This document shows, piece after piece, positions 1-64,000 of a DNA stretch of 64,000 nucleotides. The notes under the pieces are model-generated. The model saw nothing but the letters and a program-made list of their open reading frames with translations. It did not search any database and was not told where the DNA came from. The translations under genes were made by a program, and so were the position numbers. The stretch's first letter is position 1. Each line of letters opens with the position of its first letter. Source of the stretch: Microbacterium aoyamense (GTDB lineage: Bacteria; Actinomycetota; Actinomycetes; Actinomycetales; Microbacteriaceae). Where the stretch lies: assembly GCF_023155855.1 (NCBI RefSeq), contig NZ_JAKNUT010000001.1, positions 744,001 through 808,000 of the forward strand, written 5' to 3'.

Positions 1-1163
1 TGCGCCGAGACCCAGTCGCCGTTGTTGCGCCACGCCTCGGCGCCCTGCACGGTGCGGAACGGCACGAACCACTCGTCGAGGTCGCCGATGTCGGCCACCT
101 CGACATCCAGCCCCGCGACGAAGGCCTCGAAAGCCACGCGCGTGTCGGGTTCGACGGCATCCATCACCTCCCGCGGCACGACGAAGCGCCACGGGAGCTC
201 ATCGGCGGATGCCCCGCGCACGCTCTCGGTCGTCTCGGAGCCGTCGTAGCTCAGGCACCAGTCCGCGACGCGCTCGAGCGTCTCGCCGTCACGCGTGAGC
301 CAGCCGATCGTGTCGAACGACTGCGCGAGCGGCAGCATCCCCTGCCGCGGCACGAGCCCGTGCGTCGTGCGCAGGCCCCACAGCCCCTGGTACGACGCGG
401 GCACGCGGATGGATCCGGCCGTGTCTGTCGCCAGGCCGATGTCGGCCTGCCCCGTCGCGACGGCCGTCGCGGGGCCGCTCGACGACCCGCCGGGCAGGGC
501 ACCCGGGAGCGCGCCGTTGGACGGGGTGCCGTAGTGGACGTTGTCGCCTGCGATGCTGTACGCGAACTCGTCGGTGCGGGCGATGCCGCGCAGCGATGCG
601 CCCGCGCGGAGCAGGTCCGCGACGGCCGGCGCGGTCGTCGTCTCGGCGCGTGCTCCGTCGAGGTAGGTCGGGTTGCCCGCACCGATGCGATAGCCCTTGA
701 TCGCGAAGAGGTCCTTGACGGCGACCGTGAGACCCGCGAGGGCTCCTTCCCACGCGCCCTGCCACAGCGGCGAGCCGACCGTGCGCCACACCGACGTGTC
801 GAGCGCCTGCGCGCGCGGAGTGACGTGCGCGGCCGTGATGAGCCACGTCCCGTCGATGCGCTGCCAGACCTGCGTCTGCAGGCCGGTGCCGCCGCCGGCG
901 TAGCGCGACACCGACACCACGAGCGCAGCATCCTCACCCAGCGGTCGGTACTCGATCCGCTCGATCTCGCGTGCGGGAACCCCGCCGCGCAGACCGCGGA
1001 AGGCGGAGATCGCGTCGAAGCCGATGAGCAGGCCCGCGCCGTCGCCGCGAAGGGTCTCGGAGCCGGGCGCGAACGAGGCGTCCAGCACGTCGACGTCGTT
1101 CGCGACGATCGCCGCCTCGTATCGCTCGAAGGCGGCGCGCAGGTCGGCGGGGATCTCAGCCAC
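1..1163 (-). CDS. Amidase with N-terminal AtzH-like domain (partial, runs off the window edge)
   Basis: This is an amidase-signature hydrolase that should cleave a small amide or ureide; its substrate is unknown. Residues about 1-125 form a small NTF2-like fold of the AtzH-like (DUF3225) type. Amidase motifs follow: Lys150 in VAVKDLF, the GGSSSG loop at about 225-230 and the nucleophile Ser251 in TDTAGSIRVPA, which together make the Ser-cisSer-Lys triad. The GTG start at 1163 overlaps the stop of the upstream formamidase gene by 8 bp and has a GAGGGGA ribosome site. The gene is the last visible one of a minus-strand run (allantoinase, formamidase, amidase), so a role late in ureide nitrogen release is inferred. 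AtzH and AtzE work in cyanuric acid/carboxybiuret breakdown, which makes a urea-like substrate plausible. The C-terminus lies outside the window, after about 387 codons. Confidence 0.85.
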   Translation of the reverse strand, partial: MAEIPADLRAAFERYEAAIVANDVDVLDASFAPGSETLRGDGAGLLIGFDAISAFRGLRGGVPAREIERIEYRPLGEDAALVVSVSRYAGGGTGLQTQVWQRIDGTWLITAAHVTPRAQALDTSVWRTVGSPLWQGAWEGALAGLTVAVKDLFAIKGYRIGAGNPTYLDGARAETTTAPAVADLLRAGASLRGIARTDEFAYSIAGDNVHYGTPSNGALPGALPGGSSSGPATAVATGQADIGLATDTAGSIRVPASYQGLWGLRTTHGLVPRQGMLPLAQSFDTIGWLTRDGETLERVADWCLSYDGSETTESVRGASADELPWRFVVPREVMDAVEPDTRVAFEAFVAGLDVEVADIGDLDEWFVPFRTVQGAEAWRNNGDWVSA

Positions 1164-2259
1164 GACCTGTCCCCTCGAAGTCCGCTTCGCGGATGCGGGC
1201 GTGCACGCCGCACACGATGTCGACGACCTGCGAGATGTCGAAGTCCGTCGCAGCGCTGAGGTACGCGTAGGCCAGGTGCTCGTCGAGACCCCAGCGGGCC
1301 TGCAGCAGATCGAGCGCCGCGCGCACGCAGTTGCGCATCGCCGCATTCAGGTCGGGATCGAGTCCCGTCGGCACGAGGAAGCCGTGCGCACGGGCGAGGG
1401 GCCCGAGCACGTCGCCGAACTCGGCGAGCGCCACCGCGCGCGGCACGACGTCGAAGCGCAACGTCGCGCGGAGGGATGCCTCGAGCGCTGTGAGCGCGAC
1501 CTCACCGTCGCCCTGGGCGAAGTGCGGGTCGCCGACGTACGCGAGTGCTCCCTCGACCTGGACCGGGAGGTAGAGCACGGCTCCCTCGGTCAGCAGGTTG
1601 ATGTCGATGTTGCCGCCGTGCGATCCGGGCGGGACGGAGTGGGGACGCTCGTCGGAGTCGACCGCCACGCCCATCGTGCCGAGGAACGGCGCGAGCGGGA
1701 AGGCGATGACGCGCTGCCCGCCCTCGACGACGGGGAGGAGCCCGACGAGCCCCTCCGGCCGGGACTCCACGGGAGTGAAGACGCTCACGTTGCCCGGGCC
1801 GCGCGGCAGCTCGCCCGGGAGTGCCCCCTTGCCGTGCCGATTCGAGATCACCCCGTAGGGCACGCGCGGCACGAGCGTCTCGACCGTGATCTTGAGCAGG
1901 TCTCCGGGGTGCGCGCCCTCGACGAACACGGGGCCGGTCACGACGTGAGGGCCGTCGACGGCCGGGTCGCGGGAAAGAGTCGCGGCGATCTCGACGGCGT
2001 CGTCGAGGACGGATGCCGCATCCACACCGTGGCCGGTGAAGTACGCGATCGGGTCCTTGCCCTGGTCTTCGAGCACTCCCTCGTGGCTGACGGTGTCGAT
2101 CGTGACGCTCTCGCCTGCGGCGATCGTGAGCACGGGCGCGTCGGCGCGACACGGCAGACGCCCCCAGAGGACGGTCTCGGGCGTCGAGCGCAGGTAGTGG
2201 TCGCCCGGCACTGCGCCGGCCCCCGGCTGCAGGATCATCATGCTGTCATCCAATCCCAT
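1156..2259 (-). CDS. Acetamidase/formamidase family hydrolase
   Basis: The 367-residue product matches the FmdA/AmdA (acetamidase/formamidase) family, metal-dependent enzymes that hydrolyse formamide or short amides to ammonia. Family features are the HEGVLEDQGKDP region near residue 59, the HPGDLLKI stretch, the SHGGNIDIN motif that contributes metal-binding His/Asp, and GDPHFAQGDGEV. I chose the ATG at 2259 because the longer frame upstream runs back through the allantoinase gene and has no family similarity. The start lies 5 bp after the allantoinase stop, and the 3' end overlaps the amidase start, so the three genes probably share one transcript. In this setting the enzyme may recover ammonia from formamide or from an amide produced during purine or histidine breakdown. 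The exact substrate is inference. Confidence 0.9.
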   Translation of the reverse strand: MGLDDSMMILQPGAGAVPGDHYLRSTPETVLWGRLPCRADAPVLTIAAGESVTIDTVSHEGVLEDQGKDPIAYFTGHGVDAASVLDDAVEIAATLSRDPAVDGPHVVTGPVFVEGAHPGDLLKITVETLVPRVPYGVISNRHGKGALPGELPRGPGNVSVFTPVESRPEGLVGLLPVVEGGQRVIAFPLAPFLGTMGVAVDSDERPHSVPPGSHGGNIDINLLTEGAVLYLPVQVEGALAYVGDPHFAQGDGEVALTALEASLRATLRFDVVPRAVALAEFGDVLGPLARAHGFLVPTGLDPDLNAAMRNCVRAALDLLQARWGLDEHLAYAYLSAATDFDISQVVDIVCGVHARIREADFEGTGRG

Positions 2260-2264
2260 GTCGG

Positions 2265-3644
2265 TCAGCCTCGCGCCGAGAGAAGTCGTCCGCGCGGCTT
2301 GCCGCGGAATCGCGGGGATTCGCCCGCGCCGCCCTCGGTCACGTCGTAGATCCCGCGGCCGTGCAGCCACGTGCGGCGCACGCGTCCCGACAGGAGGCGG
2401 TGGTCGTAGGCCGTGATCGGGTTGCGGTGCAGCAGCGCGGCGGCGTCGATGGGGAACGCATCGTCGAGACCGAAGACCGTGAGATGCGCGGGCGCCCCGA
2501 CCTCGATCACCCCCGCGCTCTCGAGACCCGCGACGCGCGCGGGCCCGGTCGTGAAGAGGGGCAGGATCGCCTCGAACGGGATGCCGCGGCCGCGCGCCTC
2601 GGTCCACACCGCCGACAGCCCCACCTGCAGACCCGCGATCCCACCCCAGGCGAGCCCGAAGTCGCCGCCACCCGACCGCTTGAGATCGACCGTCGACGGT
2701 GAGTGGTCGCTCACGATCGCGTCGATCGTGCCGTCGACCACGCCCTCCCACAGCAGATCGCGGTTCGCCGCCCCGCGGATCGGCGGGCAGCACTTGAACT
2801 CGGCCGCACCGTCGGGGATCTCCTCGGCCGTGATCGTGAGGTAGTGCGGACACGTCTCGACGGTCAGGGCGACGCCGTCGGCCTTCGCGGCGCGGATCGC
2901 GGGGAGGGACCTCGCGTCGCTGAGGTGCAGGATGTGGGCGCGCCCCCCCGTGCGCCGTGCCTCGGCGATGACGGCGTCGATCGCCGACGCCTCACTCTCG
3001 GGCGGGCGCGAGTCGAGGAACGCGCCGTACTCGCGACCGAGCGCGCCGTGGTCGTGCAGGAGAGCGGGGTCCTCGGCGTGCACGATGAGCCGCGAGCCGA
3101 GCGCCGCGATCTCCTCCATCGCCGCCGCGAGCTGCGTGCGATCGAGGTGACCGAACTCGTCGACGCCCGACGGCGAGAGGAAGCACTTGAAGCCGTAGAC
3201 CCCCGCCTCGTGCACGGGCGCCAGCATCCCGAGATTCTCGGGCACCGCCCCGCCCCAGAACCCGACGTCGATGTACGCGGATGGCGTCGCCGCCGCCCTC
3301 TTGACCGCGAGATTCTCGACCGTCGTCGTGGGGGGAATCGAGTTGAGCGGCATGTCGACGATCGTCGTCACGCCGCCGGCCGCGGCGGCCAGCGTCGCCG
3401 AGCGGAAGCCCTCCCATTCGGTGCGACCGGGCTCGTTGACGTGCACGTGCGAATCGACGAGCCCGGGCAGCAGGACGGCGTCGTCGGGCACGATGATCGC
3501 CTTGCGCGGAGGGCCGGAGGGTGGATCGATTCCGGCGATCACACCGTGCTCGATCGTGACGTCCGCCGAGCGGAACGCGCCGTCGATCCAGGCCCGACCG
3601 GCCCGGATGCGGGTCGAGCCGCCCGACCGCAGCGATTTCGTCAT
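2265..3644 (-). CDS. allB: Allantoinase
   Basis: This cytoplasmic amidohydrolase opens the hydantoin ring of allantoin to give allantoate. The 459-residue length is normal for the family. Binuclear metal-site motifs are present: DSHVHVNEPGRTEWEGF near residue 64, the carboxylated-lysine segment GFKCFLSPSG, VHAEDP, HILHLS and the VSDHSP aspartate. These favour allantoinase over dihydropyrimidinase or dihydroorotase. I chose the ATG at 3644 (MTKSLRSGG); upstream codons in this frame are not family-like. The gene is divergent from the uraD-uraH-uricase genes, whose pathway produces allantoin, and it leads the formamidase-amidase run. The divergent layout suggests shared control from the 130-bp intergenic region. 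Confidence 0.93.
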   Translation of the reverse strand: MTKSLRSGGSTRIRAGRAWIDGAFRSADVTIEHGVIAGIDPPSGPPRKAIIVPDDAVLLPGLVDSHVHVNEPGRTEWEGFRSATLAAAAGGVTTIVDMPLNSIPPTTTVENLAVKRAAATPSAYIDVGFWGGAVPENLGMLAPVHEAGVYGFKCFLSPSGVDEFGHLDRTQLAAAMEEIAALGSRLIVHAEDPALLHDHGALGREYGAFLDSRPPESEASAIDAVIAEARRTGGRAHILHLSDARSLPAIRAAKADGVALTVETCPHYLTITAEEIPDGAAEFKCCPPIRGAANRDLLWEGVVDGTIDAIVSDHSPSTVDLKRSGGGDFGLAWGGIAGLQVGLSAVWTEARGRGIPFEAILPLFTTGPARVAGLESAGVIEVGAPAHLTVFGLDDAFPIDAAALLHRNPITAYDHRLLSGRVRRTWLHGRGIYDVTEGGAGESPRFRGKPRGRLLSARG

Positions 3645-3774
3645 GGCGCCAGCATCCCGCACTCGTGTCTCGCCCGAGGTGCCGCGGCATTTCGCCGAGG
3701 TAAACCTGCCCGCCGACGCGCAGTTTTTACACCCGGGTAACCGCACGCCGACGCGCCGTCGCTAGGTTGGGGCC
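3645..3774. promoter_or_regulatory. Divergent promoter region between allantoinase and OHCU decarboxylase genes
   Basis: This 130-bp spacer separates the two arms of the purine catabolism cluster. A TAGGTT -10 box at 3763-3768 lies 6 nt before the uraD GTG, so that transcript is probably leaderless. The perfect 8-bp palindrome ACCCGGGT at 3731-3738, inside the imperfect repeat TTAC-N8-AA, is a candidate operator site. The pair GTAAA/TTTAC also flanks 3716-3730. No regulator gene for the cluster is inside the window, so the identity of any bound protein is open. Confidence 0.45.
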
Positions 3775-4293
3775 GTGGCGGTGACGATCGACGAGTTCAA
3801 CGGGATGGACGCCGCGGCGGCGCGCGCCCTCGTCTCGGTGTGGGCCGCCGTCCCGGTCTGGGCCGACGCTCTCGTCGCCGCACGTCCGTACTCATCGGCC
3901 GACGCGCTCGCGGAGGCGGCGGGCGCTCTCGCGGCGGGCTGGTCGCGAGACGACCTCGACGCCGCTCTCGCACATCACCCCCGGATAGGCGCTCGCGTGA
4001 CCGGCGAGAACGCAGAGGCCACGGCATCCCGTTCCGAACAGGCCGCCATGAGGGATGCCGCAGCCGATGTGACGGCGAAGATCGCGGCCGGCAACGCCGC
4101 CTACGAGGAGCGATTCGGACGGGTGTTCCTCATCCGCGCGGCGGGTCGCTCCCCGGAGGAGATGCTGGTCGCGCTCGAGCGTCGGCTCGGCAACGACGAT
4201 GAGGTCGAGGCCGCCGAGGCGACAGCCCAGCTGGCTGAGATCGCCCTCCTGCGCCTGCGCACCGACGTCACGGACGAAGGAGTCCCCTCATGA
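3775..4293 (+). CDS. uraD: 2-oxo-4-hydroxy-4-carboxy-5-ureidoimidazoline (OHCU) decarboxylase
   Basis: This enzyme performs the third step of urate breakdown, decarboxylating OHCU to S-allantoin. The 172-residue product has the family active-site HPRIG motif (AHHPRIGAR, near residue 66) and the YEERFGRVFLIRAAGRSPEEML block that lines the ligand pocket. The GTG start at 3775 follows a TAGGTT box by 6 nt, which argues for a leaderless message and fixes the start. Its stop overlaps the uraH start by 4 bp. The order uraD-uraH-uricase is a complete urate-to-allantoin module, feeding the divergent allantoinase. Confidence 0.93.
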   Translation: MAVTIDEFNGMDAAAARALVSVWAAVPVWADALVAARPYSSADALAEAAGALAAGWSRDDLDAALAHHPRIGARVTGENAEATASRSEQAAMRDAAADVTAKIAAGNAAYEERFGRVFLIRAAGRSPEEMLVALERRLGNDDEVEAAEATAQLAEIALLRLRTDVTDEGVPS

Positions 4294-4625
4294 GCCACCT
4301 CACGACCCACGTGCTGGATGCCACGGCGGGAGCACCCGCCGTGAATGTCGTCCTCTCGCTCGCCCGCCATCTGCCCGGCGGGGGCACCGAGCCCGTCGCG
4401 CAGGGCTTCACCGACTCGGACGGGCGCGCGGCCCTCGGCCCCGACCAGCTCGAGCCGGGCATGTACGCGCTCACGTTCGGCACGGGGGCGTGGTTCGCGG
4501 ACCGCGGCATCCCGACCTTCCATCCCCTCGTCACCGTGACCTTCACCGTCGAAGCGAACGATCGGCACCTGCACGTGCCGCTCCTGCTCAGCCCGTTCGC
4601 GTATTCGACCTACAGAGGGAGCTAG
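4290..4625 (+). CDS. uraH: 5-hydroxyisourate hydrolase (transthyretin-like)
   Basis: This enzyme hydrolyses 5-hydroxyisourate, the product of urate oxidase, to OHCU. At 111 residues it has the typical length. Hallmarks are the N-terminal HVLDATAG segment with the first active-site histidine, the central Asp/Arg-rich strand region and the C-terminal tetrapeptide YRGS that distinguishes HIU hydrolases from transthyretin. It starts with ATG inside the last codons of uraD (4-bp overlap) and ends 2 nt before the uricase start. Translational coupling is therefore likely. Confidence 0.95.
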   Translation: MSHLTTHVLDATAGAPAVNVVLSLARHLPGGGTEPVAQGFTDSDGRAALGPDQLEPGMYALTFGTGAWFADRGIPTFHPLVTVTFTVEANDRHLHVPLLLSPFAYSTYRGS

Positions 4626-4627
4626 TC

Positions 4628-5539
4628 ATGGTCTCAGTCAGCCTCGGCGCCAACAAGTACGGCAAGGCCGAGAACCGCGTCGTGCGCATCTACCGCGACA
4701 CCCCCCGCCACGAGATCGTCGACCTCAACGTGACGTCGCAGCTGCGCGGCGCGGCGCTCGTCGACTCGTATCTCACGGGCGACAACGCCCTCGTCGTCGC
4801 GACGGACACGCAGAAGAACACCGCCTTCGCGTTCGCGAAGGAGCACGGCATCCCCTCGCCCGAGGAGTACCTGCTCACGCTCGGCGCGCACTTCACGGAC
4901 GGCTTCGACTGGATCGAAGGCGGGCTGTGGCAGGCCGAGCAGTACGAATGGGAGCGCATCCTCGTCGACGGGCAACCCCACGATCATTCCTTCGTGCGCA
5001 AGGGACAGGGCACGAGGCTCGCGACCGTCCAGAAGATCGGAGGGGCGACGCACGTGACGGGCGGCGTGAAGGACCTCACGGTGCTGAAGTCGACCGGGTC
5101 GGAGTTCGCCGGGTTCCCGCGCGACGAGTACACGACCCTCGTCGAGACGAACGACCGCATCATGGCGACCTCGGTGACGGGGCGCTGGCGCTTCCTTCCC
5201 GAAGCCGTCGAGGCGGGCATCGACTACAACCGCCTGTACACCGACGTGCTCGGCGTCCTGCTCTCGACCTTCGCGACGGTGCATTCGCTCGCTCTGCAGC
5301 AGACGCTGTTCGCGATGGGCGCGGCCGCGATCGAGGCCCGCCCCGAGATCGCCGAAGTGCGCTTCGCGATGCCCAACAAGCACCACTTCGTCTACGACCT
5401 GTCGCCGTTCGGGCTCGAGAACCCGAACGAGGTCTTCTACGCCGCCGACCGACCCTATGGCCTCATCGAGGGCACGATCACGCGCGACGGCGCGGCACCC
5501 GCGCCGGACGCCTGGACCGACGTCCCGACGTTCGTCTGA
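4628..5539 (+). CDS. Urate oxidase (uricase)
   Basis: This is a cofactor-free oxidase converting urate, oxygen and water to 5-hydroxyisourate and hydrogen peroxide. The 303-residue product has the tunnelling-fold features GANKYGKAENRVVRI (catalytic Lys10 region), ATDTQKNTAF near residues 58-67 (the active-site Thr and the Lys-Asn signature), the ELGRW-like VTGRWRF strand, and the C-terminal NKHHFVYDLSPFG and NPNEVFYAADRPYG segments. The start at 4628 is preceded by GGGAGC from the end of uraH. It is the last gene of the plus-strand arm, and its stop is only 3 bp from the stop of the convergent metallopeptidase gene. The NCS2 permease at 26.0-27.5 kb could supply urate or xanthine. Confidence 0.95.
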   Translation: MVSVSLGANKYGKAENRVVRIYRDTPRHEIVDLNVTSQLRGAALVDSYLTGDNALVVATDTQKNTAFAFAKEHGIPSPEEYLLTLGAHFTDGFDWIEGGLWQAEQYEWERILVDGQPHDHSFVRKGQGTRLATVQKIGGATHVTGGVKDLTVLKSTGSEFAGFPRDEYTTLVETNDRIMATSVTGRWRFLPEAVEAGIDYNRLYTDVLGVLLSTFATVHSLALQQTLFAMGAAAIEARPEIAEVRFAMPNKHHFVYDLSPFGLENPNEVFYAADRPYGLIEGTITRDGAAPAPDAWTDVPTFV

Positions 5540-5542
5540 GTC

Positions 5543-6505
5543 TCAGCGTGACGGGAGCAGGGATGCCGTGAACTCGAGCTTGTCGAGGACCGGCGCGGGG
5601 ATCGTGAAGGGGTAGAGGTCGTCCTTGCCCATCGAGCGGTTGACGACGTTGAGCGCCGTGGACAGCGGCATCCACTCATCGACGACCAGCGCACGCATGC
5701 CGATGAAGGCATGTTCCTCGATCAGGCCGTACGCGATCGCCGTGTCGACGGTGTCGAAGATGTGCATCATGTGCGCCCACGTCTCGGCGAAGTCCTCGAA
5801 CGGATGCATGGTCGCGTAGGTCGAGATGTGCGCGGTCGCCCAGTCGGCGGGCGCGCCCTCGACGTAGTGACGGTCGATCGCGTCCTGGTAGTCCTCGCTC
5901 TCGTCGCCGAAGAGCTCACGGAATCGCTCCAGCGTCGTGCCGTCCGTCACGAGCTTCCACTGGAAGAAGTGCCCGATCTCGTGGCGGAAATGGCCGAGCA
6001 GCGTGCGGTACGGCTCGGCGAGCTGCTCGCGGAGTCCCTCGCGATGCGCGGCGTCGCTCTCGGCCAGGTCGATCGTGATGACACCGTCGACATGCCCCGT
6101 CACGACGGGCTGCAGAGTGCTCGACAGCAGGTCGAAGGCGAGGCCGCCGAGCGATCCGCCGAGCCCGAGCCGGTCGAGCTCTACGAGCAGGTGCCGCTTG
6201 GCTCGCTCGGCGGGCACGAAGTTCGCGAGTCCTTCGAGGTCGGAATCGGCGGGCCGCACGCGCGTGAGATCGCAGCTGGAGCACTGCCCGCCCTCGAGCC
6301 GCGCGAGCCACGTGCAGCCGGATAGATTCAGATTGCGGCATACGTGCCAGATCAATCCCTCGGCGTCGACGTATCGGCCGACGGCATCCACCGGAACGAT
6401 CTCGCGCTCCTCGCGTGAGAACCCGAGTGCGCTGCCGCACGTCACGCAGACCGAGTTCTCGAAGAACAGGGCTCCGCCGCACACGCGGCACTGGAACGAC
6501 TTCAT
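5543..6505 (-). CDS. Zinc-ribbon putative metallopeptidase (peptidase Mx type)
   Basis: The 320-residue cytoplasmic protein opens with two zinc-binding cysteine clusters (C6, C9, C20, C23 and then C56, C64, C75, C78). A metallopeptidase-like domain follows, with the HEIGH motif at residues 175-179. This matches the putative zinc-binding metallopeptidase (Mx) family. Its ATG overlaps the stop of the transglutaminase gene by 4 bp, making it the last gene of the four-gene operon 13120-5543. Comparative work on amidoligases links such peptidases to circularly permuted ATP-grasp enzymes, so it may process or recycle the peptide product. That role is inference. Confidence 0.85.
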   Translation of the reverse strand: MKSFQCRVCGGALFFENSVCVTCGSALGFSREEREIVPVDAVGRYVDAEGLIWHVCRNLNLSGCTWLARLEGGQCSSCDLTRVRPADSDLEGLANFVPAERAKRHLLVELDRLGLGGSLGGLAFDLLSSTLQPVVTGHVDGVITIDLAESDAAHREGLREQLAEPYRTLLGHFRHEIGHFFQWKLVTDGTTLERFRELFGDESEDYQDAIDRHYVEGAPADWATAHISTYATMHPFEDFAETWAHMMHIFDTVDTAIAYGLIEEHAFIGMRALVVDEWMPLSTALNVVNRSMGKDDLYPFTIPAPVLDKLEFTASLLPSR

Positions 6506-7401
6506 GCGGGCTCGGGCTCGGGCTCGAGAACGGGGGCGACGTCGACCGAGACCCGCAGGGTCGACTTCTTCGCCTTCGACCAGATGATGCCGCGCACGGG
6601 CGACACGTCGCCGTAGTCACGGCCCCAGGCGACCGTGATGTACCGCTCGTCGGCCCACGTGTCGTTCGTCGGATCGATGTGCAGCCATTCGCCTGACGCC
6701 GGCAGCCACACCGCGAGCCACGCGTGCGAGGCATCCGCCCCCACGACACGGGGCTTCCCCGGCGGCGGCTGCGTCGCGAGGTAGCCGCTCACGTAGCGCG
6801 CCGCGACGCCGTGACTGCGCAGGCACGCCAGCGCGACGTGCGCGAAGTCCTGACAGACCCCGGCGCGCTTGCGCATCGCATCGGCGACGGTGCTCGTGAC
6901 GGTCGTCGCCTTGGTGTCGTAGTCGAAGTCGTGATGGATGCGGCGCATGAGGTCGGTCGCGGCCTCGCCGATCGGGCGACCCGGCGTCAGTGACACGGCG
7001 CCGTAGGCCGCGGCATCCGGAATCTGCGCCACACGGGGCGACTCGAGCGCGAACTCCGTCGCCGACCAGAGGTCCGGCCACGCGCCGCCTTCGAGGGGGC
7101 GGGACTGCTCCCACGGCCTCGCCAGCGCGCTCTCGTCGTACCGCGGTGCATCGACGGTCACATCACTCAGCGCGTCGATGACGAGGTGCTCGTGCGGGCT
7201 CGTGACGTGGAAGTAGGTCACGGCGTTGCCGAAATAGTCGACGTCGCGCGCGAGGTCGGCCGGGGCGGGATCCACCGTCACGGCGTGCGACGACAGCGTC
7301 TGCCACGGCAGCTCGCGCGGCCGCAGGTGATGGGTCCCGAGGCTGTTGCGCACGGGCTTGTCGTACACGTACTCGGTGCGGTGGCTGAGGCGGTACCTCA
7401 C
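6502..7401 (-). CDS. Transglutaminase-like cysteine protein with N-terminal beta domain
   Basis: The 299-residue product has the Bact_transglu_N domain at about residues 1-80 (YRLSHRTEYVYD, HHLRPRE) and a transglutaminase core with the triad Cys183 (GVCQDFAH), His226 (ASHAWLAVW) and Asp243 (HIDPTND). Such proteins cleave or form amide bonds. No signal peptide or membrane segment is visible, so it acts in the cytoplasm. It overlaps its neighbours by 4 bp on both sides. The partner upstream is the ATP-grasp/alpha-E protein and a second transglutaminase is encoded further upstream. This is the conserved arrangement predicted to build and trim a peptide tag or small amide-linked metabolite. Confidence 0.9.
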   Translation of the reverse strand: MRYRLSHRTEYVYDKPVRNSLGTHHLRPRELPWQTLSSHAVTVDPAPADLARDVDYFGNAVTYFHVTSPHEHLVIDALSDVTVDAPRYDESALARPWEQSRPLEGGAWPDLWSATEFALESPRVAQIPDAAAYGAVSLTPGRPIGEAATDLMRRIHHDFDYDTKATTVTSTVADAMRKRAGVCQDFAHVALACLRSHGVAARYVSGYLATQPPPGKPRVVGADASHAWLAVWLPASGEWLHIDPTNDTWADERYITVAWGRDYGDVSPVRGIIWSKAKKSTLRVSVDVAPVLEPEPEPA

Positions 7402-9887
7402 GAGCGGGTCATCTCTTCGATGAGCGACAGCGACGACATCTCGAGCGCGGGCGGACCGCCCTCGAAGTGCAGCTGCTCGATCGCGTGGCTGAGTCGCGCG
7501 ACCGCACCCGACGTGTCGGAGAGGAACGCGGCGAGGGCATCGCGCACGCCGTCGTCGGAGCGCGCGGTGAGAACCATGACGGGGACCGACTCGATCGATC
7601 CGATGATCTCGTGCAGCAGCCGCTCCGGACGCGTCGACCCCGTTGAGTCGGGCATCGCCGCCAGGGACGCCTGCACGCGATCGAGCGAGAACGCGATCGA
7701 GCGCGGGTTGGCGGCATCCTTGACGAGGAGATCCAGGATGCTGCGCACGCGCCCGTAGCCGCGGTATCGCCGCCGGTGGGTCACGAGGCTCTCAGCCGCG
7801 AGCAGCACGCCGTCGAGCACATCGCGATCGGCGGTCTGCGACCGCGGCGACTCGGTCACGGCGGTCAGGAGCGTGCACACCTGCAGCGCTCGCTCGAGGT
7901 AGCGGCCCGCTTCGATCATGTGCCAACCGGTGTCGCGGATCATGCTCGCCGTCACGCCGTGCAGCGACAGGACGCCCGTGAGCATCTGCTCGGCGGCGTC
8001 CGCGACCGACGACGGGTGGGTGGACTCGCGCAGCGTCGCGATCGCCCGATCGGCGTAGCTGAAGACGCGCCAGGTGTCGCCGGACAGCTGGTCGCGCACA
8101 CCCTCGAGCGCCGTGCGCATTCCCGAAAGGGCATGTGCCGCCGAGCCGGAGCGGTGCGCGTCGACGAGAGCGGAGCGCAGGTCGGCCTCGGCGCCGACCG
8201 ATCGCGACCCGGCCAGCCGCCGGAGCACGGTCAAGAGCGCACCGGCCGCCGCGGAGCGGTCGCCACCCGGACGATCGACGAGGGCCTGCGCCGCAATGAC
8301 GAGCCGGAGGGCGTCCTCGGCCCGCTCGGCGTAGCGTCCTGCCCAGTACATGTCCGCGAGCGCACGTGGTGCGAAGGCCGGGATCGAGGGCTCCATCGCG
8401 CGCGGGGAGGCCGTCGGCAGACCCTGATCGCTCTCGGAGGCATCAGCCTTGCGCACCCAGACGTCCTTCGTCAGCGGAGCGCCCGCGTCGTCCCGCGCCG
8501 TCGCGAGTCCACCCGCGAGCGTGCGGTACGCCGGGCCATGGCGGAGCGTGAACGCGCGGACGACGAGCGTGCGCGCCCGTGCCTCGCCGCCCGGCCCCCA
8601 GACGGGCGCCTGCGAGAGCGGCAGCCGCTCGATGCCGACGAAGCGGTAGGGATGCGCTCGGATCATCGCTTCGAGGTCGTCCCCAGGCACGGCGCGTCCC
8701 GCGAGAGTCCGCACGAGGATCGACTCGGGGTCGCGTCGGAGCCGCTCCAGGACCTGATCGAGGCCGCCGTCGCCGCACCACCACGCCGGCGCCGCGGGCA
8801 GACGCAGCTGCTCGCCGAGCAGGCGCTCGCACGCCGCGGGCAGGAACGGCAGCAGAGCCGGATTCTCGAGCACTCCGGCGCCCAGGCCGTTGACGACGCG
8901 TACGCGCCCGCGCCTGACGGCCTCGACGAGCCCCGCGACGCCGAGCCGCGAATCGCCGCGCAGTTCGAGGGGATCCGACCACTCCGAGTCGACGCGGCGC
9001 AGGATGACGTCGACCCGATCGACGGGCTTCGAACGCGGCCAGCGCGGCGGTTTGATCCACACGCTCCCCTCGCTCACGACGAGGTCGCTGCCCTGCACGA
9101 GCGGGAAGCCGAGGGAGTTCGCGATGAAGGCCTGGTCGTACGCCGTCTCGGAGTGCGTCCCCGGCGACAGCACCACGACGCGAGGATCGGTGTCGTCCAC
9201 GGCGGCGCACTGCAGCAGCGCATCGCGGAAGGCCGCGAAGAACGGTTCGAGTCGGTGCACATCGGCCTCGCGGTAGAGCTCGGGCAGCAGGCGCGAGACG
9301 ACCGAGCGGTTCGTCATGGCGTAGCCCAACCCCGACGGAGCCTGCACCCGGTCGGCGAGCACGCGCCATTCGCCGTCCGCGTCGCGGCCGAGATCGGTCG
9401 CCGTCATGAGGAGCGGGTGCGTCGTCCCGACACTCGGCCGTGCGACGGCGCGGATGAACCCGGGGTGGGCGACGATCGCCGCGGCGGGGATCACCCCGTC
9501 GGCGAGCAGGCGCTGCTCGCCGTAGACGTCGGCCATGATCGCGTTCAGAAGCTCGGCGCGCTGCGCGAGCCCTGTCTGCAGGCTGTTCCACGTGGATGCC
9601 TCGAGCACGAGCGGGAACGGGTCGAGCCGCCACGGCCGCGCCCCGTCTCGGTGCGTGTAGGTGACGCCGTCGTCGGCCAGAGCGCGCGCGATCTCGGCAT
9701 CCACTCTCGCGATCTCGGAGGACGTGAGATCCAGCGTCGCCGATGCGATCGACTTCCACGCAGGTCGCAGCGTGCCCTCGGGCCCGATCACCTCGTCGAA
9801 GCGCGACACGGCCCCCGTCGGATCGTCCGACAGGGGAAGCAGCGGCGCTTGCGTGAGTCCCGCCGCGTAGTCGTGGAGCACACTCAC
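7398..9887 (-). CDS. Circularly permuted ATP-grasp amidoligase fused to alpha-E domain
   Basis: The 829-residue protein fuses a circularly permuted ATP-grasp enzyme (COG2308-type, about residues 1-490, with LLNAIMADVYGEQRLL, VLSPGTHSETAYDQAFIA and the VRVVNGLGAGVLENPAL nucleotide-binding region) to an alpha-E helical domain (COG2307-type, from about residue 510, opening MYWAGRYAERAEDALRL). ATP-grasp enzymes ligate an acid to an amine through an acyl phosphate. The GTG at 9887 overlaps the stop of the DUF2126 gene (GTGA). A much longer open frame continues upstream through that gene, but it is a shadow. In other genomes the two domains are often separate genes; here they are one. Substrate and product are unknown. 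Confidence 0.9.
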   Translation of the reverse strand: MSVLHDYAAGLTQAPLLPLSDDPTGAVSRFDEVIGPEGTLRPAWKSIASATLDLTSSEIARVDAEIARALADDGVTYTHRDGARPWRLDPFPLVLEASTWNSLQTGLAQRAELLNAIMADVYGEQRLLADGVIPAAAIVAHPGFIRAVARPSVGTTHPLLMTATDLGRDADGEWRVLADRVQAPSGLGYAMTNRSVVSRLLPELYREADVHRLEPFFAAFRDALLQCAAVDDTDPRVVVLSPGTHSETAYDQAFIANSLGFPLVQGSDLVVSEGSVWIKPPRWPRSKPVDRVDVILRRVDSEWSDPLELRGDSRLGVAGLVEAVRRGRVRVVNGLGAGVLENPALLPFLPAACERLLGEQLRLPAAPAWWCGDGGLDQVLERLRRDPESILVRTLAGRAVPGDDLEAMIRAHPYRFVGIERLPLSQAPVWGPGGEARARTLVVRAFTLRHGPAYRTLAGGLATARDDAGAPLTKDVWVRKADASESDQGLPTASPRAMEPSIPAFAPRALADMYWAGRYAERAEDALRLVIAAQALVDRPGGDRSAAAGALLTVLRRLAGSRSVGAEADLRSALVDAHRSGSAAHALSGMRTALEGVRDQLSGDTWRVFSYADRAIATLRESTHPSSVADAAEQMLTGVLSLHGVTASMIRDTGWHMIEAGRYLERALQVCTLLTAVTESPRSQTADRDVLDGVLLAAESLVTHRRRYRGYGRVRSILDLLVKDAANPRSIAFSLDRVQASLAAMPDSTGSTRPERLLHEIIGSIESVPVMVLTARSDDGVRDALAAFLSDTSGAVARLSHAIEQLHFEGGPPALEMSSLSLIEEMTRS

Positions 9888-12800
9888 CGGGGCGGGACCC
9901 TCCGCAGGTCGAGCGTGTGCGGGTAGTCGCTCGTCGCGGCGCGGCGCCCCGCCTCGCGCATCGCGGCGATGTCGAGGCGACCCGGCGTGTGACCGCGCGT
10001 CTCGAAGCGGCTCGCTCGGCGAGCCTCGGCCTCGTTCGCGTTGATGGGCGGGTGGTCGTACGACCGGCCGCCGGGGTGCACGACGTGGTAGGTCGCGCCG
10101 CCGAGGCTCGTCTCGGCCGCGATGTCGACGACCTCGAAGGCGAGCGGCGCGTGCACGGGGATCGACGGATGCAGCGCCGACCACGGCTGCCACGCGCGGT
10201 AGCGCACACCGGCGTAGTACTCGCCGAGGTGTCCTGTCGGGGTCAGAGGCACAGGTATACCCTGGCACGTCACGAGGTGACGGGCCGGGTCGACGCCCCG
10301 CACGCGCACCTGGATGCGCTCGACCGACGAGTCGACGTACCGCGACGTGCCGCCCGCCGTCGCCTCTTCGCCGAGCACGTGCCACGGCTCGATCGCCTGA
10401 CGCAGCTCGAGTTCGATGCCGTCGATCCGCGTCATCCCGATCCGCGGGAACCGGAACTCCGTGAAGGGGTCGAGCCACGTCTCCTCGAAGGCGATCCCGA
10501 AGGCCCGGAGGTCGGCGACGACCGATTCGATGTCGGCCGTTGCGCCCTGGGGCAGCAGGAAGTCCTCGTGCAGGCGCGTGCCCCACCGCACGAGCGGTGC
10601 CGTGTAGGGCTGCTCCCAGAACATCGCGACGAGGCTGCGCACGAGCAGCGCCTGCACGAGCGCGAGTTCGGGATGCGGCGGCATCTCGAAGCCGCGCAGC
10701 TCGAGCAAGCCGAGGCGCCCCCGCGACGAGTCCGGGCTGTAGAGCTTGTCGATGCAGAACTCGGCGCGGTGCGTGTTGCCGGTGAGGTCGGTGAGCAGGT
10801 GACGGAACGCGCGGTCGACGGTCCACAGCGGCGCGCCGTCTTCGCCCGAAAGCCGGATCACCTCGGCGAGGGCGATCTCCATCTCGTAGACCGCCTCGGG
10901 GCGACCCTCGTCGAAGCGGGGCGCCTGACTCGTCGGGCCGATGAAGCGTCCCGAGAAGAGATACGAGAGCGAAGGATGCCGCTGCCAGTACGCGATGAGG
11001 CTCGCGAGCAGATCGGGGCGGCGCAGGAGCGGTGAATCGGCCGGTGTCGTGCCGCCGAGTGTGATGTGGTTGCCGCCGCCCGTGCCGGTGTGCAGGCCGT
11101 CGAGGTCGAACTTCTCGGTCGCGAGGCGGCTCCGCCGAGCCAGGTCGTAGAGCGTGCGAGTGAGGTCGCGCTGGTCTGCCCAGGACGACGTCGGCTGCAC
11201 GTTCACCTCGATGACGCCGGGGTCGGGCGTCACGACGAGCTGTGTCAGCCGGGCGTCCGGCGGCGGACCGTAGCCCTCGAGTACGACGGGCACAGCGGCG
11301 AAGGTCGCCGCGCGTTCGATGACCGCGAGCAGCGACGCATACGCCTCGAGCGTCGTCGTCGGCGGCAGGAAGACGAAGACGTGACCGTCGCGCGCCTCGA
11401 CGGCGATCGCCGTGCGCGGTGCGCCGTCGGGGCTCACGACCTGGACGTTCGGAATGCCGGCGACGAGTGGTTCGCCGGCTTCGAGGTACGACGGCTCGCC
11501 GGGATGCTCGGGGTCCACCCACGAGATGGAGTCCAGCGGCAGGCGGGCGCCGATCGCGCTCGTCCCGGGCGTCAGGACGAGGCGGCCACGGCGGAACCGC
11601 CAGGCGGGGCTCGTCCAGGCGTCCTCGGTCGTGATCGGGAGCACCCATCCGGCCGGCTTCTTCTCCTCGGCGTCGAGCGATGCGACCTCGGCGGGCTCCT
11701 CGCCGGGCTTCGACCCCTCGGGCTTGCGCACCTCGGCGGCGAGCGCGGCGAGCGGATCCTCGTATGCGGGGATCAGCTGGGATGCCGGCAGCCCGAGCGA
11801 CGCCGCGATGCCCCGGGCGACCACCTCGGCGTCGTAGCGGGCCGTCGTCGACTCCGACGTCGCCCACGGATCGTCGAGGAGTGCCGGATCGCTCCAGAGC
11901 GGCACGCCGTCCGTCCGCCACTGCAGCGCGATGTTCCAACGCGGCAGAGGCTCGCCCGGGTACCACTTGCCGTCGCCGCGGTGCACGACGCCACCCCGCG
12001 CGAAGACCTCGCGCAGCTTCTCGGCGAGCTCGGTCGCGAGAGCGCGCTTGTGCTCGCCGTCGGCGGTCGTGTTCCACTCCTTGGCCGTCGCGTCGTCGAG
12101 CGCGACGAAGGTCGGCTCGCCGCCCATCGTGAGCCGCACATCGCCCTGGCGCAGCCGCTCGTCCACGGCCTCGCCGAGCGCATCGATGCGCTCCCATTGG
12201 TGCTCGGTGTACGGCTTCGTCGTGCGCGGATCCTCGTGCACGCGCCGGACCTCGTTGCGGAAGTCGAACTCGACGTCCACGCGACCGGTGGTCCCCTCGA
12301 TCGGTGCCGCGGTCGAAGGGTGGGGCGTTGCCGAGAGCGGAATGTGGCCCTCGCCCGCGAAGAGGGCGCTCGTGGCATCCATCCCGATCCACCCGGCGCC
12401 CGGGATGAAGACCTCTGCCCACGCGTGCAGGTCGGTGAAGTCGGCCGCGGGTCCGGAAGGACCGTCGAGGGATGCCTGGTCCGCCGCGAGCTGCACGAGA
12501 TAGCCCGACACGAATCGGGCGGCGAGGCCGTACTTGCGCAGCAGGCTCACGAGCAGCCAGGCCGAGTCACGGCACGAGCCGATTCCGCGCGCGAGCGTCT
12601 CATCGGGCGACTGCACCCCGGGCTCCATGCGCACGTCGTAGGCGACCGCGCTGTTGACGGCGCGGTTGAGGTTTGCGAGGAACGTCACCGTCGGCACGCC
12701 GTCGTCGGGGAGCGGCGGGAGCCCGTGCATCCACGTCCCCGTCTCGACGCTCTCGTCGACCGGGGCGCGATACGGCGCGAGGTCGTCGGCGAGCTCGGGC

Positions 12801-13120
12801 GGGTACGCGAACGGGAAGCGCTCGGCGTACTCCTCGATGAAGAAGTCGAACGGGTTGATCACCATGAGGTCGGCGACGAGTCCGACCGTGATCTCGAGGT
12901 GGCTGACCTTCTCGGGGAACACGACGCGCGCGACCCAGTTGCCGAAGGGATCCTGCTGCCAGTTGACGAAGTGCTCGGCAGGACTGATCTGCAGCGAGTA
13001 CGCGTCGATCGGCGTTCGCGTATGCGGCGCAGGACGCAGCCGGATGAGATGCGGATGCACCGTGACGGGATGCGCGAACCGATAGCCCGTGTAGTGCTCG
13101 AGCGCGACCTTGACCGACAT
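9884..13120 (-). CDS. Large transglutaminase-like protein with DUF2126 region
   Basis: The 1078-residue protein has a Bact_transglu_N domain (about 1-90), a transglutaminase core with Cys183 (GSCRDSAW), His232 (DLHAWAEVF) and Asp248 (GMDATSA), and a long DUF2126 region from about residue 300 onward. The latter includes LTMGGEPTFVALDD, the VIEVNVQPTSSWADQ segment and GLHTGTGGGNHITLGG, which resemble an ATP-dependent ligase active site. I chose the ATG at 13120 because the N-terminal domain starts there; the longer frame has no family similarity. It is the first gene of the amidoligase operon. A 14-bp palindrome directly precedes its start codon. Confidence 0.9.
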   Translation of the reverse strand: MSVKVALEHYTGYRFAHPVTVHPHLIRLRPAPHTRTPIDAYSLQISPAEHFVNWQQDPFGNWVARVVFPEKVSHLEITVGLVADLMVINPFDFFIEEYAERFPFAYPPELADDLAPYRAPVDESVETGTWMHGLPPLPDDGVPTVTFLANLNRAVNSAVAYDVRMEPGVQSPDETLARGIGSCRDSAWLLVSLLRKYGLAARFVSGYLVQLAADQASLDGPSGPAADFTDLHAWAEVFIPGAGWIGMDATSALFAGEGHIPLSATPHPSTAAPIEGTTGRVDVEFDFRNEVRRVHEDPRTTKPYTEHQWERIDALGEAVDERLRQGDVRLTMGGEPTFVALDDATAKEWNTTADGEHKRALATELAEKLREVFARGGVVHRGDGKWYPGEPLPRWNIALQWRTDGVPLWSDPALLDDPWATSESTTARYDAEVVARGIAASLGLPASQLIPAYEDPLAALAAEVRKPEGSKPGEEPAEVASLDAEEKKPAGWVLPITTEDAWTSPAWRFRRGRLVLTPGTSAIGARLPLDSISWVDPEHPGEPSYLEAGEPLVAGIPNVQVVSPDGAPRTAIAVEARDGHVFVFLPPTTTLEAYASLLAVIERAATFAAVPVVLEGYGPPPDARLTQLVVTPDPGVIEVNVQPTSSWADQRDLTRTLYDLARRSRLATEKFDLDGLHTGTGGGNHITLGGTTPADSPLLRRPDLLASLIAYWQRHPSLSYLFSGRFIGPTSQAPRFDEGRPEAVYEMEIALAEVIRLSGEDGAPLWTVDRAFRHLLTDLTGNTHRAEFCIDKLYSPDSSRGRLGLLELRGFEMPPHPELALVQALLVRSLVAMFWEQPYTAPLVRWGTRLHEDFLLPQGATADIESVVADLRAFGIAFEETWLDPFTEFRFPRIGMTRIDGIELELRQAIEPWHVLGEEATAGGTSRYVDSSVERIQVRVRGVDPARHLVTCQGIPVPLTPTGHLGEYYAGVRYRAWQPWSALHPSIPVHAPLAFEVVDIAAETSLGGATYHVVHPGGRSYDHPPINANEAEARRASRFETRGHTPGRLDIAAMREAGRRAATSDYPHTLDLRRVPPR

Positions 13121-13134
13121 GGCACAACTGTGCC
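13121..13134. promoter_or_regulatory. Palindrome GGCACA-AC-TGTGCC abutting the amidoligase operon start
   Basis: This perfect 6+6 bp inverted repeat with a 2-bp centre touches the ATG of the DUF2126 gene on the minus strand and lies about 35 bp from the divergent NTF2-like gene. In this position it could be an operator or a leader hairpin masking the start codon. I do not recognise a regulator for it. Confidence 0.4.
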
Positions 13135-13171
13135 CTATTCCTGTTGCGGGAGGGTTACGTAGTCTGAGCCC

Positions 13172-13930
13172 GTGATCATCGCCCTGTTCCGCCGCAGGCT
13201 CCGCGAAGGTGCCACGTTCGAGTCGTTCATCACCGCGTGGGAGGCCGACAAGGGGTTCGGTGTTCCGGCCCGCGTGTTCAACGCCGTCTCGCTCGAGGAC
13301 CCGCGCGAAGTGCTCTCGGTCGGCTTCGTCGACATCGCCGCCACCGATCTCGGTGACGCCGCCGGGAAGGTGAGCGAGCAGGAGGCGGTGCGGCATTCCC
13401 GCATCGACGACGTCGTCGAGCAGACGGTGCTCCACTCCTTCTACGACCTGCGCACCGAGCACGATTTCTCCTTCGACCCGCACGCGGTCGAACTGGGATC
13501 GGCGGCGAGCCTGCTGTCATCCCTCGTTCCGCCCGCGTCGGACATGGAGCAGATCGCCGAGCGGTTCATCGCGGCGTTCAACGCGGGCGACTTCGCCGGC
13601 CTGCGCGCGTTGCTGGATGACGGGCTGACCGCCTTCGTCACGACGGATGACGGGCAGGAGTCGCAGCTCCAGGGCGGAGATGCCTACGTGGATTCGCTGC
13701 GCCAGATGCTGACCAGCGCACCGGTCGAGTACGAGATCTCGCTCACGCAGCGTCCTGTCGCGATCGATGACCACCAGGTGCTCATCATGATCGAGGTGCG
13801 CGCCGCCCGTCGCGGGCGCACGCTGCACAACTATTCGTCGCAGCTGTTCACGATCGAGCGCGGCGTGATCACGACGATCCGGATGACGGATGCCAAGCCC
13901 GCCGAGAGCTCGGAGTTCTGGTCGGCCTAG
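13172..13930 (+). CDS. NTF2-like (SnoaL-type) fold protein with N-terminal dimeric-barrel-like region
   Basis: The 252-residue product has two parts. Residues about 1-100 (IIALFRRRLREGATFESFITAWEAD) look like a ferredoxin-like alpha/beta-barrel segment. Residues about 120-250 look like a nuclear transport factor 2/SnoaL-type cone (IAERFIAAFNAGDFAGLRALLDDGL and SQLFTIERGVITTIRM). Proteins of this type bind or isomerise small hydrophobic ligands, but no catalytic residue can be assigned. The GTG start lies 6 nt after a TAGTCT box (13160-13165), which indicates a leaderless message. It is divergent from the amidoligase operon; no functional link is proven. Confidence 0.75.
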   Translation: MIIALFRRRLREGATFESFITAWEADKGFGVPARVFNAVSLEDPREVLSVGFVDIAATDLGDAAGKVSEQEAVRHSRIDDVVEQTVLHSFYDLRTEHDFSFDPHAVELGSAASLLSSLVPPASDMEQIAERFIAAFNAGDFAGLRALLDDGLTAFVTTDDGQESQLQGGDAYVDSLRQMLTSAPVEYEISLTQRPVAIDDHQVLIMIEVRAARRGRTLHNYSSQLFTIERGVITTIRMTDAKPAESSEFWSA

Positions 13931-14013
13931 CGATCCCCTGAGTCAGGAGTCCCACCGCATCGCGATGGGTGAGAGGGTGGTCCACGCAGTGGCCTGGCCG
14001 CTATGGTCGGCTC

Positions 14014-14463
14014 ATGACGGAGAGACTGGTCGAGAAACTCGCCGCGTCCGTACCTTCTTGGGGCGCCCGCGTCGCATACGGAGAGAAGTCCACGGTGGGA
14101 GGGCAGGACGTCGTCCCCGTCGCGATCGTCGCGTTCGGGTTCGGCGCCGGGGAGGGGTCTGGCGAGACCCCCGTGACCGAGAAGCTGCCCCAGGGCAAGG
14201 GCGAGGGCTCGGGCGGTGGCGGCGGCGGGATCGCACTGCCCATTGGCGCATACGTCAACGGCCCGAGTGGGGCAGTCTTCAAACCCAATGCAATTGCCCT
14301 CGTGCTCGCGGTCACACCGATCGTGATGTGCGTGACCGCCGCCATCGCGGGTGTGTCCGCGGTGCGAAGCGCCGCCAGGGTCGGGACTCGCTTTGCCGGG
14401 GCGGCAGAAAACTTCGCCCCGTTGCGCATCTTTGGCGCGCGGCGTACTCGCTCGAATCCATAG
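14014..14463 (+). CDS. GerW/YtfJ-family protein
   Basis: The 149-residue product resembles the GerW (YtfJ) family: an N-terminal stretch with VVPVAIVAFGFGAGEGSG, a long glycine-rich loop (about residues 68-76) and the following IALPIGAYV strand, then a hydrophobic helix near residues 93-112. In Bacillus the family is linked to spore germination, but it is also present in many non-sporulating actinobacteria, where its role is unknown. The ATG at 14014 lies 6 nt after TATGGT (14002-14007), so I rejected an upstream in-frame start at 13969. A strong hairpin follows the stop. Confidence 0.7.
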   Translation: MTERLVEKLAASVPSWGARVAYGEKSTVGGQDVVPVAIVAFGFGAGEGSGETPVTEKLPQGKGEGSGGGGGGIALPIGAYVNGPSGAVFKPNAIALVLAVTPIVMCVTAAIAGVSAVRSAARVGTRFAGAAENFAPLRIFGARRTRSNP

Positions 14464-14484
14464 ACCGGTCGGATCCTCATACGG

Positions 14485-14519
14485 GCGATGCACGGCGAGG
14501 GGACCGTGCCGTGCATCGC
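14485..14519. terminator. Hairpin between convergent GerW-like and AbiTii genes
   Basis: A perfect 12-bp stem (arm GCGATGCACGGC) with an 11-nt loop lies 21 bp after the GerW-like stop and about 110 bp before the AbiTii stop. An outer CCGGTCG/CGACCGG pair extends it. It has no T-run, so it is a probable two-way terminator of the GC-rich actinobacterial kind. Confidence 0.6.
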
Positions 14520-14630
14520 GACCGGCCAGCCCGGTGGCTCAGGCCTCGACGAGAGAGGGTCAGAACTCGGCCGACGTTGACAAGAGTGGTTTCTTGGACT
14601 TGCGAGGAGGGTCAGACATACGGCGGCGAA

Positions 14631-15542
14631 TCACCAGCCGAGGAATTGCCCCGCCAAGTGCAGGAGGCCAGCAGCAGCGACATCGCTCGTGATCCCAGTC
14701 CCGATCGCCGTGGCACCATTACCGAGAGCGCTTCCGAGCTTCTGGAGCTTCGACTTCTTCGTGGGCGGTGGATCATCCCCAGTGATGATCGCCATTGCCT
14801 GGACCGCGGCCTTCGGATCAGCCAGAAGATCGACGAGAGCTCGGGCCAAGCTCTCGATGTCATCCTTCGTGACGGTCGCTGACTGGCTGATACCGGTCCC
14901 CTGCGCGACGTTCGCGACGTCACCGTAGATGTGATTGACGTTGACCATCACCGCACGATCGACAGCGGGATCGGCCTTTGTTGGCCCGCCGACTTCCCCG
15001 GCGCGAGGGTCCGCGGACTGAAGATCAAGTGCGAGCTCGAGCGCCTTGGTCCGCACACTCTCGACGACAGAACGCAAGGCGGCGGGCGTGACGACACGAT
15101 GCGCGGAGTAGACCCCCATCATCTCAAAGCGCGGTACCGCATCCTTCTGAACGAGTTTGTTGTAGTGCGCGAGCGCAGTACCATCCCATGCGATCCCAAG
15201 TTCGTCCTGCTTCGATGACAGCTCCTCGATCTCCGGTATCCCCTGAAGAAATCGATCCTCGAACAGCGGGTGCATGTAGTCGGGCGTGCCGACTTGCGTC
15301 AAGATGCTGGTCGCGCTCGATCCGAAGGGCCCTGCCCAGACAGCTCGCACGGTGGCAGCGAAGGGGCCGCGGTAAGTAGGAAGGGAGGCGCCGGGTTCAT
15401 ACCCATCAAGCTCGGCACGCACCCACGCCGTGAGCTCGTTCGCGCCAACACGGTGCGCCACCGTCTGCACCTTCCGAAGAAGGTTGGTGGTCGTGACGGA
15501 ATCAGATGATGCGCCGTCAATTATCTCGTCGAGTAGACCCAC
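14631..15542 (-). CDS. AbiTii-domain protein (putative abortive infection factor)
   Basis: The 303-residue protein begins with the AbiTii domain pattern: LLDEIIDGASSDSVTTTNLLRKVQTVAHRVG, then ELTAWVRAELDGY and LPTYRG, covering about residues 1-190. The C-terminal third is a helical region ending in a small hydrophobic segment (AAAGLLHLAGQFLGW). AbiTii proteins belong to phage abortive-infection systems, although their molecular target is not established. The GTG start is preceded by TAGCAT with exactly 6 nt between, so the gene has its own leaderless promoter. It lies 241 bp downstream of the ABC-3C operon on the same strand. Its sequence is less GC-biased than the flanking genes, which fits acquired defence DNA. 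Confidence 0.75.
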   Translation of the reverse strand: MGLLDEIIDGASSDSVTTTNLLRKVQTVAHRVGANELTAWVRAELDGYEPGASLPTYRGPFAATVRAVWAGPFGSSATSILTQVGTPDYMHPLFEDRFLQGIPEIEELSSKQDELGIAWDGTALAHYNKLVQKDAVPRFEMMGVYSAHRVVTPAALRSVVESVRTKALELALDLQSADPRAGEVGGPTKADPAVDRAVMVNVNHIYGDVANVAQGTGISQSATVTKDDIESLARALVDLLADPKAAVQAMAIITGDDPPPTKKSKLQKLGSALGNGATAIGTGITSDVAAAGLLHLAGQFLGW

Positions 15543-15783
15543 CCACGGATGCTATCGACTACGGCCGACAGTACCCGCGGGCGCCTGTCCCGCCGGTACC
15601 CGCCCGCCCCCCGGAGGTACAGCTACCGCGATCCCTGAACGGGCCTTGCGCGGATCGGGGCCGCTTCGTTCGGTTCGTCCCTGGCGTCAAGGCACAGCCG
15701 ACCCGGATTGTGAGTATTCGCGGTCTTGAGCGCCACTGCCCAGTCGGGCAGACCGTCGTCGTCGGGTCGACTTCGCGGACGCG

Positions 15784-17658
15784 TCAGGACTCAATCTCGA
15801 GCGCGGCTGTCACAGGACGCTTCGGCGGGAGGAAACCGTATCGACCGACACCGCGCTTCTTTGTAAAAACGACATCCACCGCCGCAGGACCGAGTGGCTC
15901 AGTCGGATCGAGGTTCTCCATCACGATTATCTGGCCGTCAAAATTCCGCTGGATGTCGCGATAGAAGTCGCCAACAATCCCTGTCGGCAGCGATTCATCG
16001 AGCAACGCCGGCGAGTCCACGTCGGGCGGTCGGTAGGTGACAAGCGGCGAGTCGAGCACGACGAAGCCGGGGTGAGCGATGTCGCGGTCGAAGCAGTACT
16101 GCGCGAGACCGACTGTGAACGCGGCGTGGAGAATCGCGCGAACGCCCTTGCCATGCGCGGAACGATACTGGTCGTCCGCGAGGATGTCTTGCACTGCGCG
16201 GTCGTAATGGACGGAAGACGCATCTGGGTACCCCCAGGCCTCGAGTCTCTTGGCGATCTCGCTGGAGAATTCGCGTAGAGCAGTGAGGTTCAGCCCGTCG
16301 GTTATGACACTGGCATCAGTCTGGGTTGTGTCGATGATCGCGTTTCTCAGTCGGATCAGTTCTGAAGACTGCGCGTACAGCGCCAGCGACTTCTCGATGT
16401 CGCTCTTGACCGCGATCAGTTCACGCAGCGCGCCGTTACCAGGACTCAGGTCCTCATCGAGAGCCCGCAAGCTGTCCGCCAGCGCTTCCGACTCGACGGA
16501 AGCGTCATGTCGAGTGGATCGGGCCTCGTCACCACGTCTTGTCAGCTCATCGAGTGTGATGGCGAGATCTGCTCTGAGCGCCATGGTCTTGGCGATCTCA
16601 GCATCGACCGACTCCTCGAATGCGGTCCCATCGGCGCCGTGTGCATCGTTGTAGTGCTGGTCGGAAAACTCCGCGCCACAGAATTGACACGTCCCCGGTG
16701 TGAAGAAGCCGAGAAGTGCGCCGGCCTCTCGAATCGTCGCGAGTCTCTCCAGATCAGAGTCATACAGCCTGCTGAGTAAGGCGAACCGACTCTGAAGTGC
16801 CCCGACCTCGGCGAGCTCCGTCCGCGCGCCCCGCGCCTTCTCCTGCAATGCGCGGAGCCGATCCGCGAGGGCGGAGCGCTCCGCGAGGAGCACTCCGACT
16901 GTAGAGGTCTGGTCCTCAATCGAGCCATTCAAGCGTGCCAACTGATCGCTCAGCTGACTTTCCTCTGGGATCTCGGCGAGCTTCGCCTCAAGGTCGCCGA
17001 GAAGCTGGTCGATCACCTCAACCTTCGCCCCGTTGGTGCGAGCGCTCGCGGATGCGCCCTTTGAGGCCACGATGGAGGAATCATCCTCGGCCTCTAGGAG
17101 GAGTTTGAGTGTGGAGATCTCCTTCGTCTTGGTCGTGTACTGGCCGGTGATCGCGGGCGGCACATCGGATTGCATCGTCGTTTCGTCGATGATGCAGAAG
17201 TGAGCGAGGTCTCGGAAGCTCAGCGAAACCGTGACGCCCTGAGCGTTCTTGCGAATCAATGCCTGCTCAAGGTCGAGTTGCTTGAGAAGGAACATTGAGA
17301 GGTTGGTCTCGTTCTTCGGGTTGTGCTTCGCCGCCAGATCTTCGTTGGAGACCGGGAGCGGGCCACTTCTGATGTCGGAGCGAAAGAGCGAAAAGGCGCC
17401 CCCAGCAGCGCCCCGCGACAGCGTCACTACCTCCCCTGATGGAAGCTCGAGGCCGAGCAGAACTGTTGAGTAGCCGGTTCGCTCGGGGATCTCCTTTAGC
17501 GACTTCGCACCGAGCATGTAGTCGATCGCCTCGACAATGAAGGACTTGCCGGTGTCTGACGGACCGCGCACGAGTGTAAGCCCCGCGCCGAACTCCACGG
17601 TCGAGAGCGGTACGTTTGGGCCCCAGAGCGTGATATGGACTAGCCTCAGCCGACTCAT
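15784..17658 (-). CDS. ABC-3C system ABC-type ATPase with zinc-hook-like coiled coil
   Basis: The 624-residue SMC/Rad50-like ATPase has Walker A GPSDTGKS at residues 32-39 and a coiled-coil region (about 205-305 and 340-440). At the tip is a CQFC motif (324-327) followed by H336 and H340, like a zinc hook. A Walker B with the DSP ending (FVVLDSP, 532-538) lies near the C-terminus. That layout, with an upstream middle component and a nuclease-bearing effector, fits the ABC-three-component (ABC-3C) conflict systems predicted from comparative genomics. In that model the ATPase senses or remodels invading nucleoprotein and licenses the effector. The ATG overlaps the middle-component stop by 4 bp. 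Confidence 0.82.
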   Translation of the reverse strand: MSRLRLVHITLWGPNVPLSTVEFGAGLTLVRGPSDTGKSFIVEAIDYMLGAKSLKEIPERTGYSTVLLGLELPSGEVVTLSRGAAGGAFSLFRSDIRSGPLPVSNEDLAAKHNPKNETNLSMFLLKQLDLEQALIRKNAQGVTVSLSFRDLAHFCIIDETTMQSDVPPAITGQYTTKTKEISTLKLLLEAEDDSSIVASKGASASARTNGAKVEVIDQLLGDLEAKLAEIPEESQLSDQLARLNGSIEDQTSTVGVLLAERSALADRLRALQEKARGARTELAEVGALQSRFALLSRLYDSDLERLATIREAGALLGFFTPGTCQFCGAEFSDQHYNDAHGADGTAFEESVDAEIAKTMALRADLAITLDELTRRGDEARSTRHDASVESEALADSLRALDEDLSPGNGALRELIAVKSDIEKSLALYAQSSELIRLRNAIIDTTQTDASVITDGLNLTALREFSSEIAKRLEAWGYPDASSVHYDRAVQDILADDQYRSAHGKGVRAILHAAFTVGLAQYCFDRDIAHPGFVVLDSPLVTYRPPDVDSPALLDESLPTGIVGDFYRDIQRNFDGQIIVMENLDPTEPLGPAAVDVVFTKKRGVGRYGFLPPKRPVTAALEIES

Positions 17659-18134
17659 ATGTGTTGCTCCTCACCTGCGAAGTTCTCGAACTCCTCCGCC
17701 CACCGACCGGACACTTCTCGGATCGCCGAACGAATCTCCTCGTCCGACAGCCCCCTGAATCGACCAACCACCCATCGCGCCCGTTCGGCGAGCGCACGAG
17801 CGTATGACGTTTCCAACAGGCTGAGGAACGGGTGCGCGCCCTCCGCCGCAATGAAGTGAATCCCGCCCGCGACTGCGCCCATCTCCACCAGGTCAACCCG
17901 TGTGAGCACTTCGAGCCCGTGCGTGAGCTGCTGCCTCTTGACTCCGAGCTCACTGGAACGAATCGGGACCGGCGGGTGGAGGCTCGGCGGCCCTCCGAGA
18001 TCCTCGCTATGCAGTAGCCCGTGATCCAGCAGGACCAGTTGGTTCAGATCCAGGCTGTCCGGGTATGCCTCGGCGAGAAGGGTCAGGACTCGAACGGCCG
18101 TCTCCAAAGGTCCATTGAGGGGGCTGAGCATCAC
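17655..18134 (-). CDS. ABC-3C system middle component (MC2-like)
   Basis: The 159-residue protein matches the pattern I associate with middle component 2 of ABC-3C systems: PLETAVRVLTLLAEAYPDSLDLNQLVLLDHGLLHSEDLGG followed by PPSLHPPVPIRSSELGVKRQQL. The fold should be a winged-helix-like adaptor that bridges the ATPase and the effector. It starts with GTG at 18134 (or the adjacent ATG at 18131) and overlaps the effector stop. Its own stop overlaps the ATPase ATG. The two 4-bp overlaps indicate a single operon with coupled translation. No catalytic residues are evident, as expected for this component. Confidence 0.8.
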   Translation of the reverse strand: MMLSPLNGPLETAVRVLTLLAEAYPDSLDLNQLVLLDHGLLHSEDLGGPPSLHPPVPIRSSELGVKRQQLTHGLEVLTRVDLVEMGAVAGGIHFIAAEGAHPFLSLLETSYARALAERARWVVGRFRGLSDEEIRSAIREVSGRWAEEFENFAGEEQHI

Positions 18135-19243
18135 TCGACTCGCATCCAGGTCAGCCGGTCCTCGTTCGCGAGTTGATGGCAGATTCCCTTGCGGTCATCG
18201 GTCTGAGAGATCGTGGTGAGAGCGTGCGAGCTCAGATCGATCTGCGTGGAGGCCTGGAGGACCTGCGTGAGTCGGTCCATCGAGGTGGCGTGGTCTGCCT
18301 CGGCAACTTCGATGACCCCGGAATGTACGTCGTCCTGCAGGGCCTCGAAGGTTCCGGGCGGGACAGCGTCACGCGCGTGCAGTCGCAGAGACTCGGCCGA
18401 GTAGAACGACTCACGCTGACGCTGGAAGTGGACGGCCAGCCTGGAGTGCGTACGGATCGTCTCGAGCGTTAGGTCATCGGATGGTCGGGACTCGCGGTAC
18501 ACCTCCATGAGCTGTGCAACGTAGCGCGTCTCGGATTCGTGAATGGCATCGGGAGCACGCTTGGTTGTCGGGCGGGGCGGAAGCGGCCCGCCAAACCTGG
18601 CGACGTAGTATGCGGTTGCCCGATGCGTCTCGATGGCGTCGACCAGCTCAATTGACACAAACATCGCGAAGTCAGTTGCGGCGGCGAGCGTTCGTACTCG
18701 CTCCCGCAACTCCTGCTTGAGGCCCGCCGCCGCGCTCTTCGCGTTGTCCAGCTCCTTCAGAAACTTCTCACGCAGCTCGGTAGGCCTGCTGAGAAGACGG
18801 TTGAGAGCGGTGCCGCACCCTTTCGGCGCCAGGAACGCGTAGCGGTCGGGGCGCTGATAGTGACCTTCTTCAACCCCGACAAAGACCTTGAGCATCTCCG
18901 GGAACGCATCGGACCACGCCAGGGGATTCGCGTAGTGCTTCCCCTGGAAGCAATCCCAGCTTCCTTCAAAGCCCTCGCTCGTCCTGAAGGCGGCGACGTC
19001 CGCGCCCTTGTCGTTCGAACCACCGAGCCGCTTGATCTGGACGTAACTTGGGTGCAGTGCTGTCGCCCACTCCCGGATGAAGTGCTCCCACTCCTCTGGG
19101 GAGTAGAACGCGATTCGTTGCGCAGGCGTGACGGGAGGACCCGCTACGGAAACGGGCGCGCTTGGCGGTTCGGGGGCGTCAAGGTCACTGAGCAACGGTG
19201 GACTGAAAAGTATGGAGGCAGCAAGGGGTTGCTCGTCTACCAA
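18131..19243 (-). CDS. ABC-3C system effector: PD-(D/E)XK-like nuclease plus C-terminal ABC-3C domain
   Basis: The 370-residue protein has a proline-rich leader (about 1-40), then a restriction-endonuclease-like domain: FYSPEEWEHFIREW (46-59), GGSNDKGADV (74-83, with candidate acidic Asp82) and WDCFQGKHY (96-104, with the QxK-type Lys102). The helical C-terminal half (about 170-370) would dock to the middle component. The start is a TTG at 19243. I accept it because a perfect AGGAGG ribosome site lies 8 nt upstream and an in-frame stop lies just beyond. In ABC-3C systems such nuclease domains are the predicted toxic output. Nuclease activity here is inference from motifs. Confidence 0.78.
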   Translation of the reverse strand: MVDEQPLAASILFSPPLLSDLDAPEPPSAPVSVAGPPVTPAQRIAFYSPEEWEHFIREWATALHPSYVQIKRLGGSNDKGADVAAFRTSEGFEGSWDCFQGKHYANPLAWSDAFPEMLKVFVGVEEGHYQRPDRYAFLAPKGCGTALNRLLSRPTELREKFLKELDNAKSAAAGLKQELRERVRTLAAATDFAMFVSIELVDAIETHRATAYYVARFGGPLPPRPTTKRAPDAIHESETRYVAQLMEVYRESRPSDDLTLETIRTHSRLAVHFQRQRESFYSAESLRLHARDAVPPGTFEALQDDVHSGVIEVAEADHATSMDRLTQVLQASTQIDLSSHALTTISQTDDRKGICHQLANEDRLTWMRVE

Positions 19244-19550
19244 GTCGGCAGCCTCCTGTCTGTCTTACCAATGTCGGTAACCCGAAGCTCCACTCGGCCC
19301 CACGCCGAGTTCGGTTCAGCCTACTTGGCGGTGCGCGCTGGCTCAGGTGTTGGGCGGCGCGTTCGGCAGTGCCGTTCAGGCAACTGGCGCGCGTGTACTT
19401 CGAGCGTTGAGTCGGATCCGATTCGATGGCTGCGTGGCTCCGACGTCGCCCTCGAGCGGTCGAGTCCGCGCTAGCTCCGCGAGAGTGGAAGCGCTGACTG
19501 GCGGAGCTACGGTGGACGTGGACACCTTCTCGAGAGCATGGGGGCTACGG
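19244..19550. promoter_or_regulatory. Intergenic region upstream of the ABC-3C operon, with inverted repeat
   Basis: This 307-bp stretch separates the ABC-3C effector from a divergent small gene. On the minus strand it holds the AGGAGG ribosome site (about 19252-19257). The inverted repeat TTACC-N6-GGTAA lies at 19265-19280, about 20 bp before the start, and could overlap the promoter. An open frame continues on the plus strand from 19347, but its first two thirds do not look protein-like. I see no tRNA or attachment-site repeat here. Confidence 0.5.
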
Positions 19551-19919
19551 ATGGATGAGCGCATTCGACGTGTAGGCGAGTTCGTTGGAGACGCTCTGCA
19601 GGAGGGTGCGCGGCAGGCGAAAGCCGAAATCCGCGACAGCGCCCATCGAGAAGGGTTCACCAGTGCCGCGGGCATAACTCTGCGCCGCGTGGAGCATGAG
19701 CTCGACGCTTTGAGGAAGCGCATGAAGGGCGAGGGCCCAAAGTTGACTCAGGCGGATCTGGCGGTCTACGCGGAGCTGGAAGAGCTGAGGGCCGACATAG
19801 AGGCGGAATTCGACCGGTACTGGCGCGGAAGCGGCATCGACTGGCGGCCGCGGAAGCCCGTCGCACAAGGAGTCGTCAGGCGCGTCCACGAACCCGAGGG
19901 CCTAGACGGTCTCAACTGA
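19551..19919 (+). CDS. Small helical hypothetical protein divergent from the ABC-3C operon
   Basis: I do not recognise this 122-residue protein. It is charged and predicted to be mostly alpha-helical (MDERIRRVGEFVGDALQEG, then ITLRRVEHELDALRKRM and LTQADLAVYAELEELRADIEAEFDRYW), ending in a basic tail. The coiled-coil spacing suggests self-association or protein binding. The start is uncertain: ATG 19551 has a GGGGG run nearby, GTG 19512 has a GGAG site, and the frame is open from 19347. It lies head-to-head with the ABC-3C effector and has the same less GC-biased base use. It could be an accessory, regulatory or counter-acting protein of the island, but nothing in the sequence shows this. Confidence 0.5.
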   Translation: MDERIRRVGEFVGDALQEGARQAKAEIRDSAHREGFTSAAGITLRRVEHELDALRKRMKGEGPKLTQADLAVYAELEELRADIEAEFDRYWRGSGIDWRPRKPVAQGVVRRVHEPEGLDGLN

Positions 19920-20082
19920 GCCGCTGTCACTGAGCCGGAATCAGGCAGCGTCGCGGATCAGAAGGCCCGGCGGTGCGGGGGTGCGCCATGCTCGGCGGAT
20001 GCCGGTCCACACTCGGGCTGTTGGGTGAGGACTATTGACGCCGTGCGGTTGTCGCACATCGCGGGCTCGAAGTGGTGGCAGC

Positions 20083-20541
20083 TCAGCGTTCGGAGTAGGT
20101 GACACGTTCTGACCGAAAGAGCAGGTTGGGATGTTCATGGCGAATCCATCCCGCGCTGTCCCAGAACCCTCTGGACTCGGCATTGTCGTTGAGCGCCGTC
20201 AACCTCGGTAGTGGGAACAAGTCGCGAATCGTGCGGAGCACATCCCGACCTACGCCGTGGCCCCGCGCCGATACTGCGACCTCCAGCGCGAGAATGTCGA
20301 GCTGCCCGTGCGGCATCTTCCCGAGCAGGGGATGGGACTGGGGCGATACGTCCAGAACGAACTTGCATCGAGCCACTTCGGTGCCTCGTAGTTGACCTGA
20401 CAGCCAATGCTCGGATTCGCTAACCGATTCTTCTGGCCTCCACCACGGCTTCACGAACTCGCTCGACGGTTCGAACAGGTGCCAGTACCTGCGCTTCTTC
20501 CGCGGATGGACCTCCGTAAGGGACAGTTGGTCGGCGCTCAT
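20083..20541 (-). CDS. GNAT-family N-acetyltransferase
   Basis: The 152-residue product has the acetyl-CoA binding core of GNAT enzymes: strand ILALEVAVSARGHGVGRDVLRTI (residues about 83-106, with the Arg/Gly-x-Gly pyrophosphate loop in ARGHGVG) followed by a helix, and LTALNDNAESRGFWDSAGW, a typical motif B with the N-x-x-x-x-x-F-W pattern. The substrate is unknown. The ATG at 20541 is preceded by AAGAG. It is divergent from the alpha/beta hydrolase gene, with about 244 bp between them. An atypical N-terminal 40 residues precedes the core. Confidence 0.8.
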   Translation of the reverse strand: MSADQLSLTEVHPRKKRRYWHLFEPSSEFVKPWWRPEESVSESEHWLSGQLRGTEVARCKFVLDVSPQSHPLLGKMPHGQLDILALEVAVSARGHGVGRDVLRTIRDLFPLPRLTALNDNAESRGFWDSAGWIRHEHPNLLFRSERVTYSER

Positions 20542-20785
20542 GCTCTTGACGGTATCGGCACCGGGCCCGCGAGCCGGTCGTTGTGCGGGCGGCTCCGCGC
20601 CACCTTTCGTGGTCCCGAGGCCGACCGTCATCCGATGCCCGAATACACCGCCCGGCCCGCTGACCGATGGCGACGCCCTGTGCGTGCACGCACAGCGGAG
20701 ATCGCGGGGTCGTTCGACCCACCTGGCGTGTCGAGGATCGAACGCCATACGATCCGAAAGACGACGCCGAAGAGGGGACTTGCAG

Positions 20786-21652
20786 ATGCCGGAACGCACT
20801 CTCGAGCTGCCGGACGTGGATCTCGTCTACGACGTGCACGGGCCGCTCCCCACATCTGACGGTCGGCCGCCGTTGATGCTGATCGGGCAGCCGATGGGTG
20901 CGAGCGGGTTCCAGGCGCAGGTGCCGCTCTTCGAAGACCGCACCATCATCACCTACGATCCACGCGGCCTGGGTAGGAGCACGCGCAAGGACGGCAAGGT
21001 GACGAACGAGCCCGAGGTCCAGGCGGGCGACGTACACGCGATCATCGAGGCGTTGGATGCCGGTCCCGTCGACATGCTCGCCAGCAGCGGCGGGGCGGTG
21101 ACCGCGCTCGCGTTGGTCACAGCGCATCCCGAAGACGTCGCGACGCTCGTCGCGCATGAGCCGCCGATAGATTGCGTGCTGCCGGATGCCGCTGCCGTCC
21201 AAGAGGCTCGCGAGGCCTACACGCGGCTGTACAACGAGAAGGGATGGGGTGCCGGGATGGCCGGGTTCATCGCTCTCACCTCGTGGGAAGGCGAGATCAA
21301 CGACGAGTACCTCGCCCAGCCGGCACCGCCTCCGGAGGCATTCGGCATGCCGAGCGGAGACGACGGCAAGCGGGACGATCCCCTCCTGTCGGATCGGTCC
21401 TGGGCCGTCACCCACTACCAGCCCGACCTCGACGCCTTGCGCGCGGCACCCACGCGCATCGTTGTCGCCGTCGGTGAGGAGTCCGTGAAGGTCTACACCG
21501 GCCGGACGGCCTTAGCGCTGGCCGAGCGTCTCGGCCAGGAGGCGACGATCTTCCCCAGCCATCACGGCGGCTTCATGGGCGGCGAGTTCGGCTACGCCGG
21601 CCAGCCGGAGGCGTTCGCGGCCCGACTCCGCGAGGTCTTGGACCAAGACTGA
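20786..21652 (+). CDS. Alpha/beta-fold hydrolase
   Basis: The 288-residue protein has the alpha/beta hydrolase pattern: the strand and loop LMLIGQPMGASGF, TIITYDPRGLGRSTR, the nucleophile elbow MLASSGGAV (Ser in the middle), and a C-terminal catalytic histidine in FPSHHGGFMGG. Substrate unknown. It resembles the hydrolase at 47192-48049 over its full length (both share ITYDPRG-GR, GPVD, SSGGAV and AHPEDV blocks). A TACGAT box at 20748-20753 precedes it, and the word TGTCGA at 20729-20734 may be part of an ECF42-type promoter. It lies just upstream of the DGPF-ECF42 pair, a neighbourhood where small hydrolases are common. Confidence 0.88.
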   Translation: MPERTLELPDVDLVYDVHGPLPTSDGRPPLMLIGQPMGASGFQAQVPLFEDRTIITYDPRGLGRSTRKDGKVTNEPEVQAGDVHAIIEALDAGPVDMLASSGGAVTALALVTAHPEDVATLVAHEPPIDCVLPDAAAVQEAREAYTRLYNEKGWGAGMAGFIALTSWEGEINDEYLAQPAPPPEAFGMPSGDDGKRDDPLLSDRSWAVTHYQPDLDALRAAPTRIVVAVGEESVKVYTGRTALALAERLGQEATIFPSHHGGFMGGEFGYAGQPEAFAARLREVLDQD

Positions 21653-21743
21653 TCGGTTGCTCGACCGCGACGAGCGGGCTGTCGGGCTCGGTGATCCCGC
21701 CCACAGGTCGTCGGGCGTCGGTCGCGTATACGTTTCGACTCGG

Positions 21744-21770
21744 TGTCGAAGTCGTCATGATGGCTCCGAC
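21744..21770 (+). promoter_or_regulatory. Probable ECF42-type promoter of the DGPF-sigma factor operon
   Basis: TGTCGA at 21744-21749 and CGAC at 21767-21770 are separated by 17 bp, 43 bp before the DGPF gene. This agrees with the promoter consensus I recall for ECF42 sigma factors (TGTCGA at -35, CGA at -10), so the pair is probably autoregulated. Confidence 0.6.
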
Positions 21771-21813
21771 ACACTGAGAGGGCCGCATCCGGCGGCCGGA
21801 ATCGGAGAAGCAG

Positions 21814-22191
21814 ATGAAGTACCTCATCCTCGTCCACAACAACCCGGCCGTCATCGAGCTGTTCGCCGGCATGACCGACGCCGAGCGTTCGGCGGCGTAC
21901 CAGATTTACTGGGACGTCGAGTCCGACCTCGAGGCCACGGGCGAGCTGGTCGACTCGAAGGCGCTCGACACCAGCGCCCAGAAGCTCGTGAGCCGTGGAC
22001 CGGGCGGTCCGCTGGTGACGGATGCTCCGCTGCCCGAGGTCACCGAAGTCGTGTCGGGGTACTACCTCGTCGATGTCGTCGACGAAGCGCGCGCCGTCGA
22101 GATCGCCGCGCGGTTCCCCGAAGCGGCGGTCGCGAGCGGAGTCGGTCTGGCGCGAGTCTGGACGGAAGCGGACTTCGAGGCCAACACGTGA
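21814..22191 (+). CDS. YCII-related (DGPF-type) domain protein
   Basis: The 125-residue protein starts KYLILVHNNPAVIELF and ends with the YYLVDVVDEARAVEIAARFP helix-strand unit. Both are typical of the YCII/DGPF dimeric ferredoxin-like family; here the eponymous DGPF motif is not intact (the aligned region reads VTDAPLPE). The biochemical role is unknown; members are often co-encoded with ECF42 sigma factors and serve as their main regulon product. The ATG has a GGAG site 6 nt upstream. It is followed after 7 bp by the sigma factor gene, so the two are co-transcribed from the promoter at 21744-21770. Confidence 0.9.
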   Translation: MKYLILVHNNPAVIELFAGMTDAERSAAYQIYWDVESDLEATGELVDSKALDTSAQKLVSRGPGGPLVTDAPLPEVTEVVSGYYLVDVVDEARAVEIAARFPEAAVASGVGLARVWTEADFEANT

Positions 22192-22198
22192 GCCGCTG

Positions 22199-23395
22199 AT
22201 GTCGACACCGCCCCCTGCCGCCGCGCTCACGGCCGCCGTGCGCGCGGCGGCACCGCGGGCCCTCGCGATCCTCGTGCGGCGGCTGGGGAGCTTCGACGAC
22301 GCCGAGGACGCCGTGCAGGAAGCGCTGGTGGATGCGGCGCGACAGTGGCCGATCGACGGCATCCCGGAGCAGCCCGTCGCGTGGCTCGTCACCGTCGCGA
22401 GCAGGCGCGCGATCGACGCGATGCGTTCCGCGTCTGCGCGTCGTGAGCGCGAGTGGCGAGCAGCGTCGCTGGAAGTCGAGGTCGCGTCATCCGACGAGGA
22501 CGACACCCTCGTGCTGTTCGTGCTGTGCTGTCACCCCCTGCTTTCGCACACGTCGCAGGTCGCTCTGACACTGCGGTGCGTGGGCGGTCTGTCCACACGC
22601 GAGGTCGCCCGCGGGCTGGTGGCATCCGAGTCGACGGTCGGCACGCGCATCTCCCGCGCGAAGGCGACCCTGCGCGGCATCCGTCTCGACTCGATCTCCG
22701 AGATCGGAGCGCGGATGCCGGCGGTGCTCGATGTGCTCGGGCTCATCCACACCGAATCGCACACGGCCGTCGAGGGAGACGCGATCGGTCGCCCCGCGCT
22801 GGCGGCGGAGTCGCTGCGCCTCGCGCGCATGCTGCTGACGCAGACGACCGACGAGTGGCGCGGCGAGGTCATGGGTCTCATCGCGCTCATCCTCTTGACG
22901 GATGCACGTCAGCCCGCTCGCGTGAGCGCGGACGGTGTGCTCGTCCCGCTCGCCGAGCAGGACCGCTCGCTGTGGCGCAGCAGCATGATCGAGGAAGGCT
23001 CCTCGCTCGTGACGGAGGCGCTCTCCCGTCATCCGCTTGGTCCGTTCCAGCTGCGCGCCGCGATCGCCGCCGTCCACGACGAGGCCGCCACCAGCGAGGA
23101 GACCGATTGGGCCCAGATCCTCGGTCTCTACGACGTGCTGTGCGCGCTCGATCCGGGGCCGGTAAGCATGCTCGGACGCTGCGTCGCGATCGGAGAGGTC
23201 GATGGGGCGGATGCCGGACTCGACGCGCTGACGCGGGTAACGGCCGCACCCGACCGCCAGTCCTTCGCCGTGCGCGCGCACCTCCTCGCGCGCGCGAGTC
23301 GGCACGACGCGGCGCGGAAGGCGTACGCCGACGCAGCACGACTCACCCGCAACGCGAGCGAGCGTCGCTGGCTTCTGCAGGCCGCGGCCCGCTGA
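22199..23395 (+). CDS. ECF42-group RNA polymerase sigma factor with C-terminal TPR-like extension
   Basis: The 398-residue protein has sigma-70 region 2 (ALAILVRRLGSFDDAEDAVQEALVDAARQWP, about 21-51) and region 4 (LTLRCVGGLSTREVARGLVASESTVGTRISRAKATLR, about 120-160). A helical extension of over 200 residues then resembles the SnoaL-free, TPR-like domain of ECF42 (DUF6596-type) factors. There is no anti-sigma gene nearby, as usual in this group; the extension itself is thought to control activity. The start at 22199 lies 7 bp after the DGPF stop. A longer in-frame extension upstream overlaps the DGPF gene and was rejected. Confidence 0.9.
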   Translation: MSTPPPAAALTAAVRAAAPRALAILVRRLGSFDDAEDAVQEALVDAARQWPIDGIPEQPVAWLVTVASRRAIDAMRSASARREREWRAASLEVEVASSDEDDTLVLFVLCCHPLLSHTSQVALTLRCVGGLSTREVARGLVASESTVGTRISRAKATLRGIRLDSISEIGARMPAVLDVLGLIHTESHTAVEGDAIGRPALAAESLRLARMLLTQTTDEWRGEVMGLIALILLTDARQPARVSADGVLVPLAEQDRSLWRSSMIEEGSSLVTEALSRHPLGPFQLRAAIAAVHDEAATSEETDWAQILGLYDVLCALDPGPVSMLGRCVAIGEVDGADAGLDALTRVTAAPDRQSFAVRAHLLARASRHDAARKAYADAARLTRNASERRWLLQAAAR

Positions 23396-23487
23396 GCGAG
23401 GCCTCCGCGGTATCACCCTTGTCGCCCGCAGCTCCTCATGACAGAGTGCGGTCGATAGCGCCGCGAACCAACTCGGAAGGACGCTCC

Positions 23488-24576
23488 ATGAGAGTGCTGT
23501 TCTTGAGCGCGAACCTGGGCGGCAACGTTCCGCCGACGATCGCCGTGGCGCGTGAGCTCGCTCGGCGCGGCGCCGACGTCGAGGTGGCAGGGCTCCTGGT
23601 CGACGAGGAGCTGACCGCGGTGGATGCCTCGTGGGCCCAGAAGCGCGGCGGCGACGGCCGGCCCGAGCCGCTCGGGCCGACCCTCGGTCGGATCTTCCTG
23701 AGCCGGGGCGTGATGAGGGAGGCGGAGGCGCTCGTGCGCGAGCGCCGGCCCGATGTCGTGGTGGTCGACTGCATGGCGCTCGCGATGGTCAAGGGCGCGA
23801 ACCTCGGCGGCGTTCCGGTCGTCGTGCTCCTGCACACCTTCGCCGAGTTCTGGCGCCGCTCCTTCCTCCACGGCCCGGTCGCGGGGATCGTCGGTGCCCT
23901 CGGATCCTCACCGCGCGCCCTGTGGTCGGCCGCGGCATCCCGTCTCCTTCTCACCGACGCCGTCCTCGACCCTGCCCGCCACGATCCCGAGTTCTCGGAC
24001 TACACCTGGACCGGCTCGACCGAGCGGGGATCCGCACCCGCACCGACCGGGGATCGTCCCCGCGTGCTCGTGTCGTTCTCGACGACGCCACTCCCCGGCA
24101 TGCGCCGCGCCTACCGCAACACCATCGCCGCGCTCAGCGAGCTTCCCGTCGACGCGGTCGTCACCACGGGAGGGTTCGACCTCGGAGCCCGCGTCCGGTA
24201 CGCGCCGAAAGTCCAGATCCGCGGCTTCGTCCCCCATGCCGAGCTCCTGCCCGGCACCGCGCTCGTGATCGGACACGGCGGACATTCGACGACCATGAAG
24301 GTGCTCGCCCATGGCGTCCCGCTGCTGGTCCTTCCACTCAACCCGACCGCCGACCAGCACCTCATCGGCGATGTGATCGAGAAGGCGGGCCTCGGTCGCA
24401 CGATGTCGCGCCGCAGCAGTGCTCAGCAGATCGCCGGCGCGGTCACGGCCCTGCTCGCCGACACCGCCGTCATCGAGCGCGCGCACGCGACCGGCGATCG
24501 CCTGCGGGCGGCACCGCCGGGTGCGCGCATCGCCGCCGACAGGATCCTCGAGGTCGCGGTCGCTGCGGATCGATGA
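23488..24576 (+). CDS. UDP-glycosyltransferase-like (MGT/GT1-type) protein
   Basis: The 362-residue product has a GT-B arrangement. The N-terminal domain opens RVLFLSANLGGNVPPTIAVARELARRGADVEVAG. The C-terminal domain carries the donor-binding signature GHGGHSTTMKVLAHGVPLLVLPLNPTADQ (about residues 267-295). Actinobacterial proteins of this kind transfer sugars to macrolides, flavonoids or other small hydrophobic acceptors. The ATG at 23488 has a GGAAGGA site. The donor and acceptor cannot be told from sequence. It stands alone between the sigma factor and a lipoprotein gene. Confidence 0.85.
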   Translation: MRVLFLSANLGGNVPPTIAVARELARRGADVEVAGLLVDEELTAVDASWAQKRGGDGRPEPLGPTLGRIFLSRGVMREAEALVRERRPDVVVVDCMALAMVKGANLGGVPVVVLLHTFAEFWRRSFLHGPVAGIVGALGSSPRALWSAAASRLLLTDAVLDPARHDPEFSDYTWTGSTERGSAPAPTGDRPRVLVSFSTTPLPGMRRAYRNTIAALSELPVDAVVTTGGFDLGARVRYAPKVQIRGFVPHAELLPGTALVIGHGGHSTTMKVLAHGVPLLVLPLNPTADQHLIGDVIEKAGLGRTMSRRSSAQQIAGAVTALLADTAVIERAHATGDRLRAAPPGARIAADRILEVAVAADR

Positions 24577-24603
24577 GCTGCCGGCCGCCCCTAGGCTGAG
24601 CGA

Positions 24604-25851
24604 ATGACCCGGGATCTCTTCGCCGACGCATCCTCGCGACGCCTCGCCGGCACGTCCGCGGCGCTCCTGACGGTCACGCTGCTCGCCGCCGCCTGCACCG
24701 CCGAGACCCCCGCGGCCGAGCCCACCCCTTCCGACGTGCCCGATGCCGGGGTCGCGCAGATCGTGACGGCGGCGATGGAGCATCATCAGCTGCGCTCGGT
24801 CCTCGTCGAGGTGACGAAAGACGGCGAGACACTCTCGCGACAGGCGTTCGGCGAGTCGATGACGGGTTCGCCGGCGACGACGGACATGCACTTCCGAAAC
24901 GGCGCTGTCGCCTTCGCATACGTCGGAACACTGCTCATGCTCTACGTCGACGAGGGCGTCGTGACCCTGGACGACACGATCGACCGCTGGGAGCCCGCGC
25001 TGCCCGAAGCCGACGTCGTGACGCTGCGGATGCTCGCGAACCAGACATCCGGCTATCCGGACTTCGAGACGGACGCCGCGTGGACGGCGACCTTCAACGC
25101 CGATCCCTTCCACGAGTTCACGTACGAGGAGCGCCTCGAGGCGGCGCTCGCGCGTCCTGTGCAGTTCGCCCCCGGCACGAACTGGAGCTACGCCCACACC
25201 AACTTCATGATCCTCGGCGAGATCCTCGCCGAGATCGGCGGAGCGCCTCTCGACACCCTGCTGCGCGAGAAGGTCCTCGAGCCGATGGGTCTCGACGACA
25301 CGACCGCCAGCGAGGGCTCGGCCATCCCGGCCCCGGTGCTGCACACCTTCAGCTCCGAGAGACGCGCGGCTCTCGGGATCCCCGCGGACGTGCCGTTCAC
25401 CGAAGAGGCGACGTTCTGGAACACGCAGTGGGGCACGCCGATGGGCGCGAACCAGACGACCACGATCGACGACCTCACGACCACCGCGATCCAGGTGGGT
25501 TCCGGTGCTCTCCTCTCGTCGTCGAGCTTCGGAGAGATGACCGATCCGCTGCTGATCGGCTTCGGCGAGCGTGAGGAGGCGTGCGCCCCGAGCTGCTTCC
25601 CGCAATCGGTCCGGTACAGCTACGGGCTCGGTGTCGTGCGGTCCGGGGAGTGGATCCTTCAGAATCCCTCGCTGAGCGGGCTGAGCGCGACGACGGCGTA
25701 TCTGCCCTCGGAGCGGATCTCGATCGCGGTGGTGGTCACCTTCGAGCCGGGCGCCTTCGATGCCTCCGGGAACTACCAGCCCTACCAGAGCACCCAGCTC
25801 TTCCAGGAGCTCGGCGCCCACTTCGCGCCGGACCACGCTCCGCCGACATGA
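24604..25851 (+). CDS. Lipoprotein resembling class C beta-lactamase/PBP family, catalytic residues replaced
   Basis: The 415-residue protein has a signal peptide ending in the lipobox LAAAC (Cys31), so it should be an extracellular lipoprotein. The body is clearly serine beta-lactamase-like (VDEGVVTLDDTIDRW, LRMLANQTSGYPDF, FAPGTNWSYAHTNFMILGEILAEI). The SxxK nucleophile motif normally found in FRxxSVTK reads GAVAF (Ala101 and Phe104). The YxN motif is Tyr196-Ala-His198, and the C-terminal HxG triad is not recognisable. It is probably a non-catalytic binding protein or a greatly altered enzyme. The ATG lies 6 nt after TAGGCT (24592-24597), so the gene is leaderless. Confidence 0.85.
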   Translation: MTRDLFADASSRRLAGTSAALLTVTLLAAACTAETPAAEPTPSDVPDAGVAQIVTAAMEHHQLRSVLVEVTKDGETLSRQAFGESMTGSPATTDMHFRNGAVAFAYVGTLLMLYVDEGVVTLDDTIDRWEPALPEADVVTLRMLANQTSGYPDFETDAAWTATFNADPFHEFTYEERLEAALARPVQFAPGTNWSYAHTNFMILGEILAEIGGAPLDTLLREKVLEPMGLDDTTASEGSAIPAPVLHTFSSERRAALGIPADVPFTEEATFWNTQWGTPMGANQTTTIDDLTTTAIQVGSGALLSSSSFGEMTDPLLIGFGEREEACAPSCFPQSVRYSYGLGVVRSGEWILQNPSLSGLSATTAYLPSERISIAVVVTFEPGAFDASGNYQPYQSTQLFQELGAHFAPDHAPPT

Positions 25852-25919
25852 GGCCGTTCTGCTCGACGGATCGCGGTCCAGCGAGGCATGAACCACCCCC
25901 GCGGGCTGCCCGCGCGTTC

Positions 25920-25958
25920 GACGACGGCGGGAGCTTCCGGAGCGATCCCGCCGTCGTC
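25920..25958. terminator. Two-way terminator between lipoprotein and NCS2 permease genes
   Basis: A perfect 13-bp stem (arm GACGACGGCGGGA) with a 13-nt loop sits in the 196-bp gap between these convergent genes. No U-tract is visible. The rest of the gap holds nothing else that I recognise. Confidence 0.7.
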
Positions 25959-26047
25959 CATACGCGAGGGGCGCCGAGGCACTGCCCCCGGTTCGTCCCG
26001 GCGGTGCGCAGTTCTCGGTGCTCGAGCTTTGCGCGGGCCGGGCAGAC

Positions 26048-27544
26048 CTACTTGTCCTTCTCTTCAGGAGGATCCAGGACCACGGTGTCGATCAGGCCGG
26101 TGCCCTGTGCTTCGGGATGCACGAGAGCGGCAGCCGCCGGACCGCGGATCGCGTCGTGCGCACTGAAGGTCGCGAGGTCGTCGGCATCCTTCGTCCTCGA
26201 ATTCAGGAGGATGTTCAGCAGGATCGCGACGATCGCGCCCGCCGAGATGCCCGAGTCGAAGATGAGCTGGAACCACGACGGGAACTGCTCGTAGATTGTG
26301 GGGGTGACCGTCGGGAGCAGTGCGACGCCGACCGAGATCGCGACGATCAGGACGTTGCGGTTGTCGAACTTGACTTTCGCCAGGGTGCGGATGCCGGATG
26401 CCGCCACCATGCCGAACAGTGCGATCCCGGCGCCGCCGAGCACGGCGCGCGGCACGCCTTCGACGATCGCCGACACCTTCGGGATGAGTCCCAGGACGAC
26501 GAGGATGACGCCGGCCGCCGTCGCGACGTACCGCGACTTCACGCCCGTCAGCGACACGAGGCCGACGTTCTGCGCGAACGCCGTGTAGGGGAACGTGTTG
26601 AAGATGCCGCCGAGGACGGTGCCGAGTCCGTCGGCGCGCAGTCCGTCGGCGAGCTGCTTGCGGTCGACCGGCTTCTCGACGATCTCGCCGACGGCGATCA
26701 TGTCGCCCGTCGTCTCGGTCATGATGACGAGGCCCACGATGATCATCGACACGATCGACGCGAACTCGAACGTCGGCAACCCGAAATGGAAGGGTGTCAC
26801 GATCGCGAACCACGCGGCATCCCCCACGTGCGACCAATCCACCATCCCCGGAACGAACAGCGCCGCGATCGTGCCGACCACGAGCCCCAGCAGCACCGAC
26901 GTGCGCGCGAGCGCGGCGGGCGCGAAGCGCTCGATCAGCACGATGAACAGCAGCGTGCCGAATGCGAACGCGACGTTGATCGGCAGCGCGCCGGGCTCCT
27001 CCTCGGTGGAGCCGGTCATGATCCAGCCGGCCGCGACCCGCATGAGGGAGAGACCGATGATGAGGATGACGGTGCCCGTCACGATCGGCGGGAAGAACCT
27101 CAGCAGCTGCGCGAAGAACGGCGCGATGAGGATCATGAACAGGCCGCACGCGATGACCGACCCGAAGATCGTCGTGATGCCGTGCTCGAGCCCGATCGCG
27201 ATCATGGGGCCGACGGCGGCGAACGTCACGCCCTGCATGAGCGGCAGGCGGACACCGAAGCGCCAGAAGCCGATCGACTGCACGATGGTCGCGATGCCCG
27301 CGATGAAGAGGTCAGCGCTGATGAGGAACGCGAGGTCGGCGGCCGAATAGCCGAGCGCGCCACCGACGATGAGCGGCACCGCGACGGCGCCCGCATAGAG
27401 CGCGAGCACGTGCTGCAGGCCGAGCGGGAAGAGCCGCGCGAAGGGCGGGATCGAGTCGACGTCGTTCGCGAGGGCCTTCTCGCGTCTGGCGGCCTTCTTG
27501 GCCGCCTTCTCATCGAGGTCGGCCGTGTCGTCCGTCTTGGTCAT
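26048..27544 (-). CDS. NCS2-family purine (xanthine/urate-type) permease
   Basis: The 498-residue protein has a charged cytoplasmic head of about 45 residues, then roughly 12-14 membrane segments. It carries the NCS2/NAT signature AQNVGLVSLTGVKSRYV (matching Q-N-x-G-x4-T-G) and the TETTGDMIAVGEI segment that binds the nucleobase. The Q-N-x-G-x4-T-G form is seen in xanthine and urate transporters, so uptake of urate or xanthine by ion symport is likely and would feed the urate oxidase cluster at 3.8-5.5 kb. The ATG at 27544 has a GGGAGC site. The gene is divergent from the alpha-glucosidase gene. Confidence 0.88.
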   Translation of the reverse strand: MTKTDDTADLDEKAAKKAARREKALANDVDSIPPFARLFPLGLQHVLALYAGAVAVPLIVGGALGYSAADLAFLISADLFIAGIATIVQSIGFWRFGVRLPLMQGVTFAAVGPMIAIGLEHGITTIFGSVIACGLFMILIAPFFAQLLRFFPPIVTGTVILIIGLSLMRVAAGWIMTGSTEEEPGALPINVAFAFGTLLFIVLIERFAPAALARTSVLLGLVVGTIAALFVPGMVDWSHVGDAAWFAIVTPFHFGLPTFEFASIVSMIIVGLVIMTETTGDMIAVGEIVEKPVDRKQLADGLRADGLGTVLGGIFNTFPYTAFAQNVGLVSLTGVKSRYVATAAGVILVVLGLIPKVSAIVEGVPRAVLGGAGIALFGMVAASGIRTLAKVKFDNRNVLIVAISVGVALLPTVTPTIYEQFPSWFQLIFDSGISAGAIVAILLNILLNSRTKDADDLATFSAHDAIRGPAAAALVHPEAQGTGLIDTVVLDPPEEKDK

Positions 27545-27740
27545 GTCGCTCCCGTCTGCTGCTTCGCGGAGCGTGACCGGGGGTGCACACCCCGTCGTCG
27601 TTCTCGGGAGAATATGAGTGCGATGTCGTGCGGGCCAGGGCTCTCGGCCGAACGTCGCGAGGAATTCACGGGCCGAAACAGACTCGCAACGTGATCGGGG
27701 CGATCGGACCGGCCACGGGTCGAGCGCCTCGGCGCGTTCA

Positions 27741-27754
27741 TGTAAGCGCTTGCA
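27741..27754. promoter_or_regulatory. LacI-type operator TGTAAGCGCTTGCA
   Basis: This near-perfect palindrome centred on GCGC has the classic LacI/GalR form. It lies just upstream of the TATCCT -10 box (27756-27761) of the alpha-glucosidase gene, between the expected -35 and -10 positions. The LacI-family regulator at 29465-30469 is the obvious ligand. Confidence 0.8.
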
Positions 27755-27767
27755 GTATCCTGGCGTG

Positions 27768-29432
27768 ATGACCGCGACCGTGACCTCCGAGCGCACCGAT
27801 GCCCAGTCCCTCCCCGTCGGGCCCGAGTGGTGGCGCACTGCCGTCATCTACCAGATCTACCCGCGCTCCTTCGCCGACAGCTCGGGCGACGGCATCGGCG
27901 ACCTCCCCGGCGTCACGGAGCACCTCGACGATCTCGCCGACCTCGGCGTCGACGCCGTGTGGCTGAGCCCGTTCCAGCGCTCCCCGCAGAAGGACGCCGG
28001 CTACGACGTCGCCGACTACTGCGACGTCGACCCGCTCTTCGGCACGCTCGGCGACTTCGACGACATGCTCGCCGCGGCGCACGCCCGTGGCATCCGGATC
28101 ATCGTCGACCTCGTGCCCAACCACTCGTCCGATCAGCACGTCTGGTTCCAGCAGGCGCTCGCCGCCGCGCCCGGCAGTCGCGAGCGCGCGCGCTACATGT
28201 TCCGCGACGGCAAGGGCGAGAACGGCGAGCTGCCCCCCAACAACTGGGAGTCGGTCTTCGGCGGCCCGGCGTGGACGCGGATCGCCGACGGCCAGTGGTA
28301 CCTCCACCTCTTCGACTCGTCGCAGCCCGACTTCGACTGGTCCAACGAAGAGGTGCGCGAGGAGTTCCGCCGCATCCTGCGCTTCTGGCTCGGCCGTGGC
28401 GTGGACGGCTTCCGCGTCGACGTCGCGCACGGCCTCGTCAAGGCCGACGGCCTGCCCGACTACACGCCCGACCCCGAGGCCGGTTCGATGGGCGGCGAAG
28501 AGGCGAACGTGCCGTACTGGGGCCAGCCGGGCGTGCACGACGTCTACCGCGACTGGCACGCCGTCGTCGCCGAGTACGCGGGCGACCGTGCGCTGTGCGC
28601 CGAGGCCTGGCTGCCGACGCCCGAGAAGACGGCCCTGTGGGTGCGCCCCGACGAGATGCACCAGGCCTTCAACTTCGCGTACCTCGAGACCGAGTGGGAT
28701 GCCGCGGCCCTCCGCTCCGTCATCACCGAGTCGCTCGACGCCTATGCGGCCGTCGGCGCGCCGAGCACCTGGGTCCTCTCGAACCACGATGTCGTCCGCC
28801 ACGCGTCGCGGCTCGCGCTCACCGCCGAGAACCCGCAGGGTCATGGCATCGGTCCCGACTCGCCCGGCAAGCCCATCCCCGAGGTCGGCCTGCGCCGTGC
28901 GCGCGCCGCGACGACGCTCATGCTCGCCCTGCCAGGGTCTGCCTACCTCTATCAGGGCGAGGAGCTCGGTCTGCCCGAGGTCATCGACATCCCGGGTGAC
29001 GCCCGCCAGGACCCCACGTGGTTCCGCACGAACGGCGAGCGCTACGGCCGTGATGGATGCCGCGTCCCGCTGCCCTGGACGACGAGCGGTCCCGCCTACG
29101 GGTTCAGCGACACCGGTGCATCCTGGCTGCCGCAGCCCGCGGAGTGGGCGACGCTCGCGCGCGACGCGCAGGTCGGCGACCCCGCATCCACCCTCACGCT
29201 CTACCGAAGCCTGCTCGCGGCACGCAAGGCGCGTGCGCTCGGCGCCGGGACGCTGGAGTGGATCGACGCGGGCGAGGAGGTCGTCGCATTCCGCAACGGG
29301 AATGTCACGGTCGTCGCGAACATCGGCACTGCCCCGATCTCGCTGCCGGACGGTATCGTGATCGCGGCGAGCGGCCCGGTCGAAGGCACGACCCTGCCGG
29401 TCGATACCGCCGTCTGGCTCGCCGACGACTGA
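27768..29432 (+). CDS. GH13 alpha-glucosidase (oligo-1,6-glucosidase-like)
   Basis: This 554-residue cytoplasmic glycoside hydrolase has all GH13 regions: VIYQIYPRSFADSSGDGIGDLPG at the N-terminus, VDLVPNHSSDQHVWF, the nucleophile Asp218 in DGFRVDVAHG, the acid/base Glu279 in CAEAWLP and Asp341 in SNHDVVRH. It should release glucose from maltose, isomaltose or similar oligosaccharides. TATCCT lies 6 nt before the ATG, which indicates a leaderless message under a LacI-type operator. The lacI gene follows 32 bp after the stop, so the pair forms an operon with autogenous control. No sugar transporter gene is adjacent. Confidence 0.93.
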   Translation: MTATVTSERTDAQSLPVGPEWWRTAVIYQIYPRSFADSSGDGIGDLPGVTEHLDDLADLGVDAVWLSPFQRSPQKDAGYDVADYCDVDPLFGTLGDFDDMLAAAHARGIRIIVDLVPNHSSDQHVWFQQALAAAPGSRERARYMFRDGKGENGELPPNNWESVFGGPAWTRIADGQWYLHLFDSSQPDFDWSNEEVREEFRRILRFWLGRGVDGFRVDVAHGLVKADGLPDYTPDPEAGSMGGEEANVPYWGQPGVHDVYRDWHAVVAEYAGDRALCAEAWLPTPEKTALWVRPDEMHQAFNFAYLETEWDAAALRSVITESLDAYAAVGAPSTWVLSNHDVVRHASRLALTAENPQGHGIGPDSPGKPIPEVGLRRARAATTLMLALPGSAYLYQGEELGLPEVIDIPGDARQDPTWFRTNGERYGRDGCRVPLPWTTSGPAYGFSDTGASWLPQPAEWATLARDAQVGDPASTLTLYRSLLAARKARALGAGTLEWIDAGEEVVAFRNGNVTVVANIGTAPISLPDGIVIAASGPVEGTTLPVDTAVWLADD

Positions 29433-29464
29433 GCTGAGCCCTTTCGGGCGAGAGGATTGACGAC

Positions 29465-30469
29465 GTGGTCAGCATCGACGAAGTGGCCCGCCACGCGGGC
29501 GTGTCGACGGCGACCGTGTCGCGCGCCCTCAGTGGGCGCGGACATGTGTCGGATGCGACGCGCGCCCGAGTCGAGGCATCCGCCAAGAGTCTCGGCTACG
29601 TCGTGTCGTCCTCCGCGTCGAGCCTCGCCTCAGGGCGCACGCGCAACATCGGCGTCCTCGTTCCCTTCCTCGACCGCTGGTTCTTCTCGACGGTCCTGAG
29701 CGGCATCGCCTCGGCGCTCATGCGGCGCGGCTACGACATCACGCTCTACAACCTGACGGCCGACCACGAGGCCCGGCACGAGATCTTCGAGAACTTCCTG
29801 CGCCGCCAGCGCGTCGACGGCGTCATCGCGATCTCGATCGAGCTCGGCGATGCCGAAACCGATCGCCTGGTCGAGCTGGGCCGGCCCGTCATCGCGATCG
29901 GCGGACCGAATCCGCGGCTCACGACCCTCACGGTCGACGACGTCGCGGTCGCGCGGCTCGCCACCGAGCACCTCCTCGCGCTCGGGCACCGCGAGATCGC
30001 GCACATCGGCGCGAGCCCCGAATTCGACATCGACTTCCACATCCCGACGCACCGTCGCCAGGGCTTCGAGCTGGCGTTGGCGGATGCGGGGATCCCCGTG
30101 CGTCCGGCGCTCTTCGAGCCCGCGGACTTCACGATCGAGGGCGGATTCCGCGCCGCGAAGCAGCTGCTCGGCAAGCCCGGCGGCCGGCCGACCGCGATCT
30201 TCGCCGCGTCCGACGAGATGGCGATCGGCGCCCTGCTGGCCGCGCGCGAGCTCGGCTATCGCGTGCCCGAGGACCTCTCGGTGGTCGGCATCGACGGCCA
30301 CGAGCTGGGCGAGTTCTTCCGGCTGACGACGGTCGACCAGTTCCCCCTCGGGCAGGGCGAGCGCGCGGCCGACGCGATCCTCGATCAGCTCGAGGCATCC
30401 GCCGCACATCATGCTCCCAACCAGCTCCCCTACGAGCTCATCGTCCGCGGATCGACCGCCCGCCTCTGA
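29465..30469 (+). CDS. LacI-family transcriptional regulator
   Basis: The 334-residue protein has the N-terminal LacI helix-turn-helix (SIDEVARHAGVSTATVSRALSG, residues about 3-24), the hinge segment around residue 50 and a periplasmic-binding-protein-like effector domain (NIGVLVPFLDRWFF onwards, with GVIAIS and the FAASDEMAIGALLAARELG dimer face). It likely represses the alpha-glucosidase gene by binding the palindrome at 27741-27754 and is relieved by an oligosaccharide. The GTG at 29465 follows GAGAGGA. It lies downstream of, and is probably co-transcribed with, the gene it controls. Confidence 0.92.
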   Translation: MVSIDEVARHAGVSTATVSRALSGRGHVSDATRARVEASAKSLGYVVSSSASSLASGRTRNIGVLVPFLDRWFFSTVLSGIASALMRRGYDITLYNLTADHEARHEIFENFLRRQRVDGVIAISIELGDAETDRLVELGRPVIAIGGPNPRLTTLTVDDVAVARLATEHLLALGHREIAHIGASPEFDIDFHIPTHRRQGFELALADAGIPVRPALFEPADFTIEGGFRAAKQLLGKPGGRPTAIFAASDEMAIGALLAARELGYRVPEDLSVVGIDGHELGEFFRLTTVDQFPLGQGERAADAILDQLEASAAHHAPNQLPYELIVRGSTARL

Positions 30470-30538
30470 CTCCCCCCTTCCTCGCACGCTGCGCGCTCGC
30501 ACGACTCTTCGCCCAGACGCCGACTCGACACGATCTCG

Positions 30539-30599
30539 CCGAGTCAACACGTTGTTCGCGCGCATTCGATGTCGACTCGTGCGGATCGAGTTGACTCGG
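30539..30599. repeat. Long-loop inverted repeat CCGAGTCAAC/GTTGACTCGG
   Basis: Two perfect 10-bp arms (30539-30548 and 30590-30599) lie 41 bp apart in the 191-bp gap after lacI. Several related ACTCG words lie between them. It may terminate lacI transcription or bind a protein. I see no other content in this gap except the TAGGCT box of the next gene. Confidence 0.4.
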
Positions 30600-30660
30600 T
30601 GAAGGAAGAGGACCGGATGCTCCCCGCGAGCGCAGCGGTGGCCCGCGTAGGCTCGGGAGC

Positions 30661-31875
30661 ATGACGATCGACCTCGAAGCGCTCTACACCGACCTGCACC
30701 GGCACCCGGAACTCTCGTTCCAGGAGACGCGCACGGCCGGAGTGATCGCGAAGCACCTCACCGAGATGGGCATCCAGTTCGAAGAGGGCATCGGCAAGAC
30801 CGGCATCGCATCGATCATCCGCAACGGTGAGGGACCCGTCGTCTGGCTCCGCGCCGACATGGACGCCCTGCCCGTTCCCGAGCAGACCGGCCTCGACTAC
30901 GCCAGCACGGCGCGCGGCACGGACCCCGCCGGGCTCGATGTTCCCGTCATGCACGCGTGCGGGCACGACATGCACGTCACGGCTCTGCTCGGCGCGCTCG
31001 AAAGGCTCGTGAACACGAAGGACGAGTGGTCGGGCACGATCGTCGCCGTCTTCCAGCCCGCCGAAGAGTACGGCGCCGGCTCGCAGGCGATGATCGCGGA
31101 CGGCGTGCTCGACCGATTCCCGAAGCCCGACATCGTGCTCGGTCAGCACGTCACGCCCCTGCCCGCAGGCACGATCGGCGTGCGCAGCGGCACGCAGATG
31201 GCGGCCTCCGACGGTCTCACCGTGACCCTGCTCGGCCGTGGCGGTCACGGCTCGCGGCCGCACTCGACGATCGATCCCGTCGTGATGGCGGCGGCGACCG
31301 TGATGCGCCTGCAGACGATCGTCTCCCGCGAGGTGAACCCGAAGGACGTCGCGGTCGTCACGGTCGGCTCGATCCACGCGGGGCTCAAGAACAACATCAT
31401 CCCCGCCGAGGCGAAGCTCGAGCTGAGCCTGCGCTACCCCGACGACGAGGCGCGTGCGCGCGTGATGGAGAAGGTGGAGCGGGTCGTGCGCGCCGAGGCG
31501 GATGCCTCGGGTGCCGAGCAGGCCCCCGTCATCACGGTCGACCACTCCCTTCCCCCGACGATCAACGACGTGGATGCCACGGCCCGACTCTCCGCCGCTT
31601 TCGATCGCGTGCTCGGGCAAGGGACCGTCATGGATCCCGGCATGTTCACGGGCAGCGAGGACGTCTCGTGGTTCGCGCGGGACTCGGGCGCCCCGCTCGT
31701 CTTCTGGTTCTGGGGCGGTATCGACCCTGCGGCGTACAAGGCAGCGGAGGATGCCGGCACGCTCGAGCGCGACATCCCCACCAATCACTCCCCGTTCTTC
31801 GCGCCGGTCATCCATCCGACGCTCGAGATCGGCGTCGACGCGCTCGTCACTGCCGCGCGGGAGTTCCTCGCATAG
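30661..31875 (+). CDS. M20-family amidohydrolase (N-acyl amino acid hydrolase type)
   Basis: The 404-residue zinc hydrolase belongs to the M20D group, which removes acyl groups from amino acids (hippurate, IAA-amino acid or N-acetyl-type substrates). Motifs are LRADMDALP (metal Asp region, about residue 62), MHACGHDMH (about 97-105), QPAEE with the catalytic Glu and metal Glu, and HGSRPH in the dimerisation/lid domain. The ATG follows TAGGCT (30648-30653) by 7 nt. Its 3' end overlaps the stop end of the convergent VanZ-RDD gene by 29 bp, leaving no room for a terminator between them. The exact substrate is unknown. Confidence 0.9.
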   Translation: MTIDLEALYTDLHRHPELSFQETRTAGVIAKHLTEMGIQFEEGIGKTGIASIIRNGEGPVVWLRADMDALPVPEQTGLDYASTARGTDPAGLDVPVMHACGHDMHVTALLGALERLVNTKDEWSGTIVAVFQPAEEYGAGSQAMIADGVLDRFPKPDIVLGQHVTPLPAGTIGVRSGTQMAASDGLTVTLLGRGGHGSRPHSTIDPVVMAAATVMRLQTIVSREVNPKDVAVVTVGSIHAGLKNNIIPAEAKLELSLRYPDDEARARVMEKVERVVRAEADASGAEQAPVITVDHSLPPTINDVDATARLSAAFDRVLGQGTVMDPGMFTGSEDVSWFARDSGAPLVFWFWGGIDPAAYKAAEDAGTLERDIPTNHSPFFAPVIHPTLEIGVDALVTAAREFLA

Positions 31876-32923
31876 GTTCCTCGCGAGCGTCGCGGAGCGG
31901 CATCCCGGAGAGAAGTCCCGGGATGCCGCGCCCGCTCTTCGTCGTGAACACGAGGATCGCCGACACGATCACGAAGAGCGGGGCGGCGAGACTCCATGGG
32001 TCTGGCAGCAGGCTCAGCAGCGCCGCGCCGCTGATGCCGCCGATCCAGCGCAGCGGCCGCGCGAGCCACGCAGACAGCGGCCCGCCGTCGTAGCGCAGCT
32101 GCACCGCGAGGTCGCCGATCGAACGACCGGTCGCGGCGATCACGACGAGCCAGACCGCTGGTCCCGCGATCGCGCCGATCGTGCTCGCCGGCTCGCCCGA
32201 CAGCACGGCCGCGCGGTCTCCCGTCAGCTGCAGAGCGAGCTGCACGACCACCCCTGCGGTGATCGTCACGAGACCGAACGCCATGACGTCGCACAGGATC
32301 GCCAGCAGGCGTCGGCTCCGGGTGACCGGGCGCGGTTCATCGGCATCCATCGCCCGTTGCATGCCCCGATGACGCTTCGGCACGACCAGGGACAGGAGTG
32401 AGCCGATCACAGCGCCCGTCGTGTTCGTGAGCATGTCGTCGACGTCGAAGACACGGTAGGCGCACGGGTACAGGCCCCAGACGCCCGTGAGCTGCGTCGT
32501 CTCGATGAACACCGATACCCCGAGGCCCACGAGGAAGGCGACGAGGATGCCGTGCCCGCCGAGGACGCGGATGAAGAACCCGAGGGGGATGAACAGCAGC
32601 ACGTTGAGAAGGAGCTGCAGGACGGAGGGGTCTGTCAGGGTGCTCCCCGGTCGCGCGACAGCGCCGCGGATGTCGCCCACGAACGCGAAGACGTCGAGGT
32701 TCACACCCGCACAGGTGAGGGCCGACGGGTCCGGGAGCGGCAGGAGCGTGTACGTCCAGATCGCGAGGAAGTACACCAGTGCTGCAGCCCACAGCACGAG
32801 TCGCCCGAAGCTCAACCCGCCGCGGCGACGGTAGCTCACCGCGACGAACGGCACGAACACGACGAAGCCGACGAGGGCGCCGAGCAGGATCGCGAGCATT
32901 CCCAGGCTGATCTGGTCATCCAC
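31847..32923 (-). CDS. VanZ-like and RDD-domain fusion membrane protein
   Basis: The 358-residue polytopic membrane protein joins two families. The N-terminal half is VanZ-like (WTYTLLPLPDP, NVLLFIPLGFFIRVLG and FIETTQL, TNTTGAVIGSLL). The C-terminal half is an RDD domain (RLLAILCDVMAFGLVTI, with the Arg-Asp pattern degenerate, and GRSIGDLAVQLR). VanZ homologues have been linked to teicoplanin/lipoglycopeptide resistance by unknown means, and some RDD proteins to ion transport. The function of the fusion is not known. The GTG start at 32923 is followed by MDDQISLG. A CAGACT box lies 6 nt upstream and may be a weak leaderless promoter. Confidence 0.85.
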   Translation of the reverse strand: MDDQISLGMLAILLGALVGFVVFVPFVAVSYRRRGGLSFGRLVLWAAALVYFLAIWTYTLLPLPDPSALTCAGVNLDVFAFVGDIRGAVARPGSTLTDPSVLQLLLNVLLFIPLGFFIRVLGGHGILVAFLVGLGVSVFIETTQLTGVWGLYPCAYRVFDVDDMLTNTTGAVIGSLLSLVVPKRHRGMQRAMDADEPRPVTRSRRLLAILCDVMAFGLVTITAGVVVQLALQLTGDRAAVLSGEPASTIGAIAGPAVWLVVIAATGRSIGDLAVQLRYDGGPLSAWLARPLRWIGGISGAALLSLLPDPWSLAAPLFVIVSAILVFTTKSGRGIPGLLSGMPLRDAREEPMRGTPARQ

Positions 32924-32964
32924 GCGTCGAGTCTGGCAGGAGTCCCGAGCGTAAGGATTCCGTC

Positions 32965-32988
32965 AGGATGCCGGTTCTGAGGCATCCT
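32965..32988. promoter_or_regulatory. Hairpin AGGATGCC-N8-GGCATCCT in the divergent promoter
   Basis: A perfect 8-bp inverted repeat with an 8-nt loop lies between the VanZ-RDD and permease genes, 17 bp before the permease TAATAT box. In that place it may serve as an operator at the -35 region. Its arms contain the general GGATGCC word that is common in this genome, so it may be coincidental. Confidence 0.4.
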
Positions 32989-33019
32989 CACGAAATCCAT
33001 AGGCGTAATATCGCCCGCC

Positions 33020-36824
<3,805 letters not shown>

Positions 36825-36916
36825 CCCTGTGCCGTAGGGGAGTCGTGAGGGCGCCCGCCGCGCCCGTATGGATTGCGTGAGGACGGCGTCTCACGGGTCT
36901 GCCCCGGTGTTGCATC

Positions 36917-36952
36917 GGTGATCGTGCCTTGTACCGGCACGTCCCGATCACC
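36917..36952 (+). promoter_or_regulatory. Leader hairpin just upstream of the kdp operon
   Basis: An 8-bp outer stem (GGTGATCG/CGATCACC) encloses an inner TGCC/GGCA stem-loop, 11 bp before the first small kdp ORF. It could end sufU transcription, act in the kdp leader or bind KdpE. The remainder of the 139-bp gap holds no gene. A dedicated potassium riboswitch was not recognised. Confidence 0.5.
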
Positions 36953-36963
36953 CTGGAGTCCCT

Positions 36964-37047
36964 GTGCTGGATGTCATCTACCTCGTCGCGACGCTCGCGC
37001 TCTTCGCGCTCGTCGGACTGATCGCGAAGGGGGCCGAGAAACTCTGA
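36964..37047 (+). CDS. 27-residue membrane peptide preceding KdpF
   Basis: A GTG-started ORF encodes one hydrophobic helix (VIYLVATLALFALVGLIAKG) with a basic C-terminal end (AEKL). A GGAG ribosome site lies 5 nt upstream, and the TGATG stop-start overlap with kdpF shows coupled translation. It resembles KdpF in size and topology but is a separate gene. It may be an additional small subunit or regulator of the Kdp complex. Its function is unknown, and its short length limits certainty. Confidence 0.65.
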   Translation: MLDVIYLVATLALFALVGLIAKGAEKL

Positions 37048-37136
37048 TGATCGTCTTCTCGCTCATCGCGGCAGCCCTCGGCATCGCCGCCATCGTCTAC
37101 CTCGTCGTCGCGCTCGTGAAGCCGGAGAAGTTCTGA
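37047..37136 (+). CDS. kdpF: Potassium-transporting ATPase small subunit KdpF
   Basis: The 29-residue peptide ends VALVKPEKF, the typical KdpF C-terminus, after a single transmembrane helix ([19 protein letters not shown]). KdpF stabilises the KdpABC complex in the membrane. It overlaps both the preceding small ORF and kdpA through TGATG junctions. Confidence 0.9.
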
Positions 37137-38817
37137 TGGATGCCGCCACCATCTGGACCGGCGTCCTTCAGATCGCCACGGTCCTGCTTATCCTCGCGCT
37201 CCTGTACCGCCCGCTCGGCGACTGGATCGCGCACCTCTACACCTCGGCGAAGGACTGGCGCGTCGAGCGCGGCACCTATCGCCTCGTCGGCGTCGACCCC
37301 GCGTCCGAGCAGACCTGGCAGGCGTACGCCCGAGGAGTCCTCGTCTTCTCGGTCGCCGGCGTCCTGTTCGTCTACGCGCTGCAGCGGTTCCAGGCGGTTC
37401 TGCCCTACTCGCTCGGCCTCCCCGCCGTCGAGCCGGGACTCGCGTTCAACACCGCCGTGTCGTTCGTACCAACACGAACTGGCAGTCGTACTCGCCCGAG
37501 CTGACGCTCGGCTACACGGTTCAGCTCGCCGGGCTCGCGGTGCAGAACTTCGTCTCGGCCGCCGTCGGCATCGCCGTCGCGATCGCGCTCGTCCGCGGCT
37601 TCTCGCGTCGCGGATCGGCGACGATCGGCAACTTCTGGGTCGACCTCGTACGCGGCATCACGCGCCTGCTCCTGCCCCTGTCGATCCTCATGGCGATCGC
37701 CCTCCTCATCGCGGGCGTCGTGCAGAACTTCAACGGCTTCGTCGAGGTCGGCACGATCACGGGCGGCCCGCAGGTGCTCCCGGGCGGCCCCGTCGCCTCG
37801 CAGGAGGCGATCAAGGAGCTCGGCACGAACGGCGGCGGCTTCTTCAACGCGAACTCGGCTCACCCGTTCGAAAATCCGGCGCCCTGGACGAGCGTGCTGG
37901 AGATCCTCATGCTCCTCGCGATACCGTTCGCGATGCCCCGGGCCTTCGGAAAGTTGGTCGGCGACAACCGCCAGGGCTACGCGATCCTCGGCGTCATGGC
38001 GACGCTCTTCCTCGTCTCGATCGTCGCGCTCACGTGGCTCGAATCGCTCGGCCTCGGCACAGCGCCGCAGCTCGCGGGTGGCGCGATGGAGGGCAAGGAG
38101 GTCCGCTACGGAATCTTCGGCTCGACGCTCTTCGCCGGCGCGACGACCCTGACCTCGACGGGCGCCGTCAACTCGATGCACGACTCGTACACGGCCCTCG
38201 GCGGCATGATGCCGATGATCAACATGATGCTCGGCGAAGTCGCGCCCGGCGGTGTCGGAGCGGGCCTCTACGGCATGCTCGTGCTCGCCGTCATCGCGGT
38301 GTTCGTCGGCGGTCTGCTCATCGGCCGGACGCCCGAGTACCTCGGCAAGAAGATCGGGCCGCGCGAGATCAAGATCGCGTCGCTCTACATCCTCGTCACG
38401 CCGTTCCTGATCCTGACGGGCGTCGCCCTGAGCTTCGCGATCCCCGGCATCCGTGCCGACGTCGAAGCCGTCTCGATCTGGAACCCCGGCGTGCACGGTC
38501 TGTCGGAGCTCGTCTACGCGTTCACGTCGGCCGCCAACAACAACGGCTCGGCGTTCGCCGGGCTCACGGCCAACACCCCGTGGCTGAATACGGCGCTCGG
38601 CGTCGCGATGCTGCTCGGCCGGTTCATCCCGATCGTGCTCGTGCTCGCCCTCGCCGGTTCGCTCGCCTCGCAGGAGCGCGTGCCCTCGACCGTCGGCACG
38701 CTCCCCACCCACCGCCCGCAGTTCGTCGGCCTCCTCGCCGTCGTCGCGGTCGTGATCACCGCACTCACCTATTTCCCGGTCCTGACCCTCGGACCGCTCG
38801 CTGAAGGACTTGTCTGA
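37136..38817 (+). pseudogene. kdpA: Potassium-transporting ATPase channel subunit KdpA, interrupted by a one-base deletion
   Basis: KdpA forms the potassium-selective channel of the KdpFABC pump. Codons 1-110 read [12 protein letters not shown] to FNTAVSF. The expected VTNTNWQSY then appears only if one base is added between 37467 and 37468. The second frame (from TNTNWQSY, 37468 on) continues intact to 38817, with filter-like segments [27 protein letters not shown] and [12 protein letters not shown]. With one base restored the product is 560 residues, a normal length. As read, translation stops at 37504 after 122 residues. The rest of the operon is intact, so this is either a recent mutation or an assembly error. 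Confidence 0.92.
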
Positions 38818-40964
38818 TGTCCACGTCCACCGTCCACACCCCCGTCGAGGGGCACGTCGCACCGAAGACGCCGACGCCGTCGCGCGCGTTCAGCGGAGCG
38901 CAGCTCGTGCAGGCGCTCCCGGGCGCGCTGCGCAAGCTCAACCCGGCTGCGCTCTGGCGCAACCCCGTCATGTTCCTCGTGTGGGTGGGCGCCGCCCTCA
39001 CGACCGTCATCGCGATCGCCGAGCCCTTCCTCGGCGGCCCCGAAGCCTCGGGCGGCACGCCCGTGCCGTTCGGGTTCACGTGGGGGATCGCGATCTGGCT
39101 GTGGCTCACGGTGCTCTTCGCCAACCTCGCGGAGTCCGTCGCCGAGGGCCGCGGCAAGGCGCAGGCTCAGGCGCTGCGCAAGACCCGCACCTCGACGATG
39201 GCGCGCCGCGTCGCCCGGTACGACGGTGGGGACGCGATGGATGCCGAGACCGTCTCGGTATCGTCGGCCGAGCTGACCCTCGGCGATGTCGTCATCGTCG
39301 AGACGGGCGAGCTCATCCCCGGCGACGGCGACATCGTCGCGGGGATCGCGACCGTCGACGAGTCGGCGATCACGGGCGAGTCCGCGCCGGTCGTCCGCGA
39401 ATCGGGCGGCGACCGCTCGGCCGTCACGGGCGGCACCCGCGTGCTGTCGGACCGCATCGTCGTGAAGATCACATCGAAGCCCGGCGAGACGTTCGTCGAC
39501 CGCATGATCTCCCTCGTCGAAGGCGCGTCGCGCCAGAAGACGCCGAACGAGATCGCGCTCGGCATCCTGCTCGCGAGCCTGTCGATCGTCTTCGTCGTGG
39601 TCGTGCTGACGCTCAACCCGATCGCGTCGTACGCGGCATCCCCCGTGTCGATCCCCGTGCTCGTCGCGCTGCTCATCTGCCTCATCCCGACGACCATCGG
39701 CGCGCTCCTGAGCGCGATCGGCATCGCCGGCATGGACCGTCTCGTGCAGCGCAACGTGCTCGCGATGTCGGGCCGCGCCGTCGAGGCGGCCGGTGACGTC
39801 ACGACACTCCTCCTCGACAAGACCGGCACGATCACCTACGGCAACCGCCGCGCCTCGGACTTCGTCGCGATGGCGGGGGTGGATGCCGGCGCCCTCGCCC
39901 GCATGGCCGCCCTGTCGTCGCTCGCCGACCCGACTCCCGAGGGCGTCTCGGTCGTCGAACTCGCGGCGGTGCGTGGCATCCACGTCGAGTCACCGTCGGA
40001 TGCCGTCATCGTGCCGTTCACGGCGCAGACCCGGATGTCGGGGCTCGACCTCGCGGACGGCACGCAGATCCGCAAGGGCGCCTCGTCCGCCGTGCTCGCA
40101 TGGCTCGAGGCATCCGGAACCCCTGTCGCCGCCGCGACGCGCGCGCAGATCACGAGCGAGACCGACGCGATCGCGCAGTCGGGCGGCACGCCGCTCGTCG
40201 TCGCCACCCTGTCGGGTTCGACGGGAGCAGTCCTCGGTGCCGTCCACCTCAAGGACATCGTCAAGGACGGCCTGCGCGAGCGGTTCGCAGAGCTGCGGGA
40301 GATGGGCATCCGCACCGTCATGATCACGGGCGACAACCCGCTCACCGCGGCCGCGGTCGCGAAGGAGGCCGGCGTCGACGACTACCTCGCCGAGGCGACC
40401 CCCGAAGACAAGCTCGCCCTCATGAAGCGCGAGCAGGAGGGCGGCAACCTCGTCGCGATGACCGGTGACGGCACGAACGACGCGCCGGCCCTGGCGCAGG
40501 CGGATGTCGGTGTCGCGATGAACACGGGCACGTCGGCGGCGAAGGAGGCCGGCAACATGGTCGACCTCGACAGCGACCCGACGAAGCTCATCGACATCGT
40601 GCGGATCGGAAAGCAGCTGCTCATCACGCGCGGATCCCTCACGACGTTCTCGCTCGCCAACGACATCGCGAAGTACTTCGCGATCATCCCGGCGATGTTC
40701 ATGGGCGTCTTCCCCGGCCTCGCCGCGCTCAACATCATGGGGCTCTCGTCGCCGGCATCCGCCGTCACGAGCGCGATCATCTTCAACGCGATCGTGATCG
40801 TCTTCCTCATCCCGCTGGCCCTGCGCGGCGTGAAGTACCGCGCCGCCTCGGCGTCCAGCATCCTGAGCCGCAATCTGCTCGTCTACGGGCTCGGCGGCAT
40901 CATCGCCCCCTTCATCGGCATCAAGCTCATCGACCTCGCAGTCAGCCTCATCCCGGGCTTCTAA
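38817..40964 (+). CDS. kdpB: Potassium-transporting ATPase catalytic subunit KdpB
   Basis: This P-type ATPase subunit of 715 residues powers potassium uptake. Motifs are [13 protein letters not shown] (actuator domain TGES), the phosphorylated Asp334 in [14 protein letters not shown], the nucleotide domain, and [22 protein letters not shown] for the hinge. Seven membrane segments are expected. It starts with ATG at 38817, overlapping the kdpA stop by one base. It is about 30 residues longer than the E. coli protein because of an N-terminal extension. All catalytic motifs are intact even though the partner kdpA is frameshifted. Confidence 0.96.
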
Positions 40965-40973
40965 GGAGAACCC

Positions 40974-41573
40974 ATGCGCACCACTCTTCGCACGACCGGC
41001 GTCGCGTTCCGCGCGATGCTCGTGTTCACCCTCGTGCTCGGCATCGGCTACACGCTGCTGATCACGGGCGTCGGTCAGCTGCTCCTGCCCTGGCAGGCGA
41101 ACGGATCGACCGTCACCGACTCGTCGGGTCAGGTCGTCGGCAGCTCGCTCATCGGGCAGTCCTTCACCGACGCCGACGGAAACCCTCTGCCCGAGTACTT
41201 CCAATCGCGGCCGTCCGCTGCCGGCGACGGGTACGACGGAGGAGCATCGAGCGGCTCCAACTGGGGCCCCGAGAACGCCGACCTCATCACCGCGATCGAG
41301 GAGCGCAAGGCGGCCATCGCCGCGTTCGAGGGTGTCGACGAGGCGCAGATCCCCGCGGACGCGGTCACCGCCTCGGCCTCGGGCCTCGACCCGCACATCT
41401 CGCCCGCCTACGCCCTGCTGCAGGCCGACCGTGTGGCCGAGGCCCGGGGCCTCGGCGAACAGGAGGTGCTCGACCTCGTCGCCGCGCACACCGAGTCGCG
41501 CGATCTCGGGTACTTGGGCGAGCCGCGCGTCAACGTGCTCGAGCTCAACCTCGCGCTCGACGCGCTGGGATGA
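40974..41573 (+). CDS. kdpC: Potassium-transporting ATPase subunit KdpC
   Basis: The 199-residue protein has one N-terminal membrane helix (AMLVFTLVLGIGYTLLITGVGQLLLP) and a periplasm-side domain with IGQSFTDADGNPLPEYFQSRPSAAG and SASGLDPHISPAYALLQADRVAEARGL, the standard KdpC blocks. It assists ATP binding by KdpB and stabilises the complex. A strong AAGGAGAA ribosome site precedes its ATG. It ends about 140 bp before kdpD, in a gap holding a large inverted repeat. Confidence 0.95.
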   Translation: MRTTLRTTGVAFRAMLVFTLVLGIGYTLLITGVGQLLLPWQANGSTVTDSSGQVVGSSLIGQSFTDADGNPLPEYFQSRPSAAGDGYDGGASSGSNWGPENADLITAIEERKAAIAAFEGVDEAQIPADAVTASASGLDPHISPAYALLQADRVAEARGLGEQEVLDLVAAHTESRDLGYLGEPRVNVLELNLALDALG

Positions 41574-41580
41574 CCGCCGT

Positions 41581-41674
41581 GCACAACTCCTGCAGATCGA
41601 GCGCCTGCGACCCGCAGGCCCGCGGCGATCCGTGTTCCGCTGCGGAAGCCCCTGCTGGTCTGCAGGAGTTGTGC
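41581..41674. repeat. 94-bp structured palindromic element between kdpC and kdpD
   Basis: Perfect 16-bp arms (GCACAACTCCTGCAGA at 41581-41596 and its complement at 41659-41674) enclose 62 bp that contain a further GCCTGC/GCAGGC hairpin (41602-41618). It may be a terminator or processing site that separates structural from regulatory kdp genes, or a dispersed intergenic palindrome. Only one copy is seen in this window. Confidence 0.7.
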
Positions 41675-41715
41675 GCGCGGGACGTCGCGCACTCCGCCCG
41701 TCGTAGGGTGATGCC

Positions 41716-44250
41716 ATGAAGCGCGGCAGGCTGCGGGTGCTCCTGGGAGCGGCCCCGGGCGTCGGCAAGACGTACGAGATGCTCGAGGAGGGCAAGCGGC
41801 TCCTCGCCGACGGCACCGACGTCGTCGTCGCGATCGTCGAGACGCACGGCCGTGTCGCCACCGCCGCGATGCTCGAAGGGATTCCCGTCCTCCCCCGCCA
41901 CACGGTGGCGCACCGCGGGGTCGATCTCACCGAGATGGACCTGGACGCTCTGCTCGACCGTCAGCCGAAGATCGCGCTCGTCGACGAACTCGCCCACACG
42001 AACGCGCCGGGCTCGCGCAATGCGAAGCGATGGCAGGACGTCGAGGAGATCCTGGATGCCGGGATCGACGTCATCACGACGGTCAACGTCCAGCACATCG
42101 AGTCCCTGGGCGGCGTCGTCGAGCAGATCACCGGCGTCGCCCAGCGCGAGACGGTTCCGGATGCCGTGGTCCGCGGCGCCGATCAGATCGAGGTCGTCGA
42201 CCTCACGCCCCAGTCGCTGCGCGATCGCCTGGCAGCGGGCTCGGTGTATCCGGCCGAGCGCGTCGACGCGGCACTGTCGAACTACTTCCGACTCGGCAAC
42301 CTCACCGCGCTGCGCGAGCTCGCCCTGCTGTGGCTCGCCGACGAGGTCGACTCGGCGCTGAAGTCCTACCGCGCCGAGCACGGCATCCAGGGCACCTGGC
42401 AGGCCCGCGAGCGCGTCGTCGTCGCCCTCACCGGTGGGCCCGAGGGCGAGACGCTGCTACGGCGAGGGGCACGGATCGCCGCGCGGTCGGCCGGCGGCGA
42501 GCTGCTCGCGATACACGTCTCCACTCAAGACGGGCTGCGCACCGGAAGCCCGGCTGCCCTCGCCCAGCAGCGCGCGCTCGTCGAGTCGCTCGGGGGCACC
42601 TACCACCAGGTGGTCGGCGACGACGTGCCACGCGCGCTGGTGGACTTCGCCCGCTCGGTCAACGCCTCGCAGCTCGTCATCGGCGTGAGTCGCCGTGGTC
42701 GACTCGCCGCCGCGCTCACCGGCCCCGGGATCGGCGCGACCGTCATCCGGGAGTCCGGCGACATCGACGTGCACATCGTGACGCACTCCTCCGCGGGAGG
42801 CTTCGCGCTGCCGCGACTCTCGGGTGGCGCGCTCAGCGTCAAGCGGCGCATCCTGGGCTTCGTCCTCGCGCTCACGGGCGGACCGCTGCTGACGTGGCTC
42901 CTCGTGGCGATCCGGTCCGAGGACACGATCACGAGCGATGTCCTGGCCTACCAGCTGCTCGTCGTCCTGGTGGCGCTCCTCGGAGGCATCTGGCCGGCGC
43001 TCTTCGCCGCCGTCATGTCCGGCCTGACGCTGAACTTCTTCTTCGTCGAGCCGTTCTACACGGTCACCGTCAGCGACCCGCGCAATGCATGGGCACTCGT
43101 GCTCTACGTCGTGATCGCCGTCCTGGTGAGCTTCGTCGTCGACCGCGCCGCTCGCGCGGCCCGCGCCGCACGGCGCGCCGCCGCGGAGTCCGAACTGCTC
43201 GCGACGGTCGCCGGCAGCGTGCTGCGTGGCGAGAGCGCGATCCCGGCGATGATCGCGCGCACCCGCGAATCTCTCGGACTCGCGGGCGTGCGTCTCATCG
43301 GCATCGACGGTGAGGTGCTCGCCGTCGACGGCGAGCCCGTTCGCGACGGCCGCTTCGAGTCGATTCCGGTCGACCGTGTCGGCTCGTCGGCCCGCGCAAC
43401 CCTCGAGCTGCACGGCAAAGACCTCGATGCCGCCGATCGCCGGCTCGTCGATGCGATCGTGGCCCAGCTCTCGGCCGCCCTCGAACACACCGACCTCGCC
43501 CAGACGGCACGCGAAGCCGGGATGCTGGCCGAGACCGATCAGGTGCGCTCCGCGCTGCTCTCGGCGGTGAGCCACGACCTGCGCCGCCCGCTGGCGGCGG
43601 CCGTGGCATCCATCGGCGGCCTCCGCGCCGCGACGAACCTCTCGCCCGAAGATCGCGAGGAGCTCCTCGCGACCGCCGACGAAAGCCTCGCGACACTCTC
43701 GACGCTCGTCACCGACCTGCTCGACGTGAGCCGCGTGCAGGCGGGCGTGCTCGCGATCTCGCTCGGACCGGTGGATCCATCCGGCGCCGTCCTGAGCGCG
43801 CTCGACGAGCTCTCGCTCGGTCCCGATGATGTCGAGCTCGCTCTCGATGCCGACCTGCCCTCCGTGCAGGCCGACGGCGTGCTGCTGCAGCGGGTCCTGG
43901 TCAATGTGCTCGCCAACGCGCGGCGCCACAGCCCGTCGGGGACGCCGCTCCTGGTGTCGACGAGCAGGCTCGGCGCGACCGCCGAGATCCGCATCATCGA
44001 CCGTGGCCCCGGTGTGCCGGCCGATCGCCTCGAGGACATGTTCTCGCCGTTCCAGCGTCTGGGCGATACCGACAACACGACCGGCCTCGGTCTCGGTCTC
44101 GCCCTCTCGAAGGGCTTCACCGACGGCATGGGCGGCACTCTCACCCCCGAGGACACCCCCGGCGGCGGCCTCACGATGGTCGTCTCGCTGCCCGTGTGGG
44201 GCGCGATACCCGCCACTGATAGCGTCGCGACGCAGGAGGGCCGCGCATGA
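41716..44250 (+). CDS. kdpD: Sensor histidine kinase KdpD
   Basis: The 844-residue kinase has the N-terminal KdpD domain with Walker A-like GAAPGVGKTYE (residues 11-21) and VDELAHTNAPGSRN, and a Usp-like domain (about 230-360). Then come four membrane segments (about 378-480), a GAF-like region, HisKA with His620 in SAVSHDLRRPLAA, and an HATPase domain (N-box NVLANARRHSPSG, GLGLGLALS). It senses potassium or turgor and phosphorylates KdpE. The ATG follows TAGGGT (41704-41709) by 6 nt, so kdpDE has its own leaderless promoter, independent of kdpFABC. Confidence 0.95.
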   Translation: MKRGRLRVLLGAAPGVGKTYEMLEEGKRLLADGTDVVVAIVETHGRVATAAMLEGIPVLPRHTVAHRGVDLTEMDLDALLDRQPKIALVDELAHTNAPGSRNAKRWQDVEEILDAGIDVITTVNVQHIESLGGVVEQITGVAQRETVPDAVVRGADQIEVVDLTPQSLRDRLAAGSVYPAERVDAALSNYFRLGNLTALRELALLWLADEVDSALKSYRAEHGIQGTWQARERVVVALTGGPEGETLLRRGARIAARSAGGELLAIHVSTQDGLRTGSPAALAQQRALVESLGGTYHQVVGDDVPRALVDFARSVNASQLVIGVSRRGRLAAALTGPGIGATVIRESGDIDVHIVTHSSAGGFALPRLSGGALSVKRRILGFVLALTGGPLLTWLLVAIRSEDTITSDVLAYQLLVVLVALLGGIWPALFAAVMSGLTLNFFFVEPFYTVTVSDPRNAWALVLYVVIAVLVSFVVDRAARAARAARRAAAESELLATVAGSVLRGESAIPAMIARTRESLGLAGVRLIGIDGEVLAVDGEPVRDGRFESIPVDRVGSSARATLELHGKDLDAADRRLVDAIVAQLSAALEHTDLAQTAREAGMLAETDQVRSALLSAVSHDLRRPLAAAVASIGGLRAATNLSPEDREELLATADESLATLSTLVTDLLDVSRVQAGVLAISLGPVDPSGAVLSALDELSLGPDDVELALDADLPSVQADGVLLQRVLVNVLANARRHSPSGTPLLVSTSRLGATAEIRIIDRGPGVPADRLEDMFSPFQRLGDTDNTTGLGLGLALSKGFTDGMGGTLTPEDTPGGGLTMVVSLPVWGAIPATDSVATQEGRA

Positions 44251-44918
44251 AGATCCTGGTCGCCGACGACGACCCGCAGCTCGTACGCGCGTTGCGCATC
44301 ACGCTCGCGGCGCACGGCTACGAGGTCGTCGCCGCACCTGACGGCGCTGCGGCGGTCGCGCTCGCCGCGAAGGAGCGCCCCGACATCGTGATGGTCGATC
44401 TCGGGATGCCGCGACTCGACGGCGTTCGCGTGATCGAGGCTCTTCGCGGCTGGACCAACGCGCCGATCATCGTCGTGTCGGGACGCACGGGTTCAGCCGA
44501 CAAGGTGGAGGCACTCGACGCCGGAGCCGACGACTACGTCACGAAGCCGTTCCAGATCGACGAGCTCCTCGCGCGGCTGCGCGCGCTCGGACGCCGCGCC
44601 GTGCCGTCGCCGAACGATCCGTTCGTCACCTTCGCCGACGTCGAGATCGATCTGGCCGCCAAGACGGTGACCCGGTCGGGACAGACCATCCACCTCACCC
44701 CCACCGAGTGGCGGATGCTCGAGTTCCTCGCCCGCAACCCGGGCTCGCTCGTCACTCGCCAGACGCTGCTGAAGGAGATCTGGTCGAGCGAACAGGTGAG
44801 CGACTCGGGCTACCTGCGGCTGTACATGTCGCAGCTGCGCAAGAAGCTCGAGGCCGACCCTGCGCATCCCGTGCACCTGCTCACCGAGCAGGGCATGGGC
44901 TACCGGCTCGTCGTATGA
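44247..44918 (+). CDS. kdpE: Response regulator KdpE
   Basis: The 223-residue OmpR-type regulator has a receiver domain with acidic D7-D9, phospho-acceptor Asp51 in VMVDLGMPRLDG and the conserved Lys in YVTKPF, then a winged-helix DNA-binding domain (about 125-223, with TPTEWRMLEFLARNPGSLVTRQ and LRKKLEADPAHPVHLLTEQGMGYRL). It activates kdpFABC when potassium is limiting. The ATG overlaps the kdpD stop by 4 bp. Its stop is 1 bp from the stop of the convergent terC gene. Confidence 0.95.
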   Translation: MKILVADDDPQLVRALRITLAAHGYEVVAAPDGAAAVALAAKERPDIVMVDLGMPRLDGVRVIEALRGWTNAPIIVVSGRTGSADKVEALDAGADDYVTKPFQIDELLARLRALGRRAVPSPNDPFVTFADVEIDLAAKTVTRSGQTIHLTPTEWRMLEFLARNPGSLVTRQTLLKEIWSSEQVSDSGYLRLYMSQLRKKLEADPAHPVHLLTEQGMGYRLVV

Positions 44919-44919
44919 G

Positions 44920-45819
44920 TCAGCCGAGGCCCTGACGCGTCTCGGTGTCGGGCGCGGAATCCCCCGCCACGGGCTTGCGCGAGAGCCCCACCGAGCCCGA
45001 GCCGGCAGCGCCCGACAGCGCGGCATCCACCGCGACGGACTCGTCGACGTCGGGGTACTGCGGACGCAGCTGCACGGCGGTCTGCTTCTTCTGCTCGCGC
45101 TTGGCCTTGCGCGCGGCGTAGGTGAGGTTGAGCGCCTCGACGATGATGGCGAACGCCATCGGACCGTAGATGAAGGCCTTGTCGATCTTGATCTCGAAGC
45201 CCTCGGCGACGAGGAACACTCCGATGAGCAGCAGGAACGACAGCGCGAGCATCTTCACGGTGGGGTGCTTGTTGACGAACGCGAAGATGAACCGCGACGC
45301 GAACAGCATGATGCCGAACGACAGCACGACGACCGTGATGATGACGACGAGGTTCTCGGTCATGCCGACCGCCGTGATGACGGAGTCGAGCGAGAAGACG
45401 AGGTCGAGCAGCAGGATCTGGATGAGCACGGACCCGAAGGTGATCGTCGCGCGACCGGATGCCTGAGCCTCTTCTTCATGGCCCTCGAGCTTGTGGTGGA
45501 TCTCGGTGACGGCCTTGTAGACGAGGAAGAGACCACCCGCGATGAGGATGAGGTCCTTCCACGAGAAGCCCATCTCGCCGATGAAGAACACGTCGTTCTT
45601 CAGCGTGATGATCCATCCGGCGAAGAGGACGAGGACGACGCGCATGACCATCGCGAGCGTCAGCCCGAGGTTGCGGGCCCGCGCCTGCTGCTCCTTGGGG
45701 AGCTTCGAGGCGAGGATCGAGATGAAGATGACGTTGTCGACGCCCAGGACGATCTCGAGCACGAAGAGCGTGAAGAAGACCGCGATCAGGTCGGGCGTGA
45801 AGGCGAAGGAGAAGTCCAC
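44920..45819 (-). CDS. TerC-family integral membrane protein
   Basis: The 299-residue protein has about seven membrane helices and the TerC signature acidic motifs: FVLEIVLGVDNVIFISILA near the N-terminus and LIQILLLDLVFSLDSVITAVG in the middle. TerC proteins are linked to tellurite resistance and, in several bacteria, manganese export and metalation of secreted proteins. A soluble tail of about 65 residues follows the last helix. The GTG at 45819 has TACGAT 6 nt upstream, so it is leaderless. It is divergent from the desaturase gene. Confidence 0.9.
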   Translation of the reverse strand: MDFSFAFTPDLIAVFFTLFVLEIVLGVDNVIFISILASKLPKEQQARARNLGLTLAMVMRVVLVLFAGWIITLKNDVFFIGEMGFSWKDLILIAGGLFLVYKAVTEIHHKLEGHEEEAQASGRATITFGSVLIQILLLDLVFSLDSVITAVGMTENLVVIITVVVLSFGIMLFASRFIFAFVNKHPTVKMLALSFLLLIGVFLVAEGFEIKIDKAFIYGPMAFAIIVEALNLTYAARKAKREQKKQTAVQLRPQYPDVDESVAVDAALSGAAGSGSVGLSRKPVAGDSAPDTETRQGLG

Positions 45820-45896
45820 GCGTCAATCGTAGGTGGCGCCTGTCAAGGCCCTCCAAGTTTGGTGCGCATACGCCCGGCGCCATATGCACGCGCGTA

Positions 45897-47084
45897 GTGT
45901 GGCGCTTAGCGATCGGCATCCGCCTGTGGCTCCGCGTCGGGCCCTCGGGCCGGCATCCGAACCAGAGGATCGCGATCATCGCCACTCAGACTCTGGAGGC
46001 CACTCTCGGCCCCATCCGGCAGACGTACGCCGGAACCGACTCGTTCCCGCCGATCGCCAGGTCGTACACGCAAGTCTCGGAAGTCGTCCGCGAGACGGGC
46101 CTCCTGGCCCGCACGCCGATCTTCTATGCGATCGTCGGCGCCGTGCTCCTTCTCGGCCTCGCGGGCTGCGTCGCGGGGTTCGTGCTGCTCGGCCCCAGCT
46201 GGTTCCAGCTCCTCATCGCGGGGGCGCTCGGCATCCTTCTCACGCAGGTGTCGTTCCTCGCGCATGAGTCCGCACACAAGCAGATCCTGACGACGGGCCC
46301 GGCAAACGACCGGGTGGGCCGATTCCTCGCCGCGGGCATCGTCGGCATCAGCTACTCGTGGTGGAACTCGAAGCACTCCCGTCATCACGCCAACCCGAAC
46401 CAGGTCGGCCGCGACCCCGACATCGAGGTCGACACCATCCGATTCCTCGAGGCGGACGCCGCGAAGGTCTCTGGCCCGATGGCCTTCATCACCCGCAAGC
46501 AGGGCTGGCTGTTCTTCCCGCTCCTGACCCTCGAAGGCCTCAATCTGCACTATCTCGGCCTCAAGCACCTGTTCTCACGTGGTGAGATCAAGGGCCGCTG
46601 GGTGGAGCTCTCGATGATCGCCGCGCGCTTCGCCGTCCTGCTCACGCCGATCTTCTTCTTCTTGCCGCTGGGCATGGCGTTCGCGTTCCTCGGCGTGCAG
46701 CTCGCCGTCTTCGGCGTCTACATGGGGGCCTCGTTCGCGCCGAACCACAAGGGCATGCCGATCATCGCGCCCGGGGCGAAGCTCGACTTCTTCTCGAAGC
46801 AGGTGCGCACGTCCCGCAACATCCGTGGCGGCTGGTGGGCGACGTGGCTCATGGGCGGCCTGAACTACCAGGTCGAGCATCACCTCTTCCCGAGCATGCC
46901 TCGCCCTCACCTGTCCAAAGCGCGCGAGATCGTCATGGACCAGTGCCGCGCGCTGGGTGTGCCCTACACCGAGACGAGCCTCATCGAGTCGTACGGCATC
47001 GTGATCGCGTATCTCAACCGCGTCGGACTCGCCGCTCGCGACCCGTTCGACTGCCACCTGGTCGCACGCTTCCGCCCGTCCTGA
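45897..47084 (+). CDS. Membrane fatty acid desaturase
   Basis: The 395-residue reading frame encodes a di-iron desaturase with three histidine boxes: HESAHK (about residue 123), HSRHH (about 160) and QVEHHLFP (about 323). It has four or so membrane helices. It inserts a double bond into acyl chains and so adjusts membrane fluidity. The start is uncertain. Family similarity begins near TLEATLGPIRQTYAG (about residue 33), yet no ATG, GTG or TTG lies near there; the only standard start is GTG 45897. A possible AGG-ATCGCG-ATC arrangement at about 45968-45979 hints at a changed start codon. Confidence 0.88.
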   Translation: MWRLAIGIRLWLRVGPSGRHPNQRIAIIATQTLEATLGPIRQTYAGTDSFPPIARSYTQVSEVVRETGLLARTPIFYAIVGAVLLLGLAGCVAGFVLLGPSWFQLLIAGALGILLTQVSFLAHESAHKQILTTGPANDRVGRFLAAGIVGISYSWWNSKHSRHHANPNQVGRDPDIEVDTIRFLEADAAKVSGPMAFITRKQGWLFFPLLTLEGLNLHYLGLKHLFSRGEIKGRWVELSMIAARFAVLLTPIFFFLPLGMAFAFLGVQLAVFGVYMGASFAPNHKGMPIIAPGAKLDFFSKQVRTSRNIRGGWWATWLMGGLNYQVEHHLFPSMPRPHLSKAREIVMDQCRALGVPYTETSLIESYGIVIAYLNRVGLAARDPFDCHLVARFRPS

Positions 47085-47097
47085 GGCGATCGCCGCG

Positions 47098-47192
47098 GCA
47101 TCCATCGCTCCTCGCCGCGCGAACCGTCGCAGGTGGTCGCTCGTCAGCGGCGGAGACGGCCTTTCGCGACGGTTCGCGGCGGAGATGGATGC
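47098..47192. terminator. Large imperfect palindrome between convergent desaturase and hydrolase genes
   Basis: Arms of roughly 27 bp (GCATCCATC ... CGAACCGTCGC on the left, GCGACGGTTCG ... GATGGATGC on the right) with small mismatches enclose about 38 bp. It fills the gap between two convergent stops and should fold into a long stem, so a two-way terminator is likely. Confidence 0.6.
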
Positions 47193-48049
47193 TACGCGAG
47201 CACGTCGCGCAGTCGCGCGGCGAAGCCCTCGGGGTCGCCGGGGAACCCCTCCTGCGACGTGAACCCCGCGTGGTGGCTCGGAAAGTCCGTCACCGGTCGT
47301 CCGATCGCCGCGGCCACGGAGCGACCACCGCGAGCGGCCATCTCGTCGCGCGACTCGACCCCGACGGCGATGATCACGCGGTCACCCAGCTCCCGCAGGG
47401 CGCCGGCGTCGATCTCGTACTCGATGAGCGCCGGCATGTTGCGCAGCAGAGGATTGGTGCGGCCGCCGTCATCCTGCGCCGACATGCCGAACATCGCCGG
47501 GTCCGGCGCCGGGCCGTCGAGGTAATCGTCGGGCAGCGGCCCGTCGAACATGACGAGCTGGATGAACTTCGCCATCGCCGCGCCATCACCGTCGCGTGCG
47601 TACGTGTCCTTCATGTCACGGATGACGGCGAGTACCGTGTCGCCGTCGGGCAGGCCGGCCGCGAGCGGAGGCTCGTGAACGACGGCGCGCCGGACGTCCT
47701 CGGGGTGTGCCGCGAGCAGCGCGAGCAGGTTGACCGCCCCGCCGCTGCTGCCGAACGTGTCGACCGGCCCGACGCCCAGCGCCGCGATGACGCGGTGCAG
47801 GTCATCCGCGTGCTGCTCCGCCGTGATGTCGGCGGTGCCGACCGGGTTGCGACCGGCACCGCGCGGATCGTACGTGATGACCGGGCGGTCGTCGATCTGC
47901 GCGGCGAGGAGCGCGAGGCCCGTGGCATCCATCGGCGCCGCGAACACGAAGAGCGCGGGTCTCTCCGGCGTGGCCGTGGCGAGGTCGCCGTGGATGTCGT
48001 AGGTGATCGCGTCGTCGCCCTCGCCGACGGTGTGGGTGGTGATGGCCAT
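47192..48049 (-). CDS. Alpha/beta-fold hydrolase
   Basis: The 285-residue protein has the alpha/beta hydrolase pattern: ALFVFAAPMDATGLA, VITYDPRGAGRNP, the nucleophile elbow TFGSSGGAV and a C-terminal catalytic histidine in FPSHHAGF. It is a full-length relative of the hydrolase at 20786-21652. It starts inside the stop codon of the SRPBCC gene (TGATG), so the two are co-translated under the upstream ArsR-type regulator. The substrate is unknown; the family overlaps with haloperoxidase-like esterases. Confidence 0.88.
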   Translation of the reverse strand: MAITTHTVGEGDDAITYDIHGDLATATPERPALFVFAAPMDATGLALLAAQIDDRPVITYDPRGAGRNPVGTADITAEQHADDLHRVIAALGVGPVDTFGSSGGAVNLLALLAAHPEDVRRAVVHEPPLAAGLPDGDTVLAVIRDMKDTYARDGDGAAMAKFIQLVMFDGPLPDDYLDGPAPDPAMFGMSAQDDGGRTNPLLRNMPALIEYEIDAGALRELGDRVIIAVGVESRDEMAARGGRSVAAAIGRPVTDFPSHHAGFTSQEGFPGDPEGFAARLRDVLA

Positions 48050-49029
48050 CAGACGGATGCCAGGACGCCTTCGAGGCGGGCGTAGCTGGCCTCCATGCCG
48101 TCGGTCATGCCCGTCGCGAGCACCATGTCGCGGGTCTGCGCGTCGGGGTACTCGATGTACATCGTGATCAGCGTCGCGCCGTCCTCCTCGTCGAGATTCA
48201 GGTCGTTGAGAGTCGACGGGTAGTCGGTACCCGTCATGTGCTCGGTGTTGACGAGACGGCGCTGCGGTTCGGCGTAGAGGATCTCGCCGTCGAAGCCGAA
48301 GGCCTCGCCCTCGGTATCGCCGACGGGCTCCCACGCGTAGCGGTACGACGTGCCGGCGACGGGCTCCAGCTCGCACTCGCTCATGCGCCAGCCGTCGGGA
48401 CCGAGCAGCCACTTCTTCATGAGCTCGGGCTCGGTGTGCGCGCGCCAAACCAGGTCGCGCGGGCCGTCGATGAGTCGCGTGATCCGCACGTGCTGGTCGT
48501 CGAGGATCTCGGTGCGGGTGCCCTTGCCCTGCGCGTAGGCGCGGAGCCCCTCGAGCACGCGATCGAGCTGGTTCATCGCCATCGTGGCGCCCTCGACCAT
48601 GCCCATGCCGACGAGCTGCTCGAGCGCCTCGGCCGACGTGAAGTAGGTCGTGCTGACGAGACGGGCGCCCTCGGCGGTCGATGCGATCGCGAACGTCATT
48701 CGACTCGCGGGCATCTCGGTCACGGGGTTTCCGTCAGCGTCGGCGAACTGGTCGAGCACGGCGAACGACGAGGTCGGCGCGATCTCGAGGAACTCCCACG
48801 ATCCGAAGGACTCCTCGCCCTGCGGGCTCGTCATCTTGTACTGCGCCGTGCCGCCGACCGTGAAGTCGAAGGACGTGAAGGTCGCGGGGTAGCCCGGAGG
48901 ACCCCAGAACCGCTCGAGCTGCCGCGGCTCGGTGAAAGCGTTCCAGACCCGCTCCGCGGGGGCTGCGAAATCGGCGGTGAGGGTGAGGGTCAGTGCTTCT
49001 GCGTCGGCGACGACGTCGGTGACGGGCAT
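48049..49029 (-). CDS. Tandem SRPBCC (AHSA1-type) domain protein
   Basis: The 326-residue protein contains two AHSA1/START-like SRPBCC domains. The first covers residues about 10-160 (FAAPAERVWNAFTEPRQLERFWGPPGYP) and the second about 170-325 (IDGPRDLVWRAHTEPELMKKWLLGPDGW). Each forms a hydrophobic-ligand cavity; the ligand is unknown. Proteins of this type are very often encoded next to ArsR-family repressors, as here. The ATG at 49029 follows AAGGAGAATGAC. It begins 1 bp after the ArsR stop and overlaps the downstream hydrolase start, giving a three-gene operon. Confidence 0.9.
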   Translation of the reverse strand: MPVTDVVADAEALTLTLTADFAAPAERVWNAFTEPRQLERFWGPPGYPATFTSFDFTVGGTAQYKMTSPQGEESFGSWEFLEIAPTSSFAVLDQFADADGNPVTEMPASRMTFAIASTAEGARLVSTTYFTSAEALEQLVGMGMVEGATMAMNQLDRVLEGLRAYAQGKGTRTEILDDQHVRITRLIDGPRDLVWRAHTEPELMKKWLLGPDGWRMSECELEPVAGTSYRYAWEPVGDTEGEAFGFDGEILYAEPQRRLVNTEHMTGTDYPSTLNDLNLDEEDGATLITMYIEYPDAQTRDMVLATGMTDGMEASYARLEGVLASV

Positions 49030-49030
49030 G

Positions 49031-49393
49031 TCATTCTCCTTCTGTTCTCTGGGTTTCCGGTTCTTCGGCGAGGAGCGCATCGAGGCGGTCGATACGCGAG
49101 CGCCACAGCTCCTCGTACTTCGCGAGGAGCGCGCGGGCCTTGGCGATCATGGCCGGATCCGCTCGGACGAGACGCTCGCGGCCCTCGGCGCGCTTGACGA
49201 TGAGGCCGGCCTCTTCGAGGACGGCGACGTTCTTCTGGACGGCCGCGAAGGACATGTCGTAGTCCTTCGCGAGCGTCGAGACCGAGAGCTCGCCGTCGAT
49301 GGTGCGTCGCAGGATGTCGCGGCGCGTCGCCGTGGCGAGCGCGTGGAAGACGCGGTCGATCTGTTCATCGCTGAGCTCCGTTTGTGCAACCAT
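49031..49393 (-). CDS. ArsR-family (winged-helix) transcriptional regulator
   Basis: The 120-residue protein has the ArsR helix-turn-helix: VFHALATATRRDILRRTIDGELSVSTLAKDYDMSFAAVQKNVAVLEEAGLIVKRAEGRERLV. There is no metal-binding ELCVCDL motif, so it is of the SRPBCC-associated, non-metal type. I chose ATG 49393 over an upstream ATG (49414) because TAACGT lies 8 nt before it, giving a leaderless start, and because the palindrome CAACCA-TT-TGGTTG straddles it. It probably represses its own operon with the SRPBCC and hydrolase genes. Confidence 0.9.
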   Translation of the reverse strand: MVAQTELSDEQIDRVFHALATATRRDILRRTIDGELSVSTLAKDYDMSFAAVQKNVAVLEEAGLIVKRAEGRERLVRADPAMIAKARALLAKYEELWRSRIDRLDALLAEEPETQRTEGE

Positions 49394-49401
49394 TTGGTTG
49401 T
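49388..49401. promoter_or_regulatory. Palindrome CAACCA-TT-TGGTTG over the ArsR start codon
   Basis: This perfect 6+6 bp inverted repeat lies across the ATG of the ArsR gene and just downstream of its TAACGT box. Binding here by the encoded repressor would block transcription from the leaderless promoter. Confidence 0.6.
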
Positions 49402-49547
49402 ACGTTACGCCCATGTCAGGAGGGTGTCAACCTCTCGCACGAACCCGCGTGCTCTTTGTGTCAGGTCCGACCGACTGCATCACCGGCACCGGTTCGATGG
49501 CCGTCATTCCGCGTGTTACTCTCGACCGATTTCGACTGGGGGTCGCA

Positions 49548-51794
49548 GTGACGCGAGGGCGCGGGATTCGCATGATCGGTGCCGCCATCGGCGTCGTGCT
49601 ACTCGTAGCGACGGTCAGCCCGGCCGCCGCGGACTCGGGCGCCACAGCGACATTGAGCGGGCGGATCGCAGGCGCGGACGGACGCCTGCTGGGAAGCTGC
49701 GCGGTTCTGGTGGCCTCCCAGGGCGGTGTGGTCTCGGGCTGGACGCAGCCGGAACTCGACGGAACATACGAGATCGCCGGCCTGGCCCCGGGCGAGTACG
49801 ACGTGCGCATCTCCTACACCTGCACGGGCAGGTCGCTCATCGGCGAGTGGGGCGACGGCACGCACGGAGCGACGCAGCAGACCCCCACCGTGCTGGCAGC
49901 AGGAACGAACCCCCTCGACATCCGACTCGACGACGGCGGCTTCATCACAGGCACCCTCACCGGGTCGGGCGAGCCGCTCAGCGGTGACTTCGCGCTCATT
50001 CCGCTGGAACCCGTCTTCCCCGGGCCGCCGCTCAGGGTGTTCGCGCGCTCCGGAGTCATCAGCAGCACTCCTCTGCCGCCGGGACGCTATGGGGTCGTCT
50101 TCTCTCCCGGAATCGAGTGGATCGGCGAAGACCACAACGGCATCGTCACCACCACGCCCACAGCACCCCCGCTCACAGTCGGGCTCGGGCAGACGGTCAC
50201 CGTCGCCGCCGATCTGCAGCCGGCCGGTGTGCTGTCGGGCACCGTGTTCGTCACGAAGAACGGCACGCGGATGCCCGCGGCAGGCGCAAGAGTGCGCATC
50301 GAGGGTCTCGACGGCGCGAGGTCGACGTCGGCATCGGCTGACGAGAACGGTCGGTGGATGATCCGGGGAGTGTCGGGGCGCTTCCGGATCTCGTTCAGCT
50401 CGGAATCCAGCGATCCCGGCAAAGCGACGCTGCCGGAATACCTCGGCGGCGGCCGCTCGAAAGCGGAGTCGCGCATCGTCGAGGTGCGCGACAACGCAAT
50501 CGTCGACGGGCTGGACGCCGATCTCGACATCGGCGGCCACTTCTCGACCTGGCCCTATCTCGAGCCGAGTCCCGGCGCCGCGCTGCTGCCCGCCAGCAGC
50601 CAGCTCGCGGACATGCTCTTCTTCCGTCTCGACGAGGCTTCCGGCGAATACGTGCGAATCGACCCGCCGGGATGGAGGTTGCCGATCGGCGGACATCCGT
50701 ACACGGGCGTGCTCGAACCCGGGACCTATGCACTGCGAGTGTGGACCAATCACTGGCTCGGCGGCGACCCCTGGGCGCAGGGTGCGGAGACGATTCGCTT
50801 CTACGGGGGGCTCGACGACATCGTGGTGCGCGAAGGCGAGGTGACCCCGTACGAGCCCCTGATCCTCGAAACCCGCCACTACGACGTCACGCGGGCCGCG
50901 GGCACCGACAGGTACGCGACTTCGGCAGCCATCTCAGCCGGCGCGTTCGACCCGGGCGTGCCCGTCGCCTACCTGGCGAACGGCACGACCTTTCCCGATG
51001 CCCTCGCGGGCGCGGCGGCAGCGGGCAGCCTGGGCGGCCCGGTGCTGCTCACGCCGGCAGGCGGCATCCCGCCGGTGGTCGCGAACGAGCTCGACCGTCT
51101 GAACCCGCAACGGATCGTCCTGCTCGGCGGCGCATCCGTCGTCTCTGAAGCCGTCGAGCGCCAGGCCGCGGCCTACAGCTCGGCCCCCGTCACGCGGCAG
51201 GCGGGCGGCGACCGGTTTGCGACGTCCGCCGCGATCAGCAAGTCGACCTTCCTGCCCGGGGTTCCGGTCGTCTACCTCGCCAACGGCTACGACTTCCCCG
51301 ACGCGCTGGCGGGCGCGGCCGCCGCAGGCAGTCTCGGCGGTCCCGTCCTGCTCACTTCCCCGAGCGGTCTGTCTGCCCCGCTCCATGCCGAGCTCGACCG
51401 GCTCAAACCGCACAAGATCGTCGTGCTCGGCGGAAAGGCTGCGGTCTCGGACGCAGTAGCGACGCAGGCCGGGGCCTACACCTCAGGCAGCGTGACTCGT
51501 CACGCCGGAGCATCCCGGTTCGCCACTGCTGCGCAGATCAGCGCGAAGACCTTCAGCCCCGGGGTGCCCGTGACGTACATCGCCAACGGCTACGGATTCC
51601 CCGACGCACTCTCAGGCGCGGCGGTCGCGGGTGCCCGCGGAGGCCCCGTCCTGCTGACCGGGCCTCAGACCATGCCCGACGCGATCCTCGCCGAGCTCGA
51701 GCGACTCGATCCGGAGAAGGTCGTGATTCTCGGCGGAGAGGGTGCCGTCTCCCCTGACGTCATGTCGCAGACGCGAGCCGTGCTTCCATACTGA
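49548..51794 (+). CDS. Secreted protein with three cell-wall-binding (CWB2) repeats
   Basis: The 748-residue protein has a signal peptide (basic TRGRGIR, then IGAAIGVVLLVATVSPAAA). The N-terminal half is built of carboxypeptidase-regulatory/SpaA-like beta domains (GRIAGADGRLLGSCAVLVASQ, then TGTLTGSGEPL and SGTVFVTKNGTRMPAAGARV). Three CWB2 repeats start near residues 447, 547 and 648, each with AGxxRxATAxxIS, YLANGxxFPDALAGAAAAG and IVLLGGxxVVS. CWB2 repeats bind cell-wall polymers, so this is a surface-anchored adhesin-like or enzymeless wall protein. The GTG at 49548 follows GGGGG. No catalytic domain is evident. Confidence 0.9.
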   Translation: MTRGRGIRMIGAAIGVVLLVATVSPAAADSGATATLSGRIAGADGRLLGSCAVLVASQGGVVSGWTQPELDGTYEIAGLAPGEYDVRISYTCTGRSLIGEWGDGTHGATQQTPTVLAAGTNPLDIRLDDGGFITGTLTGSGEPLSGDFALIPLEPVFPGPPLRVFARSGVISSTPLPPGRYGVVFSPGIEWIGEDHNGIVTTTPTAPPLTVGLGQTVTVAADLQPAGVLSGTVFVTKNGTRMPAAGARVRIEGLDGARSTSASADENGRWMIRGVSGRFRISFSSESSDPGKATLPEYLGGGRSKAESRIVEVRDNAIVDGLDADLDIGGHFSTWPYLEPSPGAALLPASSQLADMLFFRLDEASGEYVRIDPPGWRLPIGGHPYTGVLEPGTYALRVWTNHWLGGDPWAQGAETIRFYGGLDDIVVREGEVTPYEPLILETRHYDVTRAAGTDRYATSAAISAGAFDPGVPVAYLANGTTFPDALAGAAAAGSLGGPVLLTPAGGIPPVVANELDRLNPQRIVLLGGASVVSEAVERQAAAYSSAPVTRQAGGDRFATSAAISKSTFLPGVPVVYLANGYDFPDALAGAAAAGSLGGPVLLTSPSGLSAPLHAELDRLKPHKIVVLGGKAAVSDAVATQAGAYTSGSVTRHAGASRFATAAQISAKTFSPGVPVTYIANGYGFPDALSGAAVAGARGGPVLLTGPQTMPDAILAELERLDPEKVVILGGEGAVSPDVMSQTRAVLPY

Positions 51795-51806
51795 CGAGCG
51801 CATACC

Positions 51807-51829
51807 GGACGGGGAGGCCCTCCCCGTCC
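51807..51829. terminator. Two-way terminator after the CWB2 protein gene
   Basis: GGACGGGGAGG and its exact complement are separated by one base (an effective 10-bp stem with a 3-nt loop), 13 bp after the CWB2 stop. The convergent Crp/Fnr gene ends at 51901. A C-rich tail follows rather than a T-run. Confidence 0.75.
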
Positions 51830-51900
51830 CCCCGAGCCTCCCCGCCTTGGGGAAACTAGCGATCATGCCGGGGCCGCGTGAAAGTGGAACTTGATCCGGA

Positions 51901-52569
51901 TCAAGTTCCTCGGGGTGAGTCCGGCCGCGAGCGACGCACGATCCGGCTCAGCGCCGACTCGGTCACGTTCAGGTACGACGCGATATCGCGCTGGGTGGCT
52001 CGCCCGCGCAACCCGCGCCGACGCATGAGCTGCCGATAGCGCTCCGCGACATCCTTCTCGAGCGCGCGTTCACCCGACAGGTAGAGGCCGTCGATGTACG
52101 TCCAGAGGAAGGCAGCGTGCACCTGGCCCCATTCGGTGTGGCGGGCGGCGAGGGTTTCGACGACGCGGTAGTCGATGTGCAAGAGAGAGGTCCGCTCGAG
52201 CGCGATCACGGACATCGGTCTCAGCGACCATCTCTCACCGATCCAGCGTCCGAGCGTCATCGGCGGCGCGGACCGCGGTGCCCACGACGGTCGGGTGTTC
52301 GGGGCGATCGCGGTACCCGTCGCGAAGAACTCCGCGACGCGACCGGTCTCCTCCTCGACGAGCTTGACGAGCCCCCGAACGACGAAGGCGACGTCGGCGT
52401 CGCCCATCTCGATGAGAGATTTCGCCGGATGCACCCGCAGCGTCGCCGAACGTGCGAACTCCTCCCATTCCGGCAGCGGCCCGGACGCGAACTGCGTGGC
52501 GACCCGTCGCAGAAGTCCGAGGGCCGCGCCGACGACCGCGCGATCACGCAACGGCGGGCGGAGCTCCAT
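51901..52569 (-). CDS. Crp/Fnr-family transcriptional regulator
   Basis: The 222-residue protein has an N-terminal cyclic-nucleotide-binding-like barrel (about 35-140) and a C-terminal Crp-type helix-turn-helix (RATQRDIASYLNVTESALSRIVRRSR, about 190-215). The barrel lacks a clear cAMP phosphate-binding cassette and the Fnr cysteines, so the signal is unknown. I chose ATG 52569 because TACGCT lies 6 nt upstream (leaderless). A long open frame extending far beyond it through purL is a shadow. It is divergent from purL, with about 110 bp between. Confidence 0.88.
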   Translation of the reverse strand: MELRPPLRDRAVVGAALGLLRRVATQFASGPLPEWEEFARSATLRVHPAKSLIEMGDADVAFVVRGLVKLVEEETGRVAEFFATGTAIAPNTRPSWAPRSAPPMTLGRWIGERWSLRPMSVIALERTSLLHIDYRVVETLAARHTEWGQVHAAFLWTYIDGLYLSGERALEKDVAERYRQLMRRRGLRGRATQRDIASYLNVTESALSRIVRRSRPDSPRGT

Positions 52570-52680
52570 ACCGAGAGCGTATGCGCGGGCGCCCACACGG
52601 TCGGCAGGCTCGCGAGAGGATGCGGCACCCGCGACTAGACTCGAGAGGTCCGGCATCCCCGATTCTTGGAGTGCAGCCGC

Positions 52681-54990
52681 GTGACCACCCCCATCGCCGA
52701 TACCGTCGAGAACGCCATCGCGACTCCCGAGAAGGAGCAGCCGTACGGCGCGCTCGGACTCAAGCCCGACGAGTACGCGCAGATCCGCGAGATCCTCGGC
52801 CGCCGCCCCACGTCGGGCGAGCTGGCGATGTACTCCGTCATGTGGTCGGAGCACTGCTCGTACAAGTCGTCGAAGATCTACCTTCGCCAGTTCGGGCAGA
52901 AGGTGTCCGACGAGATGAAGACCCGCCTCATGGTGGGCATGGGTCAGAACGCCGGCGTCGTCGACATCGGCGAGGGCTGGGCGGTGACCTTCAAGGTCGA
53001 GTCGCACAACCATCCGAGCTACATCGAGCCGTTCCAGGGCGCCGCGACCGGTGTGGGCGGCATCGTGCGCGACATCATCTCGATGGGCGCGCGCCCCGTC
53101 GCCGTCATGGACCAGCTGCGCTTCGGCGCGATCGACAACCCCGACACCGCCCGCGTCGTGCACGGCGTCGTGAGCGGCATCTCGTTCTACGGCAACTGCC
53201 TCGGCCTGCCGAACATCGGCGGCGAGACCGTGTTCGATGCCGTCTACCAGGGCAACCCGCTCGTCAACGCGCTCGCGGTCGGCGTCATGCGGCACGAGGA
53301 CATCAAGCTCGCGAACGCGACGGGCGCGGGCAACAAGGTCGTGCTCTTCGGCGCCCGGACGGGCGGCGACGGCATCGGCGGAGCATCCATCCTCGCGTCC
53401 GACACGTTCGCTGACGGCGGCCCCACCAAGCGCCCCGCTGTGCAGGTGGGCGACCCGTTCGCCGAGAAGGTGCTCATCGAGTGCTGCCTCGAGCTGTACC
53501 GCGACGACCTCGTCGAGGCGATCCAGGACCTCGGTGCCGCGGGCATCTCGTGCGCGACGTCCGAGCTCGCCGCCAACGGCGGGTCCGGCATGCGCGTCGA
53601 CCTCGAGAACGTGCTGCTGCGCGACTCGACGCTCACGCCCGAAGAGATCCTCATGAGCGAGAGCCAGGAGCGCATGATGGCGATCGTCGCGCCCGAGAAG
53701 CTCGACGCCTTCCTCGCGGTCGTGGACAAGTGGGACGTCGAGACGAGCGTGCTCGGCGAGGTCACGGGCGACGGACGCCTGCAGATCTTCTGGCACGGCG
53801 AAGAGATCGTGAACGTCGACCCCTCGACCGTCGCCGTCGACGGCCCGGTCTACGAGCGTCCGGTCGCGTACCCGACCTGGATCGACGCGCTGCGGGATGA
53901 CTCGGCCTCGGCGCTGCCCCGGACGAGCGATCCCGACACCCTGCGCGCGCAGTTCGTGCAGCTGGTCGCGAGCCCCAATCTCGCCGACACGTCCTGGGTC
54001 ACCAATCAGTACGACTACTACGTCATGGGCAATACCGCCCTGTCGTTCCCCGACGACGCCGGCATGATCCGCGTCGACGAGAACTCCGGCCTCGGCTTCG
54101 CGATCGCGACAGACTGCAACGGCCGCTTCTGCCAGCTCGACCCGTACGAGGGCGCCAAGCTCGCCCTCGCCGAGGCGTACCGCAACGTCGCCGTCACGGG
54201 CGCGGAGCCGACCGCGGTCACCGACTGCCTCAACTTCGGCAGCCCCGAGAACCCCGAAGTCATGTGGCAGTTCTCGCAGGCCGTGGAAGGGCTGTCGGAT
54301 GGATGCCTCGAGCTCGGCATCCCCGTCACCGGCGGCAACGTCAGCTTCTACAACCAGACCGGCGACCAGCCGATCTTCCCGACGCCCGTCGTCGGCGTGC
54401 TCGGCATCATCGACGACGTGGGCCGCCGCATCCCGTCGGGCTGGCAGGACCCGGGCGAGAACATCTACCTGCTCGGCGTCACGGCGACCGAGCTGAGCGG
54501 CTCGCAGTGGGCCGGCACGGTGCACGGCCACCTCGGCGGTCGCCCCCCGGCCGTCGACCTCGGCCAGGAGCGCAAGCTCGCCGAGCTGCTGCACGCCGGC
54601 GGCCAGCAGTCGCTCATCTCGTCGGCGCACGACCTCTCGTCGGGCGGTCTCGCGCAGGCGCTCGCCGAAGCGGTCATGCGCTTCGGCGTCGGCGCGCGGG
54701 TGTGGCTCACCGAGATCATGGAGCGCGACGGGGTGGATGCCGCGACCGCCCTGTTCTCGGAGTCGACCGGCCGCGTCATCGTCTCGGTCCCACGCGAGGA
54801 CGACGTGAAGTTCCGCGGCCTGTGCGAGGGTCGGGGCTACCCCGTGCTGCGGATCGGCGTGACGGACCCGACGGATGCCGCGCTCGAGGTGCAGGGGCTC
54901 TTCACGGTGCCGCTCGCCGAGCTTCGCGATCTGTCTACCTCGACGCTCCCCGACGCCTTCGGCGCGACGGTGTCGGAGCCCGCGCTCTAG
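52681..54990 (+). CDS. purL: Phosphoribosylformylglycinamidine synthase subunit PurL
   Basis: This enzyme makes FGAM from FGAR, glutamine-derived ammonia and ATP in purine synthesis. The 769-residue small-type PurL works with PurQ and PurS, which are not in the window. Motifs are [43 protein letters not shown] (nucleotide site), [11 protein letters not shown] and [14 protein letters not shown]. The GTG start at 52681 has TTGGAG upstream. The TAGACT box at 52636-52641 gives a leader of about 33 nt, unlike most neighbours. A small membrane protein gene follows, whose promoter overlaps the purL stop codon. Confidence 0.96.
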
Positions 54991-54999
54991 ACTGAGTCC

Positions 55000-55137
55000 A
55001 TGGCCCAGAACGACGACGAGTACAGCGTCTACAGCGATACGCGACAGAAGCGCATCAAAGTGATCGCGTGGGTCACGATCGTGGCGCTCATCCTCGTCGG
55101 CGGCGGCGCGACCGTCTTCGCCCTGCTTTTCGGCTGA
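55000..55137 (+). CDS. 45-residue membrane protein
   Basis: A small ORF encodes an acidic head (MAQNDDEYSVYSD), a basic patch (TRQKRIK) and one hydrophobic helix (VIAWVTIVALILVGGGATVFALLFG). TAGACT at 54988-54993, sharing its first three bases with the purL stop, lies 6 nt before the ATG. This marks a separate leaderless promoter and supports the ORF as real. The topology would be N-inside. Function unknown. Confidence 0.8.
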   Translation: MAQNDDEYSVYSDTRQKRIKVIAWVTIVALILVGGGATVFALLFG

Positions 55138-55220
55138 GCCTCTTCCGGGGATCGTGTAGCGCGCCCCTCGTTCGGCGAACTCCCGGTCGCAACGCCCCGC
55201 TGCGCGGTTAGCATCGAGGG

Positions 55221-56072
55221 GTGGAGCCCCTCCTCGTCTTCGCCGCCGAGTTCTGGTGGATCGCTCCCGCGACGGTCGCGGCCGGGACGGCGGGATGGCT
55301 CGGCCTGCGCTCCAGCCGCACGAAGGGTCCCCGTGCTGTGAAACCCATGCCCCGCGGCGCTGCCCGCCGCCTCGGCGTCGACGCGGCGCTCCACGAACTC
55401 GAGTCGGCGAAGTCCGACGTCGCCCGGTCGCGGGCTCAGTTGCGCGTCGCGCAGGCCGACCTGCTGCGGGTCGAGGCCGACCGTGCCGCGTCGCACGCTC
55501 CTGACGGCGCGGTTGCGGCCGCACGCCGCCGCGTGCAGTCCGCCCGGTCCGAGCTCAAGGCCGCGGGCATCGCCGTACGCGCGCGGCGTGCCGCCGTCGG
55601 GGCCGCGCGCGCGACCGTCCCCGCGGGCCAGGCCGATCGTGCGGAGTACCCGCTCGGTCGCCTGATGGCCGAGCACGATGCCCTGACGGCGCGGTGGATG
55701 CAGTACGAGACGGATCCCGCGATGCTCATCGCCTACCCCGCCATGAGCGACTCGCGGTCACCGCTGCTCGCCGCATTCCTGGATGCGGAGCGCAACGCGC
55801 GCTGGTTGCGCCCGGCATCCATCGACGCCCGCGTCAAGCCCGCCGACTTCGCGGCGTATCGCGTCGCCGTCCGTCATGCCGAGGACGCCTTCGACGCCGC
55901 CGAGCGCGATGCGCTCATCAAGGCGGGGCACCGGCCCCCGCCGCCGCAGTGGACGGCGACGGCGGAGTCGTGGTTCGAACGCGCGCAGGACGTCCTGACC
56001 GCGACGCAGCGCACGGTGGAGTGGTCGATCAAGAACTTCCCGCGGCGCGATCAGCGACCGCCGTCGTCCTGA
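55221..56072 (+). CDS. Membrane-anchored coiled-coil protein of unknown function (paralogue 1)
   Basis: I do not recognise a family for this 283-residue protein. It has one N-terminal membrane helix (PLLVFAAEFWWIAPATVAAGTAGWLGL), a charged coiled-coil region of about residues 55-140, and a C-terminal helical domain. That domain includes EHDALTARWMQYE, then LIAYPAMSDSRSPLLAAFLDAER, and ADFAAYRVAVRHAEDAFDAAERDA. The same three blocks occur in the next gene, so the two are paralogues. The GTG lies 6 nt after TAGCAT (55209-55214). Confidence 0.8.
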   Translation: MEPLLVFAAEFWWIAPATVAAGTAGWLGLRSSRTKGPRAVKPMPRGAARRLGVDAALHELESAKSDVARSRAQLRVAQADLLRVEADRAASHAPDGAVAAARRRVQSARSELKAAGIAVRARRAAVGAARATVPAGQADRAEYPLGRLMAEHDALTARWMQYETDPAMLIAYPAMSDSRSPLLAAFLDAERNARWLRPASIDARVKPADFAAYRVAVRHAEDAFDAAERDALIKAGHRPPPPQWTATAESWFERAQDVLTATQRTVEWSIKNFPRRDQRPPSS

Positions 56073-56126
56073 GCGCTCAGCATCTTCCCGGTCCGCGAGA
56101 GGCCGACACCTGATTAGCATGAGGGG

Positions 56127-56993
56127 ATGGAGACGTTCGCGCAGCTGTGGGAGGGCTATTGGTGGCTCATCTTCCCCGTCGGCGCCATCACGATCGGCCT
56201 CATCAGCAAGATCGGCAACGCGTGGGAGCGCGCGGCCAAGAGGCGTCACAAGCAGCGCATCGAGCTGCTCCATGCCCGGAGTGAGCTGACAGCGGCCAAG
56301 CGCGGCACCGCGGTCGCGAAGACGTCCGCCGGTGCGGTGGAGCACGAGACCGAGTCGCAGGCGACCCAGCTCGCGCGCCTGTTCGCGACGCACGACTCGG
56401 TGACAGCGCGGTGGCTCGACTACGAGCTCGACGTCGCGAAGCTCATCGCCTTCCCCGCCATGAGCGATGGTCGACAGCCGCTGACCGCCGCGTTCCTGCG
56501 CGCACAGCGCATCGCCGACGGTCTGCGTCCGGCGTCCCCGAAGGCGCGCCTCACCCCGGCGCAGCTCGCCGAGTACCGCAACGCGGTCGCCGACTACGAG
56601 GTGGCGTTCGACGTCGCCGAGCGGGATGCCCGCCGCATCAAGGACACGTCGTTCACCGACACCGAGCGCAAGCGGCTCGACAAGGCGAAGCAGCTTCTCG
56701 CCGTCGCCGTCGATCAGGCCGCGACTCCGGCCGAGCGCCAGATCGCCTACCGTCGCGTACGCGAAGAGCTCGACGGACTGATCGCGCTGTCCGACGACGC
56801 GATCGAGGTGCTCGAGACCAAAGTCGCGCTCGAGATCGCGTCCCCGGTAGCGCCGACCACGTCTCTCCCGGCGACGAGCATGCCGGCATCGCCACCTGCG
56901 CCGGGAGCACGGGAGCACGCCCCGTGGCCCGTGCCGGCCCGGAGCTCCGAGACAGCGCCGGGGCGCGTCATCCACCCCAAGCCGCAGGGTTGA
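56127..56993 (+). CDS. Membrane-anchored coiled-coil protein of unknown function (paralogue 2)
   Basis: The 288-residue protein resembles the preceding gene product in order and content: an N-terminal membrane helix (GYWWLIFPVGAITIGLISKI), a basic coiled-coil region, then THDSVTARWLDYE, LIAFPAMSDGRQPLTAAFLRAQR and AQLAEYRNAVADYEVAFDVAERDA. A proline/alanine-rich tail of about 45 residues ends it. The ATG lies 6 nt after TAGCAT (56115-56120); this leader is almost identical to that of paralogue 1, so coding region and promoter were duplicated together. Function unknown. Confidence 0.8.
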   Translation: METFAQLWEGYWWLIFPVGAITIGLISKIGNAWERAAKRRHKQRIELLHARSELTAAKRGTAVAKTSAGAVEHETESQATQLARLFATHDSVTARWLDYELDVAKLIAFPAMSDGRQPLTAAFLRAQRIADGLRPASPKARLTPAQLAEYRNAVADYEVAFDVAERDARRIKDTSFTDTERKRLDKAKQLLAVAVDQAATPAERQIAYRRVREELDGLIALSDDAIEVLETKVALEIASPVAPTTSLPATSMPASPPAPGAREHAPWPVPARSSETAPGRVIHPKPQG

Positions 56994-57001
56994 CGCGAGA
57001 A

Positions 57002-57031
57002 GGCGGGACCCGGCCGAAGCCGGATCCCGCC
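57002..57031. terminator. Two-way terminator between paralogue 2 and opuAC
   Basis: Arms GGCGGGA/TCCCGCC plus an inner CGGC/GCCG, with a CGAA tetraloop and one mismatch, give about 12 pairs. It lies in the 54-bp gap between two convergent stops. Confidence 0.8.
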
Positions 57032-57047
57032 TGCAGAACGACGATCG

Positions 57048-57965
57048 TCAGTCGGTGACGATCGTGTCGAACGCGTCCGGGTTCTGCTCGAGCCACGCCT
57101 CGACGGCCTCGGCTTCGCGACCCTCGCCGTACTCGTTCACGACGAGGTCTTCGAGCGACCCGTACTGGGCGTCATCGAGGTGGATGCCGGCGATCAGCTC
57201 CGCGGCGTCGGCGCAGCGCTCCGAGAATCCGTCCGTGCCGAGGAAGTGCAGCGCCTCGGGCTCGCCCATCGCTCCCAGCGGGTCTTCGAGGTCCTTGACG
57301 TCGTAGGCGTCGTTCGCCCAGAACGGGCGCCACAGCGTCACGACGATGTCCTCCTGCGCTGCGATCGCGTTGTCGAGCTCGGTGAGCATCGCCGCGGTCG
57401 AGGAGGTGACGAGCTCGTACTCGCCGTCGATGCCGTACTCGGGCATCATCGTGTCCTGCGTCTGGGCGGTGAGGCCCGCGCCCGGCTCGATGCCGACGAT
57501 GCGGCCGCCGAACCGGTCGGCGTTGCCGGCCAGGTCCTCGATCGAGTCGATGTCGACGTAGCTGGGGACCGCGATGGTGAGCTTGGCGTTGTCGTAGTAC
57601 GCGCCGAGGTCTTCGATGCTGTCGCCGAACTCCTCCATATACTGCGCGTGGGTGAGCTCGGGCCAGGCAGACGGATAGATGTCGACATCACCCTGCGCGA
57701 GACCCGTGTAGAGGGGACCCGCCTCGGTGAGCGTCTCCATCTCGACGGTGTAGCCGAGCTTGCCGAGCTGGTTCTCCAGCAGGTAGGCGGTGCTCAGGCC
57801 ATCGGTCCACGAGGGGAGGAAGCCGAGCGTGATGGTGTCGCACGTGTCGGCGGCGCCCTCGCCTCCCGCCTGCGCGTCGTCGCCGCCGCCGCTCGCACAG
57901 CCCGCAAGCACGAGCGTTGCCGCGGCCCCCAGGCCGATCATTCCGGTGAGGTGTCGCTTGTTCAT
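57048..57965 (-). CDS. opuAC: Glycine betaine/proline ABC transporter substrate-binding lipoprotein
   Basis: The 305-residue protein has a lipoprotein signal peptide with LAGC (Cys22), then an OpuAC-type binding domain: ITLGFLPSWTDGLSTAYLLENQLGKLGYTVEME, DIYPSAWPELTH (aromatic box Trp), AVPSYVDIDSIEDL and IVVTLWRPFWAND. It captures quaternary ammonium osmolytes outside the cell. It is the last gene of opuAA-opuAB-opuAC on the minus strand. An intercistronic hairpin upstream could raise its level over the membrane subunits. No Gly-rich linker beyond the first 20 residues is unusual. Confidence 0.92.
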   Translation of the reverse strand: MNKRHLTGMIGLGAAATLVLAGCASGGGDDAQAGGEGAADTCDTITLGFLPSWTDGLSTAYLLENQLGKLGYTVEMETLTEAGPLYTGLAQGDVDIYPSAWPELTHAQYMEEFGDSIEDLGAYYDNAKLTIAVPSYVDIDSIEDLAGNADRFGGRIVGIEPGAGLTAQTQDTMMPEYGIDGEYELVTSSTAAMLTELDNAIAAQEDIVVTLWRPFWANDAYDVKDLEDPLGAMGEPEALHFLGTDGFSERCADAAELIAGIHLDDAQYGSLEDLVVNEYGEGREAEAVEAWLEQNPDAFDTIVTD

Positions 57966-58018
57966 GTGATCTCTTCCTTCACGTATGTGTCGTTCGTTTC
58001 GTGTTCTCTCTTGGTTCC

Positions 58019-58047
58019 GGGCGTGCGCTCACGGATCGCGCGCGCCC
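58019..58047 (-). promoter_or_regulatory. Intercistronic hairpin between opuAB and opuAC
   Basis: On the minus strand a 10-bp GC stem (GGGCGCGCGC with GCGCACGCCC, one G-T pair) with a 9-nt loop sits directly after the opuAB stop. Hairpins in this position often protect or process the message so the binding protein is made in excess. Confidence 0.55.
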
Positions 58048-58049
58048 GT

Positions 58050-59012
58050 TCAGCCGTGCAGTGACGGCTCTCGACGCGGTGGAGTGGTCTCCACGCGCGA
58101 CGTCTCTTCGGCGACCGGGATGTCGCGCGCATTCCTGCGCACGGCGCGTCGGCGAGCCAGCACGCCCCGCAGCGACGACCGGTAGTCGGCGGGGTTGCCC
58201 AATGCCGCCGTCACGCGATCGAGGTAGACGGCGATGACGACGACCGCGAGGCCGGCCTCGACGCCGATCGCCAAGCGCGCCGACGAGACCGACTGCACCA
58301 CGATCTTGCCCAGGCCGTCGGCACCGACGATGCCGGCGAGGACGGCCATCGACAGTGCCAGCATGATGACCTGGTTGACGCCGGCCATGATCGTGGGCAT
58401 CGCGAGCGGAAGCTGGATGCCGCGGAGGATCTGACCGGGAGTGGCGCCGAAGGCCTTTCCGGCCTCCACCGTCTCGGAGTCGACGCCGCGGATGCCCAGC
58501 TCGGTGAGTCGTACGCCGGGGGGCAGAGCGAAGATGACCGTCGCCACGACTCCGGGGACGACGCCGATGCTGAAGAACGTGATCGCGGGGATCAGGTAGA
58601 CGAAGCCGGGCATCGTCTGCATGAAGTCCAGCACCGGCTTGAGAATCGCGCGCACGGTGTCGTTGCGGGCCGACCAGATCCCGAGCGGAATCGCGATCAC
58701 GAGCGCCACCAGCGTCGCGATGATCACCAGCGACAGAGTCTGCAACGTCGGCACCCACAGATCCATCGCGACGACGAGCGTGAACGCCAGGGTCGTGCCC
58801 AGCGCCATCTGCCACGAGCGCAGCAGCCATCCGATGAGGGCGAAGACCGCGATCAGCACGGGGACGGGCGTCGCGACGAGCACATCGGTCAGACCGTCGA
58901 CGAGCCAGCGGACCGCGACGGTGATGATGTCGAACAAGGCAGCGAGGTTGTCGCGGAGCCAATCGACCCCGTCCTCGACCCAGGTTCCGAGAGGGATGCG
59001 GAAGCCGTCCAT
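58050..59012 (-). CDS. opuAB: Glycine betaine/proline ABC transporter permease
   Basis: The 320-residue membrane protein has about six to seven helices and the permease EAA-like loop (LRGIQLPLAMPTIMAGVNQVIMLALSMAVLAGIVGADGLG, about 205-245). The permease core FMQTMPGFVYLIPAITFF is typical of ProW/OpuAB. Its ATG overlaps the opuAA stop by one base, so it is co-translated. It forms the channel for osmolyte import with OpuAA. A polar tail of about 45 residues follows the last helix. Confidence 0.93.
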   Translation of the reverse strand: MDGFRIPLGTWVEDGVDWLRDNLAALFDIITVAVRWLVDGLTDVLVATPVPVLIAVFALIGWLLRSWQMALGTTLAFTLVVAMDLWVPTLQTLSLVIIATLVALVIAIPLGIWSARNDTVRAILKPVLDFMQTMPGFVYLIPAITFFSIGVVPGVVATVIFALPPGVRLTELGIRGVDSETVEAGKAFGATPGQILRGIQLPLAMPTIMAGVNQVIMLALSMAVLAGIVGADGLGKIVVQSVSSARLAIGVEAGLAVVVIAVYLDRVTAALGNPADYRSSLRGVLARRRAVRRNARDIPVAEETSRVETTPPRREPSLHG

Positions 59013-60301
59013 CAGCGCACCTCCTGTGCGTTCAGCCCCGGCGCGGACTGGTCGAGGATCGCGTCGATCTCGTTCACCGGCATCGGCTGCAGAGGCAGGC
59101 TGATCTCCCCGGTCGCGCCGGGTCCCGGTCCGAGCGCCGCGAGCAGGGTCACACGCGGGATGACGCCGGTGAGACGCCCCGCGGCATCCACCACCGCCAG
59201 CGGCAGCGGCGACTCGACAGCCGGAACGAACAGGTTCATCAGGATCTCGTCCTCGTCCACGCTCTGCGGGACGCGCTTGATCACCGAGGTGATCGAGTTC
59301 TCACCGGCGCGGACGAGCTTCACCGCGTCACGGTCGCTCACGACCCCGAGCAGCGTCCGGTCGCGGCTCACGACGTACGCCGCCGACATGTAGGCGTCGC
59401 GCATCTCGCGCAGCGCTGTGCGGGGTCCGGCTGTATCGGTCACGACAGGACGCGGGCGCTCCATCACATTCGCCGCGGTGAGCACGCGAGCGCGGTCGAC
59501 GTCCTGCACGAACTGCTCGACGTAGTCGTTCGCCGGGTCGGTCAGGATGTCTTCGGGCGTGCCGACCTGCACGATCCGTCCGTCGCGCATGACGGCGATG
59601 CGGTCTCCGAGGAACATCGCCTCGTTCAGGTCGTGCGTGATGAAGACGATCGTCTTCTGGAGCGTCTGCTGGAGCTCGAGGAGCTGCTCCTGCATCTCGC
59701 GTCGGATGAGCGGGTCGAGAGCGCTGAACGCCTCGTCCATGAGGAGCACGTCGGGGTCCGCGGCGAGTGCCCGGGCGATCCCGACGCGCTGCTGCATGCC
59801 GCCCGAAAGAGCGGAGGGCAGCTTGTCGCCCCAGCCCTCGAGGCCGACGAGCGCCAGGATCTCGGCGGCCTTCGCGAGCCGCTCGGCCCTGGGAACCCCG
59901 CGAAGCTCGAGGGGATACGCGACGTTGGCTGCGACGGTGCGGTGCGGGAGCAGCGCGAAGTGCTGGAAGACCATCGAGATGCGGTCGCGTCGCAGTTCTC
60001 GCAGCTTCGACGGCACCGTGTCGGTGACGGACTCGCCGTGGACGGCGATGGTTCCGTCCGTTGCGGTGAAGAGCCCATTGAGCATGCGGATGATCGTCGA
60101 CTTGCCCGAGCCCGAGAGACCCATGATGACGAAGATCTCGCCGGGACGGACGTCGAAGCTCGCGTCGATGACAGCTGCTGTCCCGGCATCCGCGACCTCG
60201 GAACGGGTCGCGCCGGCACGGAGCCTTTCGACGACCCCTCGCGGGTTGCGGCCGAAGACCTTGTAGAGGTTCTTCACCTCGATGGCAGGCGAAACGGTCA
60301 C
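59012..60301 (-). CDS. opuAA: Glycine betaine/proline ABC transporter ATP-binding protein
   Basis: The 429-residue ATPase has Walker A GLSGSGKSTI (about residues 60-69), the Q-loop MVFQHFALLPHRTV, ABC signature LSGGMQQRVGIARAL, Walker B VLLMDEAFSALDP and H-loop FITHDLNEA. Two CBS domains (about 290-400) follow. In OpuA-type transporters the CBS pair senses ionic strength. The GTG at 60301 has GAGGT 8 nt upstream. It leads the operon and is preceded by an unusually long non-coding stretch. Confidence 0.94.
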   Translation of the reverse strand: MTVSPAIEVKNLYKVFGRNPRGVVERLRAGATRSEVADAGTAAVIDASFDVRPGEIFVIMGLSGSGKSTIIRMLNGLFTATDGTIAVHGESVTDTVPSKLRELRRDRISMVFQHFALLPHRTVAANVAYPLELRGVPRAERLAKAAEILALVGLEGWGDKLPSALSGGMQQRVGIARALAADPDVLLMDEAFSALDPLIRREMQEQLLELQQTLQKTIVFITHDLNEAMFLGDRIAVMRDGRIVQVGTPEDILTDPANDYVEQFVQDVDRARVLTAANVMERPRPVVTDTAGPRTALREMRDAYMSAAYVVSRDRTLLGVVSDRDAVKLVRAGENSITSVIKRVPQSVDEDEILMNLFVPAVESPLPLAVVDAAGRLTGVIPRVTLLAALGPGPGATGEISLPLQPMPVNEIDAILDQSAPGLNAQEVR

Positions 60302-60700
60302 GTGATTGCACCTCGGCAGCCCGGTGCATGGGCTGCATCGGTCACGCCCGGGTGGCGGCCACGCAGAGCCCCGTCCGTGAGGCGGGGGTAACGGCGGCGG
60401 ATGCGGATCCGCGGCAAAGACCGCCGACCGTACGCTCGTCGGTCAGGCTCCGGGAGAGACCTCCGACGACCGCGGACTGGTCGGATCAAGGCCCTGCTGT
60501 GGGCCACGATCAAACGTTTCATGACCGGGATGCACCTGGCAAATCACTATGCGGTCCCTCCTCGGCTTGCCATGGTGTGCGACGCGCGCCCGTGATACCG
60601 GCTGTCGCCGATCCAGCCAAATCCCACACGAGCTGCCCGTTCTGCCGCGGAATCACGCTGTTTCGGTGGCGCCTCGGACGCTCTTTCTGAGAATCGCGTA
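60302..60700 (-). promoter_or_regulatory. Long non-coding region upstream of opuAA
   Basis: About 400 bp between opuAA and the ytrA-type promoter hold no convincing gene. On the minus strand TGGCAA, 17 bp and TAGTGA (near 60570 and 60545) could be a promoter, giving a leader of about 240 nt. Several GC-rich stems can be drawn, including TCCGCGG/CCGCGGA around 60411-60478 and GACCG/CGGTC within it. I compared it with glycine, ydaO/c-di-AMP and guanidine riboswitches and could not match any. An unclassified leader RNA is possible. Confidence 0.4.
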
Positions 60701-60732
60701 ACGGGGTTGACGGGGGGCTGGTTCGTGTTGCA

Positions 60733-60758
60733 TGGTTAGTTAGTCAAGTAACTAACCA
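60733..60758. promoter_or_regulatory. Perfect 10+10 bp palindromic operator upstream of the YtrA-type operon
   Basis: TGGTTAGTTA and TAACTAACCA flank a 6-bp centre, overlapping the probable -10 region that follows TTGACG at 60707-60712 by about 18 bp. The site lies 16 bp before the regulator start. Its length and A/T-rich arms stand out from the GC-rich DNA, so it is the likely site for the YtrA-type repressor. Confidence 0.85.
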
Positions 60759-60773
60759 ACAGAGCGGAGCGAC

Positions 60774-61151
60774 GTGATCGAAGAAGGCAAGGCGCTCTTC
60801 CTGCAGATCGCAGAGAGCGTCGAAGAGTCCATCATCGACGGAAGTCTGGGCGAAGAGACCCAGGCGCCGTCGACGAACGAGCTCGCCGCCTTCTACCGCA
60901 TCAACCCCGCGACGGCCGCCAAGGGAGTGAACATGCTCGTCGACAAGGGCGTCCTCTACAAGCGACGCGGGATCGGCATGTTCGTCGCCGAGGGCGCGCG
61001 CACCGCACTCCTCGCCGAGCGCCGCGCCGCCTTCGCCGATCGCTACGTCGATCCGCTGCTCGCCGAAGCGCGGCACCTCGGCCTCGACGCCGACGACCTC
61101 GCCCGGCTCATCCACGAACGATCCACCACGACGGAAGGAAGCGCACGATGA
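60774..61151 (+). CDS. YtrA-subfamily GntR transcriptional regulator
   Basis: The 125-residue protein has a GntR winged helix (LFLQIAESVEESIIDGSLGEETQAPSTNELAAFYRINPATAAKGVNMLVDKGVLYKRRGIGMFV, about 6-70) and a short C-terminal helix pair typical of the YtrA subgroup. Regulators of this type repress ABC transporter operons in which they are the first gene and respond to cell-wall-active or other stress. The GTG at 60774 has GCGGAG upstream. It overlaps the ATPase gene by 4 bp. It probably binds the palindrome at 60733-60758. Confidence 0.92.
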   Translation: MIEEGKALFLQIAESVEESIIDGSLGEETQAPSTNELAAFYRINPATAAKGVNMLVDKGVLYKRRGIGMFVAEGARTALLAERRAAFADRYVDPLLAEARHLGLDADDLARLIHERSTTTEGSAR

Positions 61152-62062
61152 CGAACGTGATCGAGGTGAAGAACCTCACCAAGCGCTACCGCGACACGCT
61201 CGCGGTGGACGGTGTGAGCTTCTCGATCGAGAAGGACACCATCTACGGTCTCCTCGGCCGCAACGGCGCCGGCAAGACGACCGTCATGTCGATCCTGACG
61301 GCGCAGAACTTCGCGACGTCGGGGGATGTGCGCGTCTTCGGCGAGAACCCCTACGAGAACGCGAAGGTGCTCCAGCGCATGTGCTTCGTTCGCGAGAGTC
61401 AGAAGTACCCGGATGACTCGACCGCCCGCCACGCCTTCCGTGCGGCGCGGCTCTTCTTCCCGAACTGGAACCAGGAGCTGGCCGACCGCCTCATCGACGA
61501 GCTGCAGCTGCCGATGAAGAAGACGATCAAGAAGCTCTCGCGCGGTCAGCTGTCGGCCGTCGGCGTCATCATCGGACTCGCGGCGCGTGCCGAGATCACG
61601 TTCTTCGACGAACCGTACCTCGGTCTCGATGCGGTCGCCCGTCAGATCTTCTACGACCGCCTGCTCGAGGACTACGCGGAGCACCCGCGCACCGTCATCC
61701 TCTCGAGCCACCTCATCGACGAGGTGTCGAACCTCATAGAGCGCGTGCTCGTGATCGATCGTGGCCGGATCATCATGGACGAGGACACGGATGCCGTGCG
61801 CGACCGCGCGGCGAACATCGTCGGCGACACCGCCGCGGTCGAGGCCTTCGTCGCGGGCCGCGAAGTCATCCATCGCGAGAGCCTCGGTCGCGTGTCGTCG
61901 GTCACGGTGCTCGGCGCCCTCACTCCCGCCGACCGCGAGGCCCTGCAGGCCGCGGGTCTCGACGTCGCGCCGGTCTCCCTGCAGCAGCTCATCGTGCGCA
62001 CGACGCAGCACGCGGCGGGGTCCCAGCATCCCTCCCCTCTCGACGAAGGAGCACTCCGATGA
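61148..62062 (+). CDS. ABC transporter ATP-binding protein
   Basis: The 304-residue ATPase has Walker A GRNGAGKTTV (about 37-46), the modified signature LSRGQLSAV instead of LSGGQ, Walker B ITFFDEPYLGLD and the switch VILSSHLIDE. A C-terminal domain of about 90 residues is typical of YtrB-like drug or bacteriocin ABC exporters. It pairs with the permease immediately downstream and is repressed by the YtrA-type regulator upstream. Both gene junctions overlap by 4 bp. Substrate unknown. Confidence 0.9.
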   Translation: MTNVIEVKNLTKRYRDTLAVDGVSFSIEKDTIYGLLGRNGAGKTTVMSILTAQNFATSGDVRVFGENPYENAKVLQRMCFVRESQKYPDDSTARHAFRAARLFFPNWNQELADRLIDELQLPMKKTIKKLSRGQLSAVGVIIGLAARAEITFFDEPYLGLDAVARQIFYDRLLEDYAEHPRTVILSSHLIDEVSNLIERVLVIDRGRIIMDEDTDAVRDRAANIVGDTAAVEAFVAGREVIHRESLGRVSSVTVLGALTPADREALQAAGLDVAPVSLQQLIVRTTQHAAGSQHPSPLDEGALR

Positions 62063-62745
62063 GCCGCACGATCAACGTCGTCCGTATGCAGTTCGTCAAC
62101 AAGCAGACGTTCATCTGGGTACCGCTGATCGTCCTCGTCGGCGCCTTCCTGCTCAGCCTCGCGATCTACGCGATGATCCCGACCGACGCCGTGAAGGTCG
62201 GCGGAGGTTCGGGCGCACCGCTGTGGTACTTCATGGTCGTCGGCGTGCAGGCGCTGACGCTCAGCTTCCCCTTCTCGCAGGCGATGAGCGTGACACGGCG
62301 CGAGTTCTTCCTGGGAACCCTCGGTGCCGCGCTCGTGACCGCCGTCATGCTGGCGATCATCTTCGTGATCGGCGGTCTCGTCGAGCAGGCGACGCACGGC
62401 TGGGGGATGAACGGATACTTCTTCTACTTCGACTGGATCTGGGCCGCGGGACCCCTTGCCGCGTTCTTCATCTACTTCGTGGTCGCGATGCTGTTCTTCG
62501 TCGTCGGCTTCTGGGCGGCGACGATCTACAAGCGCTGGGGCGCCCTCTGGCTCACCGTGGTTCTCGTCGGCATCGCGTTCGTGCTGGTCGGGCTCATGTG
62601 GGTCACGGGCTTCGCCAACGCCTGGGTCCAGGTCTTCACCTGGTTCGCCGTCACCGGGGCGCTCGGGCTCGCGCTGTGGGGCGTGCTCCTCGGGGCAGTG
62701 CTCGCCGCGATCTCGTTCGCCATTCTGCGGCGGGCGATCCCGTAG
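62059..62745 (+). CDS. ABC transporter permease subunit
   Basis: The 228-residue protein has about six membrane helices (for example IWVPLIVLVGAFLLSLAIYAMI, then LGAALVTAVMLAIIFVIGGLV and the last VLLGAVLAAISFAILRR) and no conserved export motif. It is co-translated with the ATPase through a 4-bp ATGA overlap. Together with the YtrA-type regulator it forms a compact three-gene stress or detoxification module. The cargo cannot be inferred. Confidence 0.85.
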   Translation: MSRTINVVRMQFVNKQTFIWVPLIVLVGAFLLSLAIYAMIPTDAVKVGGGSGAPLWYFMVVGVQALTLSFPFSQAMSVTRREFFLGTLGAALVTAVMLAIIFVIGGLVEQATHGWGMNGYFFYFDWIWAAGPLAAFFIYFVVAMLFFVVGFWAATIYKRWGALWLTVVLVGIAFVLVGLMWVTGFANAWVQVFTWFAVTGALGLALWGVLLGAVLAAISFAILRRAIP

Positions 62746-62767
62746 CCGCCGGCTTCGCGGTTACGGT

Positions 62768-62798
62768 CGGCCGACGGGTGCTCAGCGCCCGTCGGCCG
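62768..62798. terminator. Two-way terminator between the permease and chorismate mutase genes
   Basis: A perfect 11-bp stem (arm CGGCCGACGGG) with a 9-nt loop overlaps the 3' end of the chorismate mutase gene. It lies 23 bp after the permease stop. Confidence 0.8.
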
Positions 62799-63078
62799 CT
62801 TCCGTGTGGTGGCGGATGACCTCGGCCACCACGAAGTTGAACCACTTCTCGGCGAACTCGGGATCGAGGTCGGCATCGTGCGCCAGCGTGCGCAGGCGAG
62901 CGAGCTGGCGCTCTTCACGTGCGGGGTCGGATGCCGGCATCCCGTGCTCGGCCTTCAGCTCACCGACCTGCTTCGTGCACTTGAAGCGCTCGGCGAGCAG
63001 GAAGATCAGGGCGGCATCCACGTTGTCGATGCTGCTGCGAAGTCTCAGCAGTGTCTGCGTCGGGTCGGCGTCGCTCAT
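62782..63078 (-). CDS. AroQ-type chorismate mutase
   Basis: The 98-residue all-helical protein has the AroQ pattern: LLRLRSSIDNVDAALIFLLAERFKCTKQVGELKAEHG (about 9-45, with the active-site Arg and Lys) and DPAREERQLARLRTLAHDADLDPEFAEKWF. It converts chorismate to prephenate for phenylalanine and tyrosine. There is no DAHP synthase or dehydratase fusion. The ATG at 63078 has TACGCT 7 nt upstream, so the gene is leaderless and has its own promoter. Its 3' end lies inside a terminator hairpin shared with the convergent permease gene. Confidence 0.9.
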   Translation of the reverse strand: MSDADPTQTLLRLRSSIDNVDAALIFLLAERFKCTKQVGELKAEHGMPASDPAREERQLARLRTLAHDADLDPEFAEKWFNFVVAEVIRHHTEAADGR

Positions 63079-63157
63079 GGCTCCGAGCGTAGCGCGGCCC
63101 AGAGATCACCCGCGGCGGGCGAGCGGGTGAGCCGCACGCGGCTCTAGAGTGTGACGC

Positions 63158-64000
63158 ATGACCGACGACTCCGCCCCCCTCGCCGTGGATCCGACTGCAG
63201 GGACGGATGCCGCGGCCGACGCATCTGACGCCCCCTCCGCGCCGCCCACCAAGGCCTTCTGGGCGCGACTCGACAGCCCCTTCCCCGTCGGCTTCTTCGT
63301 GACCCTCGGTGGCCTGGCGGCCATCCTGCTCGGCATCGCGATCACCAACATCGCGACGGTCCTCATCTACATCGCACTCGCGATGTTCGCCTCGCTGGGC
63401 CTCGATCCCGTCCTCAAGTGGCTCGAGCGGCACAAGGTCTCCCGCGTATGGGGCATCGTCATCGTGTTCTTCGTCCTCGTGGTCGTGGGTGCCGGACTGC
63501 TCTGGCTCGTGGTCCCGACCCTCGTGACGCAGATCACGCAGTTCTTCTCGACGCTCCCCGCCACGATCAACAACTTCATGGCGTCGGACTTCTACCACTG
63601 GCTCGAGGGCATCTTCGGCGAGGGCCTGACCGACCTCGTCGACGACGTCCAGAAATTCCTCACCAACCCGGCCAACATCGCCGCGATCTCGGGCGGAGTG
63701 CTCAAGGTCGGCGTTGGCATCGCGACCGCGATCTCGGGTCTGCTGATCGTCGTCGTGCTGACGCTGTACTTCGTCGCTTCGCTGCCCGCGATCAAGGAGT
63801 CGCTCGTCCGCTTCGCTCCGGCGCGCAACCGCACGAAGGTGCACGCGATGACCGACGAGATCACCGACTCGATCGGCGCCTACCTCATGGGCATGGTCGT
63901 CCTGGCGTTCTTCAACTCGGTGGTGGCCTTCACGCTGCACCTGATCCTCGGGCTGCCCTACCCGCTCCTCATGGGCGTGCTGGCCTTCACGATCACGATC
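63158..64000 (+). CDS. AI-2E family transporter (partial, continues past the window)
   Basis: The 281 visible residues start with an Asp/Ala-rich cytoplasmic head of about 40 residues. Membrane segments follow, in the order of the TqsA/AI-2E exporter family (FFVTLGGLAAILLGIAITNIATVLIYIALAMFASLGLDPVLKWLERHKVSR, ISGLLIVVVLTLYFVASLP and GAYLMGMVVLAFFNSVVAFTLHLILGLPYPLLMGVLAFTI). Family members transport autoinducer-2 or, in some bacteria, sodium for protons; the function is uncertain. The ATG follows TAGAGT (63145-63150) by 7 nt. The C-terminus lies outside the window. Confidence 0.85.
   Translation, partial: MTDDSAPLAVDPTAGTDAAADASDAPSAPPTKAFWARLDSPFPVGFFVTLGGLAAILLGIAITNIATVLIYIALAMFASLGLDPVLKWLERHKVSRVWGIVIVFFVLVVVGAGLLWLVVPTLVTQITQFFSTLPATINNFMASDFYHWLEGIFGEGLTDLVDDVQKFLTNPANIAAISGGVLKVGVGIATAISGLLIVVVLTLYFVASLPAIKESLVRFAPARNRTKVHAMTDEITDSIGAYLMGMVVLAFFNSVVAFTLHLILGLPYPLLMGVLAFTITI

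Follow-up and report, generated by a model that had tools for sequence, protein, structure and literature searches.

A kdpA gene one base short in an otherwise uninterrupted kdp operon of Microbacterium aoyamense

The kdpA gene of Microbacterium aoyamense (37136-38817, plus strand, of the 64,000-nucleotide stretch of contig NZ_JAKNUT010000001.1 that was analysed, here called the window) is one base short, as found from a reading of the sequence and from comparison with relatives. The genome is a 3.9-Mb draft in 18 contigs, and the gene lies in an operon (36964-44918, plus strand) that runs from a small open reading frame of 27 amino acids through kdpF, kdpA, kdpB, kdpC, kdpD and kdpE, the presence of kdpF, kdpB and kdpC alongside it being as expected of a true kdpA. 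Judging from the contig sequence alone, we put at about 52% the chance that the sequenced isolate has truly and recently lost this one base, and with it the function of the gene. The lesion is an ordinary, isolated one, which arose either by recent mutation or through a slip in sequencing.

Between 37440 and 37500 the frame set by the kdpA start codon at 37136 encodes AFNTAVSF, and TNTNWQSY is encoded in a different frame. The distance from the Ser-Phe codons to the TNTN codons is 2 bases here and 3 in all 109 relatives' loci (80 from contigs of genus genomes and 29 from a genome search; the two sets may overlap in genomes), which bears out the one-base deletion claimed by the sequence-only reading. 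A frame scan using codon usage, free of homology, places the switch at 37449. There is no single open frame of around 560 codons; after native codon 110 the start frame continues for 12 out-of-frame codons to a stop at 37504, and the second piece is out of frame with the first. Taken together the pieces nevertheless describe an entire protein: 110 codons, one damaged codon and 449 codons add up to the 560 residues predicted earlier for the corrected KdpA, with the native stop at 38815-38817 overlapping the kdpB start. The PF03814 profile was covered from 2 to 105 in one frame and from 106 to 548 in the other, giving a match to KdpA over the whole profile, and a 425-residue open reading frame from 37540 matches TIGR00680 from 139 to 560 with 547.7 bits. 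Among named genomes, Microbacterium yannicii PS01 gives the best match to the 3' piece, 89% identical over its top segment. The remaining kdp reading frames are uninterrupted (Table 1), so that the description of the operon as otherwise intact stands.

Table 1. Features of the kdp region, in window coordinates
Feature	Coordinates	Strand	Description
kimA-like K+ permease	33020..35128	+	702 aa, uninterrupted; phmmer to KimA chain 6s3k E 3.6e-115; PF13520 92.3 bits
27-aa hydrophobic ORF	36964..37047	+	GTG start; upstream of kdpF
kdpF	37047..37136	+	29 aa; PF09604 30.7 bits (cut-off 21.2); TIGR02115 24.3 bits, below cut-off 26.85
kdpA 5' fragment	37136..37504	+	122 codons, first 110 native KdpA; TIGR00680 profile 4-115; PF03814
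inverted repeat	37462..37479		perfect 6 bp, 6-nt loop; lesion at boundary of left arm and loop
kdpA lesion	37466-37467	+	two bases in place of the relatives' full codon
kdpA 3' fragment	37468..38817	+	out of frame with start; 449 codons + stop
kdpB	38817..40964	+	715 aa, uninterrupted; TIGR01497 975.5 bits
kdpC	40974..41573	+	199 aa, uninterrupted; TIGR00681 214.1 bits
kdpD sensor kinase	41716..44250	+	844 aa, uninterrupted; best NCBIfam KdpD (PRK10490) 484.8 bits, below cut-off 1123
kdpE response regulator	44250..44918	+	222 aa, uninterrupted; best NCBIfam KdpE (PRK10529) 226.3 bits, below cut-off 325

The small reading frame at the head of the operon overlaps the kdpF start (TGATG) and gave no match in Pfam or NCBIfam. 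A reading frame resembling it is found upstream of kdpA in 80 of 80 loci from genus contigs, with GTG at its start in 77 and a stop directly after codon 27 in 53. Across 70 distinct ungapped sequences this frame has the lowest pN/pS of the three (0.57, against 0.98 and 1.28) and most of the variation falls at the third codon position. Its product may be another small membrane subunit of Kdp, so far unnamed, in this group of actinobacteria. A search of the window against Rfam at gathering thresholds returned no match.

As the sequence-only reading had noted, there is no homopolymer at the lesion, the sole run of at least four equal bases in 37301-37560 being CCCC at around 37420, and no slippery heptamer of the form X-XXY-YYZ occurs in 37117-37504. 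These absences bear on whether programmed -1 frameshifting or reversible phase variation could restore full-length KdpA in some ribosomes or cells. Both frames are open from around 37117 to 37504, where a suitable -1 shift would yield a full-length protein with one residue changed, and a 6-bp hairpin spans the lesion. However, RNA folding of the 99 nucleotides from the hairpin onward is unremarkable (z -1.54), and the two-frame arrangement is seen in none of the 109 relatives' loci. A programmed -1 frameshift was therefore rejected, for want of a heptamer, of more than ordinary downstream folding and of conservation; recoding at this lesion is unlikely, and we give restoration of KdpA by this means or by phase variation only a very slight chance. 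Slighter again is the chance that the hairpin is a mutable site at which kdpA is switched by template-switch deletion and repair, or that recoding proceeds here free of a classical heptamer, such that only part of the population would have Kdp. The association with the inverted repeat is itself mild and post hoc, and may be mutational in origin: of the 11880 positions in 33020-44900, 361 fall within or border the loop of such a 6-bp repeat.

A cell that truly lacks the base would be expected to have lost Kdp function. By alignment the first residue past the break is Thr111 of TNTNWQ, which corresponds to residues 111-116 of E. coli KdpA and ends in Gln116, so the break directly precedes the first selectivity-filter segment of the protein, and it is from this position that the loss of function would follow. 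Translation from the kdpA start would leave the native frame after residue 110 and terminate 12 codons later. No ATG, GTG or TTG is present in the open frame of the 3' piece before 37540, and therefore a restart product, which would begin at around TIGR00680 position 139, would not include the first filter segment. TNTNWQ lies 5' of 37540 and out of frame with the kdpA start, and is thus found in no product from an ordinary start. In these circumstances a working KdpFABC pump would probably not be formed.

The age of the lesion was assessed by comparing the window with 29 of the 80 genus loci, kept for having at least 80% identity in the 3' KdpA piece, at least 85% coverage of each piece and no stop. 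Among the resulting 30, the pN/pS of the window ranks 9 and 11 for the two kdpA pieces, 17 for kdpB and 19 for kdpC. Changes at otherwise invariant sites number 1 and 3 in the kdpA pieces, 4 in kdpB and 0 in kdpC, where the maxima among the relatives are 2, 10, 6 and 3, respectively. No relaxed constraint was seen in the kdpA pieces by either measure against these 29 relatives, and kdpA has no further lesions. The broken reading frame is what would be seen in an old pseudogene within a decaying operon, but such a gene would not be expected to be free of a second lesion, to be followed by uninterrupted kdpB to kdpE, or to keep kdpA, kdpB and kdpC inside the range of the relatives in both pN/pS and changes at invariant sites. 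Old decay of kdpA was rejected on these two measures and is highly improbable. Since neither piece shows relaxed constraint, the lesion is either very recent or absent from the cell; kdpA appears from these comparisons to have escaped normal constraint only very recently, if at all. The ordinary pN/pS of the pieces fits an error as well as it fits a recent mutation.

The quality of the assembly bears on the possibility of a sequencing or assembly error, in which kdpA is intact in the cell and the base has been lost only from the contig. The sample comprised 404,000 bases of the genome (the window and 17 further stretches), of which relatives' reading frames from 83 source loci covered 70,919 bases (17.6%); this coverage is biased to the kdp region, since kdp loci make up 80 of the 83 sources. 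With a strand filter and longer reading frames, the break in kdpA is the only frameshift accepted in the 70,919 covered bases. Two flags remained after filtering, at 37500 and 41000. The latter came from 6 sources and first looked like a kdpB-kdpC fusion, but was rejected as the kdpB/kdpC junction with a shadow frame of kdpB: in the one of the six sources checked (L049) it is a kdpB shadow frame in phase with kdpC, and kdpB and kdpC share one open frame in 0 of 76 loci. A first scan of the window, run without the strand filter, had given ten flags besides 37500 (rounded to 34000, 36900, 37100, 37400, 38800, 38900, 41000, 44200, 45800 and 45900), mostly from 1 to 10 queries each, with 31 at 41000. 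The flag at 37400 is taken as the kdpA break seen from the antisense strand and the others as gene junctions, antisense reading frames or breaks in the queries.

Strong switches in the codon-usage scan numbered 3 in 404 kb of this genome, 0 in 212 kb of G165, 3 in 200 kb of G053 and 30 in 340 kb of G044. The last of these was intended as a clean control and shows only that the scan sees an indel-rich assembly; G165 and G053 were then added. In G044 (L163-L179, a single contig) the rate of strong switches is around twelve times that of the genome studied here, and its assembly seems to be rich in indels. The break in kdpA passes the threshold narrowly (6.3 and 6.3 against 6, a value set after the first run). 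The second strong flag in this genome (L146, 9512) is by eye a repetitive stretch, and the third, at 36845 of the window, falls on the minus strand across from the genes that precede kdpF. A looser threshold flagged 26 places. For 16 of these the opening 50 and closing 60 residues of both reading frames concerned were viewed by eye, and the places resemble junctions between genes or shadow frames of opposite-strand genes. The scan is insensitive, having missed the kdpA break of G165 with the locus that carries it (L160) in its sample; this slightly lowers the odds of a real mutation and raises those of an error.

The assembly is thus not rich in indels, but one stray error per genome is not improbable. 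Residual sequencing errors are not usually deletions outside homopolymers; the arm-loop boundary of an inverted repeat is, on the other hand, a setting in which base calls can go wrong, and the lesion lies at just such a boundary. An error would also account for a single lesion in an otherwise uninterrupted operon and for normal constraint in both pieces of kdpA, and because the codon-usage scan can miss frameshifts, only the 70,919 covered bases inform on the error rate. Against this, the lack of a homopolymer and of any other accepted frameshift in those bases indicates that errors are infrequent, even if some per genome may still occur. We hold an error to be somewhat short of an even chance. 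The points in favour of a real deletion are the longer spacing in every relative's locus, the standing of this break as the sole frameshift accepted, the absence of a homopolymer and the small number of codon-usage switches; further points are the accessory nature of Kdp, the presence of other kdp breaks in the genus and the uninterrupted state of the other potassium systems.

Kdp is accessory in the genus. A PF03814 match is present in 127 of 198 genus genomes and missing from 71; among those of good quality (completeness of 90% or more, contamination of 5% or less, n=180) it is present in 118 and missing from 62. A family-wide search gave a kdpA match in 214 of 398 genomes. Among the 127 genus genomes, two adjacent kdpA matches in two frames on one contig are found in this genome and in G165, a tally that was taken from the match table with the loci of other genomes examined only in part.

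Several of these loci carry irregularities of their own. In G165 (L160, G165:C1:918001-930000, 7505-7520) the kdpA frame breaks at around residue 408, next to four consecutive G; in G001 (L162, G001:C5:3417000-3427000, around 4000) it breaks near residue 46; and in G176 (L161, G176:C1:11000-20000, around 4855) it is kdpB that breaks, at residue 160. These three breaks may themselves be errors. The kdpA of G063 is split over two contigs, G172 has a partial kdpB and G162 has a weak match to kdpA over its full length. In M. lacus SDZm4 (L082) the match to kdpB extends over residues 1-459 alone, and in M. helvum NEAU-LLC (L097) about residues 96-456 are missing from it. Weaker or split kdpA matches, among the family matches listed, include those in G245, G365, G374, G404, G410, G549, G587 and G597.

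The genome retains other routes for potassium uptake. The permease gene upstream of the kdp operon is indeed KimA-like, as the sequence-only reading had suggested, and its proposal that this permease would carry the potassium load holds in so far as the KimA relative is nearby and uninterrupted; it is not alone, however, as a TrkH/TrkA-type pair at around G000:C1:181.9-184.0 kb is also uninterrupted, with PF02386 in a 493-residue and PF02254 in a 223-residue reading frame. The search of this genome for Kup (PF02705) gave a single weak match, under the cut-off and within the KimA-like gene itself. With Kdp lost, potassium would enter by KimA and the TrkH/TrkA-type system. In published work, the high-affinity potassium systems of B. 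subtilis are KtrAB and KimA (PMC5573677), Kdp is present in 319 of 1,510 E. faecalis genomes (PMC9945522), and E. faecalis strain JH2-2 lacks Kdp but retains KimA and Ktr-type systems (PMC9945522). Since other potassium systems are present and a strain without Kdp has been published, loss of Kdp here would presumably be tolerable and unremarkable.

When this genome is annotated, kdpA should be flagged as disrupted or doubtful, and a working Kdp pump should not be deduced from the presence of the operon. The significance is local only: this is one more case among the kdp frame breaks recorded in a genus in which Kdp is accessory. The same kdpA lesion is not described in the titles and abstract openings of the papers listed on kdpA frameshifts, Microbacterium potassium, the KdpA filter and kdpF.

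In comparison with known systems, the window keeps the E. coli gene order F-A-B-C-D-E, and both pieces of its kdpA are collinear with the E. coli protein (PDB 6hra, 5mrw), the 5' piece aligning from residue 5 to the break and the 3' piece from Thr111 to residue 556; the difference is that the gene here is one base short at the codon before Thr111 and hence lies in two frames. The breaks in kdpA of G165 and G001 and in kdpB of G176 are alike in that the frame is broken at one place in a gene that otherwise matches over its length, but they fall at other positions than the break in the window and hence are independent events or errors. E. faecalis JH2-2 resembles the present case in that other potassium systems including KimA remain, and differs in that its kdp genes are tabulated as absent, whereas here they are present with a single lesion (PMC9945522).
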